Positions 1 to 64,000 of a stretch of DNA of 64,000 bases are shown one piece after another; positions within the stretch are counted from its first letter, which is position 1; every line of letters starts with the position of its first letter. Source of the stretch: Pelobacter seleniigenes DSM 18267 (GTDB lineage: Bacteria > Desulfobacterota > Desulfuromonadia > Desulfuromonadales > Geopsychrobacteraceae); the NCBI RefSeq assembly GCF_000711225.1, contig NZ_JOMG01000002.1, positions 570,501 to 634,500 of the forward strand, given 5' to 3'. The translations under genes were made by a program, and so were the position numbers. The notes beneath the pieces were generated by a model. The model was given only the letters and a program-made list of their open reading frames with translations, made no database searches and was not told the origin of the DNA.

Positions 1-782
1 TCAAGCTCAGCTTCATCCCTGACATCGAAACAGTAACAGGTCGGACAAACGTTGGTACAGTTACCGCAGGACAGACAGCGCTCTCCGACCTGTTTCCAGA
101 CATCACTGTCGAAGGTTTCATCAAACAGGCGGGGGATATCCTGGTAGCGGATCGCAACCTCGTTTTTAAAAATCTCCTTTTTGTTTGCGCGCATCTCCTG
201 CAGCTGCTTTTCCGCATCGGGAGTCACCGGCTCAAACAATCCCGACTGATGAACAATCGCCTCACCTTTCTCGGTCCCGATATCGACATAAAAGCAATCA
301 TCAAGCCTGCTGAGAAACAGGTCATAACCTCCTTTCGGCAGATGATTGCGCAACATGGCGCAATTGGCGTGTCCGTCACAATAATCATTGCACTCCAGTC
401 CGATCAGAGTGAAGTGGCCCTTACGAATGAGATAGTGAATATCGCGGGGGTGATCGGAAAAAACCACGTTAAGGCACTGAATTCCGGCAAGATCACAGGT
501 ATGTAATCCGAACAGAACCAGGTCCTCGACCTCAACAACGGCCTCCATCTTCTGACCGTTGGCGATATCGTATTTCAGCAATGTCTCGTGCTGGGGCATG
601 AAATATTTTTTGGGTGGGAGAACTGTCGGGATATAGTCCAATGACATCTCGGTCAGCCGCGAGACTTCAGCGAACCTGAACTGCCCTTTCTCAAGCGGTA
701 CCGGGCCAACAACTTTTTGTCCGGCAGACAAAAATTCCACCAGTTCCGCCATCTTTGCTTTTACAAGCAGCGCCTGAGCCAC
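1..782 (-). CDS. 4Fe-4S dicluster/ferredoxin-like oxidoreductase subunit (partial at 3' end)
   Basis: The reading frame is open from a GTG at 782 to the window edge, so the C-terminus is missing. AAGGAG at 790-795 lies 7 nt upstream of the GTG; an in-frame ATG ten codons later has no better site. About 260 residues are visible. Near the end they contain the cluster motif CLSCGNCTNVCPTCYCFD. The long cluster-free N-terminal part followed by ferredoxin cysteines resembles the beta subunit of sulfhydrogenases, anaerobic sulfite reductase subunit A, and proteins that sit next to Hdr-like complexes in Geobacter relatives. It probably passes electrons in a cytoplasmic redox complex; the partner genes should lie beyond base 1. 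The substrate cannot be told from here. Confidence 0.8.
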   Translation of the reverse strand, partial: MAQALLVKAKMAELVEFLSAGQKVVGPVPLEKGQFRFAEVSRLTEMSLDYIPTVLPPKKYFMPQHETLLKYDIANGQKMEAVVEVEDLVLFGLHTCDLAGIQCLNVVFSDHPRDIHYLIRKGHFTLIGLECNDYCDGHANCAMLRNHLPKGGYDLFLSRLDDCFYVDIGTEKGEAIVHQSGLFEPVTPDAEKQLQEMRANKKEIFKNEVAIRYQDIPRLFDETFDSDVWKQVGERCLSCGNCTNVCPTCYCFDVRDEAEL

Positions 783-1059
783 AAGTTGACTCCTTCTTGC
801 CAGAGGTCGACAGGTATCAACGTCTGACCTCGAATTGATTCCCTCTTCCTGGAATAGGTGGGGTGGTAGCAGCAAAAGACGCTAGTACTTCTTCAAGTTC
901 AATTGAAAGTAATGATTAAATTGATAACCGACAACGATCAGGTGTCAAGACAATCTACGTATTTTGGGTGGGAAAGGTCTTTCAATCTTGAGATCCCCAA
1001 GAGTCGGAGACAAAAAAGCGCGCAAAGTTTGAACCAGGTCCAACGCTATGTTGCGGGGA

Positions 1060-1770
1060 TCAGATTCCGACCAGCCGCTTGAGGTCTTTGAGGTGACGGC
1101 GACTGACCGGCACCATATGACCACTGGTAGTCTTGATGTCAGCAGTCCCGCTCTCCCCGGGAATGATCTGATCCACCTGATGGATATTCACCAGACATTT
1201 GCGATGACAGCGGATCAGATCGCTTCGCTCTTCAAGGGCTTTCAATGTCATATCGGTGTTAAACACATCGCCATCCACCAGCAGGTGCACGCCGCTCTGG
1301 TCAGTATAGGCATATTCAACCGCTTCCGGGGCGATCAACTTGATGTTCCCGCCTTTGATGCAGGGGATCCGCGTCAACGGTTCGGTTTCGTAATCCGGCA
1401 CGATATGGGTGCGCAAATGCTCGTGCAGCTTTTCCACGGTTTTCTCCAGCCGCTCCAGCCGCACCGGCTTGAGCAGATAATCGAGAGTCTTCTCCTCAAA
1501 AGCACGCACCGCAAACTCGTCGTAGGCGGTGACGAAGACGACATGGGGCATGATATCGCGGTCGATCATACTGAGCATTTCAAACCCGCCGATCACCGGC
1601 ATCTGGATATCGAGGAAGATAACTTCGGGCCGCTGCCGGTTGATCATCTTGACGCCTTCCACGGCATTACCACACTCGCCGATCAGTTCGAACTGACCGG
1701 TTTTAACCAACAGCTTCTCCAGTTCCCGCCTGGCATTCGGTTCATCATCAATAATCAACGCTCGAATCAT
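1060..1770 (-). CDS. LytTR-family response regulator
   Basis: 236 aa. An N-terminal receiver domain (residues 1-120) has the acidic pair in IIDDEPNARRE, the phospho-acceptor Asp in VIFLDIQMP and Lys in LLKPVRLERLE. A C-terminal LytTR DNA-binding domain (about 135-236) includes RCHRKCLVNIHQVDQI and GHMVPVSRRHLKDLKRL. The start overlaps the stop of the upstream kinase by 4 nt, so the pair is translationally coupled. The length and order match LytR/BtsR/YehT regulators. LytTR proteins bind direct repeats upstream of targets, often carbon-uptake or cell-envelope genes. No target can be assigned inside the window. Confidence 0.93.
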   Translation of the reverse strand: MIRALIIDDEPNARRELEKLLVKTGQFELIGECGNAVEGVKMINRQRPEVIFLDIQMPVIGGFEMLSMIDRDIMPHVVFVTAYDEFAVRAFEEKTLDYLLKPVRLERLEKTVEKLHEHLRTHIVPDYETEPLTRIPCIKGGNIKLIAPEAVEYAYTDQSGVHLLVDGDVFNTDMTLKALEERSDLIRCHRKCLVNIHQVDQIIPGESGTADIKTTSGHMVPVSRRHLKDLKRLVGI

Positions 1771-3437
1771 GAGGCCGCTCCTGCAGGTATGGTTATTCTG
1801 ATTTGCGTCTGGATATCGGGCTGACAGTTAACCGCGATCCCGAACTGCTCGCCATAGAGGTTCTTGATCCGTTTATCGACCAGGTTCATCCCGAGACCAC
1901 CATGCTCTATTTTCTGGCAATAGCTGCCGGCATTGTCTTCGATATCGATATGGATGGTCGCGCCGGCCCGTCTGGCCAGCACCTTGATCACACCGGTCCC
2001 GAAAATATTGGCGATCCCGTGCTTGATAGCGTTCTCAATAATCGGCTGCAGGGTAAAAGTCGGCAGCTGCGTACCGAACAATGCCGGGTCGATATCGATA
2101 TCGACGACCAGCCGATCCTCAAAACGGGCCCGTTCGATGGTCAGATAGGAATTGACATGATCCATCTCTTCTTCCAGGGTCGACAGATCATTGGAGCGCT
2201 TGAGGTTCTTACGAAAGAAGTTGGACAGGTGAAAGAGTAGGTCCTTGGCCCGAAGCGCATCCTGCTCGATGATGGATATCACCGTGTTGAGGGTGTTGAA
2301 CAGGAAATGCGGATTGACCTGGGCCTGGACCAGTTTCAGTTCCGATTTGGTCAGCAGGCTCTTCTGATCTTCATAACGGGAGCGCAGCAGCTGCTCCGAC
2401 AACAGACTGGCCAACCCTTCGCCAAGGGAGCGGTTATTCCTGAGAAACAGCTTGGTCTTGGGTTCAAACAGAATGATGGTGCCCAGCACTTCCTTATCGA
2501 CCATCAGCGGAACCACCAGGGCGGACCCCAGCGGACAGTTGGCGCTGTGCGGGCATTCAAAAGGTTCGTGGACTCCGTCGGCATAAAAGACCTTCCGCTG
2601 CTGGATCGCCTGAGTGGCATAATTGGACAACAACGGCTTACCGGAATGATGATCCGCCCCGATCCCCGAAAAGGCCAGAACCTTTTCGCGATCGGTAATG
2701 GAGACGGCGCCGACACCGGTCTCCGCGTGGATAATCCGCACCAGTTCAGCCGCGGTTTCCGCATTGAAGCCGCGGCTGAAAATCCCCAGGGTTTTTTCCG
2801 CGACCTTGAGCGCCTTGGCGGAAAAGATCGCCCCCACCTTGTCGACCATCCGTTTCTGGTCACGCATGATGCTGATAAACAGGGCCGCGCCAATGGAATT
2901 GGCCAGAATCATCGGTGCGGCGATCACCTCCACCAGGTCCAGGGCATCGTGGTAAGGCTTGGCCAGGGTCAGAATAATCAGCATCTGCAATGATTCGGCC
3001 AGCAAGGTCGCAACCAGGGCGATGCGCGGATTAAAGACATCGCGGACCCCGTTCTGACGCATCAGATAGAGATGAAACAGCCCGCCGACCAGGCCTTCCA
3101 CGGTGGTCGACACCCCACAGGAAAAGGCCGTAAAGCCACCAAGAAAATAGCGGTGCAAGCCTGCCGTAAAGCCGACCGCCAGGCCCAGCCCCGGCCCGCC
3201 GATCAACCCGGCCAGCACCGCGCCGATAGCCCGGGTATTGGCGATAGCATCACTGATGGGCAAACCAAAATAGGTCCCCATGATGGAAAATCCGGAAAAG
3301 ACAAAATAGAGAATCAGTTTCTGGCGCCGACGGATACTCTCCCCGGTCAGCGGTCGAAACGCCGGGGATTTGGTGAACAGGTAGGCGACCACCATAAAAA
3401 CTGACATCTGTTGTAACAGAGAAAAAATCAATTGCAT
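1767..3437 (-). CDS. LytS/BtsS-type sensor histidine kinase
   Basis: 556 aa from the ATG at 3437, which has AAGGAG 8 nt upstream; a longer frame to 3560 lacks a site. The N-terminal 180 residues form the 5TMR-LYT sensor with five or six hydrophobic segments, for example FVFSGFSIMGTYFGL and GPGLGLAVGFTAGLHRY. A GAF-like domain follows (about 200-340). The catalytic part has the LytS-type phospho-acceptor motif AQVNPHFLFNTLN and an HATPase with PIIENAIKHG and GLGMNLVDKR. This is an inner-membrane kinase that phosphorylates the LytTR regulator encoded immediately downstream. Known members of the family sense pyruvate or changes in membrane potential; the ligand here is unknown. Confidence 0.92.
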   Translation of the reverse strand: MQLIFSLLQQMSVFMVVAYLFTKSPAFRPLTGESIRRRQKLILYFVFSGFSIMGTYFGLPISDAIANTRAIGAVLAGLIGGPGLGLAVGFTAGLHRYFLGGFTAFSCGVSTTVEGLVGGLFHLYLMRQNGVRDVFNPRIALVATLLAESLQMLIILTLAKPYHDALDLVEVIAAPMILANSIGAALFISIMRDQKRMVDKVGAIFSAKALKVAEKTLGIFSRGFNAETAAELVRIIHAETGVGAVSITDREKVLAFSGIGADHHSGKPLLSNYATQAIQQRKVFYADGVHEPFECPHSANCPLGSALVVPLMVDKEVLGTIILFEPKTKLFLRNNRSLGEGLASLLSEQLLRSRYEDQKSLLTKSELKLVQAQVNPHFLFNTLNTVISIIEQDALRAKDLLFHLSNFFRKNLKRSNDLSTLEEEMDHVNSYLTIERARFEDRLVVDIDIDPALFGTQLPTFTLQPIIENAIKHGIANIFGTGVIKVLARRAGATIHIDIEDNAGSYCQKIEHGGLGMNLVDKRIKNLYGEQFGIAVNCQPDIQTQIRITIPAGAAS

Positions 3438-3716
3438 CGCTCGGGCTCCTTGCTTTGCAGTTGCACAACCATAATGCTGTAAGTCATTGAACGCAAGCCG
3501 GTTGATGACCTGCCCGGAATTCCGCCGTTCAGCAGCCTTGAACCATTCCAGCAGTTCCACGCGCGCGGTGCGAAGCTTGCGGATTGCAATGAAAATACAT
3601 ATCTTAACGAGAACGCGGTATACTTATCGCCAAATTAAAAAGTGACTGTCAACAGATCTGGCCAGCGGGCAAACGGCTTCTGCCCTGCTGCTTCAGATCG
3701 AGGAAAGGAACGAGCA

Positions 3717-5252
3717 ATGCAGCACATCAAACGATGGTCGTGTCTTCTGCTGGTTATCTTGAGCCTGCTGGCGGGCTGTGCCGGCCCGACTCTGGAAGTC
3801 CCCCCGGTGGCGATTTCGGACAACCCCAGCAGCAAGATCTTTGAACTGGAAGAAACCCTTGCCGCCGGCCGGGTCGATCAGGTCAATGTGCTTTCCCCGA
3901 CCTGGTATGCCAAAGCGGAGAACGCTCTGGACAAAGCCCGTTACGGACTGGCCTATGATGACTCGGTCGCCGACATTCTCACCAATGTCGCCTACGGTCA
4001 TGCCTATCTGGAAAAAGCCAGGGAATATGCCCAGATCGCCCGCTCCACCATCCCTAACGCCATCAAGGCCCGGACCCTGGCCAGCGCCGCCGGAGCCGCA
4101 AGTTATGCCAGTGATTTCAAGGATATGGAAGATCAGTTCATGAGTCTGACCATGGACATTGAAAACAACAACATTGCCCGGGCGGAAAAATACGAGGACA
4201 AGGTCGCCCAGGGCTACGCCGACCTGGAATTACGCGCCATCAAAGAAAAAACCCTCGGCGAAGTGCGCAGCCTGCTGGCCACTGCCGAAACCAACGGTGC
4301 GGATCGGTTGGCTCCGAAAACCTTGATCGTGGCGCGCAACACCCTGCAGGAGGCCGATCAATTCATCACCGAGCAGCGCTATGAAAGCGAAAAAATGCAG
4401 GAGAAAGCCAAACAGGCGCTGTTCCAGGCCCAGCGGCTTGGCCAGATCATGGACTTGAGCCAGAAAGTCGGGCTGATGGACAGTGAGGATATCGCCCTGT
4501 GGAGTGAAGGACGGCTGCAGCAGATTACCATGCGCCTGGGCGCACGCGATCTGCGCAATGAAACACCGGGCCTGCAGTTGCAGAATGTCATCGAATCGAT
4601 TGCCTCTTTGAAGGACGACAACACCTACCTGCAGGAAGCCAGACAACAGGACGCGGCGGAATATGCCGCCAAACTCGCCGATCTGCAGGCGCAGCTGGAG
4701 ACACAGCGCAAACAGATTGCCACTCTGGAAGGCAAGAGCAAGGAAGTTCAGAAAGAGCGGGAACAGATCGCCCTGCAGGAACAACAGGCCAAGGCCCGCC
4801 TGGAAGCGGAGCGGCGCTTTCAGCAGCTGTTCGATGAAGTCCAGGGCCTGTTCAGCAAAGACCAGGCCGAGGTTTATAAACAGGGCGACAACCTGGTCAT
4901 TCGGCTGAAAGCCATGCAATTTCCGGTCGGCAAGGACCTGATCATGCCCAACAACTATGCCCTGCTCAGCCAGGTTCGCAAGGCGATCCGCACCTTCGGC
5001 GAACCGGCGGTGGTCATTGAAGGCCACACCGACAGTACCGGTTCGGCGGCAATCAACGCCCAGCTGTCAAAAAACCGCGCTGAAGCCGTGCGCCAGTACT
5101 TCATTGCCAACGGAACCCTCTCCGCTGACAAGATCACGGCCATCGGCTACGGTTCGGAACGGCCCTTGGCACCCAACGACACTCCGGAACGCCGCGCTAT
5201 CAACCGGCGCATCGACGTGGTCATCAAGACCGAAAAACTGGCGGATCAATAA
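3717..5252 (+). CDS. OmpA-family outer-membrane lipoprotein with DUF4398-like domain
   Basis: 511 aa from the ATG at 3717, preceded by AGGAAAGGAACG. A lipoprotein signal ends in LLAGC. The N-terminal half is alanine-rich and helical (DUF4398-like, with AEKYEDKVAQGYADLELRA). A coiled coil rich in Gln and Glu covers about residues 320-390. A C-terminal OmpA domain (about 390-505) has the peptidoglycan-binding motif VIEGHTDSTG, then LSKNRAEAVRQYF and RAINRRIDVVI. It likely tethers the outer membrane to peptidoglycan. It is transcribed alone and diverges from the LytS/LytTR pair. No enzymatic role is suggested. Confidence 0.9.
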   Translation: MQHIKRWSCLLLVILSLLAGCAGPTLEVPPVAISDNPSSKIFELEETLAAGRVDQVNVLSPTWYAKAENALDKARYGLAYDDSVADILTNVAYGHAYLEKAREYAQIARSTIPNAIKARTLASAAGAASYASDFKDMEDQFMSLTMDIENNNIARAEKYEDKVAQGYADLELRAIKEKTLGEVRSLLATAETNGADRLAPKTLIVARNTLQEADQFITEQRYESEKMQEKAKQALFQAQRLGQIMDLSQKVGLMDSEDIALWSEGRLQQITMRLGARDLRNETPGLQLQNVIESIASLKDDNTYLQEARQQDAAEYAAKLADLQAQLETQRKQIATLEGKSKEVQKEREQIALQEQQAKARLEAERRFQQLFDEVQGLFSKDQAEVYKQGDNLVIRLKAMQFPVGKDLIMPNNYALLSQVRKAIRTFGEPAVVIEGHTDSTGSAAINAQLSKNRAEAVRQYFIANGTLSADKITAIGYGSERPLAPNDTPERRAINRRIDVVIKTEKLADQ

Positions 5253-5333
5253 TGTCCCGCAACATCTGAAGCAACTGCCCGAGTCCGCCACTAGCGTCGG
5301 CAGGGTCTGGGCGAAACAAGTTCTGCATCTTGC

Positions 5334-5369
5334 AAAAAAGACCGGGAAGGGCATGACCCCTTCCCGGTT
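5334..5369. terminator. Perfect 11-bp hairpin after the OmpA gene
   Basis: ACCGGGAAGGG (5341-5351) pairs perfectly with CCCTTCCCGGT (5358-5368) around a 6-nt loop. A run of six A lies just before the left arm, so the classic U-tract follows the stem on the minus strand. On the plus strand there is no T-run, so termination of the OmpA transcript would be weaker. Confidence 0.6.
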
Positions 5370-5531
5370 CAACAGCTCAGGACAACTCTCCGTGAAACCA
5401 AAGATTCTTTAAGGCCTACCCTTTCCAGAACAATTCGTGAAACAGCTCAAGAGGAAGAACATTTCCGCCAGACGTAAGGAATTTTGGACAGGATGAATAA
5501 GATATTGCTGAAAAGCTTAAAAAAAGGTAGC

Positions 5532-5598
5532 CTACTGGTTAGCTCGACTTTTGAAATTTTGAAATTATATTGAATACCTTGACGTTATCAACCAGTAG
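5532..5598. promoter_or_regulatory. Inverted repeat flanking an AT-rich promoter region of the TetR gene
   Basis: CTACTGGTT (5532-5540) is matched by its reverse complement AACCAGTAG (5590-5598). The 49 nt between them are AT-rich, with TTGAAA at 5551, and lie directly before the TetR-family start at 5610. This could be a spaced pair of half-operators for autoregulation. Nothing else recognisable is seen in 5253-5609 apart from the hairpin at 5334-5369. Confidence 0.4.
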
Positions 5599-5609
5599 AG
5601 CTCTCGCCT

Positions 5610-6206
5610 ATGTTTGCTGTACATAAAACAAGAACCATCAATCCTGAAGCCAAAGCCGAGCGAGTCCTTGCCTGTGCCCGGCAACTCTTTGTTGAAAAAG
5701 GTTACCACCGGGTTTCCATTCCTGATATCGTCAAAAGCTCGGGGGTCAGCACCGGCGCTATTTACAACCTCTTTGGCAGCAAAGAGCAGTTGGCCAGAAC
5801 CCTTCACAACAAAACCCTTGATCAATTTCAAACCGACTTCCTCGAACGACTCGGTCATTGCACCTCGACTTTTGAAAAACTGAGCGCTTTTGCCCACCTG
5901 GTTTTTGACCTGACCGAAGCAGATCCGGCAACCATGCAGTACATGCTGTTCATGCGCCATACAGAATTTATGGACGGCATGGGGCCGGTCTGTCTGACCG
6001 AACCGTTTCGTCTGATCAGGGAGATCGTTAAAGAGGGAATGGCGACCGGGGAAGTGAAGCAGGGGGACTATTTCGCGGCAGCTGTTTCTTATACCGGGGC
6101 CATCCTCCGCCCCGCCCAGCTGCATCTGGAATGTGTCCTGCCCCAGCCCTTGAAAGAAATGGCTGAAGAATTCATCAATAACGCCTGGGCGGCCATCAAG
6201 GCCTGA
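5610..6206 (+). CDS. TetR/AcrR-family transcriptional regulator
   Basis: 198 aa, the usual length. The N-terminal HTH (residues 12-58) is typical: ARQLFVEKGYHRVSIPDIVK, then SGVSTGAIYNLFGSKEQLA. The C-terminal ligand-binding domain is divergent and ends with EFINNAWAAIKA. The ATG has no strong ribosome site. No transport or enzyme gene is divergently paired with it, so the regulated function is unknown; the flanking inverted repeat suggests autorepression. The regulatory family is clear, the ligand is not. Confidence 0.9.
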   Translation: MFAVHKTRTINPEAKAERVLACARQLFVEKGYHRVSIPDIVKSSGVSTGAIYNLFGSKEQLARTLHNKTLDQFQTDFLERLGHCTSTFEKLSAFAHLVFDLTEADPATMQYMLFMRHTEFMDGMGPVCLTEPFRLIREIVKEGMATGEVKQGDYFAAAVSYTGAILRPAQLHLECVLPQPLKEMAEEFINNAWAAIKA

Positions 6207-6239
6207 AAACCTCTCCGACCGCCCGGCCACTGTTAATAA

Positions 6240-6461
6240 TTAATATCTGTCTCCCGCCATGATGCTACAACGGCGTCTCCGTTCCCGATTATAACACCAG
6301 AAGCATACCGACAAAGCACCGACTCCGGTCAGCGGCGCCCAGATCAGCACGGCGGTGCCCAGCTGGAAATCTGGCGAAAGCAGGGCCATCATGATCAACC
6401 CGGCAGGTATGATAAACAGCAGGCCAAATAGCACACAGCACAACCCAAATTTCATCTTCAT
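6240..6461 (-). CDS. Small membrane protein of unknown function
   Basis: 73 aa with two hydrophobic segments: LCCVLFGLLFIIPAGLIMMALL and a second around AVLIWAPLTGVGALSVCFWCY. A basic tail (NRERRRRC) should be cytoplasmic. The ATG has GGGAGG six nt upstream, which supports real translation. It stands alone between convergent neighbours. No family is recognised. Confidence 0.55.
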   Translation of the reverse strand: MKMKFGLCCVLFGLLFIIPAGLIMMALLSPDFQLGTAVLIWAPLTGVGALSVCFWCYNRERRRRCSIMAGDRY

Positions 6462-6755
6462 AGAATCCTCCCAGTCTTGTTTCTTGTCCCCGAATTAAAA
6501 AACAACCGCCCAGCAGAAGAATAGAACGAGGTTATACTATCAAAGAAAAAACTCAATTCCTACTATTTTTATATTAAAAATTAAAATAATTCCCTACTTA
6601 TATAATCAATATTTTAAAAAATACTTGAACTGATTTACCAGTTGCCCCTATGGTTAACCCGGCAAGCATCATTTGGCCAAATACCTGTTTGCCCTCTATC
6701 CCGCAGAGCTGCTAAACTCTGCTCAATTTCACAATTTCCTTTTGCGCTGGTTCCC

Positions 6756-7817
6756 ATGAAAAAGCTGCTGATCATTTTCGGACTTTTGGCCACCTTGTTG
6801 TCCCTGGCTGCCTGCGGTGGAGACCTTGGCTACTACCTGCAGTGTGCCCGAGGCCATATCGATGTCATGCAACGCTCGGTGCCAATCAGCAACCTGGTCG
6901 CCGACCCGCAGACTCCTGAACAGCTGAAGCTTCGGCTGGAAAATGTTCAACAAATGCGTGACTTCGCCATTTTCGAACTGGGCCTGCCGGACAATGACAG
7001 TTATCGCAGCTATGCCGACCTCGACCGCCCCTATGTGGTTTGGAACCTGGTCGCGGCCAAGGAATTTTCCCTGCAGCCGAGAAAATGGTGTTTCCCGGTT
7101 GCGGGTTGTGTCTCCTACAAAGGCTATTTCCATAAAGACGCGGCAACCGAACAAGCACAGGAGTTGCGAAAAGACGGTTACGAGGTCGATCTTTACGGGG
7201 TCCAGGCTTATTCGACTCTGAACTGGTTTGCCGATCCGGTCCTCAACACCTTCATCAACGCGTCGGAAACCCGCCTTGCTGGGCTGCTGTTTCACGAACT
7301 GGCCCACCAGGTGGTTTACATCAAAGGGGACAGCGCCTTTAACGAAGCCTTTGCCATGACCGTGCAGATGGAAGGCGTCAGACGCTGGCTGCAAAGCCGG
7401 GCTAGCACAGAGGAATGGCAGCGTTACCTCGACCATGAGCGGCAAGCAACGCTTTTTCAGCACTTTTTGCGGGAAACCCGACAAAAACTGGCAAACCTTT
7501 ATGCCCGGGACCTCCCTGTCGAAGAGATGCGCCGCCAGAAACAGGAGATCATTGCCAATGCACTGCAGCACTACCAAGGTCTGGAAAAAACCGGTGCAAT
7601 TGACGGACGTTTTGATCGCTGGATGGCGCAGGGACTCAACAATGCCCGGCTAGCTTCCGTTGCCACATATCGTGACCTGCAACCCGGGTTTCAAAACCTG
7701 CTCAGCAGCTGCAACGGCGACCTGAAGCTGTTCTATCAAAAAGTCGAAGAACTCAGCCGGCTGCCGCGCCAACAGCGGCTGGCAACGCTGCAGCAAGGGA
7801 CACCTCCAAAGGCCTGA
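6756..7817 (+). CDS. Predicted aminopeptidase lipoprotein (Aminopep/DUF2265 family)
   Basis: 353 aa from the ATG at 6756, where a signal peptide begins (KKLLIIFGLLATLLSLAAC, lipobox LAAC); a longer in-frame extension lacks a signal. The core has the zinc motif HELAHQ (about residue 185), followed about 15 residues later by NEAFA, whose Glu would be the third zinc ligand of a gluzincin. The family (COG4324) is annotated as predicted aminopeptidase on this basis. Here the enzyme would be lipid-anchored on the periplasmic side. No ribosome site is obvious. It is monocistronic. Confidence 0.85.
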   Translation: MKKLLIIFGLLATLLSLAACGGDLGYYLQCARGHIDVMQRSVPISNLVADPQTPEQLKLRLENVQQMRDFAIFELGLPDNDSYRSYADLDRPYVVWNLVAAKEFSLQPRKWCFPVAGCVSYKGYFHKDAATEQAQELRKDGYEVDLYGVQAYSTLNWFADPVLNTFINASETRLAGLLFHELAHQVVYIKGDSAFNEAFAMTVQMEGVRRWLQSRASTEEWQRYLDHERQATLFQHFLRETRQKLANLYARDLPVEEMRRQKQEIIANALQHYQGLEKTGAIDGRFDRWMAQGLNNARLASVATYRDLQPGFQNLLSSCNGDLKLFYQKVEELSRLPRQQRLATLQQGTPPKA

Positions 7818-8057
7818 GCCGCCCCGCCTTGAGCCCGATAATCGGCCCGCAACCCAGGGGTTGCAGACTGGTTATAATATCTCTTCACTGGCTATTTTGC
7901 CGGGAGATGAGAGCATCTCAACATTTTCAAACGCCTGGCCATTTACAGCAACGGGCCGCAAAAAAGTTTGTTTTTATGACAAATCCTGGTCAAAATAGGC
8001 TGAATGTTCATTTTTATTGTACAATAAGGCAATAGTTTTAATGCTACGGAGTCAGTG

Positions 8058-8513
8058 ATGGCCGCGGAAGAATCCTCAAAACCGAAACTGGTCGGCATCA
8101 ACCATGTTGCCCTGGAAGTCGGCGATATTGATGCCGCTCTGGGCTTTTACGGCTACTTCTTCTCCTTCACTCTGCGCAGCCGCAGCGAAGACATGGCTTT
8201 CATCGACTTAGGCGACCAGTTTCTGGCATTGTCCAGAAAGGAGAACCGACAGCCGGACCGCGAGCGTCATTTCGGCCTGGTGGTCAATGACCGCAGTGGT
8301 CTCAGGGAAAGGCTGGAAGAACACGATGTTGAGCTGGTTGAAGGAAAAGGCCTGAACTTTAGAGACCCTTGGGGAAATTTTGTCCAGGTGGTCGAATATG
8401 CAGATATTCAATTCAGTAAAACAGCCGGGGTCTTGCATGGCATGGGGCTCAAACTCCATAAAAATTCCGTCGCCCAGCAGCAGTTGCGGGAAAAAGACAT
8501 GCTGGACCCTTGA
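8058..8513 (+). CDS. VOC (glyoxalase/dioxygenase superfamily) protein
   Basis: 151 aa. ATG 8058 is chosen over the overlapping GTG 8055 because GGAG at 8048-8051 is then 6 nt away. Two beta-alpha-beta-beta-beta units are visible: GINHVALEVGDIDAALGFYG and a second around RHFGLVVNDRSGLRERLEEH, ending with FRDPWGNFVQVVEY. Candidate metal ligands are His in INHVALE, His in RHFGLVV and Glu in VVEY. Members act as lyases, dioxygenases or resistance proteins; the substrate here is unknown. Confidence 0.85.
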   Translation: MAAEESSKPKLVGINHVALEVGDIDAALGFYGYFFSFTLRSRSEDMAFIDLGDQFLALSRKENRQPDRERHFGLVVNDRSGLRERLEEHDVELVEGKGLNFRDPWGNFVQVVEYADIQFSKTAGVLHGMGLKLHKNSVAQQQLREKDMLDP

Positions 8514-8657
8514 AACCCGCACCCAGTCCAGGGATGAAACAGGCGCGGCACCAAGGCTACTGACCTCCACGCGAGCCACAGAAGATGCCTTTCTTCCCAC
8601 TTGGCAACCCCGCAGAGTTGCAGCCGTTGCTGCAGAATTCTCAAGACAGGAGCGCTT

Positions 8658-9776
8658 ATGAGATTATCCCTGTTGGCCGGTATGTTGTGTTGCGTTCTTG
8701 CATTCAGCGGTGATATCCGGTCGCCAGCGGAGCTCTGGGCCGCGACCCCAATCGGGGTTGGTGAAGCGTTCCCCGCGGTTGCCCTGCCAACCCCCCGGCA
8801 GACGGCTCAACGGAGCTACCTGGGGCTGCCGGATACGCCAACGTTTACCCTTGATCAGGTTGCAGGACGCGTTGTTGTCGTGGAAATCCTCAACGTACTT
8901 TGTCCCCATTGCCAGCGCCAGACTCAGCCTTACAACGAGCTGTTTCAAAAAATCGAAGCCGACCCGGCAACCAGAGGGAAAATCAAGATGTTGGGTGTGG
9001 CCGTCGCCAACAGCGATGCGGCCATTGCCGATTTCGTGTCCATCTACAGTGTCGCCTATCCCGTCGTTTCTGATCGCAATTTCAAGTTGCATAAAGCGCT
9101 GAGAGCTGGGCCGACCCCGTTTACTCTGTATGTGTTACGTGACCAGCCGGGCGACTTCGGCGTTATCGCGGACACCCACCTGGGTGAGGATCATGATATG
9201 CCTCAGCTTTTTGATTATTTGAAATATCTGCTGACCATTAACAGCAGCGAATTCACGACCCGGAACCAGGCTGAAACCAAACAGGCAAAAGAACTGCGTC
9301 CACCCCAGAGCGATGCGGAAATCATCGCCCTGATTCAAAAATCCTTTGCCGGGCAAGGGCAAGACCTGAAGGATTTCCGCAGACTCCAATTGCCCAGTCA
9401 GCGATGGGTCTACAGTGCTCTTCTTAAGCGTCACGGCCAGGTACAAAGGGTGTTCGCCGAAGTGGCCAACCGTTCCTCAATCTGTGATGTCTGCCATAGC
9501 GTGCACTTTTTCTATACGTTTGATCAAACCGGGCGGATCCTCGACTTTGTGCCGCTGCATCTGACCAAGTATGGCAATGTGGAATGGAGCCGTGCCGAAA
9601 GCGAGCGCTTTGCCAAACGGGTGATCGGTAAAAATCTTGCCGGCAACTGGACCTTTAACGCCCAGGCCGATGCGGTGACCAGTGCGACGATGACCTCGGC
9701 CATCATCTTTGATGATCTTTCCCAAGGACCGGCACTGCTGAAGGAATTACAGCAAGAACACCTCCTGACACCCTGA
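8658..9776 (+). CDS. Secreted thioredoxin-fold protein with a CxxCH motif and an FMN-binding-like tail
   Basis: 372 aa from the ATG at 8658 (ACAGGAG upstream); the signal peptide is LLAGMLCCVLAFSGDIRS. Residues about 45-190 form a TlpA/redoxin-like thioredoxin fold with active-site CPHC in ILNVLCPHCQRQ. After a linker, SSICDVCHSVHFFYTF contains one CxxCH, a possible single haem c site. The C-terminal 90 residues resemble an FMN-binding domain: GRILDFVPLHLTKYGNVEW, and DAVTSATMTS in place of the usual D-x-x-S-G-A-T-x-T-S. Each piece is known; the combination is uncommon. It should be a periplasmic redox protein. Whether haem or flavin is really bound is untested. Confidence 0.8.
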   Translation: MRLSLLAGMLCCVLAFSGDIRSPAELWAATPIGVGEAFPAVALPTPRQTAQRSYLGLPDTPTFTLDQVAGRVVVVEILNVLCPHCQRQTQPYNELFQKIEADPATRGKIKMLGVAVANSDAAIADFVSIYSVAYPVVSDRNFKLHKALRAGPTPFTLYVLRDQPGDFGVIADTHLGEDHDMPQLFDYLKYLLTINSSEFTTRNQAETKQAKELRPPQSDAEIIALIQKSFAGQGQDLKDFRRLQLPSQRWVYSALLKRHGQVQRVFAEVANRSSICDVCHSVHFFYTFDQTGRILDFVPLHLTKYGNVEWSRAESERFAKRVIGKNLAGNWTFNAQADAVTSATMTSAIIFDDLSQGPALLKELQQEHLLTP

Positions 9777-9853
9777 CCCGCGGCCTGCATTTTGCCTGTG
9801 GATCAACAGAGTTTGCCTTAATGTCCGCCTTTTCAGTGGGAGAGGAACAGAGC

Positions 9854-10303
9854 ATGGCGATATTCGAACAGACCATCATGGTTCGCTGGGCCGATCTCGA
9901 CCCCAACGGTCACGTCCGCCACTCGGTCTACTACGACTACGGTGCGCAGGTCCGTATCAACTATTTGCATCAGCAAGGCTGCAGCCTCGGCTGGATGTTT
10001 CGCAACCGGATCGGTCCGGTGCTGTTTCGTGAAGAGGCGAAATTTTATCGCGAAGTCAACAGCGGCGACGAGCTGGTGGTGGATATGCGCCTGACCGGGC
10101 TTTCCACGGATTACCGCAAATGGAGTATCCGCCATCAGATCTGCCGGGAGGGAAAACTCTGTGCCTCCCTCGACCTGGACGGAGCCTGGCTGGACTTGCG
10201 GGCGCGCAAGATCATGGTGCCACCGCAAGAGATTATAGTTCAGTTCAACAATCTGGAGCGAACCGATGACTTCAAGGTCATCGCCTCAGGGAACCACCAC
10301 TGA
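9854..10303 (+). CDS. Hotdog-fold acyl-CoA thioesterase (4HBT family)
   Basis: 149 aa from the ATG at 9854, with GAGAGGAA upstream; a longer in-frame start at 9821 has no site. The catalytic region RWADLDPNGHVRHSVYYDY matches the 4-hydroxybenzoyl-CoA thioesterase motif with its Asp and Gly-His. FREEAKFYREVNSGDELVVD is the typical second strand region. Cytoplasmic hydrolysis of an acyl-CoA is expected. It lies just after the thioredoxin fusion gene, but functional linkage is not evident. Confidence 0.88.
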   Translation: MAIFEQTIMVRWADLDPNGHVRHSVYYDYGAQVRINYLHQQGCSLGWMFRNRIGPVLFREEAKFYREVNSGDELVVDMRLTGLSTDYRKWSIRHQICREGKLCASLDLDGAWLDLRARKIMVPPQEIIVQFNNLERTDDFKVIASGNHH

Positions 10304-10458
10304 TTCTCAATCCGAAAAAGCAGATTAAGCTAAAATCAGGAGGGAGATGTTCATCTTTTAAAACTGTTCTAAAAAAACAGTAGGAACCATTTTTGAACAA
10401 GCGCCTTCAGGGCAATCGTCTGAACCGTTTGAGCAATGGAATCACCCCCGCAGCGGAA

Positions 10459-10677
10459 TCACTCCTTGTCCCCTGATCGATCCGGGTTCAGCCCCTCCCG
10501 ATAGCGTTCATAGGGGATGCCCGCTTCTTCCAGACAACGACTGCGCTCCAGGGCATCGCTCAATTGATAGCACCGCTGGCGTTGCCATTCCTGGCCGATT
10601 AGAAAGGTCTGCCGCCCGGAACAGGCGGCAAGCAGCAGCAACAACCCTACGACACCGAACAGCGACTGAACCGACAT
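10459..10677 (-). CDS. Small lipoprotein, unknown function
   Basis: 72 aa from the ATG at 10677, which has GGAGG upstream. The signal FGVVGLLLLLAACSG has lipobox LAAC. The mature part of about 50 residues carries two further cysteines (QRCYQLSDALERSRCLEEAG) that could form a disulfide. No family is recognised. It is transcribed divergently from the TauE gene. Confidence 0.65.
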   Translation of the reverse strand: MSVQSLFGVVGLLLLLAACSGRQTFLIGQEWQRQRCYQLSDALERSRCLEEAGIPYERYREGLNPDRSGDKE

Positions 10678-10850
10678 AAATAACCTCCTGCAGTCTATTT
10701 CCCGGGAATCCAGCCCGGAGTGTTTTTTCAAGGATAACCGGTTCGACCAATGAACTTATTTTCATATTAAAAAAGCGCAGAAAAGAGTTAGTATCGCCTT
10801 TCGCCGGCTGCGGCCGGCCTGAACCCTCTCCAGCCAAGGGACCACAACCA

Positions 10851-11597
10851 GTGATCATCATCGACCCTTATTTCTATCTGCTCGCTGTTCCCGCTGTGCT
10901 CCTCTATGGCATGGCCAAAGGCGGGTTGGGCCCCGGCGTCGGCGCCCTGGTGGTGCCGCTGCTGGCACTGGTCATCAGTCCCGTGCAGGCGGCCGCCATC
11001 ATGCTACCGATCCTCTGCGTCATGGATATCTTCGCGGTATTGAAATTTCGAGGCCGCTTCTCGCTGCAGCACCTGAAGATCATGGTGCCGGCCGGAATTG
11101 TCGGCATCATCATCGCGTCACTGCTGATGGGGCACCTCCCTCCCGACGCAATCCGTTTGATCATTGGGGTTATTGCCGTTTCCTTCTGCCTGAACTACTG
11201 GCTGCGGGGCAACCAGGACGAGAGGACACCGGGTGGCCGCGCCAGCGGATATTTTTGGAGCGCTCTTTCCGGTTTTACCAGTACCCAGATCCATGCCGGC
11301 GGACCGCCGATCAGTATTTACCTGCTGCCGCAACGGCTTGACAAGGTCACCTTCATCGGAACCATGGCGATCTTTTTTGCCATTATCAACTATGCGAAAT
11401 TGATCCCCTATACCATGCTCGGCTTGTTCGCAACGCAAAATCTGCTCACTTCGTTGCTGCTGATGCCGCTGGCCCCGATCGGGGTTAAGCTAGGTTACCT
11501 GGTGTTGCAGAAAGCCCGTCAGGAAGCGATCTACCGCTTTTTTTACCTGGCTCTGTTCGCCTCCGGGGTGAAGCTCTGCGTCGACGTTTTCCTATAA
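10851..11597 (+). CDS. TauE/SafE-family sulfite/anion exporter
   Basis: 248 aa starting at GTG 10851 with AAGGG upstream. About eight hydrophobic segments span the protein. The N-terminal motif GMAKGGLGPGVGALVVPLLAL is the duplicated TauE signature, and GFTSTQIHAGGPPISIYLLPQ is the second copy. The family exports sulfite, sulfoacetate or similar anions across the inner membrane. No sulfur-metabolism neighbour fixes the substrate. Confidence 0.9.
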   Translation: MIIIDPYFYLLAVPAVLLYGMAKGGLGPGVGALVVPLLALVISPVQAAAIMLPILCVMDIFAVLKFRGRFSLQHLKIMVPAGIVGIIIASLLMGHLPPDAIRLIIGVIAVSFCLNYWLRGNQDERTPGGRASGYFWSALSGFTSTQIHAGGPPISIYLLPQRLDKVTFIGTMAIFFAIINYAKLIPYTMLGLFATQNLLTSLLLMPLAPIGVKLGYLVLQKARQEAIYRFFYLALFASGVKLCVDVFL

Positions 11598-11612
11598 AGC
11601 CAATATTCCCAA

Positions 11613-12722
11613 TCAGGGTTCAGCGGTCTTTTCTTCCGCGGGAAGAATCACCAGACGATCTCCCGGATAAAGGGGTTTGTTCATATCGATACGATTCCAG
11701 ATCAGCAGCGCTGCCAAGGGCACATTGAACTTCTCAGCAATCGTTGACAGGTTATCGCCGGTTTGAACAACGTAAATCCGTTCGTTGCGTTGCTGCCGCC
11801 ACTGCTGGTGGACATTTTCAAACCGGGCCAGAAAACCGGGCGGGGTATCGGCCGGGAGCGCCAGGGTATGGGTTCCGGCGGCCAGATAGTGCCCGCGCAG
11901 TTCCGGGTTCAAATCCTTGATCCGCTTGAAATCGGTCTTGGCTGCTTTGGCCACAACCGTCAGGCTGGTTTCTTCGAAGGTCGTCAACTGGACCGTTGTA
12001 AAACGCAGCGGCGGGTAATAATCCTCATCCCGCAGATAAAAACCGAACTTTTCCGGTTGGGTGAGAATAAGCTTGGCGGAAAGAATCCGAAACAGGTAAC
12101 GCTGGCTCTCCAGGGGAAGATAGAGCCGATAAAAGTCATCAACCTGCTGCGCCAGGATCTCGGCCTGCAGGCCTTCTTCCCCCATATTGAAGGCGGTCGC
12201 GGCCAGACTCCAGGAACCGAACTTCTCATGCAGTTCGGTAAAATACCGGGCCGCCGCCCGGGTCGAAGCAGACAGATTCCGCCGCTCATCCACCTGATCA
12301 TCAACGGTCAGGCCATAGCGCCTGCCGGTGGCGGGCAAAAACTGCCAGAAACCAACCGCTCCTTTGGGCGACCCGACATGCGGCCGCAAGGCACTTTCCG
12401 CCAGGGCGATATATTTGAGATCATCCGGCAGCCCTGCCTCGCTGAGAATTTTTTCAATACTCGGCAGATAGCGTCTGGAACGTTTCAACCACAATATGGC
12501 CTGGTCCCGATCCCAAAGGGACAACAGCAGCTCTTTCTCCATGCGCTCACGAACTTCACCGTCGGCCAAGGGGACGGGTTCACCGCAAAAAGACAGCTTC
12601 GCATCAAGTCGGATACTCTCCACCAAGGTCGGAACAGGGGGTTCAGGCCCGCTGGCAAAAACTGGGTTAATCAACAACAAGCTCGTCAGTACATAGAATA
12701 AAACGATTCGATATAAAGCCAT
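11613..12722 (-). CDS. mltD: Membrane-bound lytic murein transglycosylase D-like protein with LysM
   Basis: 369 aa with a cleavable signal (YVLTSLLLINPVFASG). The SLT catalytic domain (about 90-230) has Glu in ALAESALRP, then SPKGAVGFWQFLPATGRRYG and the AATAFNMGEEG motif. A single C-terminal LysM (about 318-362) reads YVVQTGDNLSTIAEKFNVPL and ends with YPGDRLVIL. GGGGGAATGT precedes the ATG. The enzyme cleaves peptidoglycan in the periplasm. E. coli MltD usually has two LysM copies; only one is clear here. Confidence 0.9.
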   Translation of the reverse strand: MALYRIVLFYVLTSLLLINPVFASGPEPPVPTLVESIRLDAKLSFCGEPVPLADGEVRERMEKELLLSLWDRDQAILWLKRSRRYLPSIEKILSEAGLPDDLKYIALAESALRPHVGSPKGAVGFWQFLPATGRRYGLTVDDQVDERRNLSASTRAAARYFTELHEKFGSWSLAATAFNMGEEGLQAEILAQQVDDFYRLYLPLESQRYLFRILSAKLILTQPEKFGFYLRDEDYYPPLRFTTVQLTTFEETSLTVVAKAAKTDFKRIKDLNPELRGHYLAAGTHTLALPADTPPGFLARFENVHQQWRQQRNERIYVVQTGDNLSTIAEKFNVPLAALLIWNRIDMNKPLYPGDRLVILPAEEKTAEP

Positions 12723-13069
12723 ACATTCCCCCGAAACCGATTCTTTTCAATTTGTTAAACATCCGCACCTGCCCTGGAACAGGCCACAGAGCGATTTTCA
12801 GACAGATCTGCCAAGCAGCTATCAACATAATTTTCAGTAGCCCTCTTGCCTTCACCCGGGGCGACTGTGCTAGTATAAATCATAGCCAAGCAAAAGTTGA
12901 TGACCACTGCTTGGAATAAAAGATTTTCAGCCTTAGTTAAGTATCTTTTTTAACTTTTAACGTCAAAAACATGTCCAACCCTTAGGCAAGATAAAGGAGT
13001 AGAACAGGTCGTCGGCTGAAAATCGATTGGCACCTTTTTTCGAACTGGATAAAAAAGGAGGAAGACGTT

Positions 13070-13114
13070 ATGACAGTCTCTGAGCCACCCTACTATTTTG
13101 GTTACACCTACTGA
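13070..13114 (+). CDS. 14-aa peptide MTVSEPPYYFGYTY
   Basis: ATG 13070 to TGA 13112 with GGAGG 8 nt upstream. The first seven residues and nearly the whole nucleotide stretch from the ribosome site to codon 7 are identical to the ORF at 17752. After that the two peptides differ completely. Aromatic residues dominate here (Y-Y-F-x-Y-x-Y). It could be a leader peptide whose translation affects the downstream hairpins, or the initiation region may be the functional part. Confidence 0.5.
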   Translation: MTVSEPPYYFGYTY

Positions 13115-13209
13115 AATTATTGTTTGTATAAGTCTAACGGATGATGCCACGGGCACCATCCGCTAACGGTTTCCTCCATGGAGACCTTCATGGAAAGGTT
13201 TAGATCAGC

Positions 13210-13248
13210 AAAGCGCCCCGCGAAAAGTCGGGGCGCTTTGTTTTATAT
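13210..13248 (+). terminator. Rho-independent terminator of RNA element copy 1
   Basis: AAAGCGCCCCG (13210-13220) pairs perfectly with CGGGGCGCTTT (13229-13239), followed by GTTTTATATT. It ends the element before the metal operon, 226 nt ahead of the next start. It could act as an attenuator or end a separate small RNA. Confidence 0.85.
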
Positions 13249-13474
13249 TGTTTTTCATCCCCGCCGTAAAATGCTTCAGCCGGTTTTGTAAAGTTGCCAG
13301 CCACACTGTGGATTATTCTGTAGTCAGCTGTGGAATAATCCACAAAAAGACCTCCTTCAGCGCCCCCCTTCCTTTCAGTTTCGCCCGATAACAGCCGATT
13401 TATCAAGTTGGCACGTATCCTGATAAAGAATCCCCTGATTTTTATTCTTTTTGATGGAAGGGACGGTTCAGACG

Positions 13475-14353
13475 ATGCGTAAACGCTCATACCTGCTGGT
13501 CGGGCTGGTTGTCGTGACTGCCATAACGGCAATCATTGGCTTTCTTTTCACCTCCGGGCCGGCGAACGCAAGCTTGGCCATGACTGAACTGCAAGTGCAA
13601 AAACTGACCTGCGGTTCCTGTGTGGAAAACATCACCACAGCGCTGTCCAAGCTCGACGGCGTGGATACGGTAGACGTCAACCTGACCACCGGCCGCAGTA
13701 GAATAACTTTTGCGCCGGATCGGGTTTCTCCCGCCACCATAGCGGCAACGGTCAGCGCCGCCGGGTATCCTGCTGAGATCGAACAGGAATTGACTGCGGA
13801 GCAATACCGGGCGCTGCAGCAGGAGACCGCCCGTCTCAGCGAGCTTTATGTCGCAAAAATCGGCGATCGGTTGTTTTCACGAAAAGAATTCAATGCCGCA
13901 ATCGACCAGCAGCTGACCTTGGCCGGAAACGCGGACCAGCCGGAACTCCGGACTCAGCTCACTGCCCAGATCTGGCCGATGCTGCAACAGCGGCTCATGC
14001 TGCTGGAGGCTGCGACTCGCAACGAAGTGGTTGTTCAGGATGGCGAAGTCGACTTGCAGGTTCGTGCCATGCGCAAGCAGCAGCCCGACCTCGACAGCGT
14101 TATCCAAAGTCGCTACGGATCTGCAGAAAACTTCACCCGGCAGCTTAAGGAACAGATGATTATCCAACGCAATATTACTGACCATGTCCTGGCCGGAGAG
14201 ACCGATCCGCAAAAACGCCGGGCGCTCTTTGAAGGTTGGTTAGAGGATCTGCCCAGCACTATCGACGTTATCATTTACGATCAACAACTCAAACAGCTGA
14301 CTCGTTCCGCAGCCGGCGGCTGCAGTGGCGGTAACGGCAGCTGCTGCAGTTGA
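13475..14353 (+). CDS. Periplasmic HMA-domain protein with SurA_N-like region and Cys-rich tail
   Basis: 292 aa from the ATG at 13475 with GGAAGGGA upstream; an earlier in-frame ATG at 13454 lacks a site. One N-terminal membrane segment or signal (SYLLVGLVVVTAITAIIGF) is followed by a heavy-metal-associated domain (about 38-105). Its metal motif is KLTCGSC, followed by VENITTALSKLDGVDTVDVN. Residues about 115-270 resemble the helical N-terminal region of SurA-type chaperones. The tail ends CSGGNGSCCS, a likely second metal site. First gene of a probable metal-handling operon. It may capture a soft metal in the periplasm and pass it to neighbours. Confidence 0.8.
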   Translation: MRKRSYLLVGLVVVTAITAIIGFLFTSGPANASLAMTELQVQKLTCGSCVENITTALSKLDGVDTVDVNLTTGRSRITFAPDRVSPATIAATVSAAGYPAEIEQELTAEQYRALQQETARLSELYVAKIGDRLFSRKEFNAAIDQQLTLAGNADQPELRTQLTAQIWPMLQQRLMLLEAATRNEVVVQDGEVDLQVRAMRKQQPDLDSVIQSRYGSAENFTRQLKEQMIIQRNITDHVLAGETDPQKRRALFEGWLEDLPSTIDVIIYDQQLKQLTRSAAGGCSGGNGSCCS

Positions 14354-14406
14354 AAAATTTAAGATAAACAGCATCGTTTTATCAAAATCTGAAGGGAGTT
14401 TTGCTC

Positions 14407-14922
14407 ATGGACAAGCAACGCAATGATAAGAAAAAACAATTTGTCGAAGAAAAGCGTGGAGGAGTCGGAAAAAAGGTCGCCGTTCTGGCCGTGCTGGTGG
14501 CGGTTGTCGCAGGAGCAGCATTCATGCTGCTGGGGCCAGGCGCCTCCAACGGCTACACCAGTGTTAAAAGTGTCGGTGGAGAAATCCGCATCGACCTGGA
14601 TAAAGTCAGCGATGGCCAGGCCCACTTTTTTACCTACAATTCCAATCAGGGGCAAATCGGCTTCTTTGTCGTGAAAAGCGTGGACGGGGTTGTCAGGGCA
14701 GCTTTTGACGCCTGCGACGTCTGCTATAAATCGAAAAAGGGGTATCACCAGGAAGGTGAATTCATGGTCTGCAACAACTGCGGCCAGCAATTCCGTACCG
14801 ACCTGGTCAACGAGATCAAAGGCGGTTGCAACCCGGCACCTCTGCAACGTCGGATCGATGGCAGGCAATTGGTTATCAATGAACGGGATATGACCCAGGG
14901 TGCCTGGTATTTCGGCAGTTGA
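14407..14922 (+). CDS. DUF2318 membrane-anchored metal/Fe-S-like protein
   Basis: 171 aa from the ATG at 14407 (GGGAG 8 nt upstream). One N-terminal helix (VAVLAVLVAVVAGAAFMLLG) anchors a periplasmic domain. The DUF2318 signature is present: CDVCYKSKKGYHQEGEFMVC, then NNCGQQFRTD and a late Cys in GGCNPAP. The family is linked to iron or heavy-metal transport systems (for example FtrABCD-type loci) and to ABC permeases like the one downstream. It follows the HMA gene closely. The bound metal is not known. Confidence 0.88.
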   Translation: MDKQRNDKKKQFVEEKRGGVGKKVAVLAVLVAVVAGAAFMLLGPGASNGYTSVKSVGGEIRIDLDKVSDGQAHFFTYNSNQGQIGFFVVKSVDGVVRAAFDACDVCYKSKKGYHQEGEFMVCNNCGQQFRTDLVNEIKGGCNPAPLQRRIDGRQLVINERDMTQGAWYFGS

Positions 14923-14963
14923 TTCAACCAGGCAGGCCGGCTGAAAGCAGTCTGCCACCCAAG

Positions 14964-15082
14964 AATGGGCGAGCAAAATCAATGACTGGATTATGCCTCA
15001 TTGATTTTGTACGGTCAGAAAAGTCACATTTTCCCCAGACCGTACCTGAAAAAGTCCTGGGATGGATTTTTTCAACAACCTG
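14964..15082 (+). repeat. Dispersed intergenic repeat, copy 1
   Basis: About 119 bp, containing GAGCAAAATCAATGA, then an inverted match CATTGATTTTG, and ending GGATGGATTTTTTCAACAAC. It aligns over its length with 26592-26708 and in part with the reverse strand at 29823-29903. It separates the DUF2318 gene from the ABC permease gene, so it interrupts the operon without breaking it. Confidence 0.7.
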
Positions 15083-15096
15083 CTAGAGAGGGCTCC

Positions 15097-16254
15097 ATGA
15101 AACTGGAAACCATTGCTTTTAATAATCTGCGGCGGCGAAAGAGCAGGATGGCTTTTCTGGTCATCGGCCTGTTGATCGGAGTGGCGACCGTGGTGACGCT
15201 GATCTCCCTGTCCAATGCGCTCACTGCTGACGCACAGCACAAGATGGAAAACTACGGCGCCAATATCGTCATCACCCCGCATAGCGACAGCCTGTCCCTG
15301 ACCTATGGCGGCATGACCCTGGGTGGGGTCGCGGTGGATAGCACGGAGATCCGGCAAAACGATCTGGAAAAAATCACTACCATTCCCAACCACAGGAATA
15401 TCGCAGCTATTGCGCCGAAGGTTTTGGGGGTTATCACCACCGATTCGGCCAGGGTTCTGTTGATGGGTGTCGATATCGAGAAAGAATTTCACCTGAAACG
15501 TTGGTGGACCATTCGCGGCAACCCGGTTATGAACGACCAACAGCTGGTGGCAGGCCATGAAGTTGCCCAAAAGCTGGACCTGGTGCCGGGCTCGACCCTG
15601 ACCATCCAGAACAGTAAGTTCATGGTCAGCGGGGTCCTTGAGAAAACCGGTTCGCAAGATGATCAGCTGCTGATCGGTTCGCTGCCGGCAGCGCAACGCC
15701 TGCTGCATAAGGAAGGGACTGTTTCGCTGGTTGAAGTTGCAGCGTTATGCTCCGACTGCCCGGTCACCGACATGGTCCAACAGATTGCCACGGTTCTTCC
15801 CAACGTTGATGTCAGCGCTATTCAGCAAGTGGTGAAAACACGGATGCATGCCCTCAGCCAGTTTCGGACCTTTTCCCTCGCCATTGCCGCAATTGTCCTG
15901 TTGATCGGCGCCCTGGTGGTGTTTGTCACCATGATGGGAGCAGTCAATGAGCGGACCCGGGAAATCGGCATCTTCAGAGCCCTCGGCTTTCGGCGGGCGC
16001 ACATCATGCGGCTGATTCTGCTTGAATCGGCGGTTGTCAGCCTGCTCGCCGGAATCCTCGGTTATCTGATCGGCATGGGCATCACCCGGCTGATCCTGCC
16101 CTTCATGACCGAACAGCATCTCCACCTGCAATGGAACCCGCTGCTTGGCGCGGCCGCCGTTACCCTGGCTCTGGTGGTCGGCTGTATGGCATCTTTCTAC
16201 CCCGCAGTGCAGGCCAGTCGTCTCGACCCGACTGAAGCCCTGCGCGCATTATGA
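15097..16254 (+). CDS. MacB/FtsX-type ABC transporter permease
   Basis: 385 aa from the ATG at 15097 (GAGAGGG upstream). The layout is classic for type VII ABC permeases: an N-terminal helix (FLVIGLLIGVATVVTLISL), a periplasmic MacB-like core of about 220 residues, and three C-terminal helices beginning FSLAIAAIVLLIGALVVFVT. The motif TREIGIFRALGFRRAHIMRL matches FtsX. Gene order with the ATPase, DUF2318 and HMA proteins suggests it moves a metal or extracts a periplasmic substrate; type VII systems often act mechanically rather than as pores. Confidence 0.92.
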   Translation: MKLETIAFNNLRRRKSRMAFLVIGLLIGVATVVTLISLSNALTADAQHKMENYGANIVITPHSDSLSLTYGGMTLGGVAVDSTEIRQNDLEKITTIPNHRNIAAIAPKVLGVITTDSARVLLMGVDIEKEFHLKRWWTIRGNPVMNDQQLVAGHEVAQKLDLVPGSTLTIQNSKFMVSGVLEKTGSQDDQLLIGSLPAAQRLLHKEGTVSLVEVAALCSDCPVTDMVQQIATVLPNVDVSAIQQVVKTRMHALSQFRTFSLAIAAIVLLIGALVVFVTMMGAVNERTREIGIFRALGFRRAHIMRLILLESAVVSLLAGILGYLIGMGITRLILPFMTEQHLHLQWNPLLGAAAVTLALVVGCMASFYPAVQASRLDPTEALRAL

Positions 16255-16273
16255 TGAGGAAAATGAGGATTTC

Positions 16274-16981
16274 ATGGCCTTTATCGAAATAGACGAGTTG
16301 CGCAAGACATATAGTGGCGATGCGGATTGTGTGGTTGCCCTGAACCGGCTCGACCTGACCGTTGTGGAAGGAACCTTTCTCGGGGTCATGGGCCATTCCG
16401 GTTCCGGCAAAAGCACGTTCCTTTCCATTCTCGGCGGCCTTTGTCATCCCACGGCCGGGCAGGTCCTGGTCGATGGCATCGATCTTTACCAGCTGTCAGG
16501 GGAAAAACTGGCCGACTTTCGCCGCGAATATCTCGGTTTTGTCTTTCAGTCCTTTAACCTGATCCCCTACCTGACGGCCTGTGAGAATGTCATGCTTCCG
16601 TTAGCGGTCAAGAAAATGCCGAGTGCGGAAAAGCGGCGCGCGGCAGAGCAGGTCCTGGAGAGGGTCGGCCTGGCGGCACGGCTTCATCACCTGCCCAACC
16701 AGCTCTCCGGCGGAGAACAGGAGCGGGTCGCGATCGCCCGCGCCTTGGTGAACGCACCACCATTGATCCTGGCTGACGAACCGACCGGAAGCCTGGATAC
16801 CGCGACCAGTCAGGAAATTATGGAGCTGTTCAAAACCCTCAATCAAGAGGGGCAGACCATTGTCATGGTGACTCATAACAGTGAAAACCGCCCTTATTTT
16901 GACAGAACGGTGACCCTGCGCGACGGGAAGCTTGCGGAAGACAGCCAAACCTCTTTTCAGGTCATTGCCCGGGCAGGATAA
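16274..16981 (+). CDS. ABC transporter ATP-binding protein (MacB/LolD type)
   Basis: 235 aa from the ATG at 16274, preceded by ATGAGGAT. Walker A is GHSGSGKST, the Q-loop lies in [14 protein letters not shown], the signature is [15 protein letters not shown] and Walker B is [12 protein letters not shown], followed by the His of MVTHNSE. It pairs with the permease gene that ends 19 nt upstream. It powers that transporter from the cytoplasm. Confidence 0.95.
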
Positions 16982-16984
16982 AAT

Positions 16985-17296
16985 ATGGTGCTGTTGTTGC
17001 TGATCATGTTAGCTCTGCTGCTCTGGCTGATCCAAAAAGAGCTTGAGCAACAGGGGCAAAAAACAGAAGCGGTCGGAACCAGTTGTCCCGCTTGCCAGGC
17101 GATCGTAGCGACCGATTGGCTGGTCTGCCCCCATTGCCGACAACGGCTGAAAGAAAGCTGCCCGGTTTGTCATGAAAAAAAACTGGTTAAACAGAAGATT
17201 TGCCCGTTTTGCGGAGCCAGCCCGCGAACCGCCACAGCCAAGTTGCCGCCGACACAATGTGAAGCATCCCGGGAACAGCCGCTGCAAAACAGTTGA
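16985..17296 (+). CDS. Membrane-anchored double zinc-ribbon protein
   Basis: 103 aa. One N-terminal helix (VLLLLIMLALLLWLI) is followed by two zinc ribbons made of CPACQ..CPHC and CPVCH..CPFC pairs. It starts 3 nt after the ABC ATPase stop, so it is in the same operon. Zinc ribbons of this kind (DZR) often mediate protein contacts; here it may couple the transporter to another factor. No closer function is visible. Confidence 0.8.
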   Translation: MVLLLLIMLALLLWLIQKELEQQGQKTEAVGTSCPACQAIVATDWLVCPHCRQRLKESCPVCHEKKLVKQKICPFCGASPRTATAKLPPTQCEASREQPLQNS

Positions 17297-17383
17297 CCCT
17301 GTCCCTGGCAATACAACGACCCGTCTCTTGTTTTCACTGCAAGGGGTAGATAATTCCAACAGGCCTGGGAATAGAGTGAAAAA

Positions 17384-17680
17384 ATGAAGACATTTGAAAA
17401 ATATTTTCTCTTTCTCTTTGCCATCGTTGTGCTCCTGGGCATTTTTTTCTACAACACCTGGTCGTACCGTTGCGGTCATTGCACCGCTTCATCACTGCTC
17501 TCTATCAGTGCTCCGGCATTGGTTTTGTTCATCTGTAATCTGCTGGCTGGAATTGCCCTGCTGTTGTTTCGGCGGCGCAACAATCACCATCAGAAAAAGC
17601 GCAGTTGCCGCTGTGGTGCAGTGCTGTCTGAAGCCTGGAGTTACTGCCCCTCCTGCGGACAGAGCGTCGAACAGAGATAA
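17384..17680 (+). CDS. Membrane protein with C-terminal zinc ribbon
   Basis: 98 aa with two hydrophobic helices (FLFLFAIVVLLGIFFYNTW and a second around APALVLFICNLLAGIALLLF). A CGHC pair lies in the loop between them and a C-terminal ribbon reads CRCGAVLSEAWSYCPSCGQ. It is the last gene of the metal operon, 87 nt after the other zinc-ribbon gene. The ribosome site (AGTG) is weak. Function unknown. Confidence 0.7.
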   Translation: MKTFEKYFLFLFAIVVLLGIFFYNTWSYRCGHCTASSLLSISAPALVLFICNLLAGIALLLFRRRNNHHQKKRSCRCGAVLSEAWSYCPSCGQSVEQR

Positions 17681-17687
17681 CCCCCCC

Positions 17688-17718
17688 TTGCCCTCCAAAC
17701 TGTTTTCTGTGCTATAAT
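17688..17718 (+). promoter_or_regulatory. Extended -10 promoter for RNA element copy 2
   Basis: TGCTATAAT (17710-17718) is a perfect extended -10. TTGCCC at 17688-17693 is a poor -35 with 19-bp spacing, which an extended -10 can tolerate. Transcription would start near 17725, after the zinc-ribbon gene stop, making the element an independent unit of about 205 nt. Confidence 0.6.
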
Positions 17719-17751
17719 TATATTACCTCAAAGCAATAAGGAGGAAGACAG

Positions 17752-17799
17752 ATGACAGTCTCTGAGCCACCATGCTGGTTAAAGTCGTACTTAGCTTAA
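17752..17799 (+). CDS. 15-aa peptide MTVSEPPCWLKSYLA
   Basis: ATG 17752 to TAA 17797, with GGAGG 7 nt upstream. It shares MTVSEPP with the peptide at 13070 and then diverges. Identity at the DNA level over the first seven codons, including third positions, suggests that RNA sequence as well as peptide is under constraint. Confidence 0.5.
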   Translation: MTVSEPPCWLKSYLA

Positions 17800-17890
17800 G
17801 AATGAACAGGTTACATTCGGATTGCCGGTAAAAGGCAATTCGCAAAAGGTTCCCTTCGTGGGGATCTTCTCAGAAGCAAAAAGAACAAAA

Positions 17891-17928
17891 AAAACGTCCC
17901 GGACCCTTCCGGGGCGTTTTTTCTTTTT
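17891..17928 (+). terminator. Rho-independent terminator of RNA element copy 2
   Basis: AACGTCCCGGA (17893-17903) pairs with TCCGGGGCGTT (17908-17918) with one G-U pair, followed by a T-rich run TTTTTTCTTTTT and preceded by a long A-run. It is a strong terminator and may work in both directions. Confidence 0.88.
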
Positions 17929-17998
17929 GAAAGATTGCCACCACCACCGAAATATTTAACCACAGGTTGTCCGGACAAAAGCCAAGTCGCTTTATTTA

Positions 17999-18026
17999 TT
18001 GACATTTATTAAATTCTACCTATACT
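17999..18026 (+). promoter_or_regulatory. Sigma-70 promoter of the hybrid kinase gene, with a long 5' leader
   Basis: TTGACA (17999-18004) and TATACT (18021-18026) are spaced by 16 bp. The predicted start near 18033 gives a leader of about 215 nt before the ATG at 18249. The leader contains several possible hairpins: CCCC-GCAA-GGGG, GCAGC-GAT-GCTGC, and TCCGG/CCGGA. I could not match it to a riboswitch class. Confidence 0.65.
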
Positions 18027-18248
18027 GGAACATATTCACCCACCCCGCAAGGGGAGTCATTCTGATTTCGATGCATTTTTGCCTGCAGCGATGCTGCAAG
18101 GGACTTCTCCGTTCCAGCAGTGAGCCAATGGCTTAAGCCGATTTATCCGGTATCAACCCGGACCGCAAGCTCAGAGTTCAGGCGTTAGGTTCCCTCTGTT
18201 CAGGGCTTGTTGTTCTGTTGTTTCACCCCGGCGACGCGGAGACTCGGA

Positions 18249-21200
18249 ATGACTCCATCGGCACTGCTCAAAATCGCTCTATTCCTGCCTCTGTTATTAG
18301 CGTCTCTGTTGACTCATTCCGCTGTTGCTACGGAACACCTGACCCTGCAATTATCCTGGCATCACCAATTTCAATTCGCTGGCTACTACATGGCCGAAGC
18401 CAAGGGATTTTTCCGTCATCAGGGGCTGGAGGTCGAAATCCGTACCGTTGATCAGGCAGAAGATACCGTCGCAGAAGTTCTGAGCGGCCGCGCTGATTTC
18501 GGGGTTTCCAGCAGCGGCCTGCTGGTCGAACGCAGCCTCGGCCGGCCGGTGATCGCGGTGGCGGCAATATTTCAGGATGCGCCAACCATCTTCCTGACCC
18601 TGCAAAGTTCCGGGCTGGCTTCGCCTGCCGACTTTAAGGGGAAACGGGTCATGCTCTCCCCCGGTTATCAGAGCCTGCCACTGATCGCTTTGCTGTATAA
18701 AGAGCATCTGTTGCAGGATATTGACCGCATTGAAACAAGCTTTGACGTCCATTCCCTGCTCAAGGGAGATACCGATGTCTTCAATGCCTACCGCAGCAAC
18801 GAACCGTATCAGCTACAATCCGAAGGCTATCCCGTCAACATCATTGATCCTCGCGACTACGGCATCCACTTTTACAGCGACATTTTGTTCACCAGTGAAA
18901 GTTACCTTACACAACACCCGGAAACGGTCGAACGCTTCCGTACTGCGGCCATCAAGGGTTGGCAATATGCGTTGGAACATATTGATGAAACCATCGCTCT
19001 GCTCAAACAGCGCTACCAGGTCACCAAAAGCGAAGCCGGACTGCGTTATGAAGCAATGGTCATCAAAGGACTGGTCCAGCCAGATGGGGCGGATATCGGC
19101 CATATGGACCTGGCCCGCTGGGCGCAAATCGCCCATCAGTTAATCGTCTCCGGGCAAATTTCGACTGATTTCCATCTGACTGATGATTTTCTCTATGCAC
19201 CACCACCAGGAATAGATTGGCGTGCGTTGCGCTCTTGGGTCATTGGCGCGGCAAGCACAATCGTCGGCCTGCTGTTCTTTCTGACCCTGCTATCACGGGC
19301 GAATTACCGCGCCCAAAGGGCGCTGGCTCAACTGGAAAACAGTAAAACCCGCTATCGCGAACTGGCCGGCCGGGTTCCCGGACTGATTTACAGCGCCGCC
19401 CTTGCTTCCTGCCAGGTCGACTTTCCGCCCTCGGCTGAAACGGTGCTCGGTTACCCAACCGACTATCTGCATGAGCATCCGAACCTCTGGACGGAGTCCA
19501 TTCATCCGCAGGATCAACCTCGGGTTGCCGCCGTTCTGGCTGGCTTGCCGTTGGACAAGACCCATGAACTTGAATACCGCATCCGCAATCGACAGGGCGC
19601 ATGGCTCTGGATCAACGATCGCTTCATCAAACGCCTCGATGCGGAACGTGGCGAGGTTATCGATGGGGTCGCCATCGATATCACCGAAAAGAAATCCGCT
19701 CAGGAAAAGCAGCAGCAGGCGGATCAGCTATTGCGCCAGGCTCTTGATGCCGTCTCCGACGGAATCTGGGAGTGGGATATCCCTAACGGAACTTTAATCC
19801 TTGATGCCCATAGTAAAGAGCTGTTCGGGCTGACTCCCGCAACAACCATCAGTTATGACGATATCCTCAGCCGGATCGGAAAAAAGGATGTCGCCAGGGT
19901 TATTGCAGAGTTGGAAGCACATGTTAACGGCCATAGCGTAAAATTTGATCACATCTTCAGTGTCAATCGTCCCGATGGTTCACAGGTCTGGATCCGTGGT
20001 CGCGGCCGGGTCATTGAGCGTGATCCTGGCGGCCAGGGTCTGCGCATGATCGGAACCAATGTCGACGTCACCGAGCGGATACGGGCAGAAGAAAAACGTC
20101 TGGAAAGTGAAAAACGCTTTCGCAACCTTATCGAGCAGGTTGCTAACCTGGCAATTCAAGGTTATGACGAACAGCGGCGGGTCATTTTCTGGAACAAAGC
20201 CAGTGAGCTGCTATACGGATATTCCGAAGCGGAAGCATTGGGGCAAAAACTGGAGGATCTGATTATTCCCGAAGCGTTGCGCGATCAAGTGACAAAGGAT
20301 ATTCAGCGCTGGCTCACAGAAGGGATTTCGATTCCTGCCGGGGAACTGTCGTTGATCGATAAAGACGGACATGAAGTGACGGTCTTTTCTTCTCATGTCC
20401 TGCATCAGATGTCCACCGGCCAAGAACTGTTCTGCATCGACATCGATATGCGCCCGATCAAAGAGGCCGAACAAAAACGCCTGGAATTGGAGGAACAACT
20501 GCGACAAGCTTATAAGATGGAAGCAATCGGCACCATGGCAGGCGGCATTGCCCATGATTTTAACAATACCCTGGCCATTATTCTCGGTAATGTTGAAATG
20601 TCGTTGCGGAAACTCCCCGATGACAGCCGACCAGCTAAACACCTGCGCCAAGCCAAAACTGCAATTATGCGGGCCAAAGACCTGGTCAAGCAGATTCTTA
20701 TCTACAGCAGGCAGGGAACGCACAACAAGGGCGCGTTGCGTATTGCTGCCGTGATCAGGGATGTGATCAAGATGCTGCGCTCCACCATACCGGCGACGGT
20801 CCGCATAGAGCTTGTCGTTGCAAATTCCGCCGATAGCGCCATCGTTTCCGCTGACGCCACACAGTTGCAGCAAATTGTCGTCAATCTCTGCAATAATGCA
20901 GTGCAGGCCATGCAGGAAAAGGGAACTCTGAAAATCAATCTGAGCCAGATCAATATGACCACGCCGGACCTGCCTCCGGATAAAGACCTACCAGCAGGGG
21001 ATTACCTGCTGTTGAGCGTTGCCGATGACGGTTGCGGGATTCCTGCCGCAAACATAGCCAGGATATTCGACCCGTTTTTTACCACCAAAGGGGTTGGCGA
21101 AGGCACTGGCATGGGGCTGGCGGTCGTCGAAGGGATTGTCGAAAGTCATGGAGGTTTCATACGGGTCGATAGCAGCCCAGGCCAGGGCACGTTATTCCAG

Positions 21201-21650
21201 GTTTATTTGCCGACCCTGGCCGATGAGTCTATCAGAGAGCAAGGCCCTTCACCAAGGGCGGCAACTCCCCCCAGAGGGAAAGAAAATATTCTGCTGGTGG
21301 ATGATGAAGAGCTGCTGCTGGATATCGGCCGACAGATTTTGGAAGAATACGGTTACCGAGTGCAAACTGCGGCTAACGGCAGCACCGCCCTGGAGTTGAT
21401 CCGCAGCCAACCCGGCGCATTCGACCTGGTTATCACTGATCAAACCATGCCCGATCTGACCGGAAAAGAACTGGCGCGGGAGCTGGGACAACTGTACCCC
21501 GAGCTACCGATTATCTTGTGCAGTGGTTACAATACCGTCCAGGAAAGAAACTCTACGGAAGACCTCGGAATTCGGGAATATTGTCAGAAGCCATTGGATA
21601 TGGACCTCCTGGTCAAAACAATCCGGAGGGTCCTGGACAACAACCCCTGA
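18249..21650 (+). CDS. Hybrid sensor histidine kinase with NMT1/THI5-like periplasmic domain
   Basis: 1133 aa from the ATG at 18249, where a signal peptide begins (ALLKIALFLPLLLASLLTHS). Residues about 28-300 form an NMT1/THI5-like solute-binding domain (LSWHHQFQFAGYYMAEAKGF, SPGYQSLPLIALLY). One membrane helix lies near 326-345. Three PAS domains follow (about 360, 490 and 625), then HisKA with the phospho-acceptor in GTMAGGIAHDFNNTLAI (about 763), HATPase (GTGMGLAVVEGI) and a C-terminal receiver (LLVDDEELLLD, Asp in LVITDQTMPD, Lys in CQKPLD). It should sense a small molecule in the periplasm. THI5-type folds bind pyrimidines in thiamine uptake but also other ligands in kinases. Confidence 0.92.
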   Translation: MTPSALLKIALFLPLLLASLLTHSAVATEHLTLQLSWHHQFQFAGYYMAEAKGFFRHQGLEVEIRTVDQAEDTVAEVLSGRADFGVSSSGLLVERSLGRPVIAVAAIFQDAPTIFLTLQSSGLASPADFKGKRVMLSPGYQSLPLIALLYKEHLLQDIDRIETSFDVHSLLKGDTDVFNAYRSNEPYQLQSEGYPVNIIDPRDYGIHFYSDILFTSESYLTQHPETVERFRTAAIKGWQYALEHIDETIALLKQRYQVTKSEAGLRYEAMVIKGLVQPDGADIGHMDLARWAQIAHQLIVSGQISTDFHLTDDFLYAPPPGIDWRALRSWVIGAASTIVGLLFFLTLLSRANYRAQRALAQLENSKTRYRELAGRVPGLIYSAALASCQVDFPPSAETVLGYPTDYLHEHPNLWTESIHPQDQPRVAAVLAGLPLDKTHELEYRIRNRQGAWLWINDRFIKRLDAERGEVIDGVAIDITEKKSAQEKQQQADQLLRQALDAVSDGIWEWDIPNGTLILDAHSKELFGLTPATTISYDDILSRIGKKDVARVIAELEAHVNGHSVKFDHIFSVNRPDGSQVWIRGRGRVIERDPGGQGLRMIGTNVDVTERIRAEEKRLESEKRFRNLIEQVANLAIQGYDEQRRVIFWNKASELLYGYSEAEALGQKLEDLIIPEALRDQVTKDIQRWLTEGISIPAGELSLIDKDGHEVTVFSSHVLHQMSTGQELFCIDIDMRPIKEAEQKRLELEEQLRQAYKMEAIGTMAGGIAHDFNNTLAIILGNVEMSLRKLPDDSRPAKHLRQAKTAIMRAKDLVKQILIYSRQGTHNKGALRIAAVIRDVIKMLRSTIPATVRIELVVANSADSAIVSADATQLQQIVVNLCNNAVQAMQEKGTLKINLSQINMTTPDLPPDKDLPAGDYLLLSVADDGCGIPAANIARIFDPFFTTKGVGEGTGMGLAVVEGIVESHGGFIRVDSSPGQGTLFQVYLPTLADESIREQGPSPRAATPPRGKENILLVDDEELLLDIGRQILEEYGYRVQTAANGSTALELIRSQPGAFDLVITDQTMPDLTGKELARELGQLYPELPIILCSGYNTVQERNSTEDLGIREYCQKPLDMDLLVKTIRRVLDNNP

Positions 21651-21711
21651 TGGGGATTTGGACTCTCCAAGCGGTGGCATTTCAGGAGAATGGACAACGC
21701 GCCTGCAGTGA

Positions 21712-21897
21712 TTATGGCGCTCGCTGACGACGCTTTTGCATATAGTAATCAAGCAGTCCGCGCAGCAGCCCGACCCCTGCTTCACCAATAATCAGGCCTT
21801 CTCGAACCGTCAGCAATCTCAGGCGAAGATCATAGCGCAGCAGTTCGCCACGCAGAACCAGCTCCTTTTTTCTGTTTTCCAGCTTGCCGCCTCCCAT
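21712..21897 (-). CDS. YqjK-like small protein
   Basis: 61 aa, basic. Its ATG overlaps the stop of the preceding gene by one base (TGATG). ENRKKELVLRGELLRYDLRL resembles the start of enterobacterial YqjK (R-R-K-x-x-L, then R-x-D-L). It is third in a DUF883 / DUF1469 / YqjK-like order identical to E. coli yqjDEK. That gene order is the main support; the sequence similarity alone is weak. Confidence 0.6.
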   Translation of the reverse strand: MGGGKLENRKKELVLRGELLRYDLRLRLLTVREGLIIGEAGVGLLRGLLDYYMQKRRQRAP

Positions 21898-22253
21898 CAG
21901 GATACCCCGCAGTCTTTTTTCAATTCGCTTCGGGTTGTTTCAAAAGGTGCCGGGCCGCGACAAAGTCCGCTCCGCACCCGCAGCCAGCCCAGCAACCCGC
22001 TCAGGAGACAACCCAGCCCGCAGCCTAGACAGAGCCAGGGACGATATTCCGGCGGGGCCAAGAGCAGCACTGTCACCACGACAAGGGTCACGCCCAAAGC
22101 CAGCAGCAGCAGGCTGAGCAGGGCAACAACCAACAGGCGAATGAAGCGCTCCTGTTCTTCTCGCAGTTCGACGGCAAACAGTTCAAAGCGGTTGACCAAC
22201 AGCGCGAAGAAGCTGTCCCAGGCCCCATGCAGGGTTTGTTTCAGCAGCGTCAT
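21897..22253 (-). CDS. YqjE-like phage-holin-fold membrane protein (DUF1469)
   Basis: 118 aa from the ATG at 22253, which overlaps the upstream TGA (TGATG). Two helices are clear: LLVVALLSLLLLALGVTLVV and WLCLGCGLGCLLSGLLGWL. An amphipathic N-terminus (FFALLVNRFELFAVELREEQ) precedes them, as in the DUF1469/Holin-X family. In E. coli YqjE works with the ribosome- and membrane-associated YqjD. The role here is inferred from gene order. Confidence 0.8.
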   Translation of the reverse strand: MTLLKQTLHGAWDSFFALLVNRFELFAVELREEQERFIRLLVVALLSLLLLALGVTLVVVTVLLLAPPEYRPWLCLGCGLGCLLSGLLGWLRVRSGLCRGPAPFETTRSELKKDCGVS

Positions 22254-22558
22254 CAACGGCCGCGCCGCAACAGCAACCCCACCAGCAGGCCGACGCCGAG
22301 GGAAATCCCGGCAGACTGATAGGGATAGTCCCGAATCAGCTGATCGGTACGCTTCACCTGCTCCTGTACTTTCTCTTCAACACTCTCATAACGGTCTTTC
22401 ACCGCGTCGAGAGTGTCCTGCAATCTGGCTCTGGCTTCCTTGGTCTTTTCGTCGACTTCCCCGGGCAGACTGGAGATCAGATCTTCAGCGTCTTTCAGCA
22501 GCTTCTGGTAATCTTTTGCCAGTTTCTCTTTGCTTTTTTCAAATTTGGTAGGACTCAA
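22253..22558 (-). CDS. YqjD/ElaB-like membrane-anchored ribosome-associated protein (DUF883)
   Basis: 101 aa starting at TTG 22558, because GGAGG ends 5 nt upstream of it; a longer frame to 22615 has no site. The N-terminal two thirds is an amphipathic helix with many Lys and Glu (EKLAKDYQKLLKDAEDLIS). The C-terminus is the hallmark YPYQSAGISLGVGLLVGLLL with RRGR at the end. E. coli homologues sit in the inner membrane and bind ribosomes in stationary phase. First gene of the three-gene operon. Confidence 0.85.
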   Translation of the reverse strand: MSPTKFEKSKEKLAKDYQKLLKDAEDLISSLPGEVDEKTKEARARLQDTLDAVKDRYESVEEKVQEQVKRTDQLIRDYPYQSAGISLGVGLLVGLLLRRGR

Positions 22559-22739
22559 AACAACCTCCACGAAAGGGAAAGAGAAGAGGAACCATTTGCC
22601 CCGTAACAGGGACAATGGCTCTTTACCATTTTGAAAATTAAGTCTAGCATAGATTTCCAGCTGAGCCAGAAGAACCCAAGTTTTTCAATGTTCGGCTGGC
22701 AATTTCGGAAACGGACAACCTCAAACTTCAAGCGAATCG

Positions 22740-23600
22740 ATGTCATCCCCGGACCCACGATTATTCAGCGCCCGCAACCGCCGGCTGATTCTGCTTCTGA
22801 TTACCGGGCACCTGCTTTGGAGCGGACTGGTGGTCAGCCTGCATTACGCTGGAATGCTCGTCACCAAAAGCGGTCCCTGGTGGGATTTCGGTTTCATTGC
22901 CGTACAGCTTTTTGCGGCGGCACAATTGCTGCTGCCCGCACTGCTGCTCGAGCCGGCAGAGCGCCAACGGGGGTTCTACCTGTTCTGGGGCACGGCGCTG
23001 GCGGTACTGACCTGGTCTTTCAGTCAACTGCCGGCCGTCGACGACTGGCAACCGCTGCTCAACGCAGGTAAAGCAGGTTTTTTACTGCTCACGGCAACCC
23101 TTATCGGTACGGTTCTGGCGCAGTACGTCAAACGCCTGTGGGAAATCATTCCCATCTGCCTGGCTATGACCATTGCCGATTTTTCCAGTTGGCTGCTCGG
23201 CCCAACGGCAGAATTCAGCCGCCAGATTCAAACCTACTATACGGCGCCGACCGGGCCGAAACCGCTGATTGACATGGTGCTGGTCAAGTTTGCCTTTCCC
23301 GACTCCGCTCGCCTGCTGCCGGTCTTCGGCATATCCGATTGGATCATGGTGGTTTTCTTTATCAGCGTTGCCAACCGCTATCGGAAAAATGACAATCTGC
23401 TCGGCGTTGCCGGCAGCACGATTGCCCGGCAAAAACGACTCCGGTGCTATGTACCGATCCCTGTTGTGGCCCTCTGCGGAGCACTGGTCTGGGCGCAAAG
23501 CGGGCACCTGTTTATCCCGGCACTCCCGCTAATTGCTGGCGTTACTTTGCTCTGGCATACTCTTGGGGCTTTGCTCAGCTGGCGGCAGGCGGCTAGGTGA
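22740..23600 (+). CDS. Polytopic membrane protein with presenilin-like aspartyl protease motifs
   Basis: 286 aa with eight or nine hydrophobic segments. Three motifs occur in the order and spacing of presenilin/signal-peptide-peptidase proteases: Asp147 within a helix (CLAMTIADFSSWLLG), Asp200 in VFGISDWIMVVFF (compare GxGD), and Pro260-Ala261-Leu262 in FIPALPLIAG (compare PAL). The archaeal homologue PSH has Asp162, Asp220 and PAL near 272. The GISD form differs from the canonical GLGD, so this is a divergent candidate and not a firm call. The start ATG lacks a strong site. It may cleave membrane peptides. Confidence 0.55.
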   Translation: MSSPDPRLFSARNRRLILLLITGHLLWSGLVVSLHYAGMLVTKSGPWWDFGFIAVQLFAAAQLLLPALLLEPAERQRGFYLFWGTALAVLTWSFSQLPAVDDWQPLLNAGKAGFLLLTATLIGTVLAQYVKRLWEIIPICLAMTIADFSSWLLGPTAEFSRQIQTYYTAPTGPKPLIDMVLVKFAFPDSARLLPVFGISDWIMVVFFISVANRYRKNDNLLGVAGSTIARQKRLRCYVPIPVVALCGALVWAQSGHLFIPALPLIAGVTLLWHTLGALLSWRQAAR

Positions 23601-23622
23601 GGACAATTATTTAACAAGGCAT

Positions 23623-24552
23623 GTGAGATTCATTGTGGAAAAAGAAAAATTTATCCGGGCTTTTCAGAACGCCCACCCGTTGCCCGTAGAAGATATCGAA
23701 GCGGCCAGAGCCCTGGAACACAGTCGCTCTTCCCGCACCAGCAAGGTTGCCTACGCCGGCACCATCGATAATGTCATTACCGACACCCGCAACGAAACCA
23801 GGGTGCGGATCTATTCCCCGGCCGGCCGCGGCCCGTTCCCGGCGATCCTGTACATGCATGGCGGAGGGTTCAGCCTGGGCAGCCCGGAGACTTCGGACAA
23901 TGTCTGCCGGATCATTTCAGCCACGGCAAAAGCAGTGCTGGTGAGCGTCGATTACGGTCTGGCGCCGGAACACAAGTTTCCATTCGCCCTGGAAGAGTGT
24001 TACCGGGTCGCCCGCTGGATGCTGGATAACGACATCCCCCTCAATATCAGGTCCGATCAACTGGCGGTAGCCGGGGACAGTGCAGGGGGCAACCTGGCGG
24101 TCGGAGTCTGTCTCTTAGCCCGTCAACGCAAAGATTTCCAGCCCGCTTATCAGCTGCTGCTCTGCCCACTGCTGGATTATCGGACCGAGCATGCCGACAA
24201 AATCAGCAAAATAGCAGAAATCATGCTGACGACCAAAAACAGTCGCACTTTCCGCGACTACTATCTCAATGAGCTCAGTGAGGTCAATCATCCGCTGGTG
24301 TCACCACTGCTGGCAGACGATTTTTCCGCGCTCCCCCCGGCGACGATTGTCACTGCTGAATTGGATCCGCTGGCGGCTGAAGCAATCGCCTATGGTGAAA
24401 AACTCAGCGCCGCCGGAGTTGCGGTTAAACATCGCCACTACGCCGGGTTGATCCACGATTTTGTGCTCTTTGTCGGCCCCCTGAAGGAAGCGGCGGAAGC
24501 CGCAAAAACCGTCGGCGAGGACCTTGCGGAGAGATTTCGGAGTATGGATTGA
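23623..24552 (+). CDS. Alpha/beta hydrolase, hormone-sensitive-lipase (family IV) esterase
   Basis: 309 aa if it starts at GTG 23623 (AAGG close upstream); GTG 23635 is an alternative. No ATG lies near the conserved N-terminus. Key motifs are the oxyanion HGGGFSLGSPE, the nucleophile elbow GDSAGGNLAVGV, a Glu/Asp in TAELDPLAAEA, and the catalytic His in AGLIHDFVLF. The family hydrolyses short-chain carboxylic esters in the cytoplasm. Its gene begins 22 nt after the presenilin-like gene, so they may be cotranscribed. Confidence 0.88.
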   Translation: MRFIVEKEKFIRAFQNAHPLPVEDIEAARALEHSRSSRTSKVAYAGTIDNVITDTRNETRVRIYSPAGRGPFPAILYMHGGGFSLGSPETSDNVCRIISATAKAVLVSVDYGLAPEHKFPFALEECYRVARWMLDNDIPLNIRSDQLAVAGDSAGGNLAVGVCLLARQRKDFQPAYQLLLCPLLDYRTEHADKISKIAEIMLTTKNSRTFRDYYLNELSEVNHPLVSPLLADDFSALPPATIVTAELDPLAAEAIAYGEKLSAAGVAVKHRHYAGLIHDFVLFVGPLKEAAEAAKTVGEDLAERFRSMD

Positions 24553-24669
24553 GAATCCGCCAGAGGGTTGCCAAACAACCAGCTCTGCCCGTAAAAAGAC
24601 CGCCCCAGATTGGGACTTTTTTGGCAGCAGGCAACTTGGCTTGCAACAGTCCTGCTATGCAACAATCGC

Positions 24670-25020
24670 TCAGCGCCGGCGGGCCAGGCTTTTAACCAGA
24701 TCGGTTTCACTCTGGCGGCCGAGAGCGTCCAAAGCTTCCAGCGCGGTGGAGACGTTTTCTTTGGCATCTCCGGTCAGGTAGGCCAGCAGAAAAGCGGCCA
24801 GATCGGCCCTTGCTGAGGCATGTTTTTCTGCCAAAGTTCGTTTGCGGCCGGCGGCAAGCCAGAGGTCGGCCGAGCGTTTCTGATGATGACTGATGGCCCG
24901 CCCGGTGAGTGCCAACTTGGCGTCCAAAGAGACTTGCTCTTCAGTTCGGAACAGGGCCATAATATCTTCCGGATAATCCTCCTGAATCAATTCAACAAGA
25001 CGGATGAGCTTATTTTTCAC
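24670..25020 (-). CDS. Hypothetical helical protein
   Basis: 116 aa from GTG 25020 with AGAGG upstream. It is all-helical and basic, with KLIRLVELIQEDYPEDIMAL near the start and LAAFLLAYLTGDAKENVSTA later; the C-terminus ends LARRR. It is the third gene of an operon after the GIY-YIG and YheU genes. No family is recognised. Confidence 0.6.
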   Translation of the reverse strand: MKNKLIRLVELIQEDYPEDIMALFRTEEQVSLDAKLALTGRAISHHQKRSADLWLAAGRKRTLAEKHASARADLAAFLLAYLTGDAKENVSTALEALDALGRQSETDLVKSLARRR

Positions 25021-25028
25021 ACAGACCT

Positions 25029-25298
25029 CTACTTCTGTTTTGGTTGGCGGTCTTCGCAGGGAACCAGATTGGCGGTCTGCGAACTGAAATCAAAAACAAT
25101 CTGTACTTTGTTCCGTTCCAACTGGCGATAGACCTGGGCAACTTTGTCGGCCAGGGTACACCCGGCCTGATCCCAGTCCACACCATCACGGCTGACGAAT
25201 TCCTCGATCATGGCCCGCAGGGTTTCAGGAGCCAGTTGTTGATAAGGAACGATGATGCCTTCATCCGCAGACAGGTTTCCGTGGTTCTCTTCAGTCAT
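25029..25298 (-). CDS. yheU: YheU-family protein (UPF0270)
   Basis: 89 aa; GAGGATTCCC precedes the ATG. The core IIVPYQQLAPETLRAMIEEF, then DGVDWDQAGCTLADKVAQVY matches E. coli YheU (IPWQDLSPETL... TL..KV..V..QL). The C-terminus is about 15 residues longer than usual. The biochemical role of the family is unknown. It overlaps the end of the GIY-YIG gene by 8 nt. Confidence 0.82.
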   Translation of the reverse strand: MTEENHGNLSADEGIIVPYQQLAPETLRAMIEEFVSRDGVDWDQAGCTLADKVAQVYRQLERNKVQIVFDFSSQTANLVPCEDRQPKQK

Positions 25299-25605
25299 GG
25301 GAATCCTCGCTGTCGGCCACGCTCAGAGCGGCACAAGGCCAACTTGCAAACTCTGCGACCAGTCTTCTCTTCGCCAGGGGGGACAATTTTTTAAGGGCGG
25401 CTTCGCGCCGACTGGCGCTGCTGCGATTGTGCCCGGGCTCCAGAAAAACCACCTGCTGCGGCTGCCGGCCGCGAAAATACCTGGCCCCGCGACCGCTGGC
25501 ATGCTGTCGAAAACGGCGCGCCATATCCGTTGTTATTCCGGTATAAAGCGAGCTATCCGAGCACAGGAGGATGTAAACCATCCAGTTTTCATCGTAACTG
25601 TCCAC
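25291..25605 (-). CDS. GIY-YIG nuclease-superfamily protein (YhbQ-like)
   Basis: 104 aa from GTG 25605, chosen because AAGG then sits 6 nt upstream. The motif VYILLCSDSSLYTGITTDMA is the GIY-YIG core (YIL...YTG form), followed by Arg in RRFRQHASGRGARY and Glu in SRREAALKKLS. Stand-alone family members are small single-domain proteins thought to act on DNA. First gene of a three-gene operon. Confidence 0.85.
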   Translation of the reverse strand: MDSYDENWMVYILLCSDSSLYTGITTDMARRFRQHASGRGARYFRGRQPQQVVFLEPGHNRSSASRREAALKKLSPLAKRRLVAEFASWPCAALSVADSEDSHD

Positions 25606-25770
25606 AACCACCCTTCTGCAACCTGCGGTTCATGTTATGATGCACAAACTACCACGCAACAGGCGGACTGGACAGTCCCAAAATAGCCATTGACCGGCAG
25701 CTGCGTTATAGTACCCCGGCCAGGCAATAATTCGCGCAGGTTAGAGCATTTCAGCAGGTGAGCCTAAAGA

Positions 25771-25977
25771 GCAGGGCCGTCCCGAATGGCACTCGTTTAA
25801 GAGTCGCTGGCAGCAAAACCGGGACTGTCCCCGCACGGGGGCTGTCCCAGGCCTTTGCGGTGCTAACCGCTTCAGTTTCATGGCTCGCAAACTCTTGGGA
25901 CAGCCCCCGATGACCCTGGGGACAGTCCCGAGTTTACTGCGAAGTTGCTTAAACGAGCGCCATTCAGGGCAGTCCCA
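25771..25977. repeat. About 205-bp imperfect palindrome (REP/MITE-like)
   Basis: The two halves are reverse complements with few mismatches. GAATGGCACTCGTTTAAG (25784-25801) matches CTTAAACGAGCGCCATTC (25948-25965). GGGACTGTCCCC (25821-25832) and GGGGGCTGTCCCA pair with TGGGACAGCCCCCG and GGGGACAGTCCC. It has no ORF and ends just before the ferritin-like gene. The GGGACTGTCCC units resemble extragenic palindromes mobilised by RAYT transposases. It fills most of the gap 25606-25995. Confidence 0.75.
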
Positions 25978-25995
25978 GGAAAAAGGAAACAAAGC

Positions 25996-26448
25996 GTGCG
26001 TCATTTTTTAAACACCTGTCATACCATCGAAAAAAACATCGCTGCCATCTATCGTCAATTCAGTCACAACGTCCGTTGCGAGCAGGAATTGCAGGATATT
26101 TGGACCAAAATGGCCCAGGAGGAGGACCGTCATGCCCTCGACATTGCCTTTGCGGCCAGGTTAGCCGCTGACATCAACCTGCAAAAAAAAGATGTCACCC
26201 TGCAACGAGCTTTGCAGATGAAGGCATTCAGCCAACAGACCCTGGAGAATATCACCACCCAGCCACCTTCCCGGCAAGCCGCCGTTGAGCTGAGCCTTAA
26301 ATTGGAAGAAGATTTCCTGGCAATCCATGTCACTGCCGCCGTCGAATTTACCGATGAAAGCCTGAGCAGAATGTTTCACTCCATTGCCCAGGATGAAAAA
26401 GAACACTGCCAGACCATCAAGGCCTATCACTCTAGGTATTTTTCCTGA
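25996..26448 (+). CDS. Ferritin-like/rubrerythrin-type diiron protein
   Basis: 150 aa from GTG 25996 (AAGGAAAC upstream). A four-helix layout is visible: HTIEKNIAAIYRQFSHNVRC, then EEDRHALDIAFAARL, KLEEDFLAIHVTAAVEFTDE and AQDEKEHCQTIKAYHSRY. Glu and ExxH pairs in helices 1, 2, 3 and 4 are candidate iron ligands. No rubredoxin domain is present. It might store iron or detoxify peroxide. It starts just outside the palindromic repeat, which may affect its promoter. Confidence 0.75.
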   Translation: MRHFLNTCHTIEKNIAAIYRQFSHNVRCEQELQDIWTKMAQEEDRHALDIAFAARLAADINLQKKDVTLQRALQMKAFSQQTLENITTQPPSRQAAVELSLKLEEDFLAIHVTAAVEFTDESLSRMFHSIAQDEKEHCQTIKAYHSRYFS

Positions 26449-26591
26449 TCGACAGCCCATGTCAGCCAGGGCAACAGTTTTTTCTCCATCCTGTCTTGAT
26501 AATTATTTTCAAATTCACATTGAATCAATTGTCTGTCTGTTGCATAATTCGGAAACAATAATCTGGCGAGTGTGCCCTGCCGAGCCCATGG

Positions 26592-26708
26592 ATGGGTGAT
26601 CAAAATCAATGGAAACTTTCCAAGTTATCGATTTTGCAAGGTTGCAAAAATCGCACTTTTCTTCACCGGGCTTGAAAAAAGGCAGAGATGGACTTTTTCA
26701 ACAACCCG
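26592..26708 (+). repeat. Dispersed intergenic repeat, copy 2
   Basis: It aligns with 14964-15082: GATCAAAATCAATGG, ATCGATTTTGCA, then CTTGAAAAAAGGCAGAGATG and GACTTTTTCAACAAC. The preceding GAGCCCATGGATGGGTGA also matches the copy on the minus strand at 29823. It lies 67 nt before the next start. The gap 26449-26774 holds nothing else I can identify. Confidence 0.7.
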
Positions 26709-26774
26709 AGAGGACAGCAACGTTCCATCTGGCGGCTGCCGGTGGACCGAACAAAAACAGAGGAGTTTTACATC

Positions 26775-27083
26775 ATGACACAGGAACCCAGGCTGGGAGT
26801 CTCCATTAAATATGAAAGCCGAACCATTTTTCGCAATGTCAGACCGGTCACCGAGATCATCGCCGAGTTTGAAGAAAAACAGATCCCCCATGTCCCCATC
26901 GATCCGAGCGAGATGAAGTACGGCAACTGGGATATCGTGGTCGCCTTCGAACAGGACGAACTTTGCCAGCAATTCAAGTCCGGGCAGATTACCATGACCG
27001 CAGACTGGCTGGCGTCAAGCCAGGGGCAAAAGCTGAAGATCAACCCCCTCAAAGCCTCCAAACGCGCTCACGCCAAAAAGTAA
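26775..27083 (+). CDS. Hypothetical protein
   Basis: 102 aa from the ATG at 26775, with GAGGAG 9 nt upstream. It looks like a small soluble alpha/beta protein with a lysine-rich end (KASKRAHAKK). KYGNWDIVVAFEQDELCQQF is the most distinctive stretch. No family is recognised. It is monocistronic, with a hairpin terminator at 27123. Confidence 0.65.
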   Translation: MTQEPRLGVSIKYESRTIFRNVRPVTEIIAEFEEKQIPHVPIDPSEMKYGNWDIVVAFEQDELCQQFKSGQITMTADWLASSQGQKLKINPLKASKRAHAKK

Positions 27084-27122
27084 CGTTGTACATCCACTAA
27101 AAAAAGCCATTGGGAACCGGAC

Positions 27123-27167
27123 AACCAGGCTCTGCCCATCAACAATCGGCAGAGCCTGGTTCGTTTT
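27123..27167 (+). terminator. 14-bp perfect hairpin terminator
   Basis: AACCAGGCTCTGCC (27123-27136) pairs perfectly with GGCAGAGCCTGGTT (27148-27161), followed by CGTTTT. The T-run is short but the stem is very stable. Confidence 0.7.
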
Positions 27168-27430
27168 GGCACTCCCAGGGGTCTCAAAAAAATAACCGGT
27201 TCTTTTCCAGGCCTTTTTTCCCTAGTACTTCTCTCACTTAATTCCAGCTTAAAATCCCGCCGCTACCTCTGTGGCGTTCCCGAAATACTTTTTTTCGTCC
27301 TTCACAGAGTCTTGTCGAACCTTACAAAACCAATCCTATCCTACTAATTTTATTACCTTATATAAACGCAAAACGAACCTTTCTATATTCTACATATTTT
27401 AAATGTATTTTATTATCTAAAAATTACATC

Positions 27431-27460
27431 TTGACACTAAAGAAATAACCAAAGTATATA
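27431..27460 (+). promoter_or_regulatory. Sigma-70 promoter of the rhodanese-selenoprotein operon
   Basis: TTGACA (27431-27436) and TATATA (27455-27460), with 18-bp spacing, lie in a markedly AT-rich stretch (27300-27480). The leader would be about 25 nt, ending in AAAGGAG before the ATG at 27493. Apart from this promoter and the hairpin at 27123, the 27084-27492 gap shows nothing. Confidence 0.65.
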
Positions 27461-27492
27461 CCTATCAAAACAATAAACAAAGGAGATCTGTC

Positions 27493-28464
27493 ATGCAAAA
27501 AATTGTTCTGAGTCTTTCGCTGCTACTCTTAACCAGCATTCCCGGGCTTGCTTTTGCCGGTCTTGACGACTATTTCGTCAGCACGGATTGGCTGGCCGCC
27601 CACCGGGATCAGGTAGTCGTGGTCGATGTTCGGCAAACGCCCCTTTTTCTGCTCGGCCATATCAGCGGCGCCCAGCATGTTCCCAGAGACGAATTTCTGG
27701 AGACGCGCAACGGCGTCAAAAGTCTGGTCCCCGGGGTCGCTAAAACCCATGCTCTATTGAGTCGGTTGGGAGCCTCGCCGACCACCCCCGTGGTTGTTTA
27801 TGCAGAGGATGACAATCCCTATGCCGCGCGCCTGGTCTGGTCACTCCAGTACAACGGTCACAAGAACGCTTACGTCCTGGATGGCGGCTACGACAAATGG
27901 AGCGCGGAAAACCGTTCGACCAGCCTGCTGCCGACCCCCGCAGCCACCCCTGTTCCATACCCGGGCAGTGTTGATCCGGGCTACCTGAGTTCACGTGCCG
28001 GGGCGGATTATGTCTATACCCGGCTGGAAAATCCCGGGGTGGTGGTCTGGGATACCCGGCGCACCGAAGAATATGTCGGCTCTGAAGTCCGCGCCAACCG
28101 GGGTGGACATATTCCCGGGGCGACTCACCTGAACTGGACAAACCTGCAGACCGAGGTCAACGGAATAAAAGTTTTGAAAAAACCGGCAGAGATCATTGCG
28201 CTTTTAAACAGCAAAGGGATAACATCTGATAAAGAGATCATCGCCCATTGCCAGACCGGAATCCGTTCATCCTATGCAACCCTGGTTCTGCTTGGATTAG
28301 GCTACCAGCGGGTCAGCAACTATGACGGGTCCTGGATCGAATGGGCCAATAACCCGACCCTGCCGATCATCAATGCGCAGGGGAAACTGGAAACCGAGAT
28401 CCACATCAGCCTTGACCAGACGCGTGAAGCCCAGGTCAATAAAGATCAAGAGGTGACTCAATGA
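27493..28464 (+). CDS. Periplasmic sulfurtransferase with two rhodanese domains
   Basis: 323 aa with a clear signal (LSLSLLLLTSIPGLAFAG). Rhodanese domain 1 (about 30-150) has lost the active Cys (VVVYAEDDNPYAARL). Domain 2 (about 165-295) has the catalytic loop HCQTGIRSS. AAAGGAG precedes the ATG. The stop overlaps the start of the selenoprotein gene (ATGA), so the two are coupled. The family transfers sulfane sulfur; with a selenoprotein partner, handling of reactive sulfur or selenium is possible, but that is inference. Confidence 0.9.
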   Translation: MQKIVLSLSLLLLTSIPGLAFAGLDDYFVSTDWLAAHRDQVVVVDVRQTPLFLLGHISGAQHVPRDEFLETRNGVKSLVPGVAKTHALLSRLGASPTTPVVVYAEDDNPYAARLVWSLQYNGHKNAYVLDGGYDKWSAENRSTSLLPTPAATPVPYPGSVDPGYLSSRAGADYVYTRLENPGVVVWDTRRTEEYVGSEVRANRGGHIPGATHLNWTNLQTEVNGIKVLKKPAEIIALLNSKGITSDKEIIAHCQTGIRSSYATLVLLGLGYQRVSNYDGSWIEWANNPTLPIINAQGKLETEIHISLDQTREAQVNKDQEVTQ

Positions 28465-29294
28465 GCTTTGCTTCCCGGCTGAAAAACCGCACCCTGGCTT
28501 TTCTGGCAACCCGGTTTCCAGCGGTCGCACAAAAATTTGTCAGCGGTTACTCCCCGCGCGAAAGCGCGGGGGATATCCCCTGGAGCGAGCCGGGGAAACC
28601 GTTGAATAGAGCCAAACTGGCCCTGGTCACGACAGCGGGGATTCACCATCGTTACCAGACTCCATTCAACATGCAGGACAGTACAGGCGACCCGAGCTAC
28701 CGAGTCCTGAACGGAGAGGAGCTATTCCATGACTTCCAGATCACCCATGACTATTACGATCACTCTGACGCACGCAAAGACCCGAACATCATCTTCCCGC
28801 TTGAACGGCTCCGCGAACTGGTTAAAGAGGGGGTACTCGGAAGTCTGGCCAGAACACATTATGCCTTCATGGGGCACATCGACGGTGACCATATCGCTAC
28901 GCTCACCAACCAGACCGCCCGCGAAGTCGCTCGTCAGCTCAAAGAAGACCAGGTCGACCTGGTCCTGCTGACCCCGGCCTGAGGGATCTGCAATCAATCC
29001 GTGGGATTGATCCAGAGAGAGATAGAAAAAGTCGGGATTTCGACCATCGGCATCTCGATCGTCCGTGAATATTCTGAAAAGGTCAAACCGCCGCGAACCC
29101 TGTTTCTACGCTGGCCCTTCGGGCATCCGCTGGGCGAACCGGGTCACCGGTTACAGCAGAAAACCATTGTCAGGGAGGCCCTTGAGGCCCTGTACCGGAT
29201 CAAGGAACCCGGCACGATCATTGATCTTCCATACCGTTGGCGACGAGACAAATATAACGAAGAACAGCCGCTGTATGTAGCTGAGCAGAAATAA
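28461..29294 (+). CDS. Selenoprotein of the GrdB/PrdB (glycine/proline reductase B-like) family, Sec at in-frame UGA
   Basis: 277 residues when the TGA at 28980-28982 is read as selenocysteine (residue 174). The frame then continues to TAA at 29292. The context is LLTPA-U-GICNQSVGL, the U-x-x-C redox motif of glycine/sarcosine/betaine/D-proline reductase selenoprotein B. A perfect 8-bp stem, ATCAATCC/GGATTGAT with a GTG loop (28993-29011), begins 11 nt after the UGA, as a bacterial SECIS should. Codon usage and similarity run straight through the UGA. The protein is shorter than GrdB and stands alone without GrdA/C/D genes, so it is a GrdB-like oxidoreductase of unknown substrate. Confidence 0.88.
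28993..29011 (+). promoter_or_regulatory. Bacterial SECIS hairpin
   Basis: ATCAATCC (28993-29000), loop GTG, GGATTGAT (29004-29011). It starts 11 nt downstream of the UGA at 28980, the position expected for SelB-dependent recoding. Confidence 0.75.
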
Positions 29295-29337
29295 GCAAGC
29301 CCCCGGACATGGAACATGACCCGGGGGCTTGCATTAT
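29295..29337 (+). terminator. Hairpin terminator after the selenoprotein gene
   Basis: GCAAGCCCCCGG (29295-29306) pairs perfectly with CCGGGGGCTTGC (29321-29332), directly after the stop codon. Only ATTATT follows, so the U-tract is weak. Confidence 0.65.
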
Positions 29338-29453
29338 TGAGCCTGCTAAAGGCCGACATGGTTTTGCAGAAGAATTCTGTTAAACTTAGCAGGCGATTGA
29401 AAACCCACCGTCTTCAACAACTTGCCATAGCCCCCTTGAGCAAAGAGGCCCTT

Positions 29454-29822
29454 ATGAAGAGCAACAACAAGGTGCTGCGTTACGGTTTCGCCCTGTTCAG
29501 TCTGGCGTCCTCTTTTCTCCTGATCTTTTATGCGGTCAGCATCTATTTTGGCGGAACCGCCTCAGCCTGGCTGCAAATTTTCGCCTATGTCGTCGGCGGC
29601 TACGGTCTGCTGAATGTGTACACGCTCAGTTGGGCGTGGCGCAGTAAAAGCAAGGCGGCCAGTCAGGCCAACCTGCTCATAGCAGCCTGCTTCCTGGGGA
29701 TTTTCATCATGGACACCCTGCGCAGCAATGCCACCAATCCAGTTGGTCTGGTGGTGATCTGCGGCCTGGCCGCGGTACTGGCCAGCAACTGGCTGGCCGT
29801 CAACCTGGCCGCTCGACAATAG
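29454..29822 (+). CDS. Small integral membrane protein
   Basis: 122 aa from the ATG at 29454 (AGAGG upstream); a longer frame to 29316 runs into the terminator. Four hydrophobic segments: YGFALFSLASSFLLIFYAVS, LQIFAYVVGGYGLLNVYTLS, ANLLIAACFLGIFIMDTL and VGLVVICGLAAVLASNWLAV. No conserved charged motif or known family is seen. It lies between the selenoprotein operon and a repeat on the minus strand. Confidence 0.6.
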   Translation: MKSNNKVLRYGFALFSLASSFLLIFYAVSIYFGGTASAWLQIFAYVVGGYGLLNVYTLSWAWRSKSKAASQANLLIAACFLGIFIMDTLRSNATNPVGLVVICGLAAVLASNWLAVNLAARQ

Positions 29823-29903
29823 CTGATTGTTGAAAAAGTCCATCCCTGGCCTTTTTCAAGCTCGCCCGTCCATGGGCTCTCAACGGGCCGTTTTTCAACA
29901 GCC
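29823..29903 (-). repeat. Dispersed intergenic repeat, copy 3 (shortened, inverted)
   Basis: Read on the minus strand it has GAGCCCATGGACGGGCGAGC followed directly by CTTGAAAAAGGCCAGGGATG and GACTTTTTCAACAA. Compared with 26582-26708 the inner 70 bp are missing, so this is a deletion derivative or a minimal unit. Confidence 0.65.
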
Positions 29904-29925
29904 TTGATAGAGAGCCAGTCCAAAT

Positions 29926-30585
29926 TCAGACCGCTTTGCTGCGTTTCTCATGGACCTGCCGGTATTGAACAATATCCTCGATAGTGACCAGCGGCATATA
30001 GTGCGCATCGGAAAACTTAACCAGTTCGGGCAAGCGGGCCATTTCCCCGTTGGGAAGAGTCACTTCACAGAGGACGCCACAGGGCTGCAAACCGGCCAGG
30101 CGCATCAGATCGATGGTCGCTTCAGTATGACCACGCCGCTCCAGAACGCCTCCGGAGCGAGCCCGTAAAGGAAAAACATGGCCGGGACTGTGCAGATCCT
30201 GCGGTCTGGCATCGGCGGCGATGGCGGCCTTGACAGTGGTCACCCGATCAGCAGCGGAGACCCCGGTGGTCACCCCCCGGGCAGCTTCGATACTGACGGT
30301 AAAGGCCGTGCCGTATTGACTGTTATTTTCCTGGACCATCATCGGCAGTTGCAGCTGTTTGACTTTTTCCTCCGGCAGGCACAGGCAGACGATCCCGCTG
30401 CCTTCGCGGATCAGTAAAGCCATCTGCTCTTTGGTGAGGAATTCCGCCGAATAAATGATGTCGCCTTCGTTCTCACGGTCTTCATCATCCGTGACAAGCA
30501 CGCCGTGACCGTTGCGCAGAGCCGTTAAAGCGCGTTCGACCCGTTGTTCTGAGGTTCCGAAAAGGTAGTGAATGGGCTGATTCAT
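29926..30585 (-). CDS. ribB: 3,4-dihydroxy-2-butanone-4-phosphate synthase
   Basis: 219 aa, the length of stand-alone RibB. The signature [20 protein letters not shown] contains the metal-binding Glu of the acidic loop. [20 protein letters not shown] carries the conserved RxGHTEA motif with the active His. It converts ribulose 5-phosphate to the four-carbon precursor of riboflavin. CAGGAG precedes the ATG. An FMN riboswitch in its leader gives feedback control. It is not fused to RibA. Confidence 0.96.
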
Positions 30586-30684
30586 GGCACAATACTCCTG
30601 AAAAAAAGAATCATGAATCAGGGCGTTGCGATAGGCAGGAACAATCCGCGGCGAAACCGCATGGCAAGATTGAATTCTGTCGTA

Positions 30685-30822
30685 TCCTCTTTCATCCGGA
30701 CTCTAACCGTCGGCTCTGGAATCACACCAGATCTGCTGACCCCTTATCCCTTTGATAAAGGCGCTCGCGGGCTTCTCAAGATGAGTCACCGCCGGTGGGG
30801 AATTTCACCCCGCCCTGAGAAT
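30685..30822 (-). promoter_or_regulatory. FMN riboswitch (RFN element)
   Basis: On the minus strand the element opens with TCTCAGGGCGGGGTGAAATT, CCCCACCGGCGGT, and closes with GAGTCCGGATGAAAGAGGA. These are the hallmark conserved arms of the RFN aptamer. About 100 nt separate it from the ribB start, room for an expression platform. FMN binding should reduce ribB expression. Confidence 0.95.
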
Positions 30823-31075
30823 AGATACGATTACGATATCAACAGCGGCAACATTTTACCAGTCTTTTTATTTTTTAACCCAAGGCGAAGGCGGGCACGC
30901 AGAGGCCATCAGAATGAAGAAACGAGTCATCACTCTCTTTCGCTCACATTTACCAATGAATAAAAATATTCAAAATTGAATATTCACCAAAGAAAACGCG
31001 CTCGCCCTTCCCCTCCTACTATCCATTAACCATGGATTGTTGAGCGGTTAGCAACCGGAGCGAAAAAATCACGGC

Positions 31076-31091
31076 TGGCACCTTTATTGCT
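31076..31091 (+). promoter_or_regulatory. Sigma-54 promoter of the glycyl radical enzyme operon
   Basis: CTGGCAC-CTTTA-TTGCT (31075-31091) matches the -24/-12 consensus YTGGCAC-N5-TTGCW at every conserved base. It lies about 133 nt before the start at 31224. An imperfect palindrome GGTTAGCAACC just upstream (31046-31056) is a candidate activator contact. The operon should need an NtrC-type activator. Confidence 0.78.
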
Positions 31092-31223
31092 ACTATTGCT
31101 ATACTAAGCAATCTAAGACAGGCCGCCGCAAGGTTGCCTCGATTTTCGGCAGGGTGCTGGCGAGCATCGCAAAAAAGACCACCACGGCAGCCCCTTTCAA
31201 AGCAGCGCAGAAAAGGATACCCC

Positions 31224-33680
31224 ATGAGCGATATCAACCAAACAACGCCTCCGGAACGAAAACCCTCAAGTGAAGGAAACTTTTACCCCGCTGCTGCAGC
31301 CGACTGCATCGGACCGGGCATGAACCCGAGGATACAGCGGTTGCGGAAGCTGAGCGTGGAAACGGAGCCGAGCCTCTCCATTGAGCGTGCCCTGCATGAG
31401 ACCGCCTTTTATAAGGAAAATTACGGCAAGTACTCCATTCCAGTGCTGCGGGCAATGAACTTCCTCGATCACTGTGAAAAGAAAACCCTCTATATCGGTG
31501 CCGATGAACTGATCGTCGGCGAACGCGGGCCGGCCCCCAAGGCGGTACCGACTTTCCCGGAACTGACGTGCCATAGTGTTGAAGACTTCCAGGTGCTCAA
31601 TACCCGCGACCAGCAGCGCTACCATATCAGTCAGGAGGATATCGACTGTTACGCGCGCGAAGTCATCCCCTACTGGCAGGGGCGGACGGTCCGCGAACGG
31701 ATTTTCGGCCATGTCCCGCAACCCTGGCAGGCCGCCTATGAAGCAGGCCTGTTTACCGAATTCATGGAACAACGGGCACCGGGGCACACGGCCCTGGACG
31801 GCAAAATATACCGCTTCGGCATGCTTGACTTTAAAGAGCAGATCGCCACCCGGATTGCCGCCCTCGACTATCTCAACGATCCGGAGGCCACCGACCGTTT
31901 CGAAGAGCTCAAAGCCATGGACATCTCCTGCACGGCTTTGATCCGTTTTGCCGAGCGTCACGCCGAACTGGCCGAACAGCTGGCAGCGGCCGAAACGGAC
32001 CCGCAGCGCGTCGAGGAACTGCGGGAGATTGCGGCGGTCTGTCGCCGGGTTCCGGCCCATGCCCCACAGACCTTTCGTGAGGCCATCCAGATGTACTGGT
32101 TCGTCCATCTGGGCACCATTACCGAGCTGAACGGCTGGGACGCCATGAACCCTGGTCACTTCGACCAGCACCTGGCCCCGTTCTATGCCGCAGACCTGGC
32201 TGCCGGCCGGCTGACCAGGGATGAAGCCAAAGAACTGCTCTGCTGCTTCTGGATCAAGGTCAATAATCATCCGGCCCCGCCCAAGGTCGGGATCACTGCC
32301 CGGGAAAGTGGAACCTACAACGACTTCACCAACATCAACATCGGCGGCATCACCGGCGACGGTAAAGATGGCGTCAGTGAAGTCTCCTATATCATGCTGG
32401 AAATCGTTGAAGAACTGCATATCCTGCAGCCGGGCAATGCGGTCCATATCAGCACCAAAACCCCCGACCGATTCCTGCACGCGGCCTGCAAAGTCATTCG
32501 TCAGGGGCACGGCTACCCGTCCATTTTCAACCCCGACGTCTATGTCATGGAATTGATGCGTCAGGGCAAATCCCTGCGCGATGCCCGGGAAGGCGGTTGC
32601 AGCGGCTGTATCGAGGTCGGTGCCTTCGGCAAAGAAGCCTTTATCCTGACCGGCTACCTCAATGTGCCAAAAATCCTGGAAGTCACCCTCAATAACGGAG
32701 TCGACCCTGTCACCGGCAAGCAGGTCGGCATCGCCACCGGCGATCCACGGGAGTTTCAAACCTACCAGGAACTCTATGACGCCTTTGTCAAACAGCTGAA
32801 CTATATCGTTGACCTCAAGGTCCGGGTGAGCAACTACATCGACCGGATGTTCGGCAAATATGCCCCGGCCCCGCTGCTTTCGGTGGTCATTGACGATTGC
32901 ATCAGCAAGGGTAAGGATTATTACGACGGCGGCCCGCGCTACAACACCAATTACATCCAGTGCACCGGGCTGGGAACGGTCACTGACAGCTTGGCGACCC
33001 TTAAAAAGCATGTTTTCGAAGACGCAACCTTCAGCATGGAGCGAATTCTTGCCGCGGTGGCCAAAAACTTCAGCGGCGAGGAGTTCCTGCGCCAGACCAT
33101 TGTCAACCGCACCCCCTTCTTCGGTAATGATGACGACTATGCCGACAGCATCGCCCTGCAAGTCTACGCCGATCTGCTGCAGGCCATTGACGGCAAACCG
33201 AATGTCAAAGGGGAGACTTTCCATCTCAACATGCTGTCGACCACCTGCCACATCTATTTCGGCAAGGTTATGGGCGCCACCCCCAACGGTCGACTGGCCG
33301 GAAAATCCATCAGCGACGGCACGTCTCCCTCCCATGGCGCTGACACCCACGGTCCCTCAGCGGTTATCCGTTCGTTGACCAAACTTGATCAGACCATGTC
33401 GGGTGGAACCTTGCTCAATCAGCGCTTTTTACCCAGCCTGCTCAAACGGGATGAGGATATCGTCAAATTGGGTCAGCTGGTCCGCAGTTACTTCAATCTG
33501 GGCGGCCACCATATCCAATTCAATATCGTGGATACGGCAACCCTCCATGCGGCCCAGAAGAATCCTGAGGAATACAAGGATCTGTTGGTGCGCATGGCCG
33601 GCTACAGTGACTATTTCAACGACATGAACGCCGATCTGCAGCAGGAGATCATCGAGCGGACCGAGAACGAGGCTTTTTAG
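31224..33680 (+). CDS. Glycyl radical enzyme of the PflD/HypD (dehydratase/lyase) group
   Basis: 818 aa from the ATG at 31224 (AAAGGA upstream). The active-site loop is GGCSGCIEVGAFGKEAF, with thiyl Cys462 and base Glu464; most relatives have GCVE, here GCIE. The glycyl radical loop is VRMAGYSDYF with Gly793. Stretches such as TGYLNVPKILEVTLNNG look closest to 4-hydroxyproline dehydratase (HypD)-like enzymes. The usual proC partner gene of HypD is absent, so the substrate is uncertain (hydroxyproline, a diol, or other). It is oxygen-sensitive, cytoplasmic, and needs the activase encoded 108 nt downstream. Confidence 0.9.
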   Translation: MSDINQTTPPERKPSSEGNFYPAAAADCIGPGMNPRIQRLRKLSVETEPSLSIERALHETAFYKENYGKYSIPVLRAMNFLDHCEKKTLYIGADELIVGERGPAPKAVPTFPELTCHSVEDFQVLNTRDQQRYHISQEDIDCYAREVIPYWQGRTVRERIFGHVPQPWQAAYEAGLFTEFMEQRAPGHTALDGKIYRFGMLDFKEQIATRIAALDYLNDPEATDRFEELKAMDISCTALIRFAERHAELAEQLAAAETDPQRVEELREIAAVCRRVPAHAPQTFREAIQMYWFVHLGTITELNGWDAMNPGHFDQHLAPFYAADLAAGRLTRDEAKELLCCFWIKVNNHPAPPKVGITARESGTYNDFTNINIGGITGDGKDGVSEVSYIMLEIVEELHILQPGNAVHISTKTPDRFLHAACKVIRQGHGYPSIFNPDVYVMELMRQGKSLRDAREGGCSGCIEVGAFGKEAFILTGYLNVPKILEVTLNNGVDPVTGKQVGIATGDPREFQTYQELYDAFVKQLNYIVDLKVRVSNYIDRMFGKYAPAPLLSVVIDDCISKGKDYYDGGPRYNTNYIQCTGLGTVTDSLATLKKHVFEDATFSMERILAAVAKNFSGEEFLRQTIVNRTPFFGNDDDYADSIALQVYADLLQAIDGKPNVKGETFHLNMLSTTCHIYFGKVMGATPNGRLAGKSISDGTSPSHGADTHGPSAVIRSLTKLDQTMSGGTLLNQRFLPSLLKRDEDIVKLGQLVRSYFNLGGHHIQFNIVDTATLHAAQKNPEEYKDLLVRMAGYSDYFNDMNADLQQEIIERTENEAF

Positions 33681-33788
33681 CTGCTGCCGACAAGTCTTTT
33701 GTCGTCGCCCCGGTTGAGCAGGCTCAACCGGGGCGACTCCGCTCTCTCCGTAAAAACACAACAGCACTTACCCCGGAAATAACAGGAC

Positions 33789-34697
33789 ATGAACCAGCCT
33801 TTGCTTTTTGATATCAAGCGCTACTCCATCAACGATGGACCCGGCATCCGCATCACCATATTTTTCAAAGGCTGCCCGCTGCGCTGTGCCTGGTGCCATA
33901 ACCCGGAAAGCATCTCCCCCCGAGCGCAGAAATTATTCACCGCCGGCAAATGCATCGGTTGCGGCGAATGCATCAAGGTCTGCCCGCAGCAGGCCTGTGC
34001 CCTGACCGCGGCAGGGGTTGTCACCGATCCACAACGCTGCACCCTTTGCGGAGCCTGCGCCGAGATCTGCCCGACCCGGGCGGTTGAACTGTCCGGCTTT
34101 TACAAGAGTCTCCCTGAATTACTTGAAATTATTGAAAAAGAACGCCCCTTGTTTGACCAGTCACAAGGCGGGGTCACCTGCTCCGGCGGCGAACCCTTGC
34201 TCTACCCCGACTACCTGATCCCGCTCCTTGACAGCTGCGGTGAACGGGCCATTCACCGGGCTGTCGACACCTGCGGCCATGTGCCGACAGAAACCCTGCT
34301 GACCGTGGCCGAACGGACCGACCTGTTTCTCTATGACCTGAAACTGATCGACTCGGACCGTCATCGGCAGTTTACCGGGGTCGGCAACGAAAGAATCCTC
34401 GGCAACCTGACCGTCCTGGCGGCAACCGGTGCCCGGATCGATATCCGAATCCCGCTCATTAAAGGGGTCAATGCGGATCAGGCCAATCTGTCCCAAACCG
34501 CCAAGTTCATCTCCACCCTGGAGGGAAAACCCAAAACCGTCAGCCTGCTCCCCTACCACGCGATAGCTGCTCATAAATACAAAAAACTTGGCGGGGTTTA
34601 TCAGGATGAAGGGCTGGCAGAGCCGAATCAGGACGACATCTCCAGGGCCATCGCCTGTTTCGATGCGTGCGGCGTGACCGCCCGGGTTGGCGGCTGA
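33789..34697 (+). CDS. Glycyl radical enzyme activating enzyme (radical SAM)
   Basis: 302 aa; the ATG follows ACAGGAC. The radical SAM motif CPLRCAWC (C-x3-C-x2-C) lies near residue 30, followed by two ferredoxin-type clusters (CIGCGECIKVCPQQAC and CTLCGACAEICPTRA) typical of activases for PflD/HypD/diol dehydratase enzymes. GGVTCSGGEPLL is the SAM-binding GGE motif. It abstracts hydrogen from Gly793 of the neighbouring enzyme, using S-adenosylmethionine. Confidence 0.95.
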   Translation: MNQPLLFDIKRYSINDGPGIRITIFFKGCPLRCAWCHNPESISPRAQKLFTAGKCIGCGECIKVCPQQACALTAAGVVTDPQRCTLCGACAEICPTRAVELSGFYKSLPELLEIIEKERPLFDQSQGGVTCSGGEPLLYPDYLIPLLDSCGERAIHRAVDTCGHVPTETLLTVAERTDLFLYDLKLIDSDRHRQFTGVGNERILGNLTVLAATGARIDIRIPLIKGVNADQANLSQTAKFISTLEGKPKTVSLLPYHAIAAHKYKKLGGVYQDEGLAEPNQDDISRAIACFDACGVTARVGG

Positions 34698-34750
34698 GGA
34701 GCAGTCTTACAAAGGAGGGAAAAGGTGCAAAAATGCGCCCTGCCACCTGC

Positions 34751-37700
34751 TCAGCTTTGAGCAGTGACCTCTTCCGGAGCCCAGGAAAAATATTTCACTT
34801 CCTGGGCTGTCATGGCAAGGAGGATTTCATCGACCGTTTCCTGCAACTCGCCCCCCATCCTCCTGAAATCATCCTCACGTTCCGGACCGGCTTTGGACAG
34901 CAAGGCAAAGTAGATGGGTTTGAAACGATCTTGCAGGCAGAGAGGCTTATACCAGCTGTCTTCAAACAGCCGCAAAGCTGGCCCGACCTGGCCGGCGGCG
35001 GCCAAACACAACAGGACTCCGCTGAATAATCCCGCATCACGCTCTAGATCAAGCAGCGGAACAACCCGGTCAAGCGCATTCAAAGCCTCTTCATGCCGCC
35101 CGCCCCAGAGCAGGACTCGCACCAGGTGCAGTTGGGTCAGAGAATCCTGCTGCAGCTCCTTCAGCTCGGCAACCCGACAACTGAGGTCAAGGCACCTGGA
35201 ATATTTTTCGGCCTGCTCAAAATAGAGCAGGGATAAATTCAGCATCGCTCCGGTGTGCCCTTTTTCAATAGCCAGCAGGTAATAGCGTTCAGCATTTTCA
35301 AAACGCTTGAGCCGTTCCTCATAAAGCAGCGCCAAGTTGAACATGGCATCGGAATGGTCATGTTTGATCGCCATCAAATAATATTTTTCAGCCTCTTCAT
35401 AACGCCCATAGTATTCTTCATAAAGCAGGGCGAGATTGAACATGGCATCAAGACAACCGTATTTTATGGCTTGCAGATAATATTTTTCAGCCTCCTCATG
35501 ACGCCCCAGGCATTGTTGATACAAGACCGCCAGGTTGAACATTGCTCCGACATGATGATGTTGGATGGCCAGCAAATAATACTTTTCGGCATCCTCATAA
35601 CGGTCAAAGTGGCGGCGATATAACAGCCCCAAATTGTTCATGGCGCTGGCCTGTCCCAAAGCAATAGCCTGCAGATAATAGCGTTCGGCCTCTTCATAGC
35701 GTTCGAAATGCTGTTGATAAAGCAAAGCGAGATTGTTCATGGCTCCCGAGTCATTCACCGCGACGGCCTGCAAATAGAACTTCTCTGCTTTTTCGAAGGC
35801 TTCATAGTGACGCTGGTAGAGCAACGCCAAGTTGGCCATGGCCGCGCCGTGCCCTTGCCCGGCAGCCAGAAGATAATAGGTTTCAGCGTCATCGAAACGC
35901 TGCAGGTGCTCCTCGTACAGCAGAGCGAGATTGAACATGGCCGCGATATGCCCTTTTTCAACAGCCTGCAGGTAAAAATGTTCAGCATCCTGATAACGCT
36001 GAAAGTGCTCTTCATAGAGCAGGGCAAGGTTGAACATGGCATCCATATGCCCCCGTTCAATGGCCAGCAAATAGTAGCTTTCCGAATCCTCGCAGCGCTG
36101 AAAATGACGTCGATACAATAATGCCAAGTTATTCATGGCGCCGACATGACCATGCTCCACCGCCATCAGGAAGTAGCGTTCGGCATCGGCATATCGCTCT
36201 AACTTTTTGCGATAAAGCAGTGCCAGGTTGTTCATGGCACCGACGTGGCCTTTGTCAACAGCCAGCAGATAATAACGTTCGGCATCCTGATACCGTTCAA
36301 ACTGTTCTTCATAATGCAGAGCAAGATCAAACAGGGCCGCGGGTTTGCCTTTTGCGGCCTTCTTCAGCAGACTCTTTTCCTTTTTCAGGGCGGCTTCCTG
36401 CAGGGGGGAATCACTGACAACATCTTCGAAACGTCTCTCTGAAGAGGAACTTTCGTGACCTTCAATCTGCCGGGTTGCCTTGATCAGCCGATCTTCTTGT
36501 TCGCCGGATAATCCAGCCGATATCAATGCGTCAGTCAACAGCCGAGCATGCTGAGGTTTCAGGCTTCCTTCCTGAATGGCTTGCAGATGGCGTTCGGCTT
36601 GATGGAACAGCTCATCACGGCTACACCAGGTCTGTAAAAAACGAACCAACCAAAGCGTCCGGCGCCGATCACTGGGGCGGCCGTTATGCATCATGTACCA
36701 GATATTGAAAAACCGCTCTTCAAGACGATACAGGTTATTCGTCCCGGAGGTCTGTTCCTGGTGAATGATCCGGCCCTTTATCAATTGTTTGAGATGAATC
36801 AAGACCTGATTACGCGGCATGCGACAAGCGCGGCCAATTTCATCGGCATCGACAGCGTCCCAGGCCAGAGCAACGGTGTCAACGATCTCCTGCTGCTGAA
36901 CGGAAAGATCATCCATCTGATGTTTATAGAGGGGAGTCACCCGGTCGAGGAGGTTTTCCAGATCGTGCAACGCATCACCGCTTTTACCCAGCAGGATCTC
37001 GAACAGCAGCAGGATGGTTCGCGGAACCCCGGAGGTCAACCTGCGCAGGGCCTCAATCCTGCCGGGATTTTCCTCAAGAATTTTCCTCATTTTCTCTTGC
37101 TGCTGATCATCTCCCAAATGTCCCAGCAAAGTACGGGTTTCTTCAGCATCCAGACCGGTCAGTTGGATGACCTTGAAAAACCGGTGGAAGGGTGTTCCCT
37201 GATCAAAATGTTTTTCCATCAGGGCTGAAGATGCACCAATAATACGAATTCGGCTGGTGGAGACAAGAATGTCCCGGAGCCGCAGCTGCTCATGAGTTCT
37301 CAACTTGGAAATCAACTCCCCAATGTTGTCGATAAGCAGCAGCAAACAGACATTCTTTTTTTGCAGTTCCTTTTCGATAATCAGGTGGCAGTCATTTTCG
37401 TAATAAGGATTCTCGGATTCTTCGGCGAATCTTGCTGGCAATTTTTCGAAGCCGAGGAACGAGCTCAACAGTTCCGCAGTGTATTCCCAAAACTTATAGA
37501 GCCGGCCGATCCGGTACAACTCTTCATTGAACAACAGCGGGAGGAGCCAGTCCTGTGTTTGCTGATTATCGCGAATTTTGAGATAGGCCATCCGCAGCAA
37601 GCTGGACTTTCCCTGCCCGCGTTGCCCTTGGATGATGACATGTCGAGGAGTCTGACGATGACCGGTCGCAACCGCTTCTGAAACCAGGCTCTCGAGAAGC

Positions 37701-37783
37701 TCATTGCGGACTGAAAATCTGGCGCAGAATTCCTCTTCAGACATTTCCTGCGGGGTGTAAAGCGCACTGATGGGTCGGGACAT
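34751..37783 (-). CDS. P-loop (STAND-like) ATPase with 12 tandem TPR/Sel1-like repeats
   Basis: 1010 aa. An N-terminal NTPase has Walker A GQRGQGKSS (53-61) and Walker B VCLLLLIDNIGE (about 150). A winged-helix-like part follows (about 300-350, IGRACRMPRNQVLIHLKQLI). Residues about 478-880 hold 12 repeats of exactly 33 residues with consensus MxNLALLYxxHFERYEDAEK, YYLLAIEKGHxGA, giving a 99-bp DNA periodicity (about 35230-36350). The C-terminus is helical. The layout matches STAND sensors, where repeats bind a trigger and the ATPase oligomerises. No effector domain is seen at the N-terminus. Roles in signalling or phage defence are possible. It is transcribed alone, converging on the activase gene. 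Confidence 0.8.
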   Translation of the reverse strand: MSRPISALYTPQEMSEEEFCARFSVRNELLESLVSEAVATGHRQTPRHVIIQGQRGQGKSSLLRMAYLKIRDNQQTQDWLLPLLFNEELYRIGRLYKFWEYTAELLSSFLGFEKLPARFAEESENPYYENDCHLIIEKELQKKNVCLLLLIDNIGELISKLRTHEQLRLRDILVSTSRIRIIGASSALMEKHFDQGTPFHRFFKVIQLTGLDAEETRTLLGHLGDDQQQEKMRKILEENPGRIEALRRLTSGVPRTILLLFEILLGKSGDALHDLENLLDRVTPLYKHQMDDLSVQQQEIVDTVALAWDAVDADEIGRACRMPRNQVLIHLKQLIKGRIIHQEQTSGTNNLYRLEERFFNIWYMMHNGRPSDRRRTLWLVRFLQTWCSRDELFHQAERHLQAIQEGSLKPQHARLLTDALISAGLSGEQEDRLIKATRQIEGHESSSSERRFEDVVSDSPLQEAALKKEKSLLKKAAKGKPAALFDLALHYEEQFERYQDAERYYLLAVDKGHVGAMNNLALLYRKKLERYADAERYFLMAVEHGHVGAMNNLALLYRRHFQRCEDSESYYLLAIERGHMDAMFNLALLYEEHFQRYQDAEHFYLQAVEKGHIAAMFNLALLYEEHLQRFDDAETYYLLAAGQGHGAAMANLALLYQRHYEAFEKAEKFYLQAVAVNDSGAMNNLALLYQQHFERYEEAERYYLQAIALGQASAMNNLGLLYRRHFDRYEDAEKYYLLAIQHHHVGAMFNLAVLYQQCLGRHEEAEKYYLQAIKYGCLDAMFNLALLYEEYYGRYEEAEKYYLMAIKHDHSDAMFNLALLYEERLKRFENAERYYLLAIEKGHTGAMLNLSLLYFEQAEKYSRCLDLSCRVAELKELQQDSLTQLHLVRVLLWGGRHEEALNALDRVVPLLDLERDAGLFSGVLLCLAAAGQVGPALRLFEDSWYKPLCLQDRFKPIYFALLSKAGPEREDDFRRMGGELQETVDEILLAMTAQEVKYFSWAPEEVTAQS

Positions 37784-37946
37784 GATTCATTTCTCAACGC
37801 AGTATTTGCCAGAACGTCTGCCAACCGGAATGCCCCCTGGCGAGAATCAAACATTCCGGCGATATCACGATAGCAACGATATGTGTCATTCGTATGACTG
37901 CCAGGACCAAAAAAATTCCTTCTTTTCCAGACAGTCATTCGCTAAA

Positions 37947-38091
37947 TAGTTTTCATCCGGAAACGGCCCTTTTCCGCTGTGGCGGTGTCAATCTGCGGGT
38001 TTTCTTGTGCGGCGTAAAGGACTACGCCTCCGCGCATCCCCTTGATGTCCTTGCCACAACGAAAAATTGCTCGTTTCCAATCTGACAACTA
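37947..38091. repeat. 145-bp imperfect palindromic element (MITE-like)
   Basis: Ends TAGTT (37947) and AACTA (38087-38091) frame long complementary arms. CCGGAAACGGCCCTTTTCCG, then CTGTGGC on the left matches GCCACAACGAAAAATTGCTC, then GTTTCCAA on the right, with mismatches. The centre is GGCGTA-AAGGAC-TACGCC. There is no ORF. It fills the middle of the 37784-38354 gap; the remainder shows no recognisable feature. Confidence 0.65.
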
Positions 38092-38354
38092 AATACGCAA
38101 TATCAATTGCTATCAGAATTCTAACCCCAGAAAATCTTAGAACAAACTAACCGAATGCATCGTCATCGTCAATCCTAAATCAGCCAACTCGACAAAGAAT
38201 AAAGAACCGTGGAAGCAATGGAAAAGTGCTGTCAATCGACACTCCGTTTATGGTATAGGCAGAACCTCTACCAAGGTCTGAGCTGGACGCGGTGAGCGCC
38301 TTTCTGCGGCGGCTGATCCCAGCCAAGAGCCCCTTCTTCAAATAAACGTGAACC

Positions 38355-39692
38355 ATGAAAAATTTATCGCCTCGACTTTCGTATGTGCAGATTCTGCGCT
38401 TCTGGTTTCCCCTTGCCACAACCTGGCTGATGATGTCGGTCGAGGGACCTTTCATTGCCGCAATTATCGCCCGTTTGGGTGCGGAACAGCAGAACCTGGC
38501 GGCCTACGGGGTAGCCTATGCCTTTGCCATGGTCGCCGAATCACCAGTGATCATGCTGATGAGTGCTAGTACCGCCCTCTGTCGCAGCCGGGACAGCTAT
38601 CTGCGCCTGCGCACGTTTTCCTTCTGGCTGAGCCTGAGCGTGACCCTGCTGTTTGGGCTGGGCCTGTTACCACCGCTGTATCATCCGGTTATCGAGGGTC
38701 TGTTCGGCATGCCGGCCGATATTTCCAAATTAATTCACAGCGCTCTGCTCTGCCTGCTGCCCTGGCCCGGCGCCATCGGCTTGCGCCGTTTTTACCAGGG
38801 CGTGCTGATTGCAGCCCATAAAACCCGCCGGGTTGCCGCGGCGACCGTGTTTCGCCTGCTCTTCATGTCCGGCAGTGCGCTGTGCTGCTTTTTCTTCAGT
38901 TCTCTGCCCGGTGCCACCATCGGAGCCCTGTCCCTGGCGGCGGGGGTCACTGCAGAAGCGCTGCTGACCAGGTTTCTGGCTCGCCATGCCGTCGCCGAGT
39001 TGCTGAATAAAGCTCCCGGCCCGGCAGAACAACCGCTCAGCTATCGAGCTATCGGCCACTACTATCTGCCCCTGGCGATGACCCCTTTTATCGGGCTGTC
39101 GATTCATCCGATGGTCACCTTCTTTCTGGGGAAAAGCCCAGCGGCGGTCGAGTCCCTTGCGGTCATGCCGGTGATTTACGGGCTGACTTTCATTTTTCGC
39201 GCCTTTGGCCTTTCCTACCAGGAAGTTGCCATCGCTTTGCTCGGCGAAAATCGAGCCAACTATCAACGGGTTCGCAACTTTGCCGTCGGCCTAGGCCTGT
39301 TCACCTCCGGCGGCCTGAGCCTCATCGCCTTTACCCCGCTGCACTATACCTGGTTCCACGCGGTTTCCGGGCTCAGTGATGCGCTCAGTGCTTTTGCGGT
39401 TCTGCCCCTTCAGCTGACGGCAATTTTCCCGGCCCTGACCGTACTCATCTCGTTTCAACGCTCAATCCTGATCGTCGCTCAGCATACCCGACCGATTTCT
39501 CTGGCAACGACCCTGGAAGCCGCTGGAATTTTCGCCCTCCTGCTGATCTCGGTGGTATACTTTGCGCTACCGGGTGCAGTCGCCGCGGCGGCGGCCTATG
39601 TCTGCGGTCGTCTGGCGGCTATTTTCATGCTGCAACGGCCGTTTGCCGGGCACCTCAAGCAGCTTCTCCAGCAAGGGAGTTCCCCGTTTTGA
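38355..39692 (+). CDS. MATE/ANK-like multidrug or metabolite exporter
   Basis: 445 aa with about 12 hydrophobic segments in two bundles of six. The start FWFPLATTWLMMSVEGPFIA, then AIIARLGAEQQNLAAYGVAY is typical of the MATE superfamily, and resembles the ANKH-like branch. RRFYQGVLIAAHKTRRVA is the conserved loop after the first bundle. Substrate unknown. The stop overlaps the start of the next transporter gene, so three transporter genes (38355-41469) form an operon. The ribosome site is weak. Confidence 0.82.
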   Translation: MKNLSPRLSYVQILRFWFPLATTWLMMSVEGPFIAAIIARLGAEQQNLAAYGVAYAFAMVAESPVIMLMSASTALCRSRDSYLRLRTFSFWLSLSVTLLFGLGLLPPLYHPVIEGLFGMPADISKLIHSALLCLLPWPGAIGLRRFYQGVLIAAHKTRRVAAATVFRLLFMSGSALCCFFFSSLPGATIGALSLAAGVTAEALLTRFLARHAVAELLNKAPGPAEQPLSYRAIGHYYLPLAMTPFIGLSIHPMVTFFLGKSPAAVESLAVMPVIYGLTFIFRAFGLSYQEVAIALLGENRANYQRVRNFAVGLGLFTSGGLSLIAFTPLHYTWFHAVSGLSDALSAFAVLPLQLTAIFPALTVLISFQRSILIVAQHTRPISLATTLEAAGIFALLLISVVYFALPGAVAAAAAYVCGRLAAIFMLQRPFAGHLKQLLQQGSSPF

Positions 39693-40597
39693 AACTGCTT
39701 CAAGCCACTCCTTCCAAATCGACCGGCGCCTGGTTCGTACTCGGTGCAGCTTTACTCTGGGGGACAACCGGAACCGCCCAGGCGTTCGCCCCGCCAGGTT
39801 TCGACTCCAGAGTGATCGGCGCGTTACGGCTGCTGATCGGCGGACTGGCGTTGCTGTTTCTGGCGGTCAGGCATAAGGAATTGGGCAGAATCCGTGACTG
39901 GCCGTTCTGGCCAACCCTGCTGGCCTCGGTACTCACCGCCAGCTACCAGCTGTGTTTTTTTTCCGCTGTGGCCAGAACCGGGGTTGCCGTCGGCACCATC
40001 GTCGGTATCGGCAGCGCACCGGTGGCCGGCGGTTTGCTCGGTTTGATTTTTCGCGGCGAACGCCCCAGCAGGCGCTGGTTCAGCGCCACCGTCCTGGCCA
40101 TCGGCGGCTGTGTATTGTTAAGTCTCAGCGGCGGAGATATCTCCGTCGACCTGTTCGGAATCACCCTGGCCTTCGGCGCCGGAGCATCCTACGCCGCGTA
40201 CACTCTGATCATTAAGGGCATCCTTGAGCAGCATTCTCCCAACGCCGTCGTTGCGGTGGTGACCTGTGGTGGGGCTATTTTCCTGCTCCCCGCGCTGTTG
40301 CATATGGATCTGGACTGGCTCCTTCAACCCCGGGCAATGGCGGTCGCACTGCACCTGGGGTTGGCCTCCATGGCGCTGTCTTATTGGCTGTTCGCCCGCG
40401 GCCTGCAGACGGTCCAGGTCGCCACAGCGACCACCTTGACCTTGGCCGAACCGATGACCGCAGGAATCCTGGGCATTCTGGTTCTCAAGGAACAGGTGGA
40501 CACCGTGGCAATCTGCGGGATTGTCCTGATCTTTACCGGCTTGGTCTCCCTGGTTGTCAAACGACGCCGGGAGATTATCTCCGAGGAGCGTCCATGA
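39689..40597 (+). CDS. EamA-family (DMT) transporter 1
   Basis: 302 aa from TTG 39689, which overlaps the previous stop; AAGGGAG is upstream. Ten hydrophobic segments form two EamA repeats (GAALLWGTTGTAQAFAP and ITLAFGAGASYAAYTLIIKG). LTLAEPMTAGILGILVLKEQ is the classic end of the second repeat. Probable drug/metabolite or amino-acid exporter in the inner membrane. Confidence 0.88.
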   Translation: MKLLQATPSKSTGAWFVLGAALLWGTTGTAQAFAPPGFDSRVIGALRLLIGGLALLFLAVRHKELGRIRDWPFWPTLLASVLTASYQLCFFSAVARTGVAVGTIVGIGSAPVAGGLLGLIFRGERPSRRWFSATVLAIGGCVLLSLSGGDISVDLFGITLAFGAGASYAAYTLIIKGILEQHSPNAVVAVVTCGGAIFLLPALLHMDLDWLLQPRAMAVALHLGLASMALSYWLFARGLQTVQVATATTLTLAEPMTAGILGILVLKEQVDTVAICGIVLIFTGLVSLVVKRRREIISEERP

Positions 40598-41469
40598 ATC
40601 AGCAGCGCAAAGCCATTCTTTATGCTCTTACCGCAGTCTTGCTCTGGTCCACGGTAGCAACGGCCTTCAAATTGGCATTGCGGTTTCTGACTCCCATTGA
40701 ACTGCTGCTTTATTCGGGATCTTTTTCCACCCTTCTGCTCGGAGCGATTCTGCTCAAACAGGGAAAGTTCATGGAGGCCTTTCACTGCAGCGCCAGAGAG
40801 TACTTGCTGTCCATTTTCCTGGGGATTCTCAGTCCTTTTCTTTACTACCTGGTCCTGTTCAAAGCATACGCGCTGCTCCCCGCCCAACAAGCGCAACCCC
40901 TCAACTACACCTGGGCGATCACCCTTTCGTTACTGGCGGTTCCCCTGCTTAAACAGAAAATCCGCTGGCCCCAGTGGCTGGCGCTGGTGATCAGCTATTG
41001 CGGAGTGGTGGTCATTTCCACCGAAGGCCACCCTCTCAGTCTGCACTTTACCGACCCGTTCGGAGTCGCCCTCGCCCTGTTCAGCACCATCATCTGGGCC
41101 CTGTACTGGATCTTCAGCACCCGTGATCGACGCGATCCGATCGTCGGCCTGTTCGTCAATTTTCTGGCCAGCTTCCCGTTTGTGCTCGGCTGTTACCTGC
41201 TCACCACCGAGTTGCGGATCCCTGATTATCATGGTCTGCTGGGAGCTGCCTATGTCGGCACCTTTGAAATGGGAGCCTGTTTTGTGTTCTGGCTTATGGC
41301 CATGAAACTGACCGACAATACGGCCAAAATCAGCAATCTGATTTTCCTGTCACCGTTTCTCTCTTTGCTGTTCATTCATTTTCTGGTCGGCGAAGAAATC
41401 CTTGCCTCAACCTTCATCGGCCTGATCCTGATTGTTGTCGGGCTGCTCTGCCAACGGATCCGTTCCTGA
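40594..41469 (+). CDS. EamA-family (DMT) transporter 2
   Basis: 291 aa from the ATG at 40594, which overlaps the previous stop (ATGA) and has GAGGAG upstream. Two EamA repeats are visible (YALTAVLLWSTVATAFKLAL and GVALALFSTIIWALYWIFST). It ends SPFLSLLFIHFLVGEEILAS. Adjacent paired EamA genes often work as a heteromeric transporter; that is a possibility here. Confidence 0.88.
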   Translation: MNQQRKAILYALTAVLLWSTVATAFKLALRFLTPIELLLYSGSFSTLLLGAILLKQGKFMEAFHCSAREYLLSIFLGILSPFLYYLVLFKAYALLPAQQAQPLNYTWAITLSLLAVPLLKQKIRWPQWLALVISYCGVVVISTEGHPLSLHFTDPFGVALALFSTIIWALYWIFSTRDRRDPIVGLFVNFLASFPFVLGCYLLTTELRIPDYHGLLGAAYVGTFEMGACFVFWLMAMKLTDNTAKISNLIFLSPFLSLLFIHFLVGEEILASTFIGLILIVVGLLCQRIRS

Positions 41470-41568
41470 CCCTTTGTCGCTTCCCTGCCCAAAAAGATTA
41501 GGTTGGTTTTTCAGCTGATAAATGTTAAATAGCACCTTTAAAAACAATAAGTTATTAAGGGACAGGGA

Positions 41569-43614
41569 ATGTCTGAAATGAAAAGTACCGTCACGGACCC
41601 CTTACGGGAAATTGTCGAGCTGAAGAAAAAAAATCAGCAACTTGAAGAATCTCTACGTATCCTCAGCAGCACCAGCTCCCGTTATCAGGTACTGGTTGAA
41701 AATGCCGCAGACGCAATTTTTCTGGGCAATCCGCAAGGGAATATTATCGAGGCCAACCGGAGTGCTTTTAAACTTTGCGGATACAGCAAGGACGAGCTGA
41801 TCGGGATGAACATCGGAGAACTTTTCTCCGTCACAGAAAAGGAGCGCGTCCCTCTTCGCTTTGACCTGCTCAGGGCAGGACAGACGGTCCTTGCCGAACG
41901 CCTGCTGACCCGGAAGAACAGAACCACGGTGGCCATTCAGATGAACAGCAGCATCCTCCCGGATGGCACGTTCCACTCTGTCATGCGGGATATTAGCGAG
42001 CGCAAAAAGATAGAAGATGCCCTCCGGCTATCAGAGGAAAAATTTTCCCGCGCATTCAAACTAAGCCCTGACGCTATCAACATCAACCGCCTTGATGATG
42101 GGGTCTATCTTGAGATCAACCAAGGCTTTACCAACATTACAGGATGGACCGAAGAGGAAGTCATCGGCAAAAGCTCCCTCTCTCCAGAGCTGAATATCTG
42201 GTATCACAAAAAAGATCGCGACGCCCTGGTTGAACTGTTGCGACGCGATGGCGAGGTCAGTGGCTTTATCGCCAAGTTCCAGACCAGGCATGGACGTATT
42301 ATTTACGGGATGATGTCCGCTCGGGTTATTGACCTCAATGGTGAACTCTGCCTGCTGAACATAACCCGGGATATCACCGAACAGATTGAAGCTCAAAACA
42401 AGCAAAGAAAACTTGAAGAACAAATGCTGCAGGCCCAAAAGCTGGAAAGTCTGGGCGTTTTGGCAGGGGGAATTGCCCACGACTTCAATAATATCCTGAT
42501 GGCTGTCATTGGTCACTGTGAACTAGCCCAAAGGCGGATTGCCAATGAATCTCCGGCTAGACCGAATCTGGAACAGATCAAATCAGCCGCGGCCAAGGCC
42601 GCAGATCTTGCCAACCAGATGCTCGCCTATTCGGGCAAAGGGAAATTCATCGTCGAGCCCCTCAATCTCAATGTATTGATTATTGAGATGAAGCAGATTC
42701 TGGGAGTCTCCATCAGTAAAAAAGCCGCCATTAGTTTTGACTTGTTTGATGCGCTGCCAACCATTGAAGCCGATGCCACTCAGATGCGGCAAATTATCAT
42801 GAACCTGGTCATCAACGCTTCTGAAGCTCTAGGTCAAAAAAACGGCGTCATCTCAATCACCACAGGAACCCAATTCTGTAATAAAAATTACCTGAGTGAA
42901 ACCTGGCTGGATGAGGATCTACCCACCGGACATTACGTCTTCATGGAAATTGCAGATAACGGCTGCGGCATTCCCAAAAACAATATAAGCCGGATTTTCG
43001 AACCATTTTACAGCACCAAATTTTCAGGCCGAGGCCTCGGCATGGCAGCAGTTCTCGGGATTGTTCGCGGCCATAACGGGGCGATAAAAGTTTATAGCGA
43101 ACCACAGATGGGCAGCACTTTCAAAGTCCTGTTTCCAGCTTCGACACTGGTGGCTGAGCGGATTGAAGCAGTTGATCAACCGGTCGAGTTTAAAGCCACC
43201 GGTCAGGTTCTGCTGGTTGATGATGAGGAAAGCTTGCGCAGTATCGGCAAAGCTATGCTTGAAGAACTGGGGTTCAAAGTTTTAACTGCCGCTGACGGAT
43301 TTGAAGCGCTCGCTTTTTACCAGCAGCACCGGCAGGAAATCAGTTTTGTCCTGATGGATCTGACCATGCCCCACATGGACGGAGAAGAGGCCTTCCGCGA
43401 ATTGAGGCGCATCGATCCAGAGGTTCAGGTCATTATCTGCAGTGGCTACAATGAAATTGATGTCACGCAACGTTTTGCCGGCAAAGGCTTAGCCGGGTTT
43501 CTTAAAAAACCCTATCAACTCCAGGAATTGCAGAAAGCCATCGGCAAGATAACCAACTCTCTGCCCTTACGCCAGGCCGAAGCTCCACAGCAGCCCGACA
43601 ACCACCAGAACTGA
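41569..43614 (+). CDS. Hybrid sensor histidine kinase (two PAS, HisKA, HATPase, REC)
   Basis: 681 aa, with AAGGGACAGGGA before the ATG. There is no membrane segment, so it is cytoplasmic. PAS 1 (about 50-145, VLVENAADAIFLGNPQGNII), PAS 2 (about 160-275), HisKA with His in GGIAHDFNNILMAV (about 303), HATPase (EIADNGCGIPK, GRGLGMAAVLGIV) and a receiver domain (about 545-665) with LLVDDEESLRS, Asp in VLMDLTMPHMD and Lys in FLKKPY. The NtrB-like core resembles the kinase at 18249. The 3' end overlaps the convergent DUF554 gene by 48 nt. Confidence 0.92.
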   Translation: MSEMKSTVTDPLREIVELKKKNQQLEESLRILSSTSSRYQVLVENAADAIFLGNPQGNIIEANRSAFKLCGYSKDELIGMNIGELFSVTEKERVPLRFDLLRAGQTVLAERLLTRKNRTTVAIQMNSSILPDGTFHSVMRDISERKKIEDALRLSEEKFSRAFKLSPDAININRLDDGVYLEINQGFTNITGWTEEEVIGKSSLSPELNIWYHKKDRDALVELLRRDGEVSGFIAKFQTRHGRIIYGMMSARVIDLNGELCLLNITRDITEQIEAQNKQRKLEEQMLQAQKLESLGVLAGGIAHDFNNILMAVIGHCELAQRRIANESPARPNLEQIKSAAAKAADLANQMLAYSGKGKFIVEPLNLNVLIIEMKQILGVSISKKAAISFDLFDALPTIEADATQMRQIIMNLVINASEALGQKNGVISITTGTQFCNKNYLSETWLDEDLPTGHYVFMEIADNGCGIPKNNISRIFEPFYSTKFSGRGLGMAAVLGIVRGHNGAIKVYSEPQMGSTFKVLFPASTLVAERIEAVDQPVEFKATGQVLLVDDEESLRSIGKAMLEELGFKVLTAADGFEALAFYQQHRQEISFVLMDLTMPHMDGEEAFRELRRIDPEVQVIICSGYNEIDVTQRFAGKGLAGFLKKPYQLQELQKAIGKITNSLPLRQAEAPQQPDNHQN

Positions 43615-44253
43615 CGGCAACAAATTACCGACCGGCAGTCTCTTGAAACCGAGCAGATCACAGGCAATGGCAACAATCAGCAACCCCCCGACCGCATTCA
43701 TTTCAGAGATAACCGGTTCCGTCAACACCGCACTGGCCAGATCAGCCACCAGCGTGATCCCCCCCTGATAGAGCAGCAGAGGGATCACCGAAAATATCAC
43801 CCCGATGCCCAGGGTTGAGGTCAGAGCGATGGCCGCAACCCCGTCAAGGGCGGCCTTGGCATAAAGAATGGTCGGACGATCGCCCAGTCCGTCCTGCAGC
43901 GCACCCATGATCGCCATGGCGCCAACACAGAACAGCAGGCTGGCGGTGACAAAGCCTTCCGCGATTCCGCCCGATCCGGAAAATTTCGCTTGCAGTTTCT
44001 GGCCAAACCGTTCCAGGCGAGCTTCTATCCCGATCAGTTCTCCCAGCAAACCACCAAAAATCAGGCTGCCGATAACCACCATCAGTTGCTGACTTTGCAA
44101 GGCCAGTTGTAAACCAATCAGTAAAACAGCCAGCCCAAGCCCGGCCATCATCGTTTGGCGCAAGCGCGGAGACAGAAACCGGCCGGCCCAGCGACCAAGC
44201 AGGCTGCCGACCACAACGGCCCCGACATTGACCAAAGTTCCCTGTAAAATCAT
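43567..44253 (-). CDS. DUF554 family membrane protein
   Basis: 228 aa from the ATG at 44253 (MILQGTL start). Six or seven hydrophobic segments; typical motifs are GTLVNVGAVVVGSLLG, GLLGELIGIEARLERFG and FCVGAMAIMGALQDGL. DUF554 proteins are transporters of uncertain substrate. Its last 16 codons overlap the kinase gene on the other strand. Confidence 0.9.
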   Translation of the reverse strand: MILQGTLVNVGAVVVGSLLGRWAGRFLSPRLRQTMMAGLGLAVLLIGLQLALQSQQLMVVIGSLIFGGLLGELIGIEARLERFGQKLQAKFSGSGGIAEGFVTASLLFCVGAMAIMGALQDGLGDRPTILYAKAALDGVAAIALTSTLGIGVIFSVIPLLLYQGGITLVADLASAVLTEPVISEMNAVGGLLIVAIACDLLGFKRLPVGNLLPSVLVVVGLLWSFGLA

Positions 44254-44568
44254 GAGAGTGTACCTGTAAAAGAGGAAGAAACCGCTGCACTGTAGCGCCA
44301 CAGGAGCACAGATTTCAAGCCCGATCGACAGGGGGCAGGACTTTTCAGCATGGTCGCTTCCAGCAGCAAGGCATGTAAGCTAAGATGTAAAGTGAGCCCG
44401 GGACGGCCTTTAACCGGCAGAGATGAACAAGAAGCAATGTCGCCGCTCAGTTCCAGCGGAGCATTCAGCCGGCAATCGAGCTGACCGCTAAGCGGCGGTC
44501 CGGCACATATATGCACTAATGTCAGATATTCAGAGGATGGAGTAAAGACCGGGGGAAGGGCCCTGAGC

Positions 44569-44600
44569 TAAAAAGCCCGCGGCAAGTCGCGAGCTTTTCA
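44569..44600. terminator. Hairpin terminator
   Basis: AAAAGCCCGCG (44571-44581) pairs with CGCGAGCTTTT (44588-44598) with one mismatch. It has A-rich and T-rich flanks and may serve either direction. Confidence 0.5.
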
Positions 44601-44616
44601 ATGAAGAATCGTCCTC

Positions 44617-44775
44617 GTGTCCCGTACGGTTAGTTCTCTATCCCAATTCCGGTCCTTTTTGCCGCTGTCTACGTTCTGCCTTCTCGGCTTAGCCCAAGCT
44701 AGGCCTGCGGCGGCAAGCCTTGACAGCAACAAAAATGACTCAAGATTAATACAAATAACTCACCGAACGGGACAC
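44617..44775. mobile_element. 159-bp MITE-like element with inverted termini
   Basis: Terminal inverted repeats GTGTCCCGTACGGTTAGTT (44617-44635) and AACTCACCGAACGGGACAC (44757-44775) match at 16 of 19 positions. Inside, TCCTTTTTGCCGCTGTC pairs with GACAGCAACAAAAATGA, so the unit can fold into one long hairpin. It has no ORF and no clear target duplication. Within the 44254-44791 gap, the part before 44569 holds nothing I recognise. Confidence 0.65.
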
Positions 44776-44791
44776 TAGCAGTGTAGAAAGG

Positions 44792-45106
44792 TTACTTTTT
44801 ATGACAGCGGGTGCAGTTCTTTTTGGCCTCAAACGCACGAGTCCCATTATGGCACTTGCCACAGAGCTCGCCTGCATAAATTTTCGCCATAGTGATTTCG
44901 ACAGTGCCTTGTTTCATTTTCGGAAACATCTCCGGGTTGTGACATTCTTTACAACTGACTCCGGCATCTTTATGGACGGTTCCCGAAAAAACCACCGGTC
45001 CCATCGGACTTTTGTCAAAGGTGAGAGTTTTCCCGGGGGGAACGGCAAGCGCAGCAGTCACGGCACCGAGAACCAGAACAACCAGCAACAACGTCAACTT
45101 TTTCAT
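44792..45106 (-). CDS. Triheme cytochrome c (c7/c3-like)
   Basis: 104 aa from the ATG at 45106 (AAGGATGG upstream). The signal peptide is LTLLLVVLVLGAVTAALAVP. Three haem motifs: CKECH, CGKCH and CTRCH (close to the C-terminus), plus a free His in SGTVHKD that could be a distal ligand. This matches small periplasmic triheme cytochromes that shuttle electrons across the periplasm in Geobacter relatives, though spacing is wider than in PpcA. It is monocistronic. Confidence 0.9.
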   Translation of the reverse strand: MKKLTLLLVVLVLGAVTAALAVPPGKTLTFDKSPMGPVVFSGTVHKDAGVSCKECHNPEMFPKMKQGTVEITMAKIYAGELCGKCHNGTRAFEAKKNCTRCHKK

Positions 45107-45326
45107 AAGCCCATCCTTTTCAAAAGAGAGATTCTTGTTATTTATAACAAGAATCCGTGACAAAAACCTGATAAGATTAGCCGATAGTTCAGACAGCGTC
45201 AATAGTTGCTCTGAACAGGAAAAGTTATTTGGCAATGAGGCTGGGGGGAGAATGTTGAAATTTTCTTGCTTCAATTAATTCAGTAACATTTGGTTACAAA
45301 ATACCTATTCTCTCAAGGACCGCACG

Positions 45327-46538
45327 TTGGAACACTTCATCGCTCGGCAACCGATTTTTGACACCAGAGGTCGCGTCCAAGCTTACGAGCTGCTTTTTCG
45401 ATCCGGCCTGCACAACTATTTCGACTGCGACGATCAGGATCATGCAGCGGCCAGCGTCATCGCCAACAGCAACCTGCTCTTCGACCTGGAAGAAATGACC
45501 GGCGGAACTCGGGCTTTCATCAACTGCACCCGCCGGGTGCTGATTGAAGAGTTGATGACAACCCTACCCCGCCACCAGGTAGCTGTCGAAATTCTCGAAG
45601 ATGTCGAAATCGATGCCACCCTGATTGACGCCTGCCGGCGCTTGAAAGAACAAGGCTATATGCTGGCCCTGGACGATTTCGTCTATCATAAGAGTTATGA
45701 ACCTCTTTTGGAGATTGCAGACATCGTCAAGGTCGACTTTTTGCTCAGTGATGTTCAACAGCAGGAAGAGCTGGCCCGAACCATGATCCCGCGGGGGATC
45801 AAAATGCTCGCCGAAAAAGTCGAAACCCCGGATGTCTACGAACAGGCCAAGAGAATGGGTTACCAGCTGTTCCAGGGCTACTTTTTCGCCAAACCGGTGA
45901 TTATCTCCAGAAAAGACATTCCGACCAACAAGATGCAGTTCCTGCGCATTTTGCGCGATGTTCACGCTGAAGAGGTCGACTTTAAAAGATTGGCCAAGAC
46001 CATCCAAAGTGAAGTATCGCTGTCTTATAAGCTCCTCAAACTGGTCAACTCTGCGGCGTTCGCCCTGCGCAATCGGGTGACCTCCATTATTCAGGCATTG
46101 TCCCTGCTTGGCCTGCGGGAAATCCGCTCCTGGATCTCCCTGCTCTCCATCTCATTCATGGCCGATGACAAGCCAGCCGAGCTGATTTCGAGCTCACTGA
46201 TCCGCGCCCGGCTCTGCGAACAATTGGCTCTGCCCTGCGGGTTGGGTAGTCGCCAGGCCGACCTGTTCCTGATGGGACTGTTTTCGTTACTCGACGTCAT
46301 CATGTCCCGGCCAATTGATGAAATCCTCAATGAGATCCATGTCGAAAGCGACATTGTTGATGCCCTGACCGGGATTCCCGGACCATTAAAAACAACCCTT
46401 GAGCTGGTCATCGCCATGGAAAAGGGAGAATGGAATCAGGTTTCGACCCTGGCCGCGGCGCTCCAGATCGATGAGCAACTCCTTCCTTCGGCCTATCTCG
46501 ATGCTGTCAGATGGGCACAGGACATTCACTCAATATAA
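45327..46538 (+). CDS. EAL-HDOD signalling protein (YuxH-like)
   Basis: 403 aa from TTG 45327 (CAAGGACC upstream). The N-terminal EAL-like domain is degenerate (YELLFRSG for the EAL motif; ALDDFVYHKSYEP retained), so c-di-GMP hydrolysis is doubtful. The C-terminal HDOD domain (about 205-390) has TIQSEVSLSYKLLKLVNSAA and SIIQALSLLGLREIRSWISL. Such proteins are common in deltaproteobacteria and probably act as c-di-GMP-related adaptors. Confidence 0.9.
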   Translation: MEHFIARQPIFDTRGRVQAYELLFRSGLHNYFDCDDQDHAAASVIANSNLLFDLEEMTGGTRAFINCTRRVLIEELMTTLPRHQVAVEILEDVEIDATLIDACRRLKEQGYMLALDDFVYHKSYEPLLEIADIVKVDFLLSDVQQQEELARTMIPRGIKMLAEKVETPDVYEQAKRMGYQLFQGYFFAKPVIISRKDIPTNKMQFLRILRDVHAEEVDFKRLAKTIQSEVSLSYKLLKLVNSAAFALRNRVTSIIQALSLLGLREIRSWISLLSISFMADDKPAELISSSLIRARLCEQLALPCGLGSRQADLFLMGLFSLLDVIMSRPIDEILNEIHVESDIVDALTGIPGPLKTTLELVIAMEKGEWNQVSTLAAALQIDEQLLPSAYLDAVRWAQDIHSI

Positions 46539-46749
46539 CCAGCCGAGAGCATCAAAAAAATGTTTGGCCTGACGGAAAAATATATCTTAAAAATCAATAG
46601 AATGGCACCTTCTGGCAACATTCCGGGTCCGCTAAAAGGATCATCCGGGGCCTCGTCGGGCGCAAATAATTTTGGTAGGATTACGGTAAAGATCATTGAC
46701 AGTTGCAGGATAGGCAATGTACAACGGCTCCCTTTAGCAAGGAGTTTGT

Positions 46750-47172
46750 ATGTCTGAAAAAATGTTGTCCGCCGGTGATTACATCGCATCCCGGTGCAGT
46801 AAGTGCAAAGACGTCACCAACCACACGATCGTGGCAATGGTCGAAAACAAAGTCGTTCGGGTTGAATGCAACACCTGTGGCAGCGTCCATAATTACCGCA
46901 GTGTCGCCCCGACAGTAAAACCCACCCCCAGAGCCAAGACCGCGGCAACCAAAACCCCCAGGGTCGGAAAAACAGAAACGGAATGGGCCGCCCAGCTGAA
47001 TGAGTGCAAGGCCTCCGATGCTATCAGTTACAGTATCAAGGCAGCGTTCAAACCCGGGGATGTTGTTCAACATCCGATCTTCGGAATGGGCCGCGTCATC
47101 AACACCATCCGCCCCAACAAAATGGAAGTCTACTTTCGCGACGGCATCAAGATGCTGCGCTGCACGTTGTAG
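46750..47172 (+). CDS. Zinc-ribbon protein with CarD/TRCF-like C-terminal tail
   Basis: 140 aa with AAGGAG upstream. The N-terminal ribbon is made of CSKC (position 16) and CNTC (41). A basic, Pro- and Ala-rich linker follows. The last 45 residues, FKPGDVVQHPIFGMGRVINT and IRPNKMEVYFRDGIKMLRC, look like the SH3-like RNA-polymerase-interacting fold of CarD/TRCF. It may bind nucleic acid or RNA polymerase; no function is established. Confidence 0.7.
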   Translation: MSEKMLSAGDYIASRCSKCKDVTNHTIVAMVENKVVRVECNTCGSVHNYRSVAPTVKPTPRAKTAATKTPRVGKTETEWAAQLNECKASDAISYSIKAAFKPGDVVQHPIFGMGRVINTIRPNKMEVYFRDGIKMLRCTL

Positions 47173-47313
47173 CACGGTTTGCCGCGATAGCACCGGCAGC
47201 CACAGAGTAAACGCAATAGCGCCTGCCGAAAAGATTGACAAGCGCCCGTTCATAAGCTTTATTTGTCCCTGATACAGTTTTTCAGGTACTTTTCCTGACG
47301 ACAATTGAGGCTT

Positions 47314-48369
47314 ATGACACCCCCTGCAAGCGAAACCACCAGCAGCAGACTGCTGCTCACATTGGCATCTCTGGTCATTGTTTTTGCCGGCCTGAAAACT
47401 GCTCAGGCCCTGATCGTGCCTTTTCTGTTGGCGTTTTTCATTTCCATCGTTTGCGCCGGTCCGTTTTACTGGCTGCAACAGAAAAAGGTTCCAGCCCCGC
47501 TGGCGCTGCTGCTGGTCATCGCTATCGTTATGCTGGGCGGGCTGGGGGTTTTGACTGTTGTCGGCACTTCCGTCACCAGTTTCACCCAGCAGTTGCCGAC
47601 CTACCAGGAACAATTGAGAGCGCAAACCCTGAGCCTGTTCGGCTGGCTGGAACACATGGGGATCAAAATCTCCCGGCAGGTTCTACTGCAACATTTTGAT
47701 CCGGGCGCCATCATGCAGTCGGCCGCCAGCATGCTCGCCACTGCGGGCGGGGTCCTCACCAATTCATTCCTGATTCTGCTGACCGTCATCTTCATCCTGC
47801 TTGAGGCTGCGGGGATGCCGAATAAACTGCGCGCCGCTCTGACCGATGCCGAAAGTTCACTGGCAACCTTTGGAAAATTTGTCGACGGGGTGCGTCAATA
47901 CCTGGCCATCAAAACCCTGGTCAGTTTTCTGACCGGCATGGTCATTGCTCTGGGTCTGCTGCTGCTCGGCCTGGACTATGCACTGCTTTGGGGCATGATC
48001 GCCTTTCTACTGAATTATGTCCCGAATATCGGTTCGATCATCGCGTCGGTCCCGGCTTTATTGCTGGCGTCTGTGCAACTGGGCTGGCTGCCGACCCTGC
48101 TGGTCGCCATCCTCTACCTGATTACCAATATGATTATGGGGAATATTGTCGAACCCCGCCTGATGGGCCGCAAACTTGGCCTGTCTGCATTGGTTGTTTT
48201 TCTTTCTTTGGTTTTCTGGGGCTGGATTCTGGGGCCTGTCGGCATGCTGCTCTCGGTCCCGTTGACGATGATTGTCAAAATTGCCTTGCAGGTTAATGAA
48301 TCGACCCGTTGGCTGGCAATCCTTCTCGGCTCGGACACGCAGGCCTCCCCCCCGGTCAAAAACAGCTGA
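47314..48369 (+). CDS. AI-2E family transporter (PerM-like)
   Basis: 351 aa from the ATG at 47314 (GAGG upstream; an earlier TTG is less likely). Seven or eight hydrophobic segments. The conserved C-terminal half has FLLNYVPNIGSIIASVPALL, then YLITNMIMGNIVEPRLMGRK and LGLSALVVFLSLVFWGWILG. Family members export signals or work as Na+/H+ antiporters. No quorum-sensing genes are nearby. Confidence 0.9.
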   Translation: MTPPASETTSSRLLLTLASLVIVFAGLKTAQALIVPFLLAFFISIVCAGPFYWLQQKKVPAPLALLLVIAIVMLGGLGVLTVVGTSVTSFTQQLPTYQEQLRAQTLSLFGWLEHMGIKISRQVLLQHFDPGAIMQSAASMLATAGGVLTNSFLILLTVIFILLEAAGMPNKLRAALTDAESSLATFGKFVDGVRQYLAIKTLVSFLTGMVIALGLLLLGLDYALLWGMIAFLLNYVPNIGSIIASVPALLLASVQLGWLPTLLVAILYLITNMIMGNIVEPRLMGRKLGLSALVVFLSLVFWGWILGPVGMLLSVPLTMIVKIALQVNESTRWLAILLGSDTQASPPVKNS

Positions 48370-48448
48370 TCGACCCGGCACTTCAGAAACCGCGCCATCT
48401 ATCAAATCGTGTTTTTCCGGCCATGGCTGCCGGACAGGGAGATCTACC

Positions 48449-49540
48449 ATGCTTTACTGCCCGTTCGGCAAGACCGGCACCCAGATTTCCGCGGTCAGCT
48501 TCGGTGGGATGCGTTTCGCCGATCCTGCCGATATCAACGCCAGTGCCGCCCTCATCCATTACGCTCACAGCAAAGGGATCAACTATTTTGATACCGCCCC
48601 CGCCTACTGTGGAGACCGCAGTGAGGACATTTTCGGAACCGCCTTGCGGGGACTGCCCCGGAACAGTTTTCTGGTCTCGACCAAGTGTGGTCGCGCCAGC
48701 GGGGATGAGCTACGGCGCAGCCTGGAAAGGAGTTTGCAACGACTGGGGGTCGACAGCATCGACTTTTTTTACATCTGGCACCTGATGAACCCGGCCGACT
48801 GGGACAGCCGGCGGCGCGGCGGTGCGGTCGAGGCGGCCCTGCGCGCCCGGGAAGAAGGTTTGATCGGCCACCTGCTCTGTTCCTCCCATATGGAAGGGAC
48901 TGCCCTGGGGCAAGTGCTGGCGGAGGATGTTTTTGCCGGCGTGCTGCTCGGCTACAATGTCCTGAACTTTCCCTATCGCCGCGCAGCCGTTGAGTTAGCC
49001 GGCCAGTACGGTATCGGTGTGGTCACCATGAACCCTCTCAGGGGAGGGCTGATCCCACAGAATCCGCAACGCTTCCGTTTTCTGAAAACCATCACCGGGG
49101 ACGATCTGGTTCCTGCCGCCCTGCGTTTCAACCTCTCCCACCCAGCTATCAGTTCTGCGCTGGTCGGTATCGCAACCCGCCAGGATATCGATATGGCCGT
49201 CGCGGCGATGGAGGAATTTTCCCCCTATAACAGCGCCCAGCTGCAACAGCTGCAGGACAACACTCGGGAAGCTTTCAGCGGGCTTTGCACCGGCTGCGGT
49301 TATTGTTTGCCCTGCCCGGCCGATATTCCGGTCCCCAAATTCATGGACAGCTATAATCAGCTGATTCTGTCCGGCGGCAAACACCAGGCGGTACAGGACC
49401 GCTTTAACATGCATTGGCGCATCAGTCCGGAGCTGGCCCACCGATGTATCGCCTGCGGAGCCTGTGAACAGCGCTGTACCCAGCACCTGCCGATCATTGA
49501 GCGGTTGGCGGAATTGCCCGATAAAACGGCATCAGCCTGA
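48449..49540 (+). CDS. Aldo/keto reductase with C-terminal 4Fe-4S domain
   Basis: 363 aa from the ATG at 48449 (GGGAGATC upstream). The AKR barrel (about 1-270) carries Asp and Tyr in FDTAPAYCGDRSED, Lys in STKCG and His in FYIWHLM. The C-terminus has two cysteine clusters, CTGCGYCLPCPADIP and CIACGACEQRCTQ, typical of the YdjG/YccK-like iron-sulfur AKR branch found in anaerobes. Substrate unknown. Confidence 0.9.
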   Translation: MLYCPFGKTGTQISAVSFGGMRFADPADINASAALIHYAHSKGINYFDTAPAYCGDRSEDIFGTALRGLPRNSFLVSTKCGRASGDELRRSLERSLQRLGVDSIDFFYIWHLMNPADWDSRRRGGAVEAALRAREEGLIGHLLCSSHMEGTALGQVLAEDVFAGVLLGYNVLNFPYRRAAVELAGQYGIGVVTMNPLRGGLIPQNPQRFRFLKTITGDDLVPAALRFNLSHPAISSALVGIATRQDIDMAVAAMEEFSPYNSAQLQQLQDNTREAFSGLCTGCGYCLPCPADIPVPKFMDSYNQLILSGGKHQAVQDRFNMHWRISPELAHRCIACGACEQRCTQHLPIIERLAELPDKTASA

Positions 49541-49578
49541 ACAAACCTTCCCCCTGCTCGCAGAATGGACACAGCCGG

Positions 49579-50976
49579 CTAGACCAGATCATGTTTCTTG
49601 GCCTGGTAGCGCATGGCATCGTAGCTGAGTTTGAGCAGGCCGGCGGCTTTGGTCATATTGTTGCCGGTCCGTTCCAGAGCCAGGCGTAGCAGTTCTTTTT
49701 CGACCTCTTCCAGGGAGACCCCTTCTTCCGGCAACAGAATCTGAAAAGTCTTGCGTCGTTCCGGAGACTGGGACTGCCGCCCGCCGATATCAAGAGGCAG
49801 GCAGTCAGCGGTCAGGCTGTCAAGTTTTTCCATGACCACGCAACGCTCAATCACATTGCGCAGTTCCCGGACATTGCCCGGCCAGGGATAGTCCAGCAGC
49901 AGCTTCTCCGCATCCGGCTTGATTTTGTCGACCACCGGCTTGGAATATTTCCTGGTAAAAGTGTCCAGAAAAAACCGCGTCAGCAGCAAAACATCCTGGT
50001 CGCGTTCCTTGAGCGGGGGCAAGTGAATGGAAAAAGAACTGAGCCGGTAATAAAGATCCTCTCGAAACAGCCCCTCCAGCACCTGCTTTTTGAGATCCCG
50101 GTTGGTACAGGCGATAAGATTGACATCAATGGGCAAATCGACCTTCCCCCCGATCCGGCGCACGGTCCGCTCCTCAATGACTCTGAGCAGCTTGCTCTGC
50201 AGCTCCGGCCGCATGTCGCCGATCTCATCCAGCAGCAAGGTCCCACCGTCCGCCAGTTCAAAGACCCCCTTTTTGTCACTCTTGGCATCGGTGAAGGCCC
50301 CTTTGACATGCCCGAACAGCTCCCCTTCGATCAGGTTTTCGGGCAAAGCGGTACAGTTGATGGCGATATAGGGGACATTCTCAAAATCCTTGCGCTGCGC
50401 AAACCGCCAGGAATGGATCTTCCGGGCTAGGACTTCCTTGCCGGTCCCCGACTTACCGGTAATCAGCACCGAAGGGACGCCGGCTTCGGCGATTTTTCGC
50501 GCATCGGCCAGAACTTTCCGGACGATGCCTGCTTCACCGATGAACTCCTTGCCAAACGCCGCGGCTTCCGAACGTTTCAGATAAGCGACCTCGTCCTTCA
50601 GGCGTGAATTTTTCAACAACTGATCGACGACGATCTTGACCTCTTCGACATTAAAGGGTTTGTGCAGGTAATCCGACGCACCGAAGCGCATCGCTTTGAT
50701 GGCCGACTCACTGGAATCGTCTCCGGTCAGCATAATCACCGGGAAATTGACCGCTTCTTCCTGCAGCATCTGCAGAATATCGAGCCCGTTCAGCTCTTCC
50801 CCCAGATCGATATCGAGGAGCATCAGATCCGGCTGCCAGTCAAGAATCTTTTCCACGGCCCGGGCAGAACTGTACAGCAATTGGGTATCGTACCCCTCTT
50901 TACGCAGCGACCGGGCCAGCATCGAGATGATCAGCTCATCATCGTCAAGCAGCAGAATCCGACCTTTTTTTATCAT
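49579..50976 (-). CDS. NtrC-type sigma-54-dependent response regulator
   Basis: 465 aa from the ATG at 50976 (AGGA 8 nt upstream). Receiver (1-120) with Asp in LMLLDIDLGEE. AAA+ domain (about 140-370) with Walker A GKSGTGKEV and DEIGDMRPELQSKLLRVIEE. The sigma-54 contact loop reads GAFTDA instead of GAFTGA. C-terminal Fis-type HTH: NNMTKAAGLLKLSYDAMRYQ. It overlaps the kinase gene upstream by 32 nt, so the two form a pair. It activates unknown sigma-54 promoters; the one at 31076 is a candidate only by presence. Confidence 0.94.
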   Translation of the reverse strand: MIKKGRILLLDDDELIISMLARSLRKEGYDTQLLYSSARAVEKILDWQPDLMLLDIDLGEELNGLDILQMLQEEAVNFPVIMLTGDDSSESAIKAMRFGASDYLHKPFNVEEVKIVVDQLLKNSRLKDEVAYLKRSEAAAFGKEFIGEAGIVRKVLADARKIAEAGVPSVLITGKSGTGKEVLARKIHSWRFAQRKDFENVPYIAINCTALPENLIEGELFGHVKGAFTDAKSDKKGVFELADGGTLLLDEIGDMRPELQSKLLRVIEERTVRRIGGKVDLPIDVNLIACTNRDLKKQVLEGLFREDLYYRLSSFSIHLPPLKERDQDVLLLTRFFLDTFTRKYSKPVVDKIKPDAEKLLLDYPWPGNVRELRNVIERCVVMEKLDSLTADCLPLDIGGRQSQSPERRKTFQILLPEEGVSLEEVEKELLRLALERTGNNMTKAAGLLKLSYDAMRYQAKKHDLV

Positions 50977-52795
50977 CGTAAACATCCTGTAGCTGATGGG
51001 TTAAGGGGAGAATGATAGTGAATGTTGCGCCGCCGAAACGATTGCCTGCGGCGCCAATACTCCCGCCATGTTCCTCAATGATCCGCTTGCAGATCGCCAG
51101 GCCCAAGCCCGTCCCTTTGCTTTTGGTGGTATAAAAGGGTTGAAAGATATCACTGGCTTCAGGAGCGGAAATCCCTTTACCGGTATCCGCTATGCTGATT
51201 TTGACCGTATTATCCTGATGATAACGGGTGGAGACGAAAATACGCCCGCCGGTATCCATCACTTCGATGGCGTTCAGGAAGATATTTAGCAACACCTGCT
51301 GCAACTGGGCCGAATCAGCTTCGATCGGCGGCAGATTTTCTGCGTAACTACGCTCAATATCCACCCCCAGACGGGAGGAACTGCGGCCGGTGATAAAGAT
51401 GTTCTTGATCGAATTGTCGAGCAACTTGTTCAGATCAAACGTTTCCAACTGCAATTTGGGCGGCCGGGCATAGCTGAGCAGCCCTTTGAGCAGTTTCTCA
51501 ACCCGGTTGGTTTCGTTGATGACCCGGCTGAACAGTTCCTGATCTTCCTCGCTCAAGGTCAGTTCATCTGCCAGCACTTCCAGGGAAACCTTGATCCCGG
51601 CGAGGGGATTTTTGATCTCATGAGCCAGCCCGGCCGCCATTTCTCCGACCAGAGCCATCTGGTTGGCCCGCTGCAGCTCGGTTTCTTCCTTTTTTCTTTG
51701 GGTGATGTCCCGGGTAAAGGCCAGGGCGTATTTTTCGTTACCCAAATCGAGCAGTCCGACACTGACTTCCGCCAGGAAACGGCTGCCATCCTTTTTGCGG
51801 CGTTCGACTTCATACTCGGTCCAGACCCCATTCAGGGCATACTGCAGGCGTTCATCACAACCGCCACCGCTGTTGAGATCGGCAATATTCAGTTCCTGCA
51901 TCTCTGCCACGGTATAACCATGCATCGTGGCAGCCGCCTGATTCACGGAAACAATCCGGCCGATCCGACTGAAGCTCAGATCCAAAATCAGGATTCCTTC
52001 CCCGGCACTTTCAAACAAGGTCTGGTACAGCTGACGAACAGACTGCAGTTCATCACGCTCTTTCTTCAGTTTTGAACTCATGCTGTTAAACGAGTCGGCC
52101 AGTTCCTTGAATTCATGTTTGAGCCCGCCATCAATACGATAATCGAGCTGACCGCCTTTGAGGACTTTGGCGGCCTCCACCAGAACATGAACGGAACCGG
52201 TGAAACGCTGGAGAAAAAAAGCCGTCAACAACCAGATGGACAGGGGGCCGATAACAACCATGAAAACGATAAAATTGTTGATCCGGGAAAGCCCCTGCAG
52301 AAGATGTTCAGCATGTCCGGTCAGCCGCTTGTTACCGGTCATGGTCACGGCTTCGATGGCATGAACCAGCATGTCGCCATGCGTGAGGATATCCGCTTTG
52401 GCGCGCTCAAAACCATCCGGGCCATACTCTGTCTGGAGGAGGGCAGCAATATTTTCAATATAAACGGTGATGGACTTATGCAGCGCATTCTGCTGCTGGA
52501 GCATGGACTCAGAATACCGTTGTCCATCGCTTAAGTTCAGGGATTCCAACAAGGTGTCGGCGTGCAGAGAGACGGTTGCCGAACTGACCCCCTGCGGTCG
52601 TCCCAGCAGTTGCAGATCGGACTGGAGTCTGCGGATATTGTTCAGAATTTCATTATTGAAATCGGCAACGCTGTGCATCACCACGGCGTTTTCCAGTTGC
52701 TGGGTGGCCCCGCCGATGGAAAATACAATATAGAGGCCGCCAATGAAGAAAAACACCAGCATAATTGTCAGGCCGAACAATACCTGTCGTTTCAT
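50945..52795 (-). CDS. Sensor histidine kinase (periplasmic sensor, HAMP, PAS, NtrB-like core)
   Basis: 616 aa. Two membrane helices (FGLTIMLVFFFIGGLYIVFS and FIVFMVVIGPLSIWLLTAFF) enclose a helical periplasmic domain of about 150 residues. HAMP (about 205-255) and PAS (about 265-380) follow. The kinase core has His in GEMAAGLAHEIKNPLAGIKV, N-box LLNIFLNAIEVM, and GTGLGLAICKRII. It partners with the overlapping NtrC-type regulator. The signal is unknown. Confidence 0.93.
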   Translation of the reverse strand: MKRQVLFGLTIMLVFFFIGGLYIVFSIGGATQQLENAVVMHSVADFNNEILNNIRRLQSDLQLLGRPQGVSSATVSLHADTLLESLNLSDGQRYSESMLQQQNALHKSITVYIENIAALLQTEYGPDGFERAKADILTHGDMLVHAIEAVTMTGNKRLTGHAEHLLQGLSRINNFIVFMVVIGPLSIWLLTAFFLQRFTGSVHVLVEAAKVLKGGQLDYRIDGGLKHEFKELADSFNSMSSKLKKERDELQSVRQLYQTLFESAGEGILILDLSFSRIGRIVSVNQAAATMHGYTVAEMQELNIADLNSGGGCDERLQYALNGVWTEYEVERRKKDGSRFLAEVSVGLLDLGNEKYALAFTRDITQRKKEETELQRANQMALVGEMAAGLAHEIKNPLAGIKVSLEVLADELTLSEEDQELFSRVINETNRVEKLLKGLLSYARPPKLQLETFDLNKLLDNSIKNIFITGRSSSRLGVDIERSYAENLPPIEADSAQLQQVLLNIFLNAIEVMDTGGRIFVSTRYHQDNTVKISIADTGKGISAPEASDIFQPFYTTKSKGTGLGLAICKRIIEEHGGSIGAAGNRFGGATFTIILPLTHQLQDVYDDKKRSDSAA

Positions 52796-52987
52796 AGCAC
52801 GAAAACCATCCTATAATTCAATGCAGGGTGTTGTACTGAAAAGAAACTTTACACTGGGTGTCGACCTCATGAAGGATTGTCAACTACAACGATCAAGAAT
52901 AGCACAGCTCATTATGCCAGATAAAACAAATTTTTATTTTAACTAAATCATTACCATTAAAGAGCTCGAACTCCTTTGTCAAATAAG

Positions 52988-53686
52988 TTAAACAAAACTG
53001 ATCCCGGCCCGATGGCCCAGGTCTTCTTCCCTGCTCCAGACCACCATACCGGATTGATGCATGAATTTTTCATCAAAGTGAATCAGTTGCTTTTCATACA
53101 GCTTTTTTCTGGTTTCCAGGCCGATTCCGCCAACGGACAGATCCGTCAAGGTGGCGAGAAAAGGAAGGCAACGGCTGTCCGGCTCTTGCTCATCGGCAAG
53201 ATAGACATTGATCTGTTCCAGGCGGGAGAAACGCCGGCAACGGCGTTTCTCTGCCGCACCGGCAGTCGCACAGAGTTGGGAACTCCTGCTTGACTGCAAG
53301 CTTTCCTCAAGCCCCCGATCGATAAAACTGAGCAGTTTCTGATAATCGAACGGCTTTTCAAGCAGATGCCAGCACCCCCGGGTCCTGACTTCGGCAATCC
53401 TGTCCAGCAACCCCGGGGCAGTGGTATCCTGAGTGGTCATCAGAATGACCGGGATTTCCGGTGAGCGCTCGGTCATGATTTCAAGCAGGTGAAAACTGCT
53501 GCGATCCTTCATATCGAGGTCGAGCAGGAAAAGATTGACATTGAATACCGCCATCTGCGCCAAGGCTTTATCAGCATTGTCCGCCGAAATAATATCAATG
53601 GGCTTATTGCGATATGCTCTGGAAACAGCGAGCAGGATGACGATCTCCTCGTCAATGATCTGGACTTGCCAGGGCCCCTTACGCAT
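52988..53686 (-). CDS. Response regulator with C-terminal PilZ-like domain
   Basis: 232 aa from the ATG at 53686 (GCGGAGG upstream). The receiver (1-125) has Asp in NLFLLDLDMKDRSS and Lys in HLLEKPFDYQKL, but its first acidic pair is IIDEE. The C-terminal part starts with RRCRRFSRLEQINVYL, then ATLTDLSVGGIGLETRKK, which fits the PilZ RxxxR and DxSxxG c-di-GMP motifs. It may link phosphorelay to c-di-GMP. It lies upstream of the kinase/NtrC pair on the same strand. Confidence 0.85.
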   Translation of the reverse strand: MRKGPWQVQIIDEEIVILLAVSRAYRNKPIDIISADNADKALAQMAVFNVNLFLLDLDMKDRSSFHLLEIMTERSPEIPVILMTTQDTTAPGLLDRIAEVRTRGCWHLLEKPFDYQKLLSFIDRGLEESLQSSRSSQLCATAGAAEKRRCRRFSRLEQINVYLADEQEPDSRCLPFLATLTDLSVGGIGLETRKKLYEKQLIHFDEKFMHQSGMVVWSREEDLGHRAGISFV

Positions 53687-54177
53687 TTTACCTCCGCTAA
53701 CCATACTTAATAGCTTCATCAACATGACATCATGTTGGGCAACAGCAGCAAAAGCCATTCCATATCTGGAAGATGATGAAGAATGAAGACAGCAAGGGTC
53801 TTCAGCTCATCGGATCCGGTTCTTCAGCAACCCGATTTGGGCAATTGACCAGAATAGGTCTGGGGAAATGCCCGACAAGATTGCTCTGGCTTCGCCCAGT
53901 CACAGCCTTCCCTCGAAAACACTGGCAGACAAAGCCCGATTCAACAGGCTTCCCGGTCTGCCAGGGAAACCGCCCGGCGGTGGCATGGTGATTGCGTAGC
54001 ATGGACCCTGCTGCGCGGCATTGTTTCTGCGTTGTTCAGCCCGCTGCTTCAGACGGCAAAAACCGTAGAGAAACTTCAGGATCTGGTGAGGGGTTCCAAA
54101 GGGACGATCCCTGGCGACCGTTCCGGCGGTCTCTACAACTGTCCACAAACACCCGTTGGAAGGTTGGATTGGCAAAA
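53687..54177. other. Intergenic region without recognised genes
   Basis: About 490 bp between divergent genes. Short frames exist on both strands but have no ribosome sites or recognisable motifs. Short inverted matches such as TCTGCCAGGGAAAC against GTTTTC..GGCAGA are weak. It should hold the promoters of the PilZ regulator and of the cytochrome locus; neither could be assigned with confidence. Confidence 0.4.
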
Positions 54178-54963
54178 ATGGTCGCTAAACTCTGCAACCT
54201 GTTACTCGGACTGCTGTTGACAGGGCTTGTCGCCCCTTCGTTACTGCAGGCAGCCACCGAACTGCAAACAACGGATTGTGGCAAATGCCACACGTCCCAG
54301 TTCCAGGTCGTCAGCGACTTCGGTGGCCGGCATGCGACAGAGGTCGGCTGTCTCGATTGTCACCCCCGGCATCCGCCGGCCACGGGCCAATTCACCCTCG
54401 ACTGCAACGCATGTCACAACGATCAGCCCCATGACCGGATCGACCATTGCACGCACTGCCACGTTGACCCGCACCAACCTCTGCAATCCTTGCGTGATCC
54501 GCTGAAACCAGCCCGCAAGGAATGTCTCTCCTGCCATGCCGACATCGGCAGGCAGATGGCGGACGAGCCGAGTCGACATGCAAAACTGTTCTGCAATCGT
54601 TGCCATACCAAGCATAAAGAGATCCCGGCCTGCCTGGAGTGCCATCAGCCCCATGGCAGCAACCAGAACTCGGCAGACTGTCTGCTCTGTCACCCCGCCC
54701 ACCAGCCCCTGGCCATTGCACCACATGGCTATATTGCCGAGAAACTCTGCCGGATCTGCCACTTACAACAGGGACGCGACCTGGCCGCGACCAACACCAA
54801 TCATGGCGGAATCAACTGTGTCTCCTGTCATAAAGGCCGGCATCCGTCCGTCCCTCGCTGCCAGGATTGCCACGGTCTGCCCCATGCCCCCTCGTTGCAC
54901 AGCCAGTTTCGCAGCTGCCTGGAGTGCCATGAAGATGCTCACCGGCTGGTCAGCGGCCGTTGA
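54178..54963 (+). CDS. Periplasmic dodecaheme cytochrome c
   Basis: 261 aa from ATG 54178; TTG 54169 is an alternative with a better-spaced GGAAGG. The signal peptide is LCNLLLGLLLTGLVAPSLLQ. Twelve CxxCH motifs follow in about 235 residues, from CGKCH to the last CLECH near the end, roughly one haem per 20 residues. No lipobox is present. Such dense small proteins act as periplasmic electron wires feeding an outer-membrane conduit. First gene of the electron-transfer locus. Confidence 0.93.
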   Translation: MVAKLCNLLLGLLLTGLVAPSLLQAATELQTTDCGKCHTSQFQVVSDFGGRHATEVGCLDCHPRHPPATGQFTLDCNACHNDQPHDRIDHCTHCHVDPHQPLQSLRDPLKPARKECLSCHADIGRQMADEPSRHAKLFCNRCHTKHKEIPACLECHQPHGSNQNSADCLLCHPAHQPLAIAPHGYIAEKLCRICHLQQGRDLAATNTNHGGINCVSCHKGRHPSVPRCQDCHGLPHAPSLHSQFRSCLECHEDAHRLVSGR

Positions 54964-55140
54964 TCGGTACAAACCAGCATCTCCGCATTTGGGGAAACCA
55001 CAAATCCAGACTGGTCAAATCCCCAGATTCAGCTGTTCAGATTTGGCGCCTTCTCATCCGGGCAACAGTTCTTCTTCAATATCATTCAGGTTTTTTATTT
55101 TACCCTGGTTTGGCACAGGACTTGCCATTGACTGGAAGCC

Positions 55141-56151
55141 ATGATGAAAAAATGCCTGAACATAACCTGGTTGCTGACCCTGACGGTTTTATTCAGCCTG
55201 AGCCCGCTTACGGCACCGGCCCAAACCTCGGCCAGCTACCTCTATCATCTCGCCGACTTCAACGGTCCGGTGGCGTCGCAGTGGGCACGCATCGCCGTGG
55301 ATCGGCAGCAGGGGGAAGTCTATACCCTCAACCGAACCGATTCCGCCATTCAGATTTTCAGCGATACGGCCATGCAGACCTTCGGCTTCGGCGAAAACCT
55401 GGCCCTGACCTCTGCTGTCGATATCACCTCTGGAGATAATGGCGAGATCTTCGTGCTCTATCGGTTTCCGGTGGCCACGGTCAAACGGCTCAATTATCGC
55501 GGCGAACCCATTGGGGAGATAAAGGCCAATGAGTTGGCAAAAGAGCTGGCATCGTTCACCCCGGACTTTCTTGACTATCAGCAAGGCCACCTGTTTCTGG
55601 CTGATGCTGAAACGATGCAGGTGATCGCCATAACCCCGGCCGGCGAGTTGCTGCAGCGCTACGACTTCCGCAGGGAAATCGCTGAAATGATCAAAGCAAA
55701 CGAGTCCGGCAAACCGCGCAACCAGGCGCAGCTGAAAAAAGTTCAGGACGATCTTGCCACCCTGAAGGGTGCCAATCTGAGCGGGTTCAGCGTGGATGGG
55801 GAGGGTACGATTTACTTTACCATCGCGCCGCTTTTTTCCGCTTTCCGGGCAACTCCGCAAACAAAGCTTGAAGGATTCGGTGTTCCCGGTGGGGCCCCGG
55901 GAAAATTCGGGGTTGTCGCCAGTATTGAAGCAGATCGCCAGGGAAATATCTTCGTGTCCGACCGGTTACGTTGTGTCGTACTGATGTTTGATCACAATCT
56001 GGACTTTCAGATGGAGTTCGGTTATCGGGGCACGGAACCGCAAAATCTCGTGGTTCCCGACGACCTGGCCATCGATACCCGCAACCATAAAATCTATGTT
56101 GCTCAAGCTGCCAACCGGGGCGTCAGTGTTTTCACCATTGAAACCGATTGA
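55141..56151 (+). CDS. Secreted NHL-repeat beta-propeller protein
   Basis: 336 aa. The signal LLTLTVLFSLSPLTAPAQ is followed by about six propeller blades of NHL type, for example ARIAVDRQQGEVYTLNRTDS, GKFGVVASIEADRQGNIFVS, and VPDDLAIDTRNHKIYVAQAA. A helical insert (about 175-205) interrupts the propeller. NHL proteins are found next to omcS in Geobacter, so it may assist filament assembly or anchoring. There is no enzyme motif. GGAAG precedes the ATG. Confidence 0.85.
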   Translation: MMKKCLNITWLLTLTVLFSLSPLTAPAQTSASYLYHLADFNGPVASQWARIAVDRQQGEVYTLNRTDSAIQIFSDTAMQTFGFGENLALTSAVDITSGDNGEIFVLYRFPVATVKRLNYRGEPIGEIKANELAKELASFTPDFLDYQQGHLFLADAETMQVIAITPAGELLQRYDFRREIAEMIKANESGKPRNQAQLKKVQDDLATLKGANLSGFSVDGEGTIYFTIAPLFSAFRATPQTKLEGFGVPGGAPGKFGVVASIEADRQGNIFVSDRLRCVVLMFDHNLDFQMEFGYRGTEPQNLVVPDDLAIDTRNHKIYVAQAANRGVSVFTIETD

Positions 56152-56257
56152 GCCCCGGGACTTGAGCAACAATGCCAACACAGGGCTGACTGCTGGCAGC
56201 CCGCAGCACTGCAAAGGAGGTCATAAACATTAATTAAACCAGCACCAAGCAGACGTC

Positions 56258-56334
56258 CTCCGTAAAGAGTAAACCTGTCGCAAGGCAGGGACACAAAGCC
56301 ACAGGCCCCATATGGGGTGGCTGGGTTGCCGGAG
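56258..56334 (+). promoter_or_regulatory. GEMM-I cyclic-dinucleotide riboswitch, A20 (cGAMP-type) variant
   Basis: P1 arms CTCCG (56258-56262) and CGGAG (56330-56334). Helix CCTGTC-GCAA-GGCAGG carries a GNRA tetraloop, joined by GACACAAAGCC to a second helix ending GGGTTGCCGG. These match the GEMM-I consensus. At the position equal to G20 of the Vc2 aptamer this RNA has A (AAAGAGT aligned with ACAGGGC). A20 variants prefer 3',3'-cGAMP. It sits 34 nt before the OmcS-like gene; CCAAAA/TTTTGG next to the ribosome site may form the switch. Confidence 0.85.
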
Positions 56335-56367
56335 AACCAAAACCATCTTTTGGGAGGATTTCTTAAA

Positions 56368-57525
56368 ATGAAAAAACTGCTTATTGTTTCGACTGCCATA
56401 CTTTTCAGCTTTTGCCTGAGCGGAATCGCCTTTGCCTTCCATGACGGCGGTGTCGCCCATTGTGACGGTTGCCACTCCATGCACAACGGTAGCGGTAACG
56501 GCAACTTTGGAGCAGCTGGCCCGGCCCTGACCAACGGTTCCGATGCCAGCTCCACCTGTCTGAACTGCCATGACGGTTCCGGGCGTTATCATGTTGCCAG
56601 CGCCGACGGCAGCAACACCAACGAAGGCGGCGACTTCAGCTGGGTCAAGGACAATGGTTATACCTATGTTGTCCGTGGCAGCACGAAAACTGATGACTAT
56701 TCAAACCATGGTCACAGCATTGTTGCTGCTGATTACGGCTTTGCGGCTGACGCCAACCTGACCGCAGCTCCGGGAGGTTCCTTCCTGGCTGCCGATCTCG
56801 GCTGCACCAGCTGCCACGATCCCCACGGCCAAGCTCAAGGTGGCGTAACCGCCGGCGCTGCGCCGATCTCCGTATCCGGCTCCTACGGTGCCGTTCCGGT
56901 GGCTGGGACGATCGCCGGTAACTACCGGATTCTCTACGATTCCAACAAAGTCGGCTTCTCTGAAGACGCACCGATCGCCCGCGCCAACAGCTATGACGGC
57001 GCTTCGACCCAGTACGGTTCAGGCATGAGCGGCTGGTGTGCCAACTGCCATGGCAGTTTCTATTCCCAGAGCGCCAGCAGCCATATGCACCCGACTGACG
57101 TTGCCATCCCCGCGACCTACAACCAGTACGTTGCCACCGGCAATTACAACGGCGATGTTTCCACCGCTTACGACCCGTTGGTTCCGTTTGAGCGCGGTGT
57201 GACCACGGCCTCCAGCGACCTGCCGGATCCGACCGATGCAGCAACCGCCGGTGTTGGCGTCGATGGTAACTCCAAAGTGATGTGCCTGAGCTGCCACCGT
57301 GCCCATGCTTCGGCCTTTGGCAACGCCCTGCGCTGGGACCAGACCGAAGCCTTCATCGCTGAAACCTGGATCTCCCTCGGCTCCAATGTTCCGGCTACTG
57401 CCATTGCCTACTATAAGCACGGCGCCAGCGTTGACGTGGCCGATCCCGGCACCGGCAGCCCGTTCACCGATGGTTACGGTGAATACCAGCGCTCCCTGTG
57501 TAACAAGTGTCACGTACAGGACTAA
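56368..57525 (+). CDS. OmcS-like extracellular hexaheme cytochrome 1
   Basis: 385 aa from the ATG at 56368 (GGGAGG upstream). The signal is followed at once by AFHDGGVAHCDGCHSMHNG, the OmcS-type start. Six haem motifs: CDGCH, CLNCH, CTSCH, CANCH, CLSCH and CNKCH, in the order of OmcS. Other shared stretches are GGDFSWVKDNGYTY, ADLGCTSCHDPHG, GMSGWCANCH and CLSCHRAHASAFG. G. sulfurreducens OmcS (about 430 aa, six haems) polymerises into extracellular nanowires. This protein is shorter but keeps the haem spacing style. Filament formation is inferred. Confidence 0.9.
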   Translation: MKKLLIVSTAILFSFCLSGIAFAFHDGGVAHCDGCHSMHNGSGNGNFGAAGPALTNGSDASSTCLNCHDGSGRYHVASADGSNTNEGGDFSWVKDNGYTYVVRGSTKTDDYSNHGHSIVAADYGFAADANLTAAPGGSFLAADLGCTSCHDPHGQAQGGVTAGAAPISVSGSYGAVPVAGTIAGNYRILYDSNKVGFSEDAPIARANSYDGASTQYGSGMSGWCANCHGSFYSQSASSHMHPTDVAIPATYNQYVATGNYNGDVSTAYDPLVPFERGVTTASSDLPDPTDAATAGVGVDGNSKVMCLSCHRAHASAFGNALRWDQTEAFIAETWISLGSNVPATAIAYYKHGASVDVADPGTGSPFTDGYGEYQRSLCNKCHVQD

Positions 57526-57579
57526 GACCACAGTCACCATCAACAATGTCTCTATGACAGGTTAGTCAACTAACCTTTT

Positions 57580-57613
57580 GGGCCGGCGGAAATGTTGCCG
57601 CCGGCCCTTTTTT
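57580..57613 (+). terminator. Rho-independent terminator between the two OmcS-like genes
   Basis: GGGCCGGCGG (57580-57589) pairs perfectly with CCGCCGGCCC (57598-57607), followed by six T. It would make the first OmcS-like transcript more abundant than the downstream genes. Confidence 0.9.
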
Positions 57614-57675
57614 CCAGGAAACAACGTCTTCAGCCGGCAGAATGATCGGTCAAGTGGTGACCATCGAGGTTGTTC

Positions 57676-58854
57676 ATGACAGCAGGATCACGTTTCATAG
57701 TCATAGGAATGATATTCAACCTGTCATTCTGTTTTGTACCGGCCGCATTTTCAGCCTTTCATTCCGGCGGTGTCGGCTCCTGTCAGGGTTGCCATAGCGG
57801 CGGACACGGCAGCGAGAACGGCATGCAAAGCTCAACAGCCTCAGCCTCGCCGTTGCTCAAAGCTTCAGATCCCAGCTCCATTTGTCTGAATTGCCATGCC
57901 GGTCCTGGCGGAGCGACCTCCCCTTCAGTTTTCAGCTTTGACGGTTCGGCCCTGACCCCGGGAGGCGATTTCTACTGGTTGACCAAAACTTTTACCTGGA
58001 ACGGCGGGGAAAGCCCGGCCGCAAGCCATGGTCACAATGTCGTTGCCCGGGATTTCGGTTTAGAAGCCGATCCACTGCGAACCCTGGCGCCTGGCGGCAC
58101 ATACCCCTCCAGCGCACTTGGTTGTACCAGCTGCCACGATCCTCACGGTCGCAGCAGCAAAGGAACGGCGCAAGGAGGGCTGCCGCTGGCAGGTTCCGGT
58201 TCCTATGGCGAAACCCCGGCACCAGGGACCGAACAGGGGAGCTATCGCATGCTCGGGGGAGCAGGCTATGTCAGTAACGGTTTCAGCTTCACCAATCCGG
58301 CACCGGTGGCCCGCCAGAATCCGGCGTTGCCCTTTGCAGAAAGCGATACCTCGCATGTCGATTATGGCAGTGGCATGAGCGCATGGTGCGGCAATTGTCA
58401 TAACGGAATTCTCAACAGTTCACATAAAGCGGGGGGAGGATTCGAGCATCCGGTTGACGAACCCTTGGGAACAGAGCTGTCCGGCAGCTACAACAGCTAT
58501 CTCAGCAGCGGGAACCTGAACGGTATCAACCCTACTGCTTTTCTTCAATTTGTTCCCTTTGAACGCGGTGCCAACGATCCCCAGCTGCTCGATCCAACCA
58601 GCACCAATGGACCAGAAGCAACCGCGGTTGTGACCTGTCTGACCTGCCATCGAGCTCACGCAACGGCTTTTCCAGCTGCGGGTCGCTGGGATTTCGACGC
58701 ACCGCTGCTGGTTGATTCCCACCCGGCAGTGGGAGACAGCGGCGTCTCCGGAAATGATGTCAATAACAGTTACTACGGACGCGACATCACGACTGAATTT
58801 GGGGCAGCGCAAGGACAGTTCTGTGAGAAGTGCCATAGCAGCGGAACTCCTTAG
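57676..58854 (+). CDS. OmcS-like extracellular hexaheme cytochrome 2
   Basis: 392 aa from the ATG at 57676 (GAGG 6 nt upstream). The mature start is AFHSGGVGSCQGCHSGGHGS. Six motifs: CQGCH, CLNCH, CTSCH, CGNCH, CLTCH and CEKCH. Shared landmarks are GGDFYWLTKTFTWNGGESPA, GHNVVARDFGLEADP and LAPGGTYPSSALGCTSCHDP, closer to classical OmcS wording than copy 1 in places. The arrangement recalls the omcS/omcT pair. It may be a minor filament subunit or an adaptor to the conduit. Confidence 0.9.
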   Translation: MTAGSRFIVIGMIFNLSFCFVPAAFSAFHSGGVGSCQGCHSGGHGSENGMQSSTASASPLLKASDPSSICLNCHAGPGGATSPSVFSFDGSALTPGGDFYWLTKTFTWNGGESPAASHGHNVVARDFGLEADPLRTLAPGGTYPSSALGCTSCHDPHGRSSKGTAQGGLPLAGSGSYGETPAPGTEQGSYRMLGGAGYVSNGFSFTNPAPVARQNPALPFAESDTSHVDYGSGMSAWCGNCHNGILNSSHKAGGGFEHPVDEPLGTELSGSYNSYLSSGNLNGINPTAFLQFVPFERGANDPQLLDPTSTNGPEATAVVTCLTCHRAHATAFPAAGRWDFDAPLLVDSHPAVGDSGVSGNDVNNSYYGRDITTEFGAAQGQFCEKCHSSGTP

Positions 58855-58912
58855 CTCAAGGGCATCAAGGCAGGTAGAGTTCGGCAAAGATGCAAACAAA
58901 AAGGATCGGCCA

Positions 58913-60319
58913 TTGAAAAGACATCTCCCCATACTGCTGCTGGCGGTACTGCTGACAGTTGCCTCCTGCACCATGGCACCAACTCCCCAAATACCAGACG
59001 CTCTTCCCGGGGCCACTTTGCATCTGTATCTGCAACCTATGCCGCAAGAAGCTCAACGCCTCTCCTTGACCATTTCAGCCCTGGATGCCGTTTCCGTCGA
59101 GGGTCACGCTCTGCCGTTGCTGCACAAACCGTTACAGCTGAATCCGGGCCAGCATCTGACCCGGCAAACCAAACTGCTTACGGCGAAACTTCCCCCTGGC
59201 GAGTATCAGGGGCTGAAAATAACCATCAGCTCGGCAACCAGCTTGGGGGAGGACGGGAAAACCGCCCTGCTGACCGAAATCACCCCACAGCTCATCACGG
59301 AAAAATTCCTGATTCGGCAGCAGAGTGACCAAACCCTCTTCCTGTCCCTGCAGCCGGAGCGGCTGATCAGCGCCGGGTACCATTTAAATGCCCATTTTTC
59401 CCTGCATAAACCACAGCCGCCGCTGGTCAAATTAAAAGGCCTGGTCAGCCATCCGACCACCGGCACCCTGACGCTGTTCGAGAAAAAAACCCCGGCAGTG
59501 ATTGCGATCCTTGCCGCCGGTCGCCGGCCAACCGGCCTGGTCCTTGATCAGCGGATGCGCAAAGCTTATCTCGCCTTGGCGGGCGAAGACAGTATAGCGG
59601 CTATCGATCTGAGCCAGGGGCAGATTCAAAGAAAAGTCCGGCTGCACTCCGCGGACCGTCCGGAAGAGCTGGTCCTCTCTGCCGACGGGCAAACTCTTAT
59701 CGCGGCCAATCCCGGCAGCAACAGCATCAGCATCTTGGACACGCCTTCACTTATTGAACGGGAGCGGATTCAGTTTTCGACCCGCCCTGGCCCAGTTTTT
59801 CTGGACGCAACCGGCCGGCTGGCATTTGTCATTTTACCTGAGGCGAATGGTTTGGCGGCAATTGATCTTGATCGCGCGACCCTGCGGACAACGGCCACCC
59901 TGGCCGAATCCCCCATCCAAGGAATCGCCGACAACGCGGGAAAACAGCTTTATCTGCTGGCTGCGGACTCTCCCAACCTGCTGGTCGTCGATGCCGACAA
60001 CCTCACCATTGATAGAAGCATATTTGTCGGCTTTGGTGCCAAATGCCTGGCGCTGAATAAAAATACCGGTCTGATCTATATCGGCCTGAAAAACGGAGAG
60101 ATTGCCATTGTTGACCCCCAACTGGGACTCCCCCTCGACAGCTTTCGGACCGGGGGCGAGGTCGTTGCCATGGTCCCCGACCTGGAAGAAAACAGCCTGT
60201 TTGTCTTATTGGGAAAAAGTGCCCGGCTTGAGAAATACGACCTTGTCAGCAAAAAACGCATTGCGGTTGTCGAGCTTGATGCAGTCGGCTACGCAGCCGT
60301 TGTCATGGGTGAAAGATAA
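58913..60319 (+). CDS. Lipoprotein with DUF4382-like and YVTN beta-propeller domains
   Basis: 468 aa from TTG 58913 (AAGGA upstream); no ATG fits the signal. The signal LLLAVLLTVASC has lipobox VASC. Residues about 35-195 are beta-rich with GEYQGLKITISSATSLGEDG, like DUF4382. Residues about 200-465 form a propeller of YVTN type, for example RPTGLVLDQRMRKAYLALAG and EELVLSADGQTLIAANPGSN. It is likely anchored in the outer membrane beside the barrel encoded 3 nt downstream. Confidence 0.82.
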   Translation: MKRHLPILLLAVLLTVASCTMAPTPQIPDALPGATLHLYLQPMPQEAQRLSLTISALDAVSVEGHALPLLHKPLQLNPGQHLTRQTKLLTAKLPPGEYQGLKITISSATSLGEDGKTALLTEITPQLITEKFLIRQQSDQTLFLSLQPERLISAGYHLNAHFSLHKPQPPLVKLKGLVSHPTTGTLTLFEKKTPAVIAILAAGRRPTGLVLDQRMRKAYLALAGEDSIAAIDLSQGQIQRKVRLHSADRPEELVLSADGQTLIAANPGSNSISILDTPSLIERERIQFSTRPGPVFLDATGRLAFVILPEANGLAAIDLDRATLRTTATLAESPIQGIADNAGKQLYLLAADSPNLLVVDADNLTIDRSIFVGFGAKCLALNKNTGLIYIGLKNGEIAIVDPQLGLPLDSFRTGGEVVAMVPDLEENSLFVLLGKSARLEKYDLVSKKRIAVVELDAVGYAAVVMGER

Positions 60320-60322
60320 CCC

Positions 60323-62461
60323 ATGCTGCGGAGCTTTCGGCTGGTCATGGCACTGTGCCCTTTGCTTGGTGCAATCCTGTTGACGCCCGGCGATCTGCAT
60401 GCAGATGACATCAGGCTGCTGGGTGACTGGAGCTACATCCTGTCCAGAATCGATATAAAGGAACGGGATAGCGGCAACAAAACCGAAAACGATAGCGACC
60501 TCTTTAAGCAGAACTATCGCCTGGACATCAGCAAGGAAATTTTCCCGACCCTGACCCTTGACGGAGGCGGACAGGTGGAAAACAGCAAGCAAAGCGTATC
60601 AACAGATCAGTTCGATACAGATACCCGCACGACGACTGTCATGCCGTACCTGGATGGCGAATTACAGACCCCGCTCTATTCGCTCATTGGCGGTTATCGG
60701 GAACGGAATGTCCGGCGCTCGGGAAGCGAATTCAGCGGTGCGGAATACGACTATTTAACCTCCTACAACCTGCGCGCCGAGTGGCGGCCCGTAGATTTTC
60801 CGCGCCTCGAACTGAATTATATCAATACGCACCGTTTCGACGAACCACGAACCAAGGATCGGGAAAGCGACATTTTTCAATTGATCAGCCGCTACGACTA
60901 TCAGGATTACGAATTCCAGTATAACTATCTGCGCACCAATGAGCAGGACAACGAGGAGAACACCAGCACACTGATCAACACCCATAATGGCCGGGTCAGA
61001 TATTACCACAGCTATCTGGATGGCCGCGTCACCCTGAGTTCAAGAGTGCGCGGGGAATACACCGACCAGACCTTTTCCGGAGATGGCGACCGTGATTTTC
61101 CCGTGTTCCCCTCGGGAAACAGTTTTTATTTCATTGATGACGACTCGCTGCCGGGCAATAACAATCCGGCGGTCGATTATACCGATTCCGCTGACTTCGG
61201 CAGCAATCTGAATCTGAACGCCAACGATATCCTCGACATCGGCCTGGGTTTCGGGGAGGCCGTCACGGTGGACATGCTGCAGCTGGCCCTCACCGCTGAG
61301 TTGGACAGCCATTCGAATATCAGCAATCTCGGCAACTGGGCGGTCTATGTCAGTGACGATCAGGAGTCCTGGCAAACCAGAACAGTGACGGCGGTTGACT
61401 ACCAGCAGGACGAAAACCTCCTGGAGATCAGGTTCACCCCGAGCGCCGCCCATGAATTCGTGATGCTGGTTTACACCCCGCCGCTGAATCCCAACCAGAT
61501 CGGTCCGGTCGAGGTCACTTCGATACGAGCCTTCGTCACCCGCAATCTGCGCGATGGTTCGGTCCTGACCAGCCGGGTTCATAACGGGCAACTGGGAGTC
61601 AGCTGGAAAATGTCGGAAAAAACCAGTCTCATTTATGACCTGAATTTCCAGGAACGAAAGTCAAGCCTGGACGATGATCAACGCATCCGCCTGAATAACG
61701 GAATAAACATCATCCACCTGTTCAATGAAATTTTTACCGGAACGGGCCGGTTCTCTATCGCAGAGACCTGGGAGCAGGGGGATCATAAGACCAGGAATTA
61801 CAGCTACAGTGCAAAAATGACCGCACGTTACCTGGAAACCCTCAATCAGTCCCTTATCTACAGCGGGACCTATGATCAGGAAAAACAGAAGGGCGACAGC
61901 ATCACCAATTCGGTCGTTTTACGGACCAATGCAGAACTCTATCCAGGTTGGGATACCTCTTTCGACCAGGGGTTCAGCTGGCAAAACCCGTCTTCCGGCC
62001 CGGAAAACTCCAACATTTTCATAAGGCTGCAGAACAGCCTGGTGCCTCACCGCCGCTTTAACCTGCTGGCCGACTATTCCATTCAGTGGAGTAAAAATCA
62101 GGGCGAAGACTACTCACGCAGCGAAACCGGGCGGCTCCGGGCGCTCTGGATCCCGAGTGACACCCTGAGCCTGAGTGGCGAAATCAAGCTGCGGGGCAGC
62201 GGCGCGGACAAGGATATTTTTTGGGAATACGGGGTCAGTTGGCTGCCGTTAAGAGACGGCACCCTGCAATGCAACATCAGTTTCGGCGAGGAAGAAGACC
62301 GGGATGGCAATCGGACCCGGACCTTATCCCCCAACCTGAGCTGGGATATCACCGATTCCGCCACCCTGATCGTGCGCTATTCCCAAGGATATGAAGAATC
62401 CAACAATGCTACGGAAAATTTCCAGACGGCACAGATAAACCTGAGAATTAACTATGACTGA
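60323..62461 (+). CDS. Outer-membrane beta-barrel with discoidin-like insert (candidate conduit porin)
   Basis: 712 aa; the signal is LVMALCPLLGAILLTPGDLH. Most of the protein is made of alternating, aromatic-rich strands in the style of an MtrB/PioB-size barrel (for example SRYDYQDYEFQYNYLRTN and STLINTHNGRVRYYHSYLDG). Residues about 256-406 interrupt the barrel with a galactose-binding/discoidin-like unit (GNWAVYVSDDQESWQTRTV). No CxxC motif is present at the N-terminus. With the 12-haem protein it could form a porin-cytochrome conduit. Homology to known conduit porins cannot be shown by eye. Confidence 0.75.
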   Translation: MLRSFRLVMALCPLLGAILLTPGDLHADDIRLLGDWSYILSRIDIKERDSGNKTENDSDLFKQNYRLDISKEIFPTLTLDGGGQVENSKQSVSTDQFDTDTRTTTVMPYLDGELQTPLYSLIGGYRERNVRRSGSEFSGAEYDYLTSYNLRAEWRPVDFPRLELNYINTHRFDEPRTKDRESDIFQLISRYDYQDYEFQYNYLRTNEQDNEENTSTLINTHNGRVRYYHSYLDGRVTLSSRVRGEYTDQTFSGDGDRDFPVFPSGNSFYFIDDDSLPGNNNPAVDYTDSADFGSNLNLNANDILDIGLGFGEAVTVDMLQLALTAELDSHSNISNLGNWAVYVSDDQESWQTRTVTAVDYQQDENLLEIRFTPSAAHEFVMLVYTPPLNPNQIGPVEVTSIRAFVTRNLRDGSVLTSRVHNGQLGVSWKMSEKTSLIYDLNFQERKSSLDDDQRIRLNNGINIIHLFNEIFTGTGRFSIAETWEQGDHKTRNYSYSAKMTARYLETLNQSLIYSGTYDQEKQKGDSITNSVVLRTNAELYPGWDTSFDQGFSWQNPSSGPENSNIFIRLQNSLVPHRRFNLLADYSIQWSKNQGEDYSRSETGRLRALWIPSDTLSLSGEIKLRGSGADKDIFWEYGVSWLPLRDGTLQCNISFGEEEDRDGNRTRTLSPNLSWDITDSATLIVRYSQGYEESNNATENFQTAQINLRINYD

Positions 62462-62515
62462 GACGTTTTTGCCTGCCGAGGTAAAGCACCAGGAAAGATC
62501 TCAAGGGGAACCGAT

Positions 62516-63097
62516 ATGAAAAGAATCGAGAAGCAGTTGCAGTGGCTGGCGCTGGCGATTTGTCTGCTGAGCAGCGGGGGGTGCGCGGTCAACAGTGCGA
62601 ACACTTATAAAAACAGCCTGATGAATTTCGGCGCGGTGCAAAGCGTGGCCGTCCTGCCGTTCCAGAACCTGACCGCTGACGACGATGCAGCTGAACGGGT
62701 CAGGGATACATTCATGGGGATGCTGCTGGCCACCGAAGCCATGTATGTCCTTCCGCCTGGTGAAGTCGAGCGGGGCATTGAACGCTCCGGGGTCCGCACC
62801 CCTTCGACACCGGCGGCGGACAAGGTCAAATCCATTGGTGAAATCCTGAAAGTGGATGCGGTCATCACCGGCGTGTTGCGCGAATATGGCCAGGTTCGGT
62901 CCGGGCAGACCCAGGCCAACCTGATTTCCCTCAGCCTGCAGATGATGGAGGTCGAAACCGGCACGATTGTCTGGTCGGCCGCCTCGACCAAAGGCGGAAT
63001 CGACATGGCTGATCGCATGCTCGGCGGGGGTGGGGAGCCCATGAACGATGTGACCAAAGAAGCGATCAATGATCTCCTTGACCAGCTTTTCCAATAA
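62516..63097 (+). CDS. Outer-membrane lipoprotein with TolB/CsgG-like domain (GNA1162-like)
   Basis: 193 aa; GGGGAACCGAT precedes the ATG. Signal LALAICLLSSGGCAVN with lipobox SGGC. The mature domain starts AVQSVAVLPFQNLTADDDAA, then ERVRDTFMGMLLATEAMYVL and ILKVDAVITGVLREYGQVRS, the fold shared by GNA1162 (DUF799), LpoB and CsgG N-terminal domains. Such lipoproteins assemble into export or scaffolding complexes at the outer membrane. The next gene encodes a relative. Confidence 0.8.
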   Translation: MKRIEKQLQWLALAICLLSSGGCAVNSANTYKNSLMNFGAVQSVAVLPFQNLTADDDAAERVRDTFMGMLLATEAMYVLPPGEVERGIERSGVRTPSTPAADKVKSIGEILKVDAVITGVLREYGQVRSGQTQANLISLSLQMMEVETGTIVWSAASTKGGIDMADRMLGGGGEPMNDVTKEAINDLLDQLFQ

Positions 63098-64000
63098 ATT
63101 GCTCTGCTTTGCACTGGCCCTGTGGGGCTGCACCTTGGCCGGCTGCAGCGGCCTGCGGGGGAACCCTTTGCAGATGCCGCAGCTGGTTGCCACCAAGGCC
63201 TCTCCGCAACCGGCACTGGCCGGGCAAATTTTATGGCAGGCCGCGGTAACCGGGGGCGCGCAGCCACTCAGCTATGAGTTTCGCCTGCTGACTGAACACC
63301 GGCTGACCGTTGTCAAACGCGGGCCAGAAAACCAGTGGGCCTGGCTGCCGCGCAATCCCGGGGATTATCAAATCAGTGTCAAGGTTGAAGACGCTCATGG
63401 CACCAGCACGGTCAGCCCCTGGCAACCCTATCTGATCAAACCGGGCATCGAGCGCGGCAGCCGAATCGCTGTTCTGCCGATTGAAAATCTCAGTGGAGCC
63501 AAGGCGCCATTACAGCAGATCAGCGTTGCCTATACGGACATGTTGAAAGAAACGGGGTTGCAGCTGATGGGAACAGAGCAACTGGAAAACTTCATGTATC
63601 GCCACCGGATGCGCTATACCGGCGGCATCGGCGCCGAGATCTCTGCAGCCTTGCGCGATGAGGACCAGGTCGCGGCCGTCATGATCACCTCCCTGGAATC
63701 CTACGAGGATAGCATTCCCCCCAAAATCGCGCTGATCTCCAGATTGGTTTTGTGTCAAGACACCCCCCGGATAGCCTGGATTGACGGCGTTGGGCTCTCC
63801 GGCGCAGATCACCCGGGACTACTCAGTCTGGGGCGGATCGACCGGATTGAAGAGTTGCAGAAGAAAGCCCTCGCCACCTTGCGTGCGTCCTTTGAAAACT
63901 ATCTCGCCGGGGGCAGGAGCAGAGGGAAAAATACTGAAGAACAGCCGCCCCGTGATTACTATCGGGCCACGGACTTCTCTCCGGACAACAGCTATCGCCT
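63069..64000 (+). CDS. Outer-membrane lipoprotein with second TolB/CsgG-like domain (partial)
   Basis: It starts at ATG 63069, overlapping the previous gene by 29 nt, and is open to the window end (at least 310 residues). Signal LLCFALALWGCTLAGC has lipobox LAGC. Residues about 35-125 look like an Ig-like or carbohydrate-binding beta domain (YEFRLLTEHRLTVVKRG, GDYQISVKVEDAHG). From about 135, GSRIAVLPIENLSGAKAPLQ repeats the TolB/CsgG-like domain of the previous protein. Likely part of the same outer-membrane assembly. C-terminus not seen. Confidence 0.8.
   Translation, partial: MISLTSFSNKLLCFALALWGCTLAGCSGLRGNPLQMPQLVATKASPQPALAGQILWQAAVTGGAQPLSYEFRLLTEHRLTVVKRGPENQWAWLPRNPGDYQISVKVEDAHGTSTVSPWQPYLIKPGIERGSRIAVLPIENLSGAKAPLQQISVAYTDMLKETGLQLMGTEQLENFMYRHRMRYTGGIGAEISAALRDEDQVAAVMITSLESYEDSIPPKIALISRLVLCQDTPRIAWIDGVGLSGADHPGLLSLGRIDRIEELQKKALATLRASFENYLAGGRSRGKNTEEQPPRDYYRATDFSPDNSYR

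Follow-up and report, generated by a model that had tools for sequence, protein, structure and literature searches.

Does a GEMM-I riboswitch govern the OmcS-type nanowire cytochrome of Pelobacter seleniigenes, and, if so, through which cyclic dinucleotide and at which step of expression? We analysed a 64,000-nt stretch of the DSM 18267 genome (hereafter the window), in which a sequence-only reading had placed a cGAMP-type riboswitch directly before an OmcS-like gene. In Geobacter, the control of omcS by a GEMM riboswitch and cGAMP has already been published, and the window switch is a further member. Our analysis indicates, with a probability that we put at roughly 70%, that a GEMM-I riboswitch turns on translation of the OmcS-type nanowire cytochrome as cyclic dinucleotide rises.

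We compared the window with every Rfam family and placed the pocket bases in Vc2 numbering:

56259-56334, + strand: GEMM-I (c-di-GMP-I/cGAMP class) riboswitch aptamer (RF03167, 61.2 bits, E 5.3e-12)
56268, + strand: A20, the ligand-selecting position, by model-based alignment
56295, + strand: A47, the base stacked between the two ligand bases (role from PMC9049102), by model-based alignment
56329, + strand: C92, the second base-reading position, Watson-Crick to the ligand G, by model-based alignment

The GEMM-I core is intact, as had been claimed: P1 (CUCCG/CGGAG, 56258-56262 with 56330-56334), P2 with its GNRA-type GCAA loop, and the GACACAAAGCC joint are all found, and Rfam agrees. The interval singled out by the sequence-only reading begins about 1 nt 5' of the modelled aptamer and ends at the gene stop, 57525; the A that it had put at the ligand-selecting position is A56268, and the covariance-model check that it had proposed, with the parent family RF01051, gave 65.3 bits at the same site in a whole-genome search, against a curated cut-off of 35. 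The base of P2 consists of G21-C46 and U22-A45 in the model-based alignment. No second GEMM aptamer was returned for the window by the all-family scan. The one other RNA to pass in that scan is an FMN riboswitch elsewhere in the window (30826-30680, - strand, 123 bits). RF03167, the highest-scoring Rfam model in the scan, carries the name c-di-GMP-I-GGC, in which we take GGC to stand for pocket bases 20, 47 and 92, in keeping with the model consensus. The window aptamer has A20, A47 and C92 where this model has G20, G47 and C92; filing it under that family, despite the top score, was therefore rejected, and, judged by its pocket bases, the label is misleading here.

The gene downstream opens a cytochrome cluster:

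56368-57525, + strand: OmcS-like hexahaem c-type cytochrome, 385 aa, with six CXXCH motifs and a PDB match to OmcS
57580-57613, + strand: strong intrinsic terminator 3' of the omcS-like gene, a stem with 10 GC pairs followed by TTTTTT
57676-58854, + strand: second OmcS-like hexahaem cytochrome, in an omcT/oscC-like position, 43% identical to the first
60323-62461, + strand: outer-membrane protein-like gene of the cluster, with a weak Pfam OEP match

The aptamer ends 33 nt before the ATG at 56368. That the target is OmcS-like is borne out by its six CXXCH motifs, by OmcS (6ef8/6nef, E 2.7e-56) being its sole PDB match at E < 0.001, and by 12 histidines that are invariant in an alignment of the window protein with OmcS and seven orthologues, H39 corresponding to mature H16. 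Mature His16 of OmcS serves the haem of the next subunit. The window protein is about 42% identical to the OmcS nanowire cytochrome (6EF8/6NEF) and differs from it in having shorter loops; it is predicted to form filaments as well. The second OmcS-like gene has no aptamer of its own in the Rfam scan of the window, and is followed by a beta-propeller-like protein, the outer-membrane protein-like gene and lipoprotein-like genes, so that in its makeup the cluster is similar to the Geobacter osc (omcS companion) operon, as cited in PMC13194489. With the terminator at 57580-57613 standing between this cytochrome gene and those after it, the first gene may be the chief target of the switch, and the arrangement suggests that its product outnumbers those of the downstream cluster.

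The claim that a riboswitch controls the OmcS-like gene stood as regards aptamer and target, but the expression platform was absent from that account. It involves the following elements:

56255-56261, + strand: GUCCUCC, a double-duty (anti-Shine-Dalgarno) strand, paired with 56353-56359 in the ligand-free minimum free energy (MFE) fold
56330-56334, + strand: CGGAG, the 3' strand of P1, which rivals the Shine-Dalgarno sequence for 56258-56262 (sequence and forced-P1 fold)
56346-56350, + strand: UCUUU, OFF-fold partner of AAAGA 56264-56268, which includes A20 (MFE fold)
56352-56358, + strand: GGGAGGA, the Shine-Dalgarno sequence, 9 nt 5' of the ATG

In the ligand-free MFE fold of 56250-56370, the whole GUCCUCC strand is paired to GGAGGAU (56353-56359), and the 3' part of the same strand doubles as the 5' strand of P1. 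This fold has a z-score of -4.24, none of 200 shuffles being as good, and the OFF state lies 5.2 kcal/mol below the ON state without ligand (ensemble energy, with P1 and the base of P2 forced). When the RNA is folded at growing lengths, P1 has a probability of 0.90-0.96 until the Shine-Dalgarno sequence emerges and 0 from then on; in these modelled folds P1 forms first and is displaced once that sequence appears. Because P1 and the Shine-Dalgarno sequence compete, a ligand that holds P1 would free the latter, and we infer an ON switch acting at translation. The platform, which is new here, is probably translational, with the P1 5' strand pairing either to its P1 partner or to the Shine-Dalgarno sequence.

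Upstream of the aptamer, at 56213-56223, the window also contains a perfect extended Shine-Dalgarno sequence, AAAGGAGGU, a site that usually has G/C and A next; no ATG, GTG or TTG follows closely after it in the window. The same sequence occurs in other aptamer-bearing leaders (L053, L161, L054/L083, L176, L103 and L147) and in leaders without an aptamer (L059, L082, L110, L117, L130 and L153), some 80-240 nt before omcS-like ATGs and far more commonly than its density in the DNA examined predicts. It is possibly an mRNA-stabilising ribosome site.

We built a model from 13 aptamers and searched 78 named OmcS loci with it. It gave 20 strong matches in 19 of them, each followed on its own strand, 17-38 nt further on, by an OmcS-like ATG. 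The window, the genomes G054, G115 and G097, and four loci that represent other families of the class bring the set to 28 leaders, drawn from Desulfuromonadales, Desulfobulbaceae, other Desulfobacterota-type MAGs, Nitrospira, other Nitrospirota, and MAGs that carry a Myxococcota or Proteobacteria label. Within the window's own family and order, the OmcS homologues that are more distant have no aptamer. Across the 28 leaders the P1 5' strand is AUCCUCC or a near variant, and the seven pairs between it and the Shine-Dalgarno sequence are each kept in 26-28 leaders, with pairing-preserving changes to G-U in the window, C-G in Malonomonas and U-A in one leader; covariation is limited because the Shine-Dalgarno core hardly varies. 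The probability of this pairing is at least 0.9 in 24 of the 28 leader folds (it is weaker in L142, L145, L139 and L135), with a mean of 0.92 as against 0.27 with shuffled 5' strands. The U-rich extension of the OFF helix, of the AAAGA/UCUUU type, is a local feature of the window, Malonomonas and G054 and is not general. Two OmcS orthologues about 81% identical to that of the window, at L160 (in genome G114) and L082, have a leader without an aptamer; unlike L160, the sister genomes of G114's genus (G054 and G115) do carry it.

The genome itself (a 5.09 Mb assembly in 6 contigs, of a family that includes Malonomonas) holds 11 GEMM-I matches to RF01051, 10 of them over the cut-off. Written as positions 20/47/92, the pocket is GAC at L001, L002, L003 and L005 (the second aptamer in the L003 stretch), and AAC at the window, L004, L007, L008, L009 (the second in the L008 stretch) and L010. 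Within this genome, only L008-L010 have the AUACU core with C21-G46 of GSU1761. The tandem aptamers L008/L009 lie before the gene of a small cytochrome, rich in proline, that brings PgcA to mind, and the single aptamer L010 lies before that of a multihaem cytochrome; going by their sequences, these are the clearest cGAMP-type switches of the genome. The 5' strands of L001-L005 and L007 have no complement to the Shine-Dalgarno sequence.

The sequence-only reading had also proposed a genome search for a Hypr cGAMP synthase, and had named the absence of one beforehand as counting against it. Of 41 matches to PF00990 (GGDEF) in the genome, 40 exceeded the cut-off, and their number suggests abundant c-di-GMP. 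The base-selecting residue is Asp in diguanylate cyclases and Ser in Hypr enzymes (PMC6456294), and two Hypr-type GGDEF genes were found, so that absence is ruled out. The first is

G000:C1:41364-42758, - strand: P0003, a GacA-like REC-GGDEF Hypr protein (Ser and GGDEF)

P0003 has S352 at selectivity position 348 in addition to GGDEF, and its best PDB match is GmGacA (6d9m), Ser on Ser; it shares the REC domain, the middle region, the GGDEF domain and the selectivity Ser with the Hypr GGDEF protein GacA (GSU1658/Gmet_1914). The second, L050, is a HAMP-type-looking protein with Ser and GGDDY, like GSU1937 (Ser with GGDDF), which has been shown to contribute cGAMP. Both are putative synthases. 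Deletion of gacA lowers omcST expression in G. sulfurreducens (PMC6456294). The idea that the Hypr gene tracks the state of the pocket was rejected, as Ser-type GacA orthologues occur in genomes with A20 and in genomes with G20 omcS switches; hence the presence of the gene alone does not predict position 20.

As to the platform, the GEMM-Ib switches of Geobacter, that of pgcA among them, end transcription prematurely, a mechanism published for GSU1761, and terminator-like hairpins do lie downstream of other GEMM aptamers of this genome (L001-L005 and L007). However, the 33 nt between the window aptamer and the ATG contain no terminator, on which ground such a platform was rejected for the window switch, and the helix that competes for the Shine-Dalgarno sequence is conserved in the 28 leaders; we hold termination to be very improbable here. 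Even less credit can be given to the view that the aptamer is a decaying relic, or that the pairing is a chance product of a CU-rich P1. Any CCUCC strand can pair with GGAGG, and the shuffled 5' strands still pair to some extent, but pairs 5-7, which lie outside the GGAG core, are kept in 26-28 of the 28 leaders, GGAGGAU is present in 23 of the 28 against few other start sites in the DNA examined, and AUCCUCC does not occur in the genome's other GEMM aptamers.

The ligand is the other matter on which explanations differ. The description of the window switch as cGAMP-type was partly right: A20, the mark of GEMM-Ib, is present (A56268), and so are Hypr GGDEF genes, but the C21-G46 pair is absent and A20 alone seems to confer mixed specificity. 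The GEMM-Ib riboswitch of GSU1761 (pgcA; PDB 4YAZ), whose published contact list (A11 A12 U13 A14 C15) fits the position mapping used, shares the GEMM-I fold, A20 and a downstream cytochrome gene, but it has the AUACU core with C21-G46 and a terminator platform, whereas the window has G21-C46, U22-A45 and a platform that sequesters the Shine-Dalgarno sequence. Changes in lower P2 are reported to affect selectivity, and we read C21-G46 as the mark of the cGAMP-selective type; with a G21-C46 pocket, unlike that of GSU1761, c-di-GMP may be an equal or even the main ligand. The statement that A20 shifts preference to cGAMP likewise needs qualification, since the natural A20 aptamer of Desulfobacca, on a canonical scaffold, acquired affinity for cGAMP while that for c-di-GMP hardly fell (PMC9481103). 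The omcST GEMM-I riboswitch of G. sulfurreducens, which belongs to another family than the window organism and Malonomonas, also has its aptamer before omcS (we compared it by its published description), and is reported to be sensitive to both cGAMP and c-di-GMP in the passage of PMC6456294 that cites Kellenberger 2015. As these two RNAs are reported to respond to both ligands, we expect the window switch to be cGAMP-capable and probably dual. The same two cases, the canonical G21-C46 scaffold and the many GGDEF genes could equally be cited for a switch that is mainly a c-di-GMP sensor, in which A20 merely weakens selectivity and cGAMP carries little weight in the cell. That the genome has genes for cGAMP signalling is shown by its two GGDEF genes of Hypr type and by its three GEMM-Ib aptamers like that of GSU1761, and G20/C92 is replaced in all five omcS switches found in the window's order; both points speak against such a sensor, which we regard as possible though unlikely.

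The translational ON switch that we favour would then operate as follows. Without ligand, GUCCUCC (56255-56261) would pair with the Shine-Dalgarno GGAGGAU and AAAGA, including A20, with UCUUU, so that ribosomes could not load. cGAMP, presumably supplied by the GacA-like Hypr GGDEF protein and probably also by the GSU1937-like one, would be favoured by A20 and bind, while a response to c-di-GMP probably remains. The bound ligand would keep P1 closed, and the Shine-Dalgarno sequence would be freed.

Among the 28 leaders the pocket code is GAC in 15, AAC in seven, CAC in two and GAU in four. When AAC is mapped on a tree of 27 of these cytochromes, five changes at the fewest are needed and shuffled labels do as well (255/500), which implies that position 20 flips freely. 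The window's clade (support 100/99) has only AAC (2) and GAU (3), and its nearest neighbours are GAC; the closest aptamer-bearing OmcS orthologue (82% identical) has G20, so A20 is not conserved with the gene. The five switches found in the window's order are all A20/C92 or G20/U92, each one step from the G20/C92 of a c-di-GMP sensor. Each pocket position reads one ligand base, and the published double change G20A/C92U leads to c-di-AMP recognition; by this logic, AAC and GAU should both favour a mixed G/A dinucleotide, and GAU may bind cGAMP. We suggest, tentatively and with more doubt than confidence, that a single translational GEMM-I switch is common to OmcS-type nanowire genes of several phyla and that its ligand has shifted in evolution through changes of one base, with two routes to cGAMP in the window's order, A20/C92 (the window and Malonomonas) and G20/U92 (G054, G115 and G097).

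Natural G20/U92 GEMM-I aptamers were seen at L237 (G115), L235 (G054), L225 (G097) and L135, that of L237 being at another gene with no cytochrome adjoining. C20 aptamers occur at L176, L181, L233 and L234, the last two preceding sensor-like membrane proteins.

Neither for the broad distribution, nor for a platform acting at translation, nor for the two-route pocket series was a description found in the literature searched, a body to which the primary 2015 papers do not belong. If our reading is right, cyclic-dinucleotide control of OmcS-type wires would be recurrent, phylum-spanning and translational, and no peculiarity of Geobacter. Translational control might also be the reason that, of the Geobacter regulon, omcST showed the smallest effect at transcript level. 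Should the two-route reading be true, the G20/U92 pocket would recognise cGAMP by way of position 92. If our reading is right, ligand choice could be predicted from bases 20 and 92, and these leaders would lend themselves, as a natural series, to tests of how a riboswitch moves from one signal to another.
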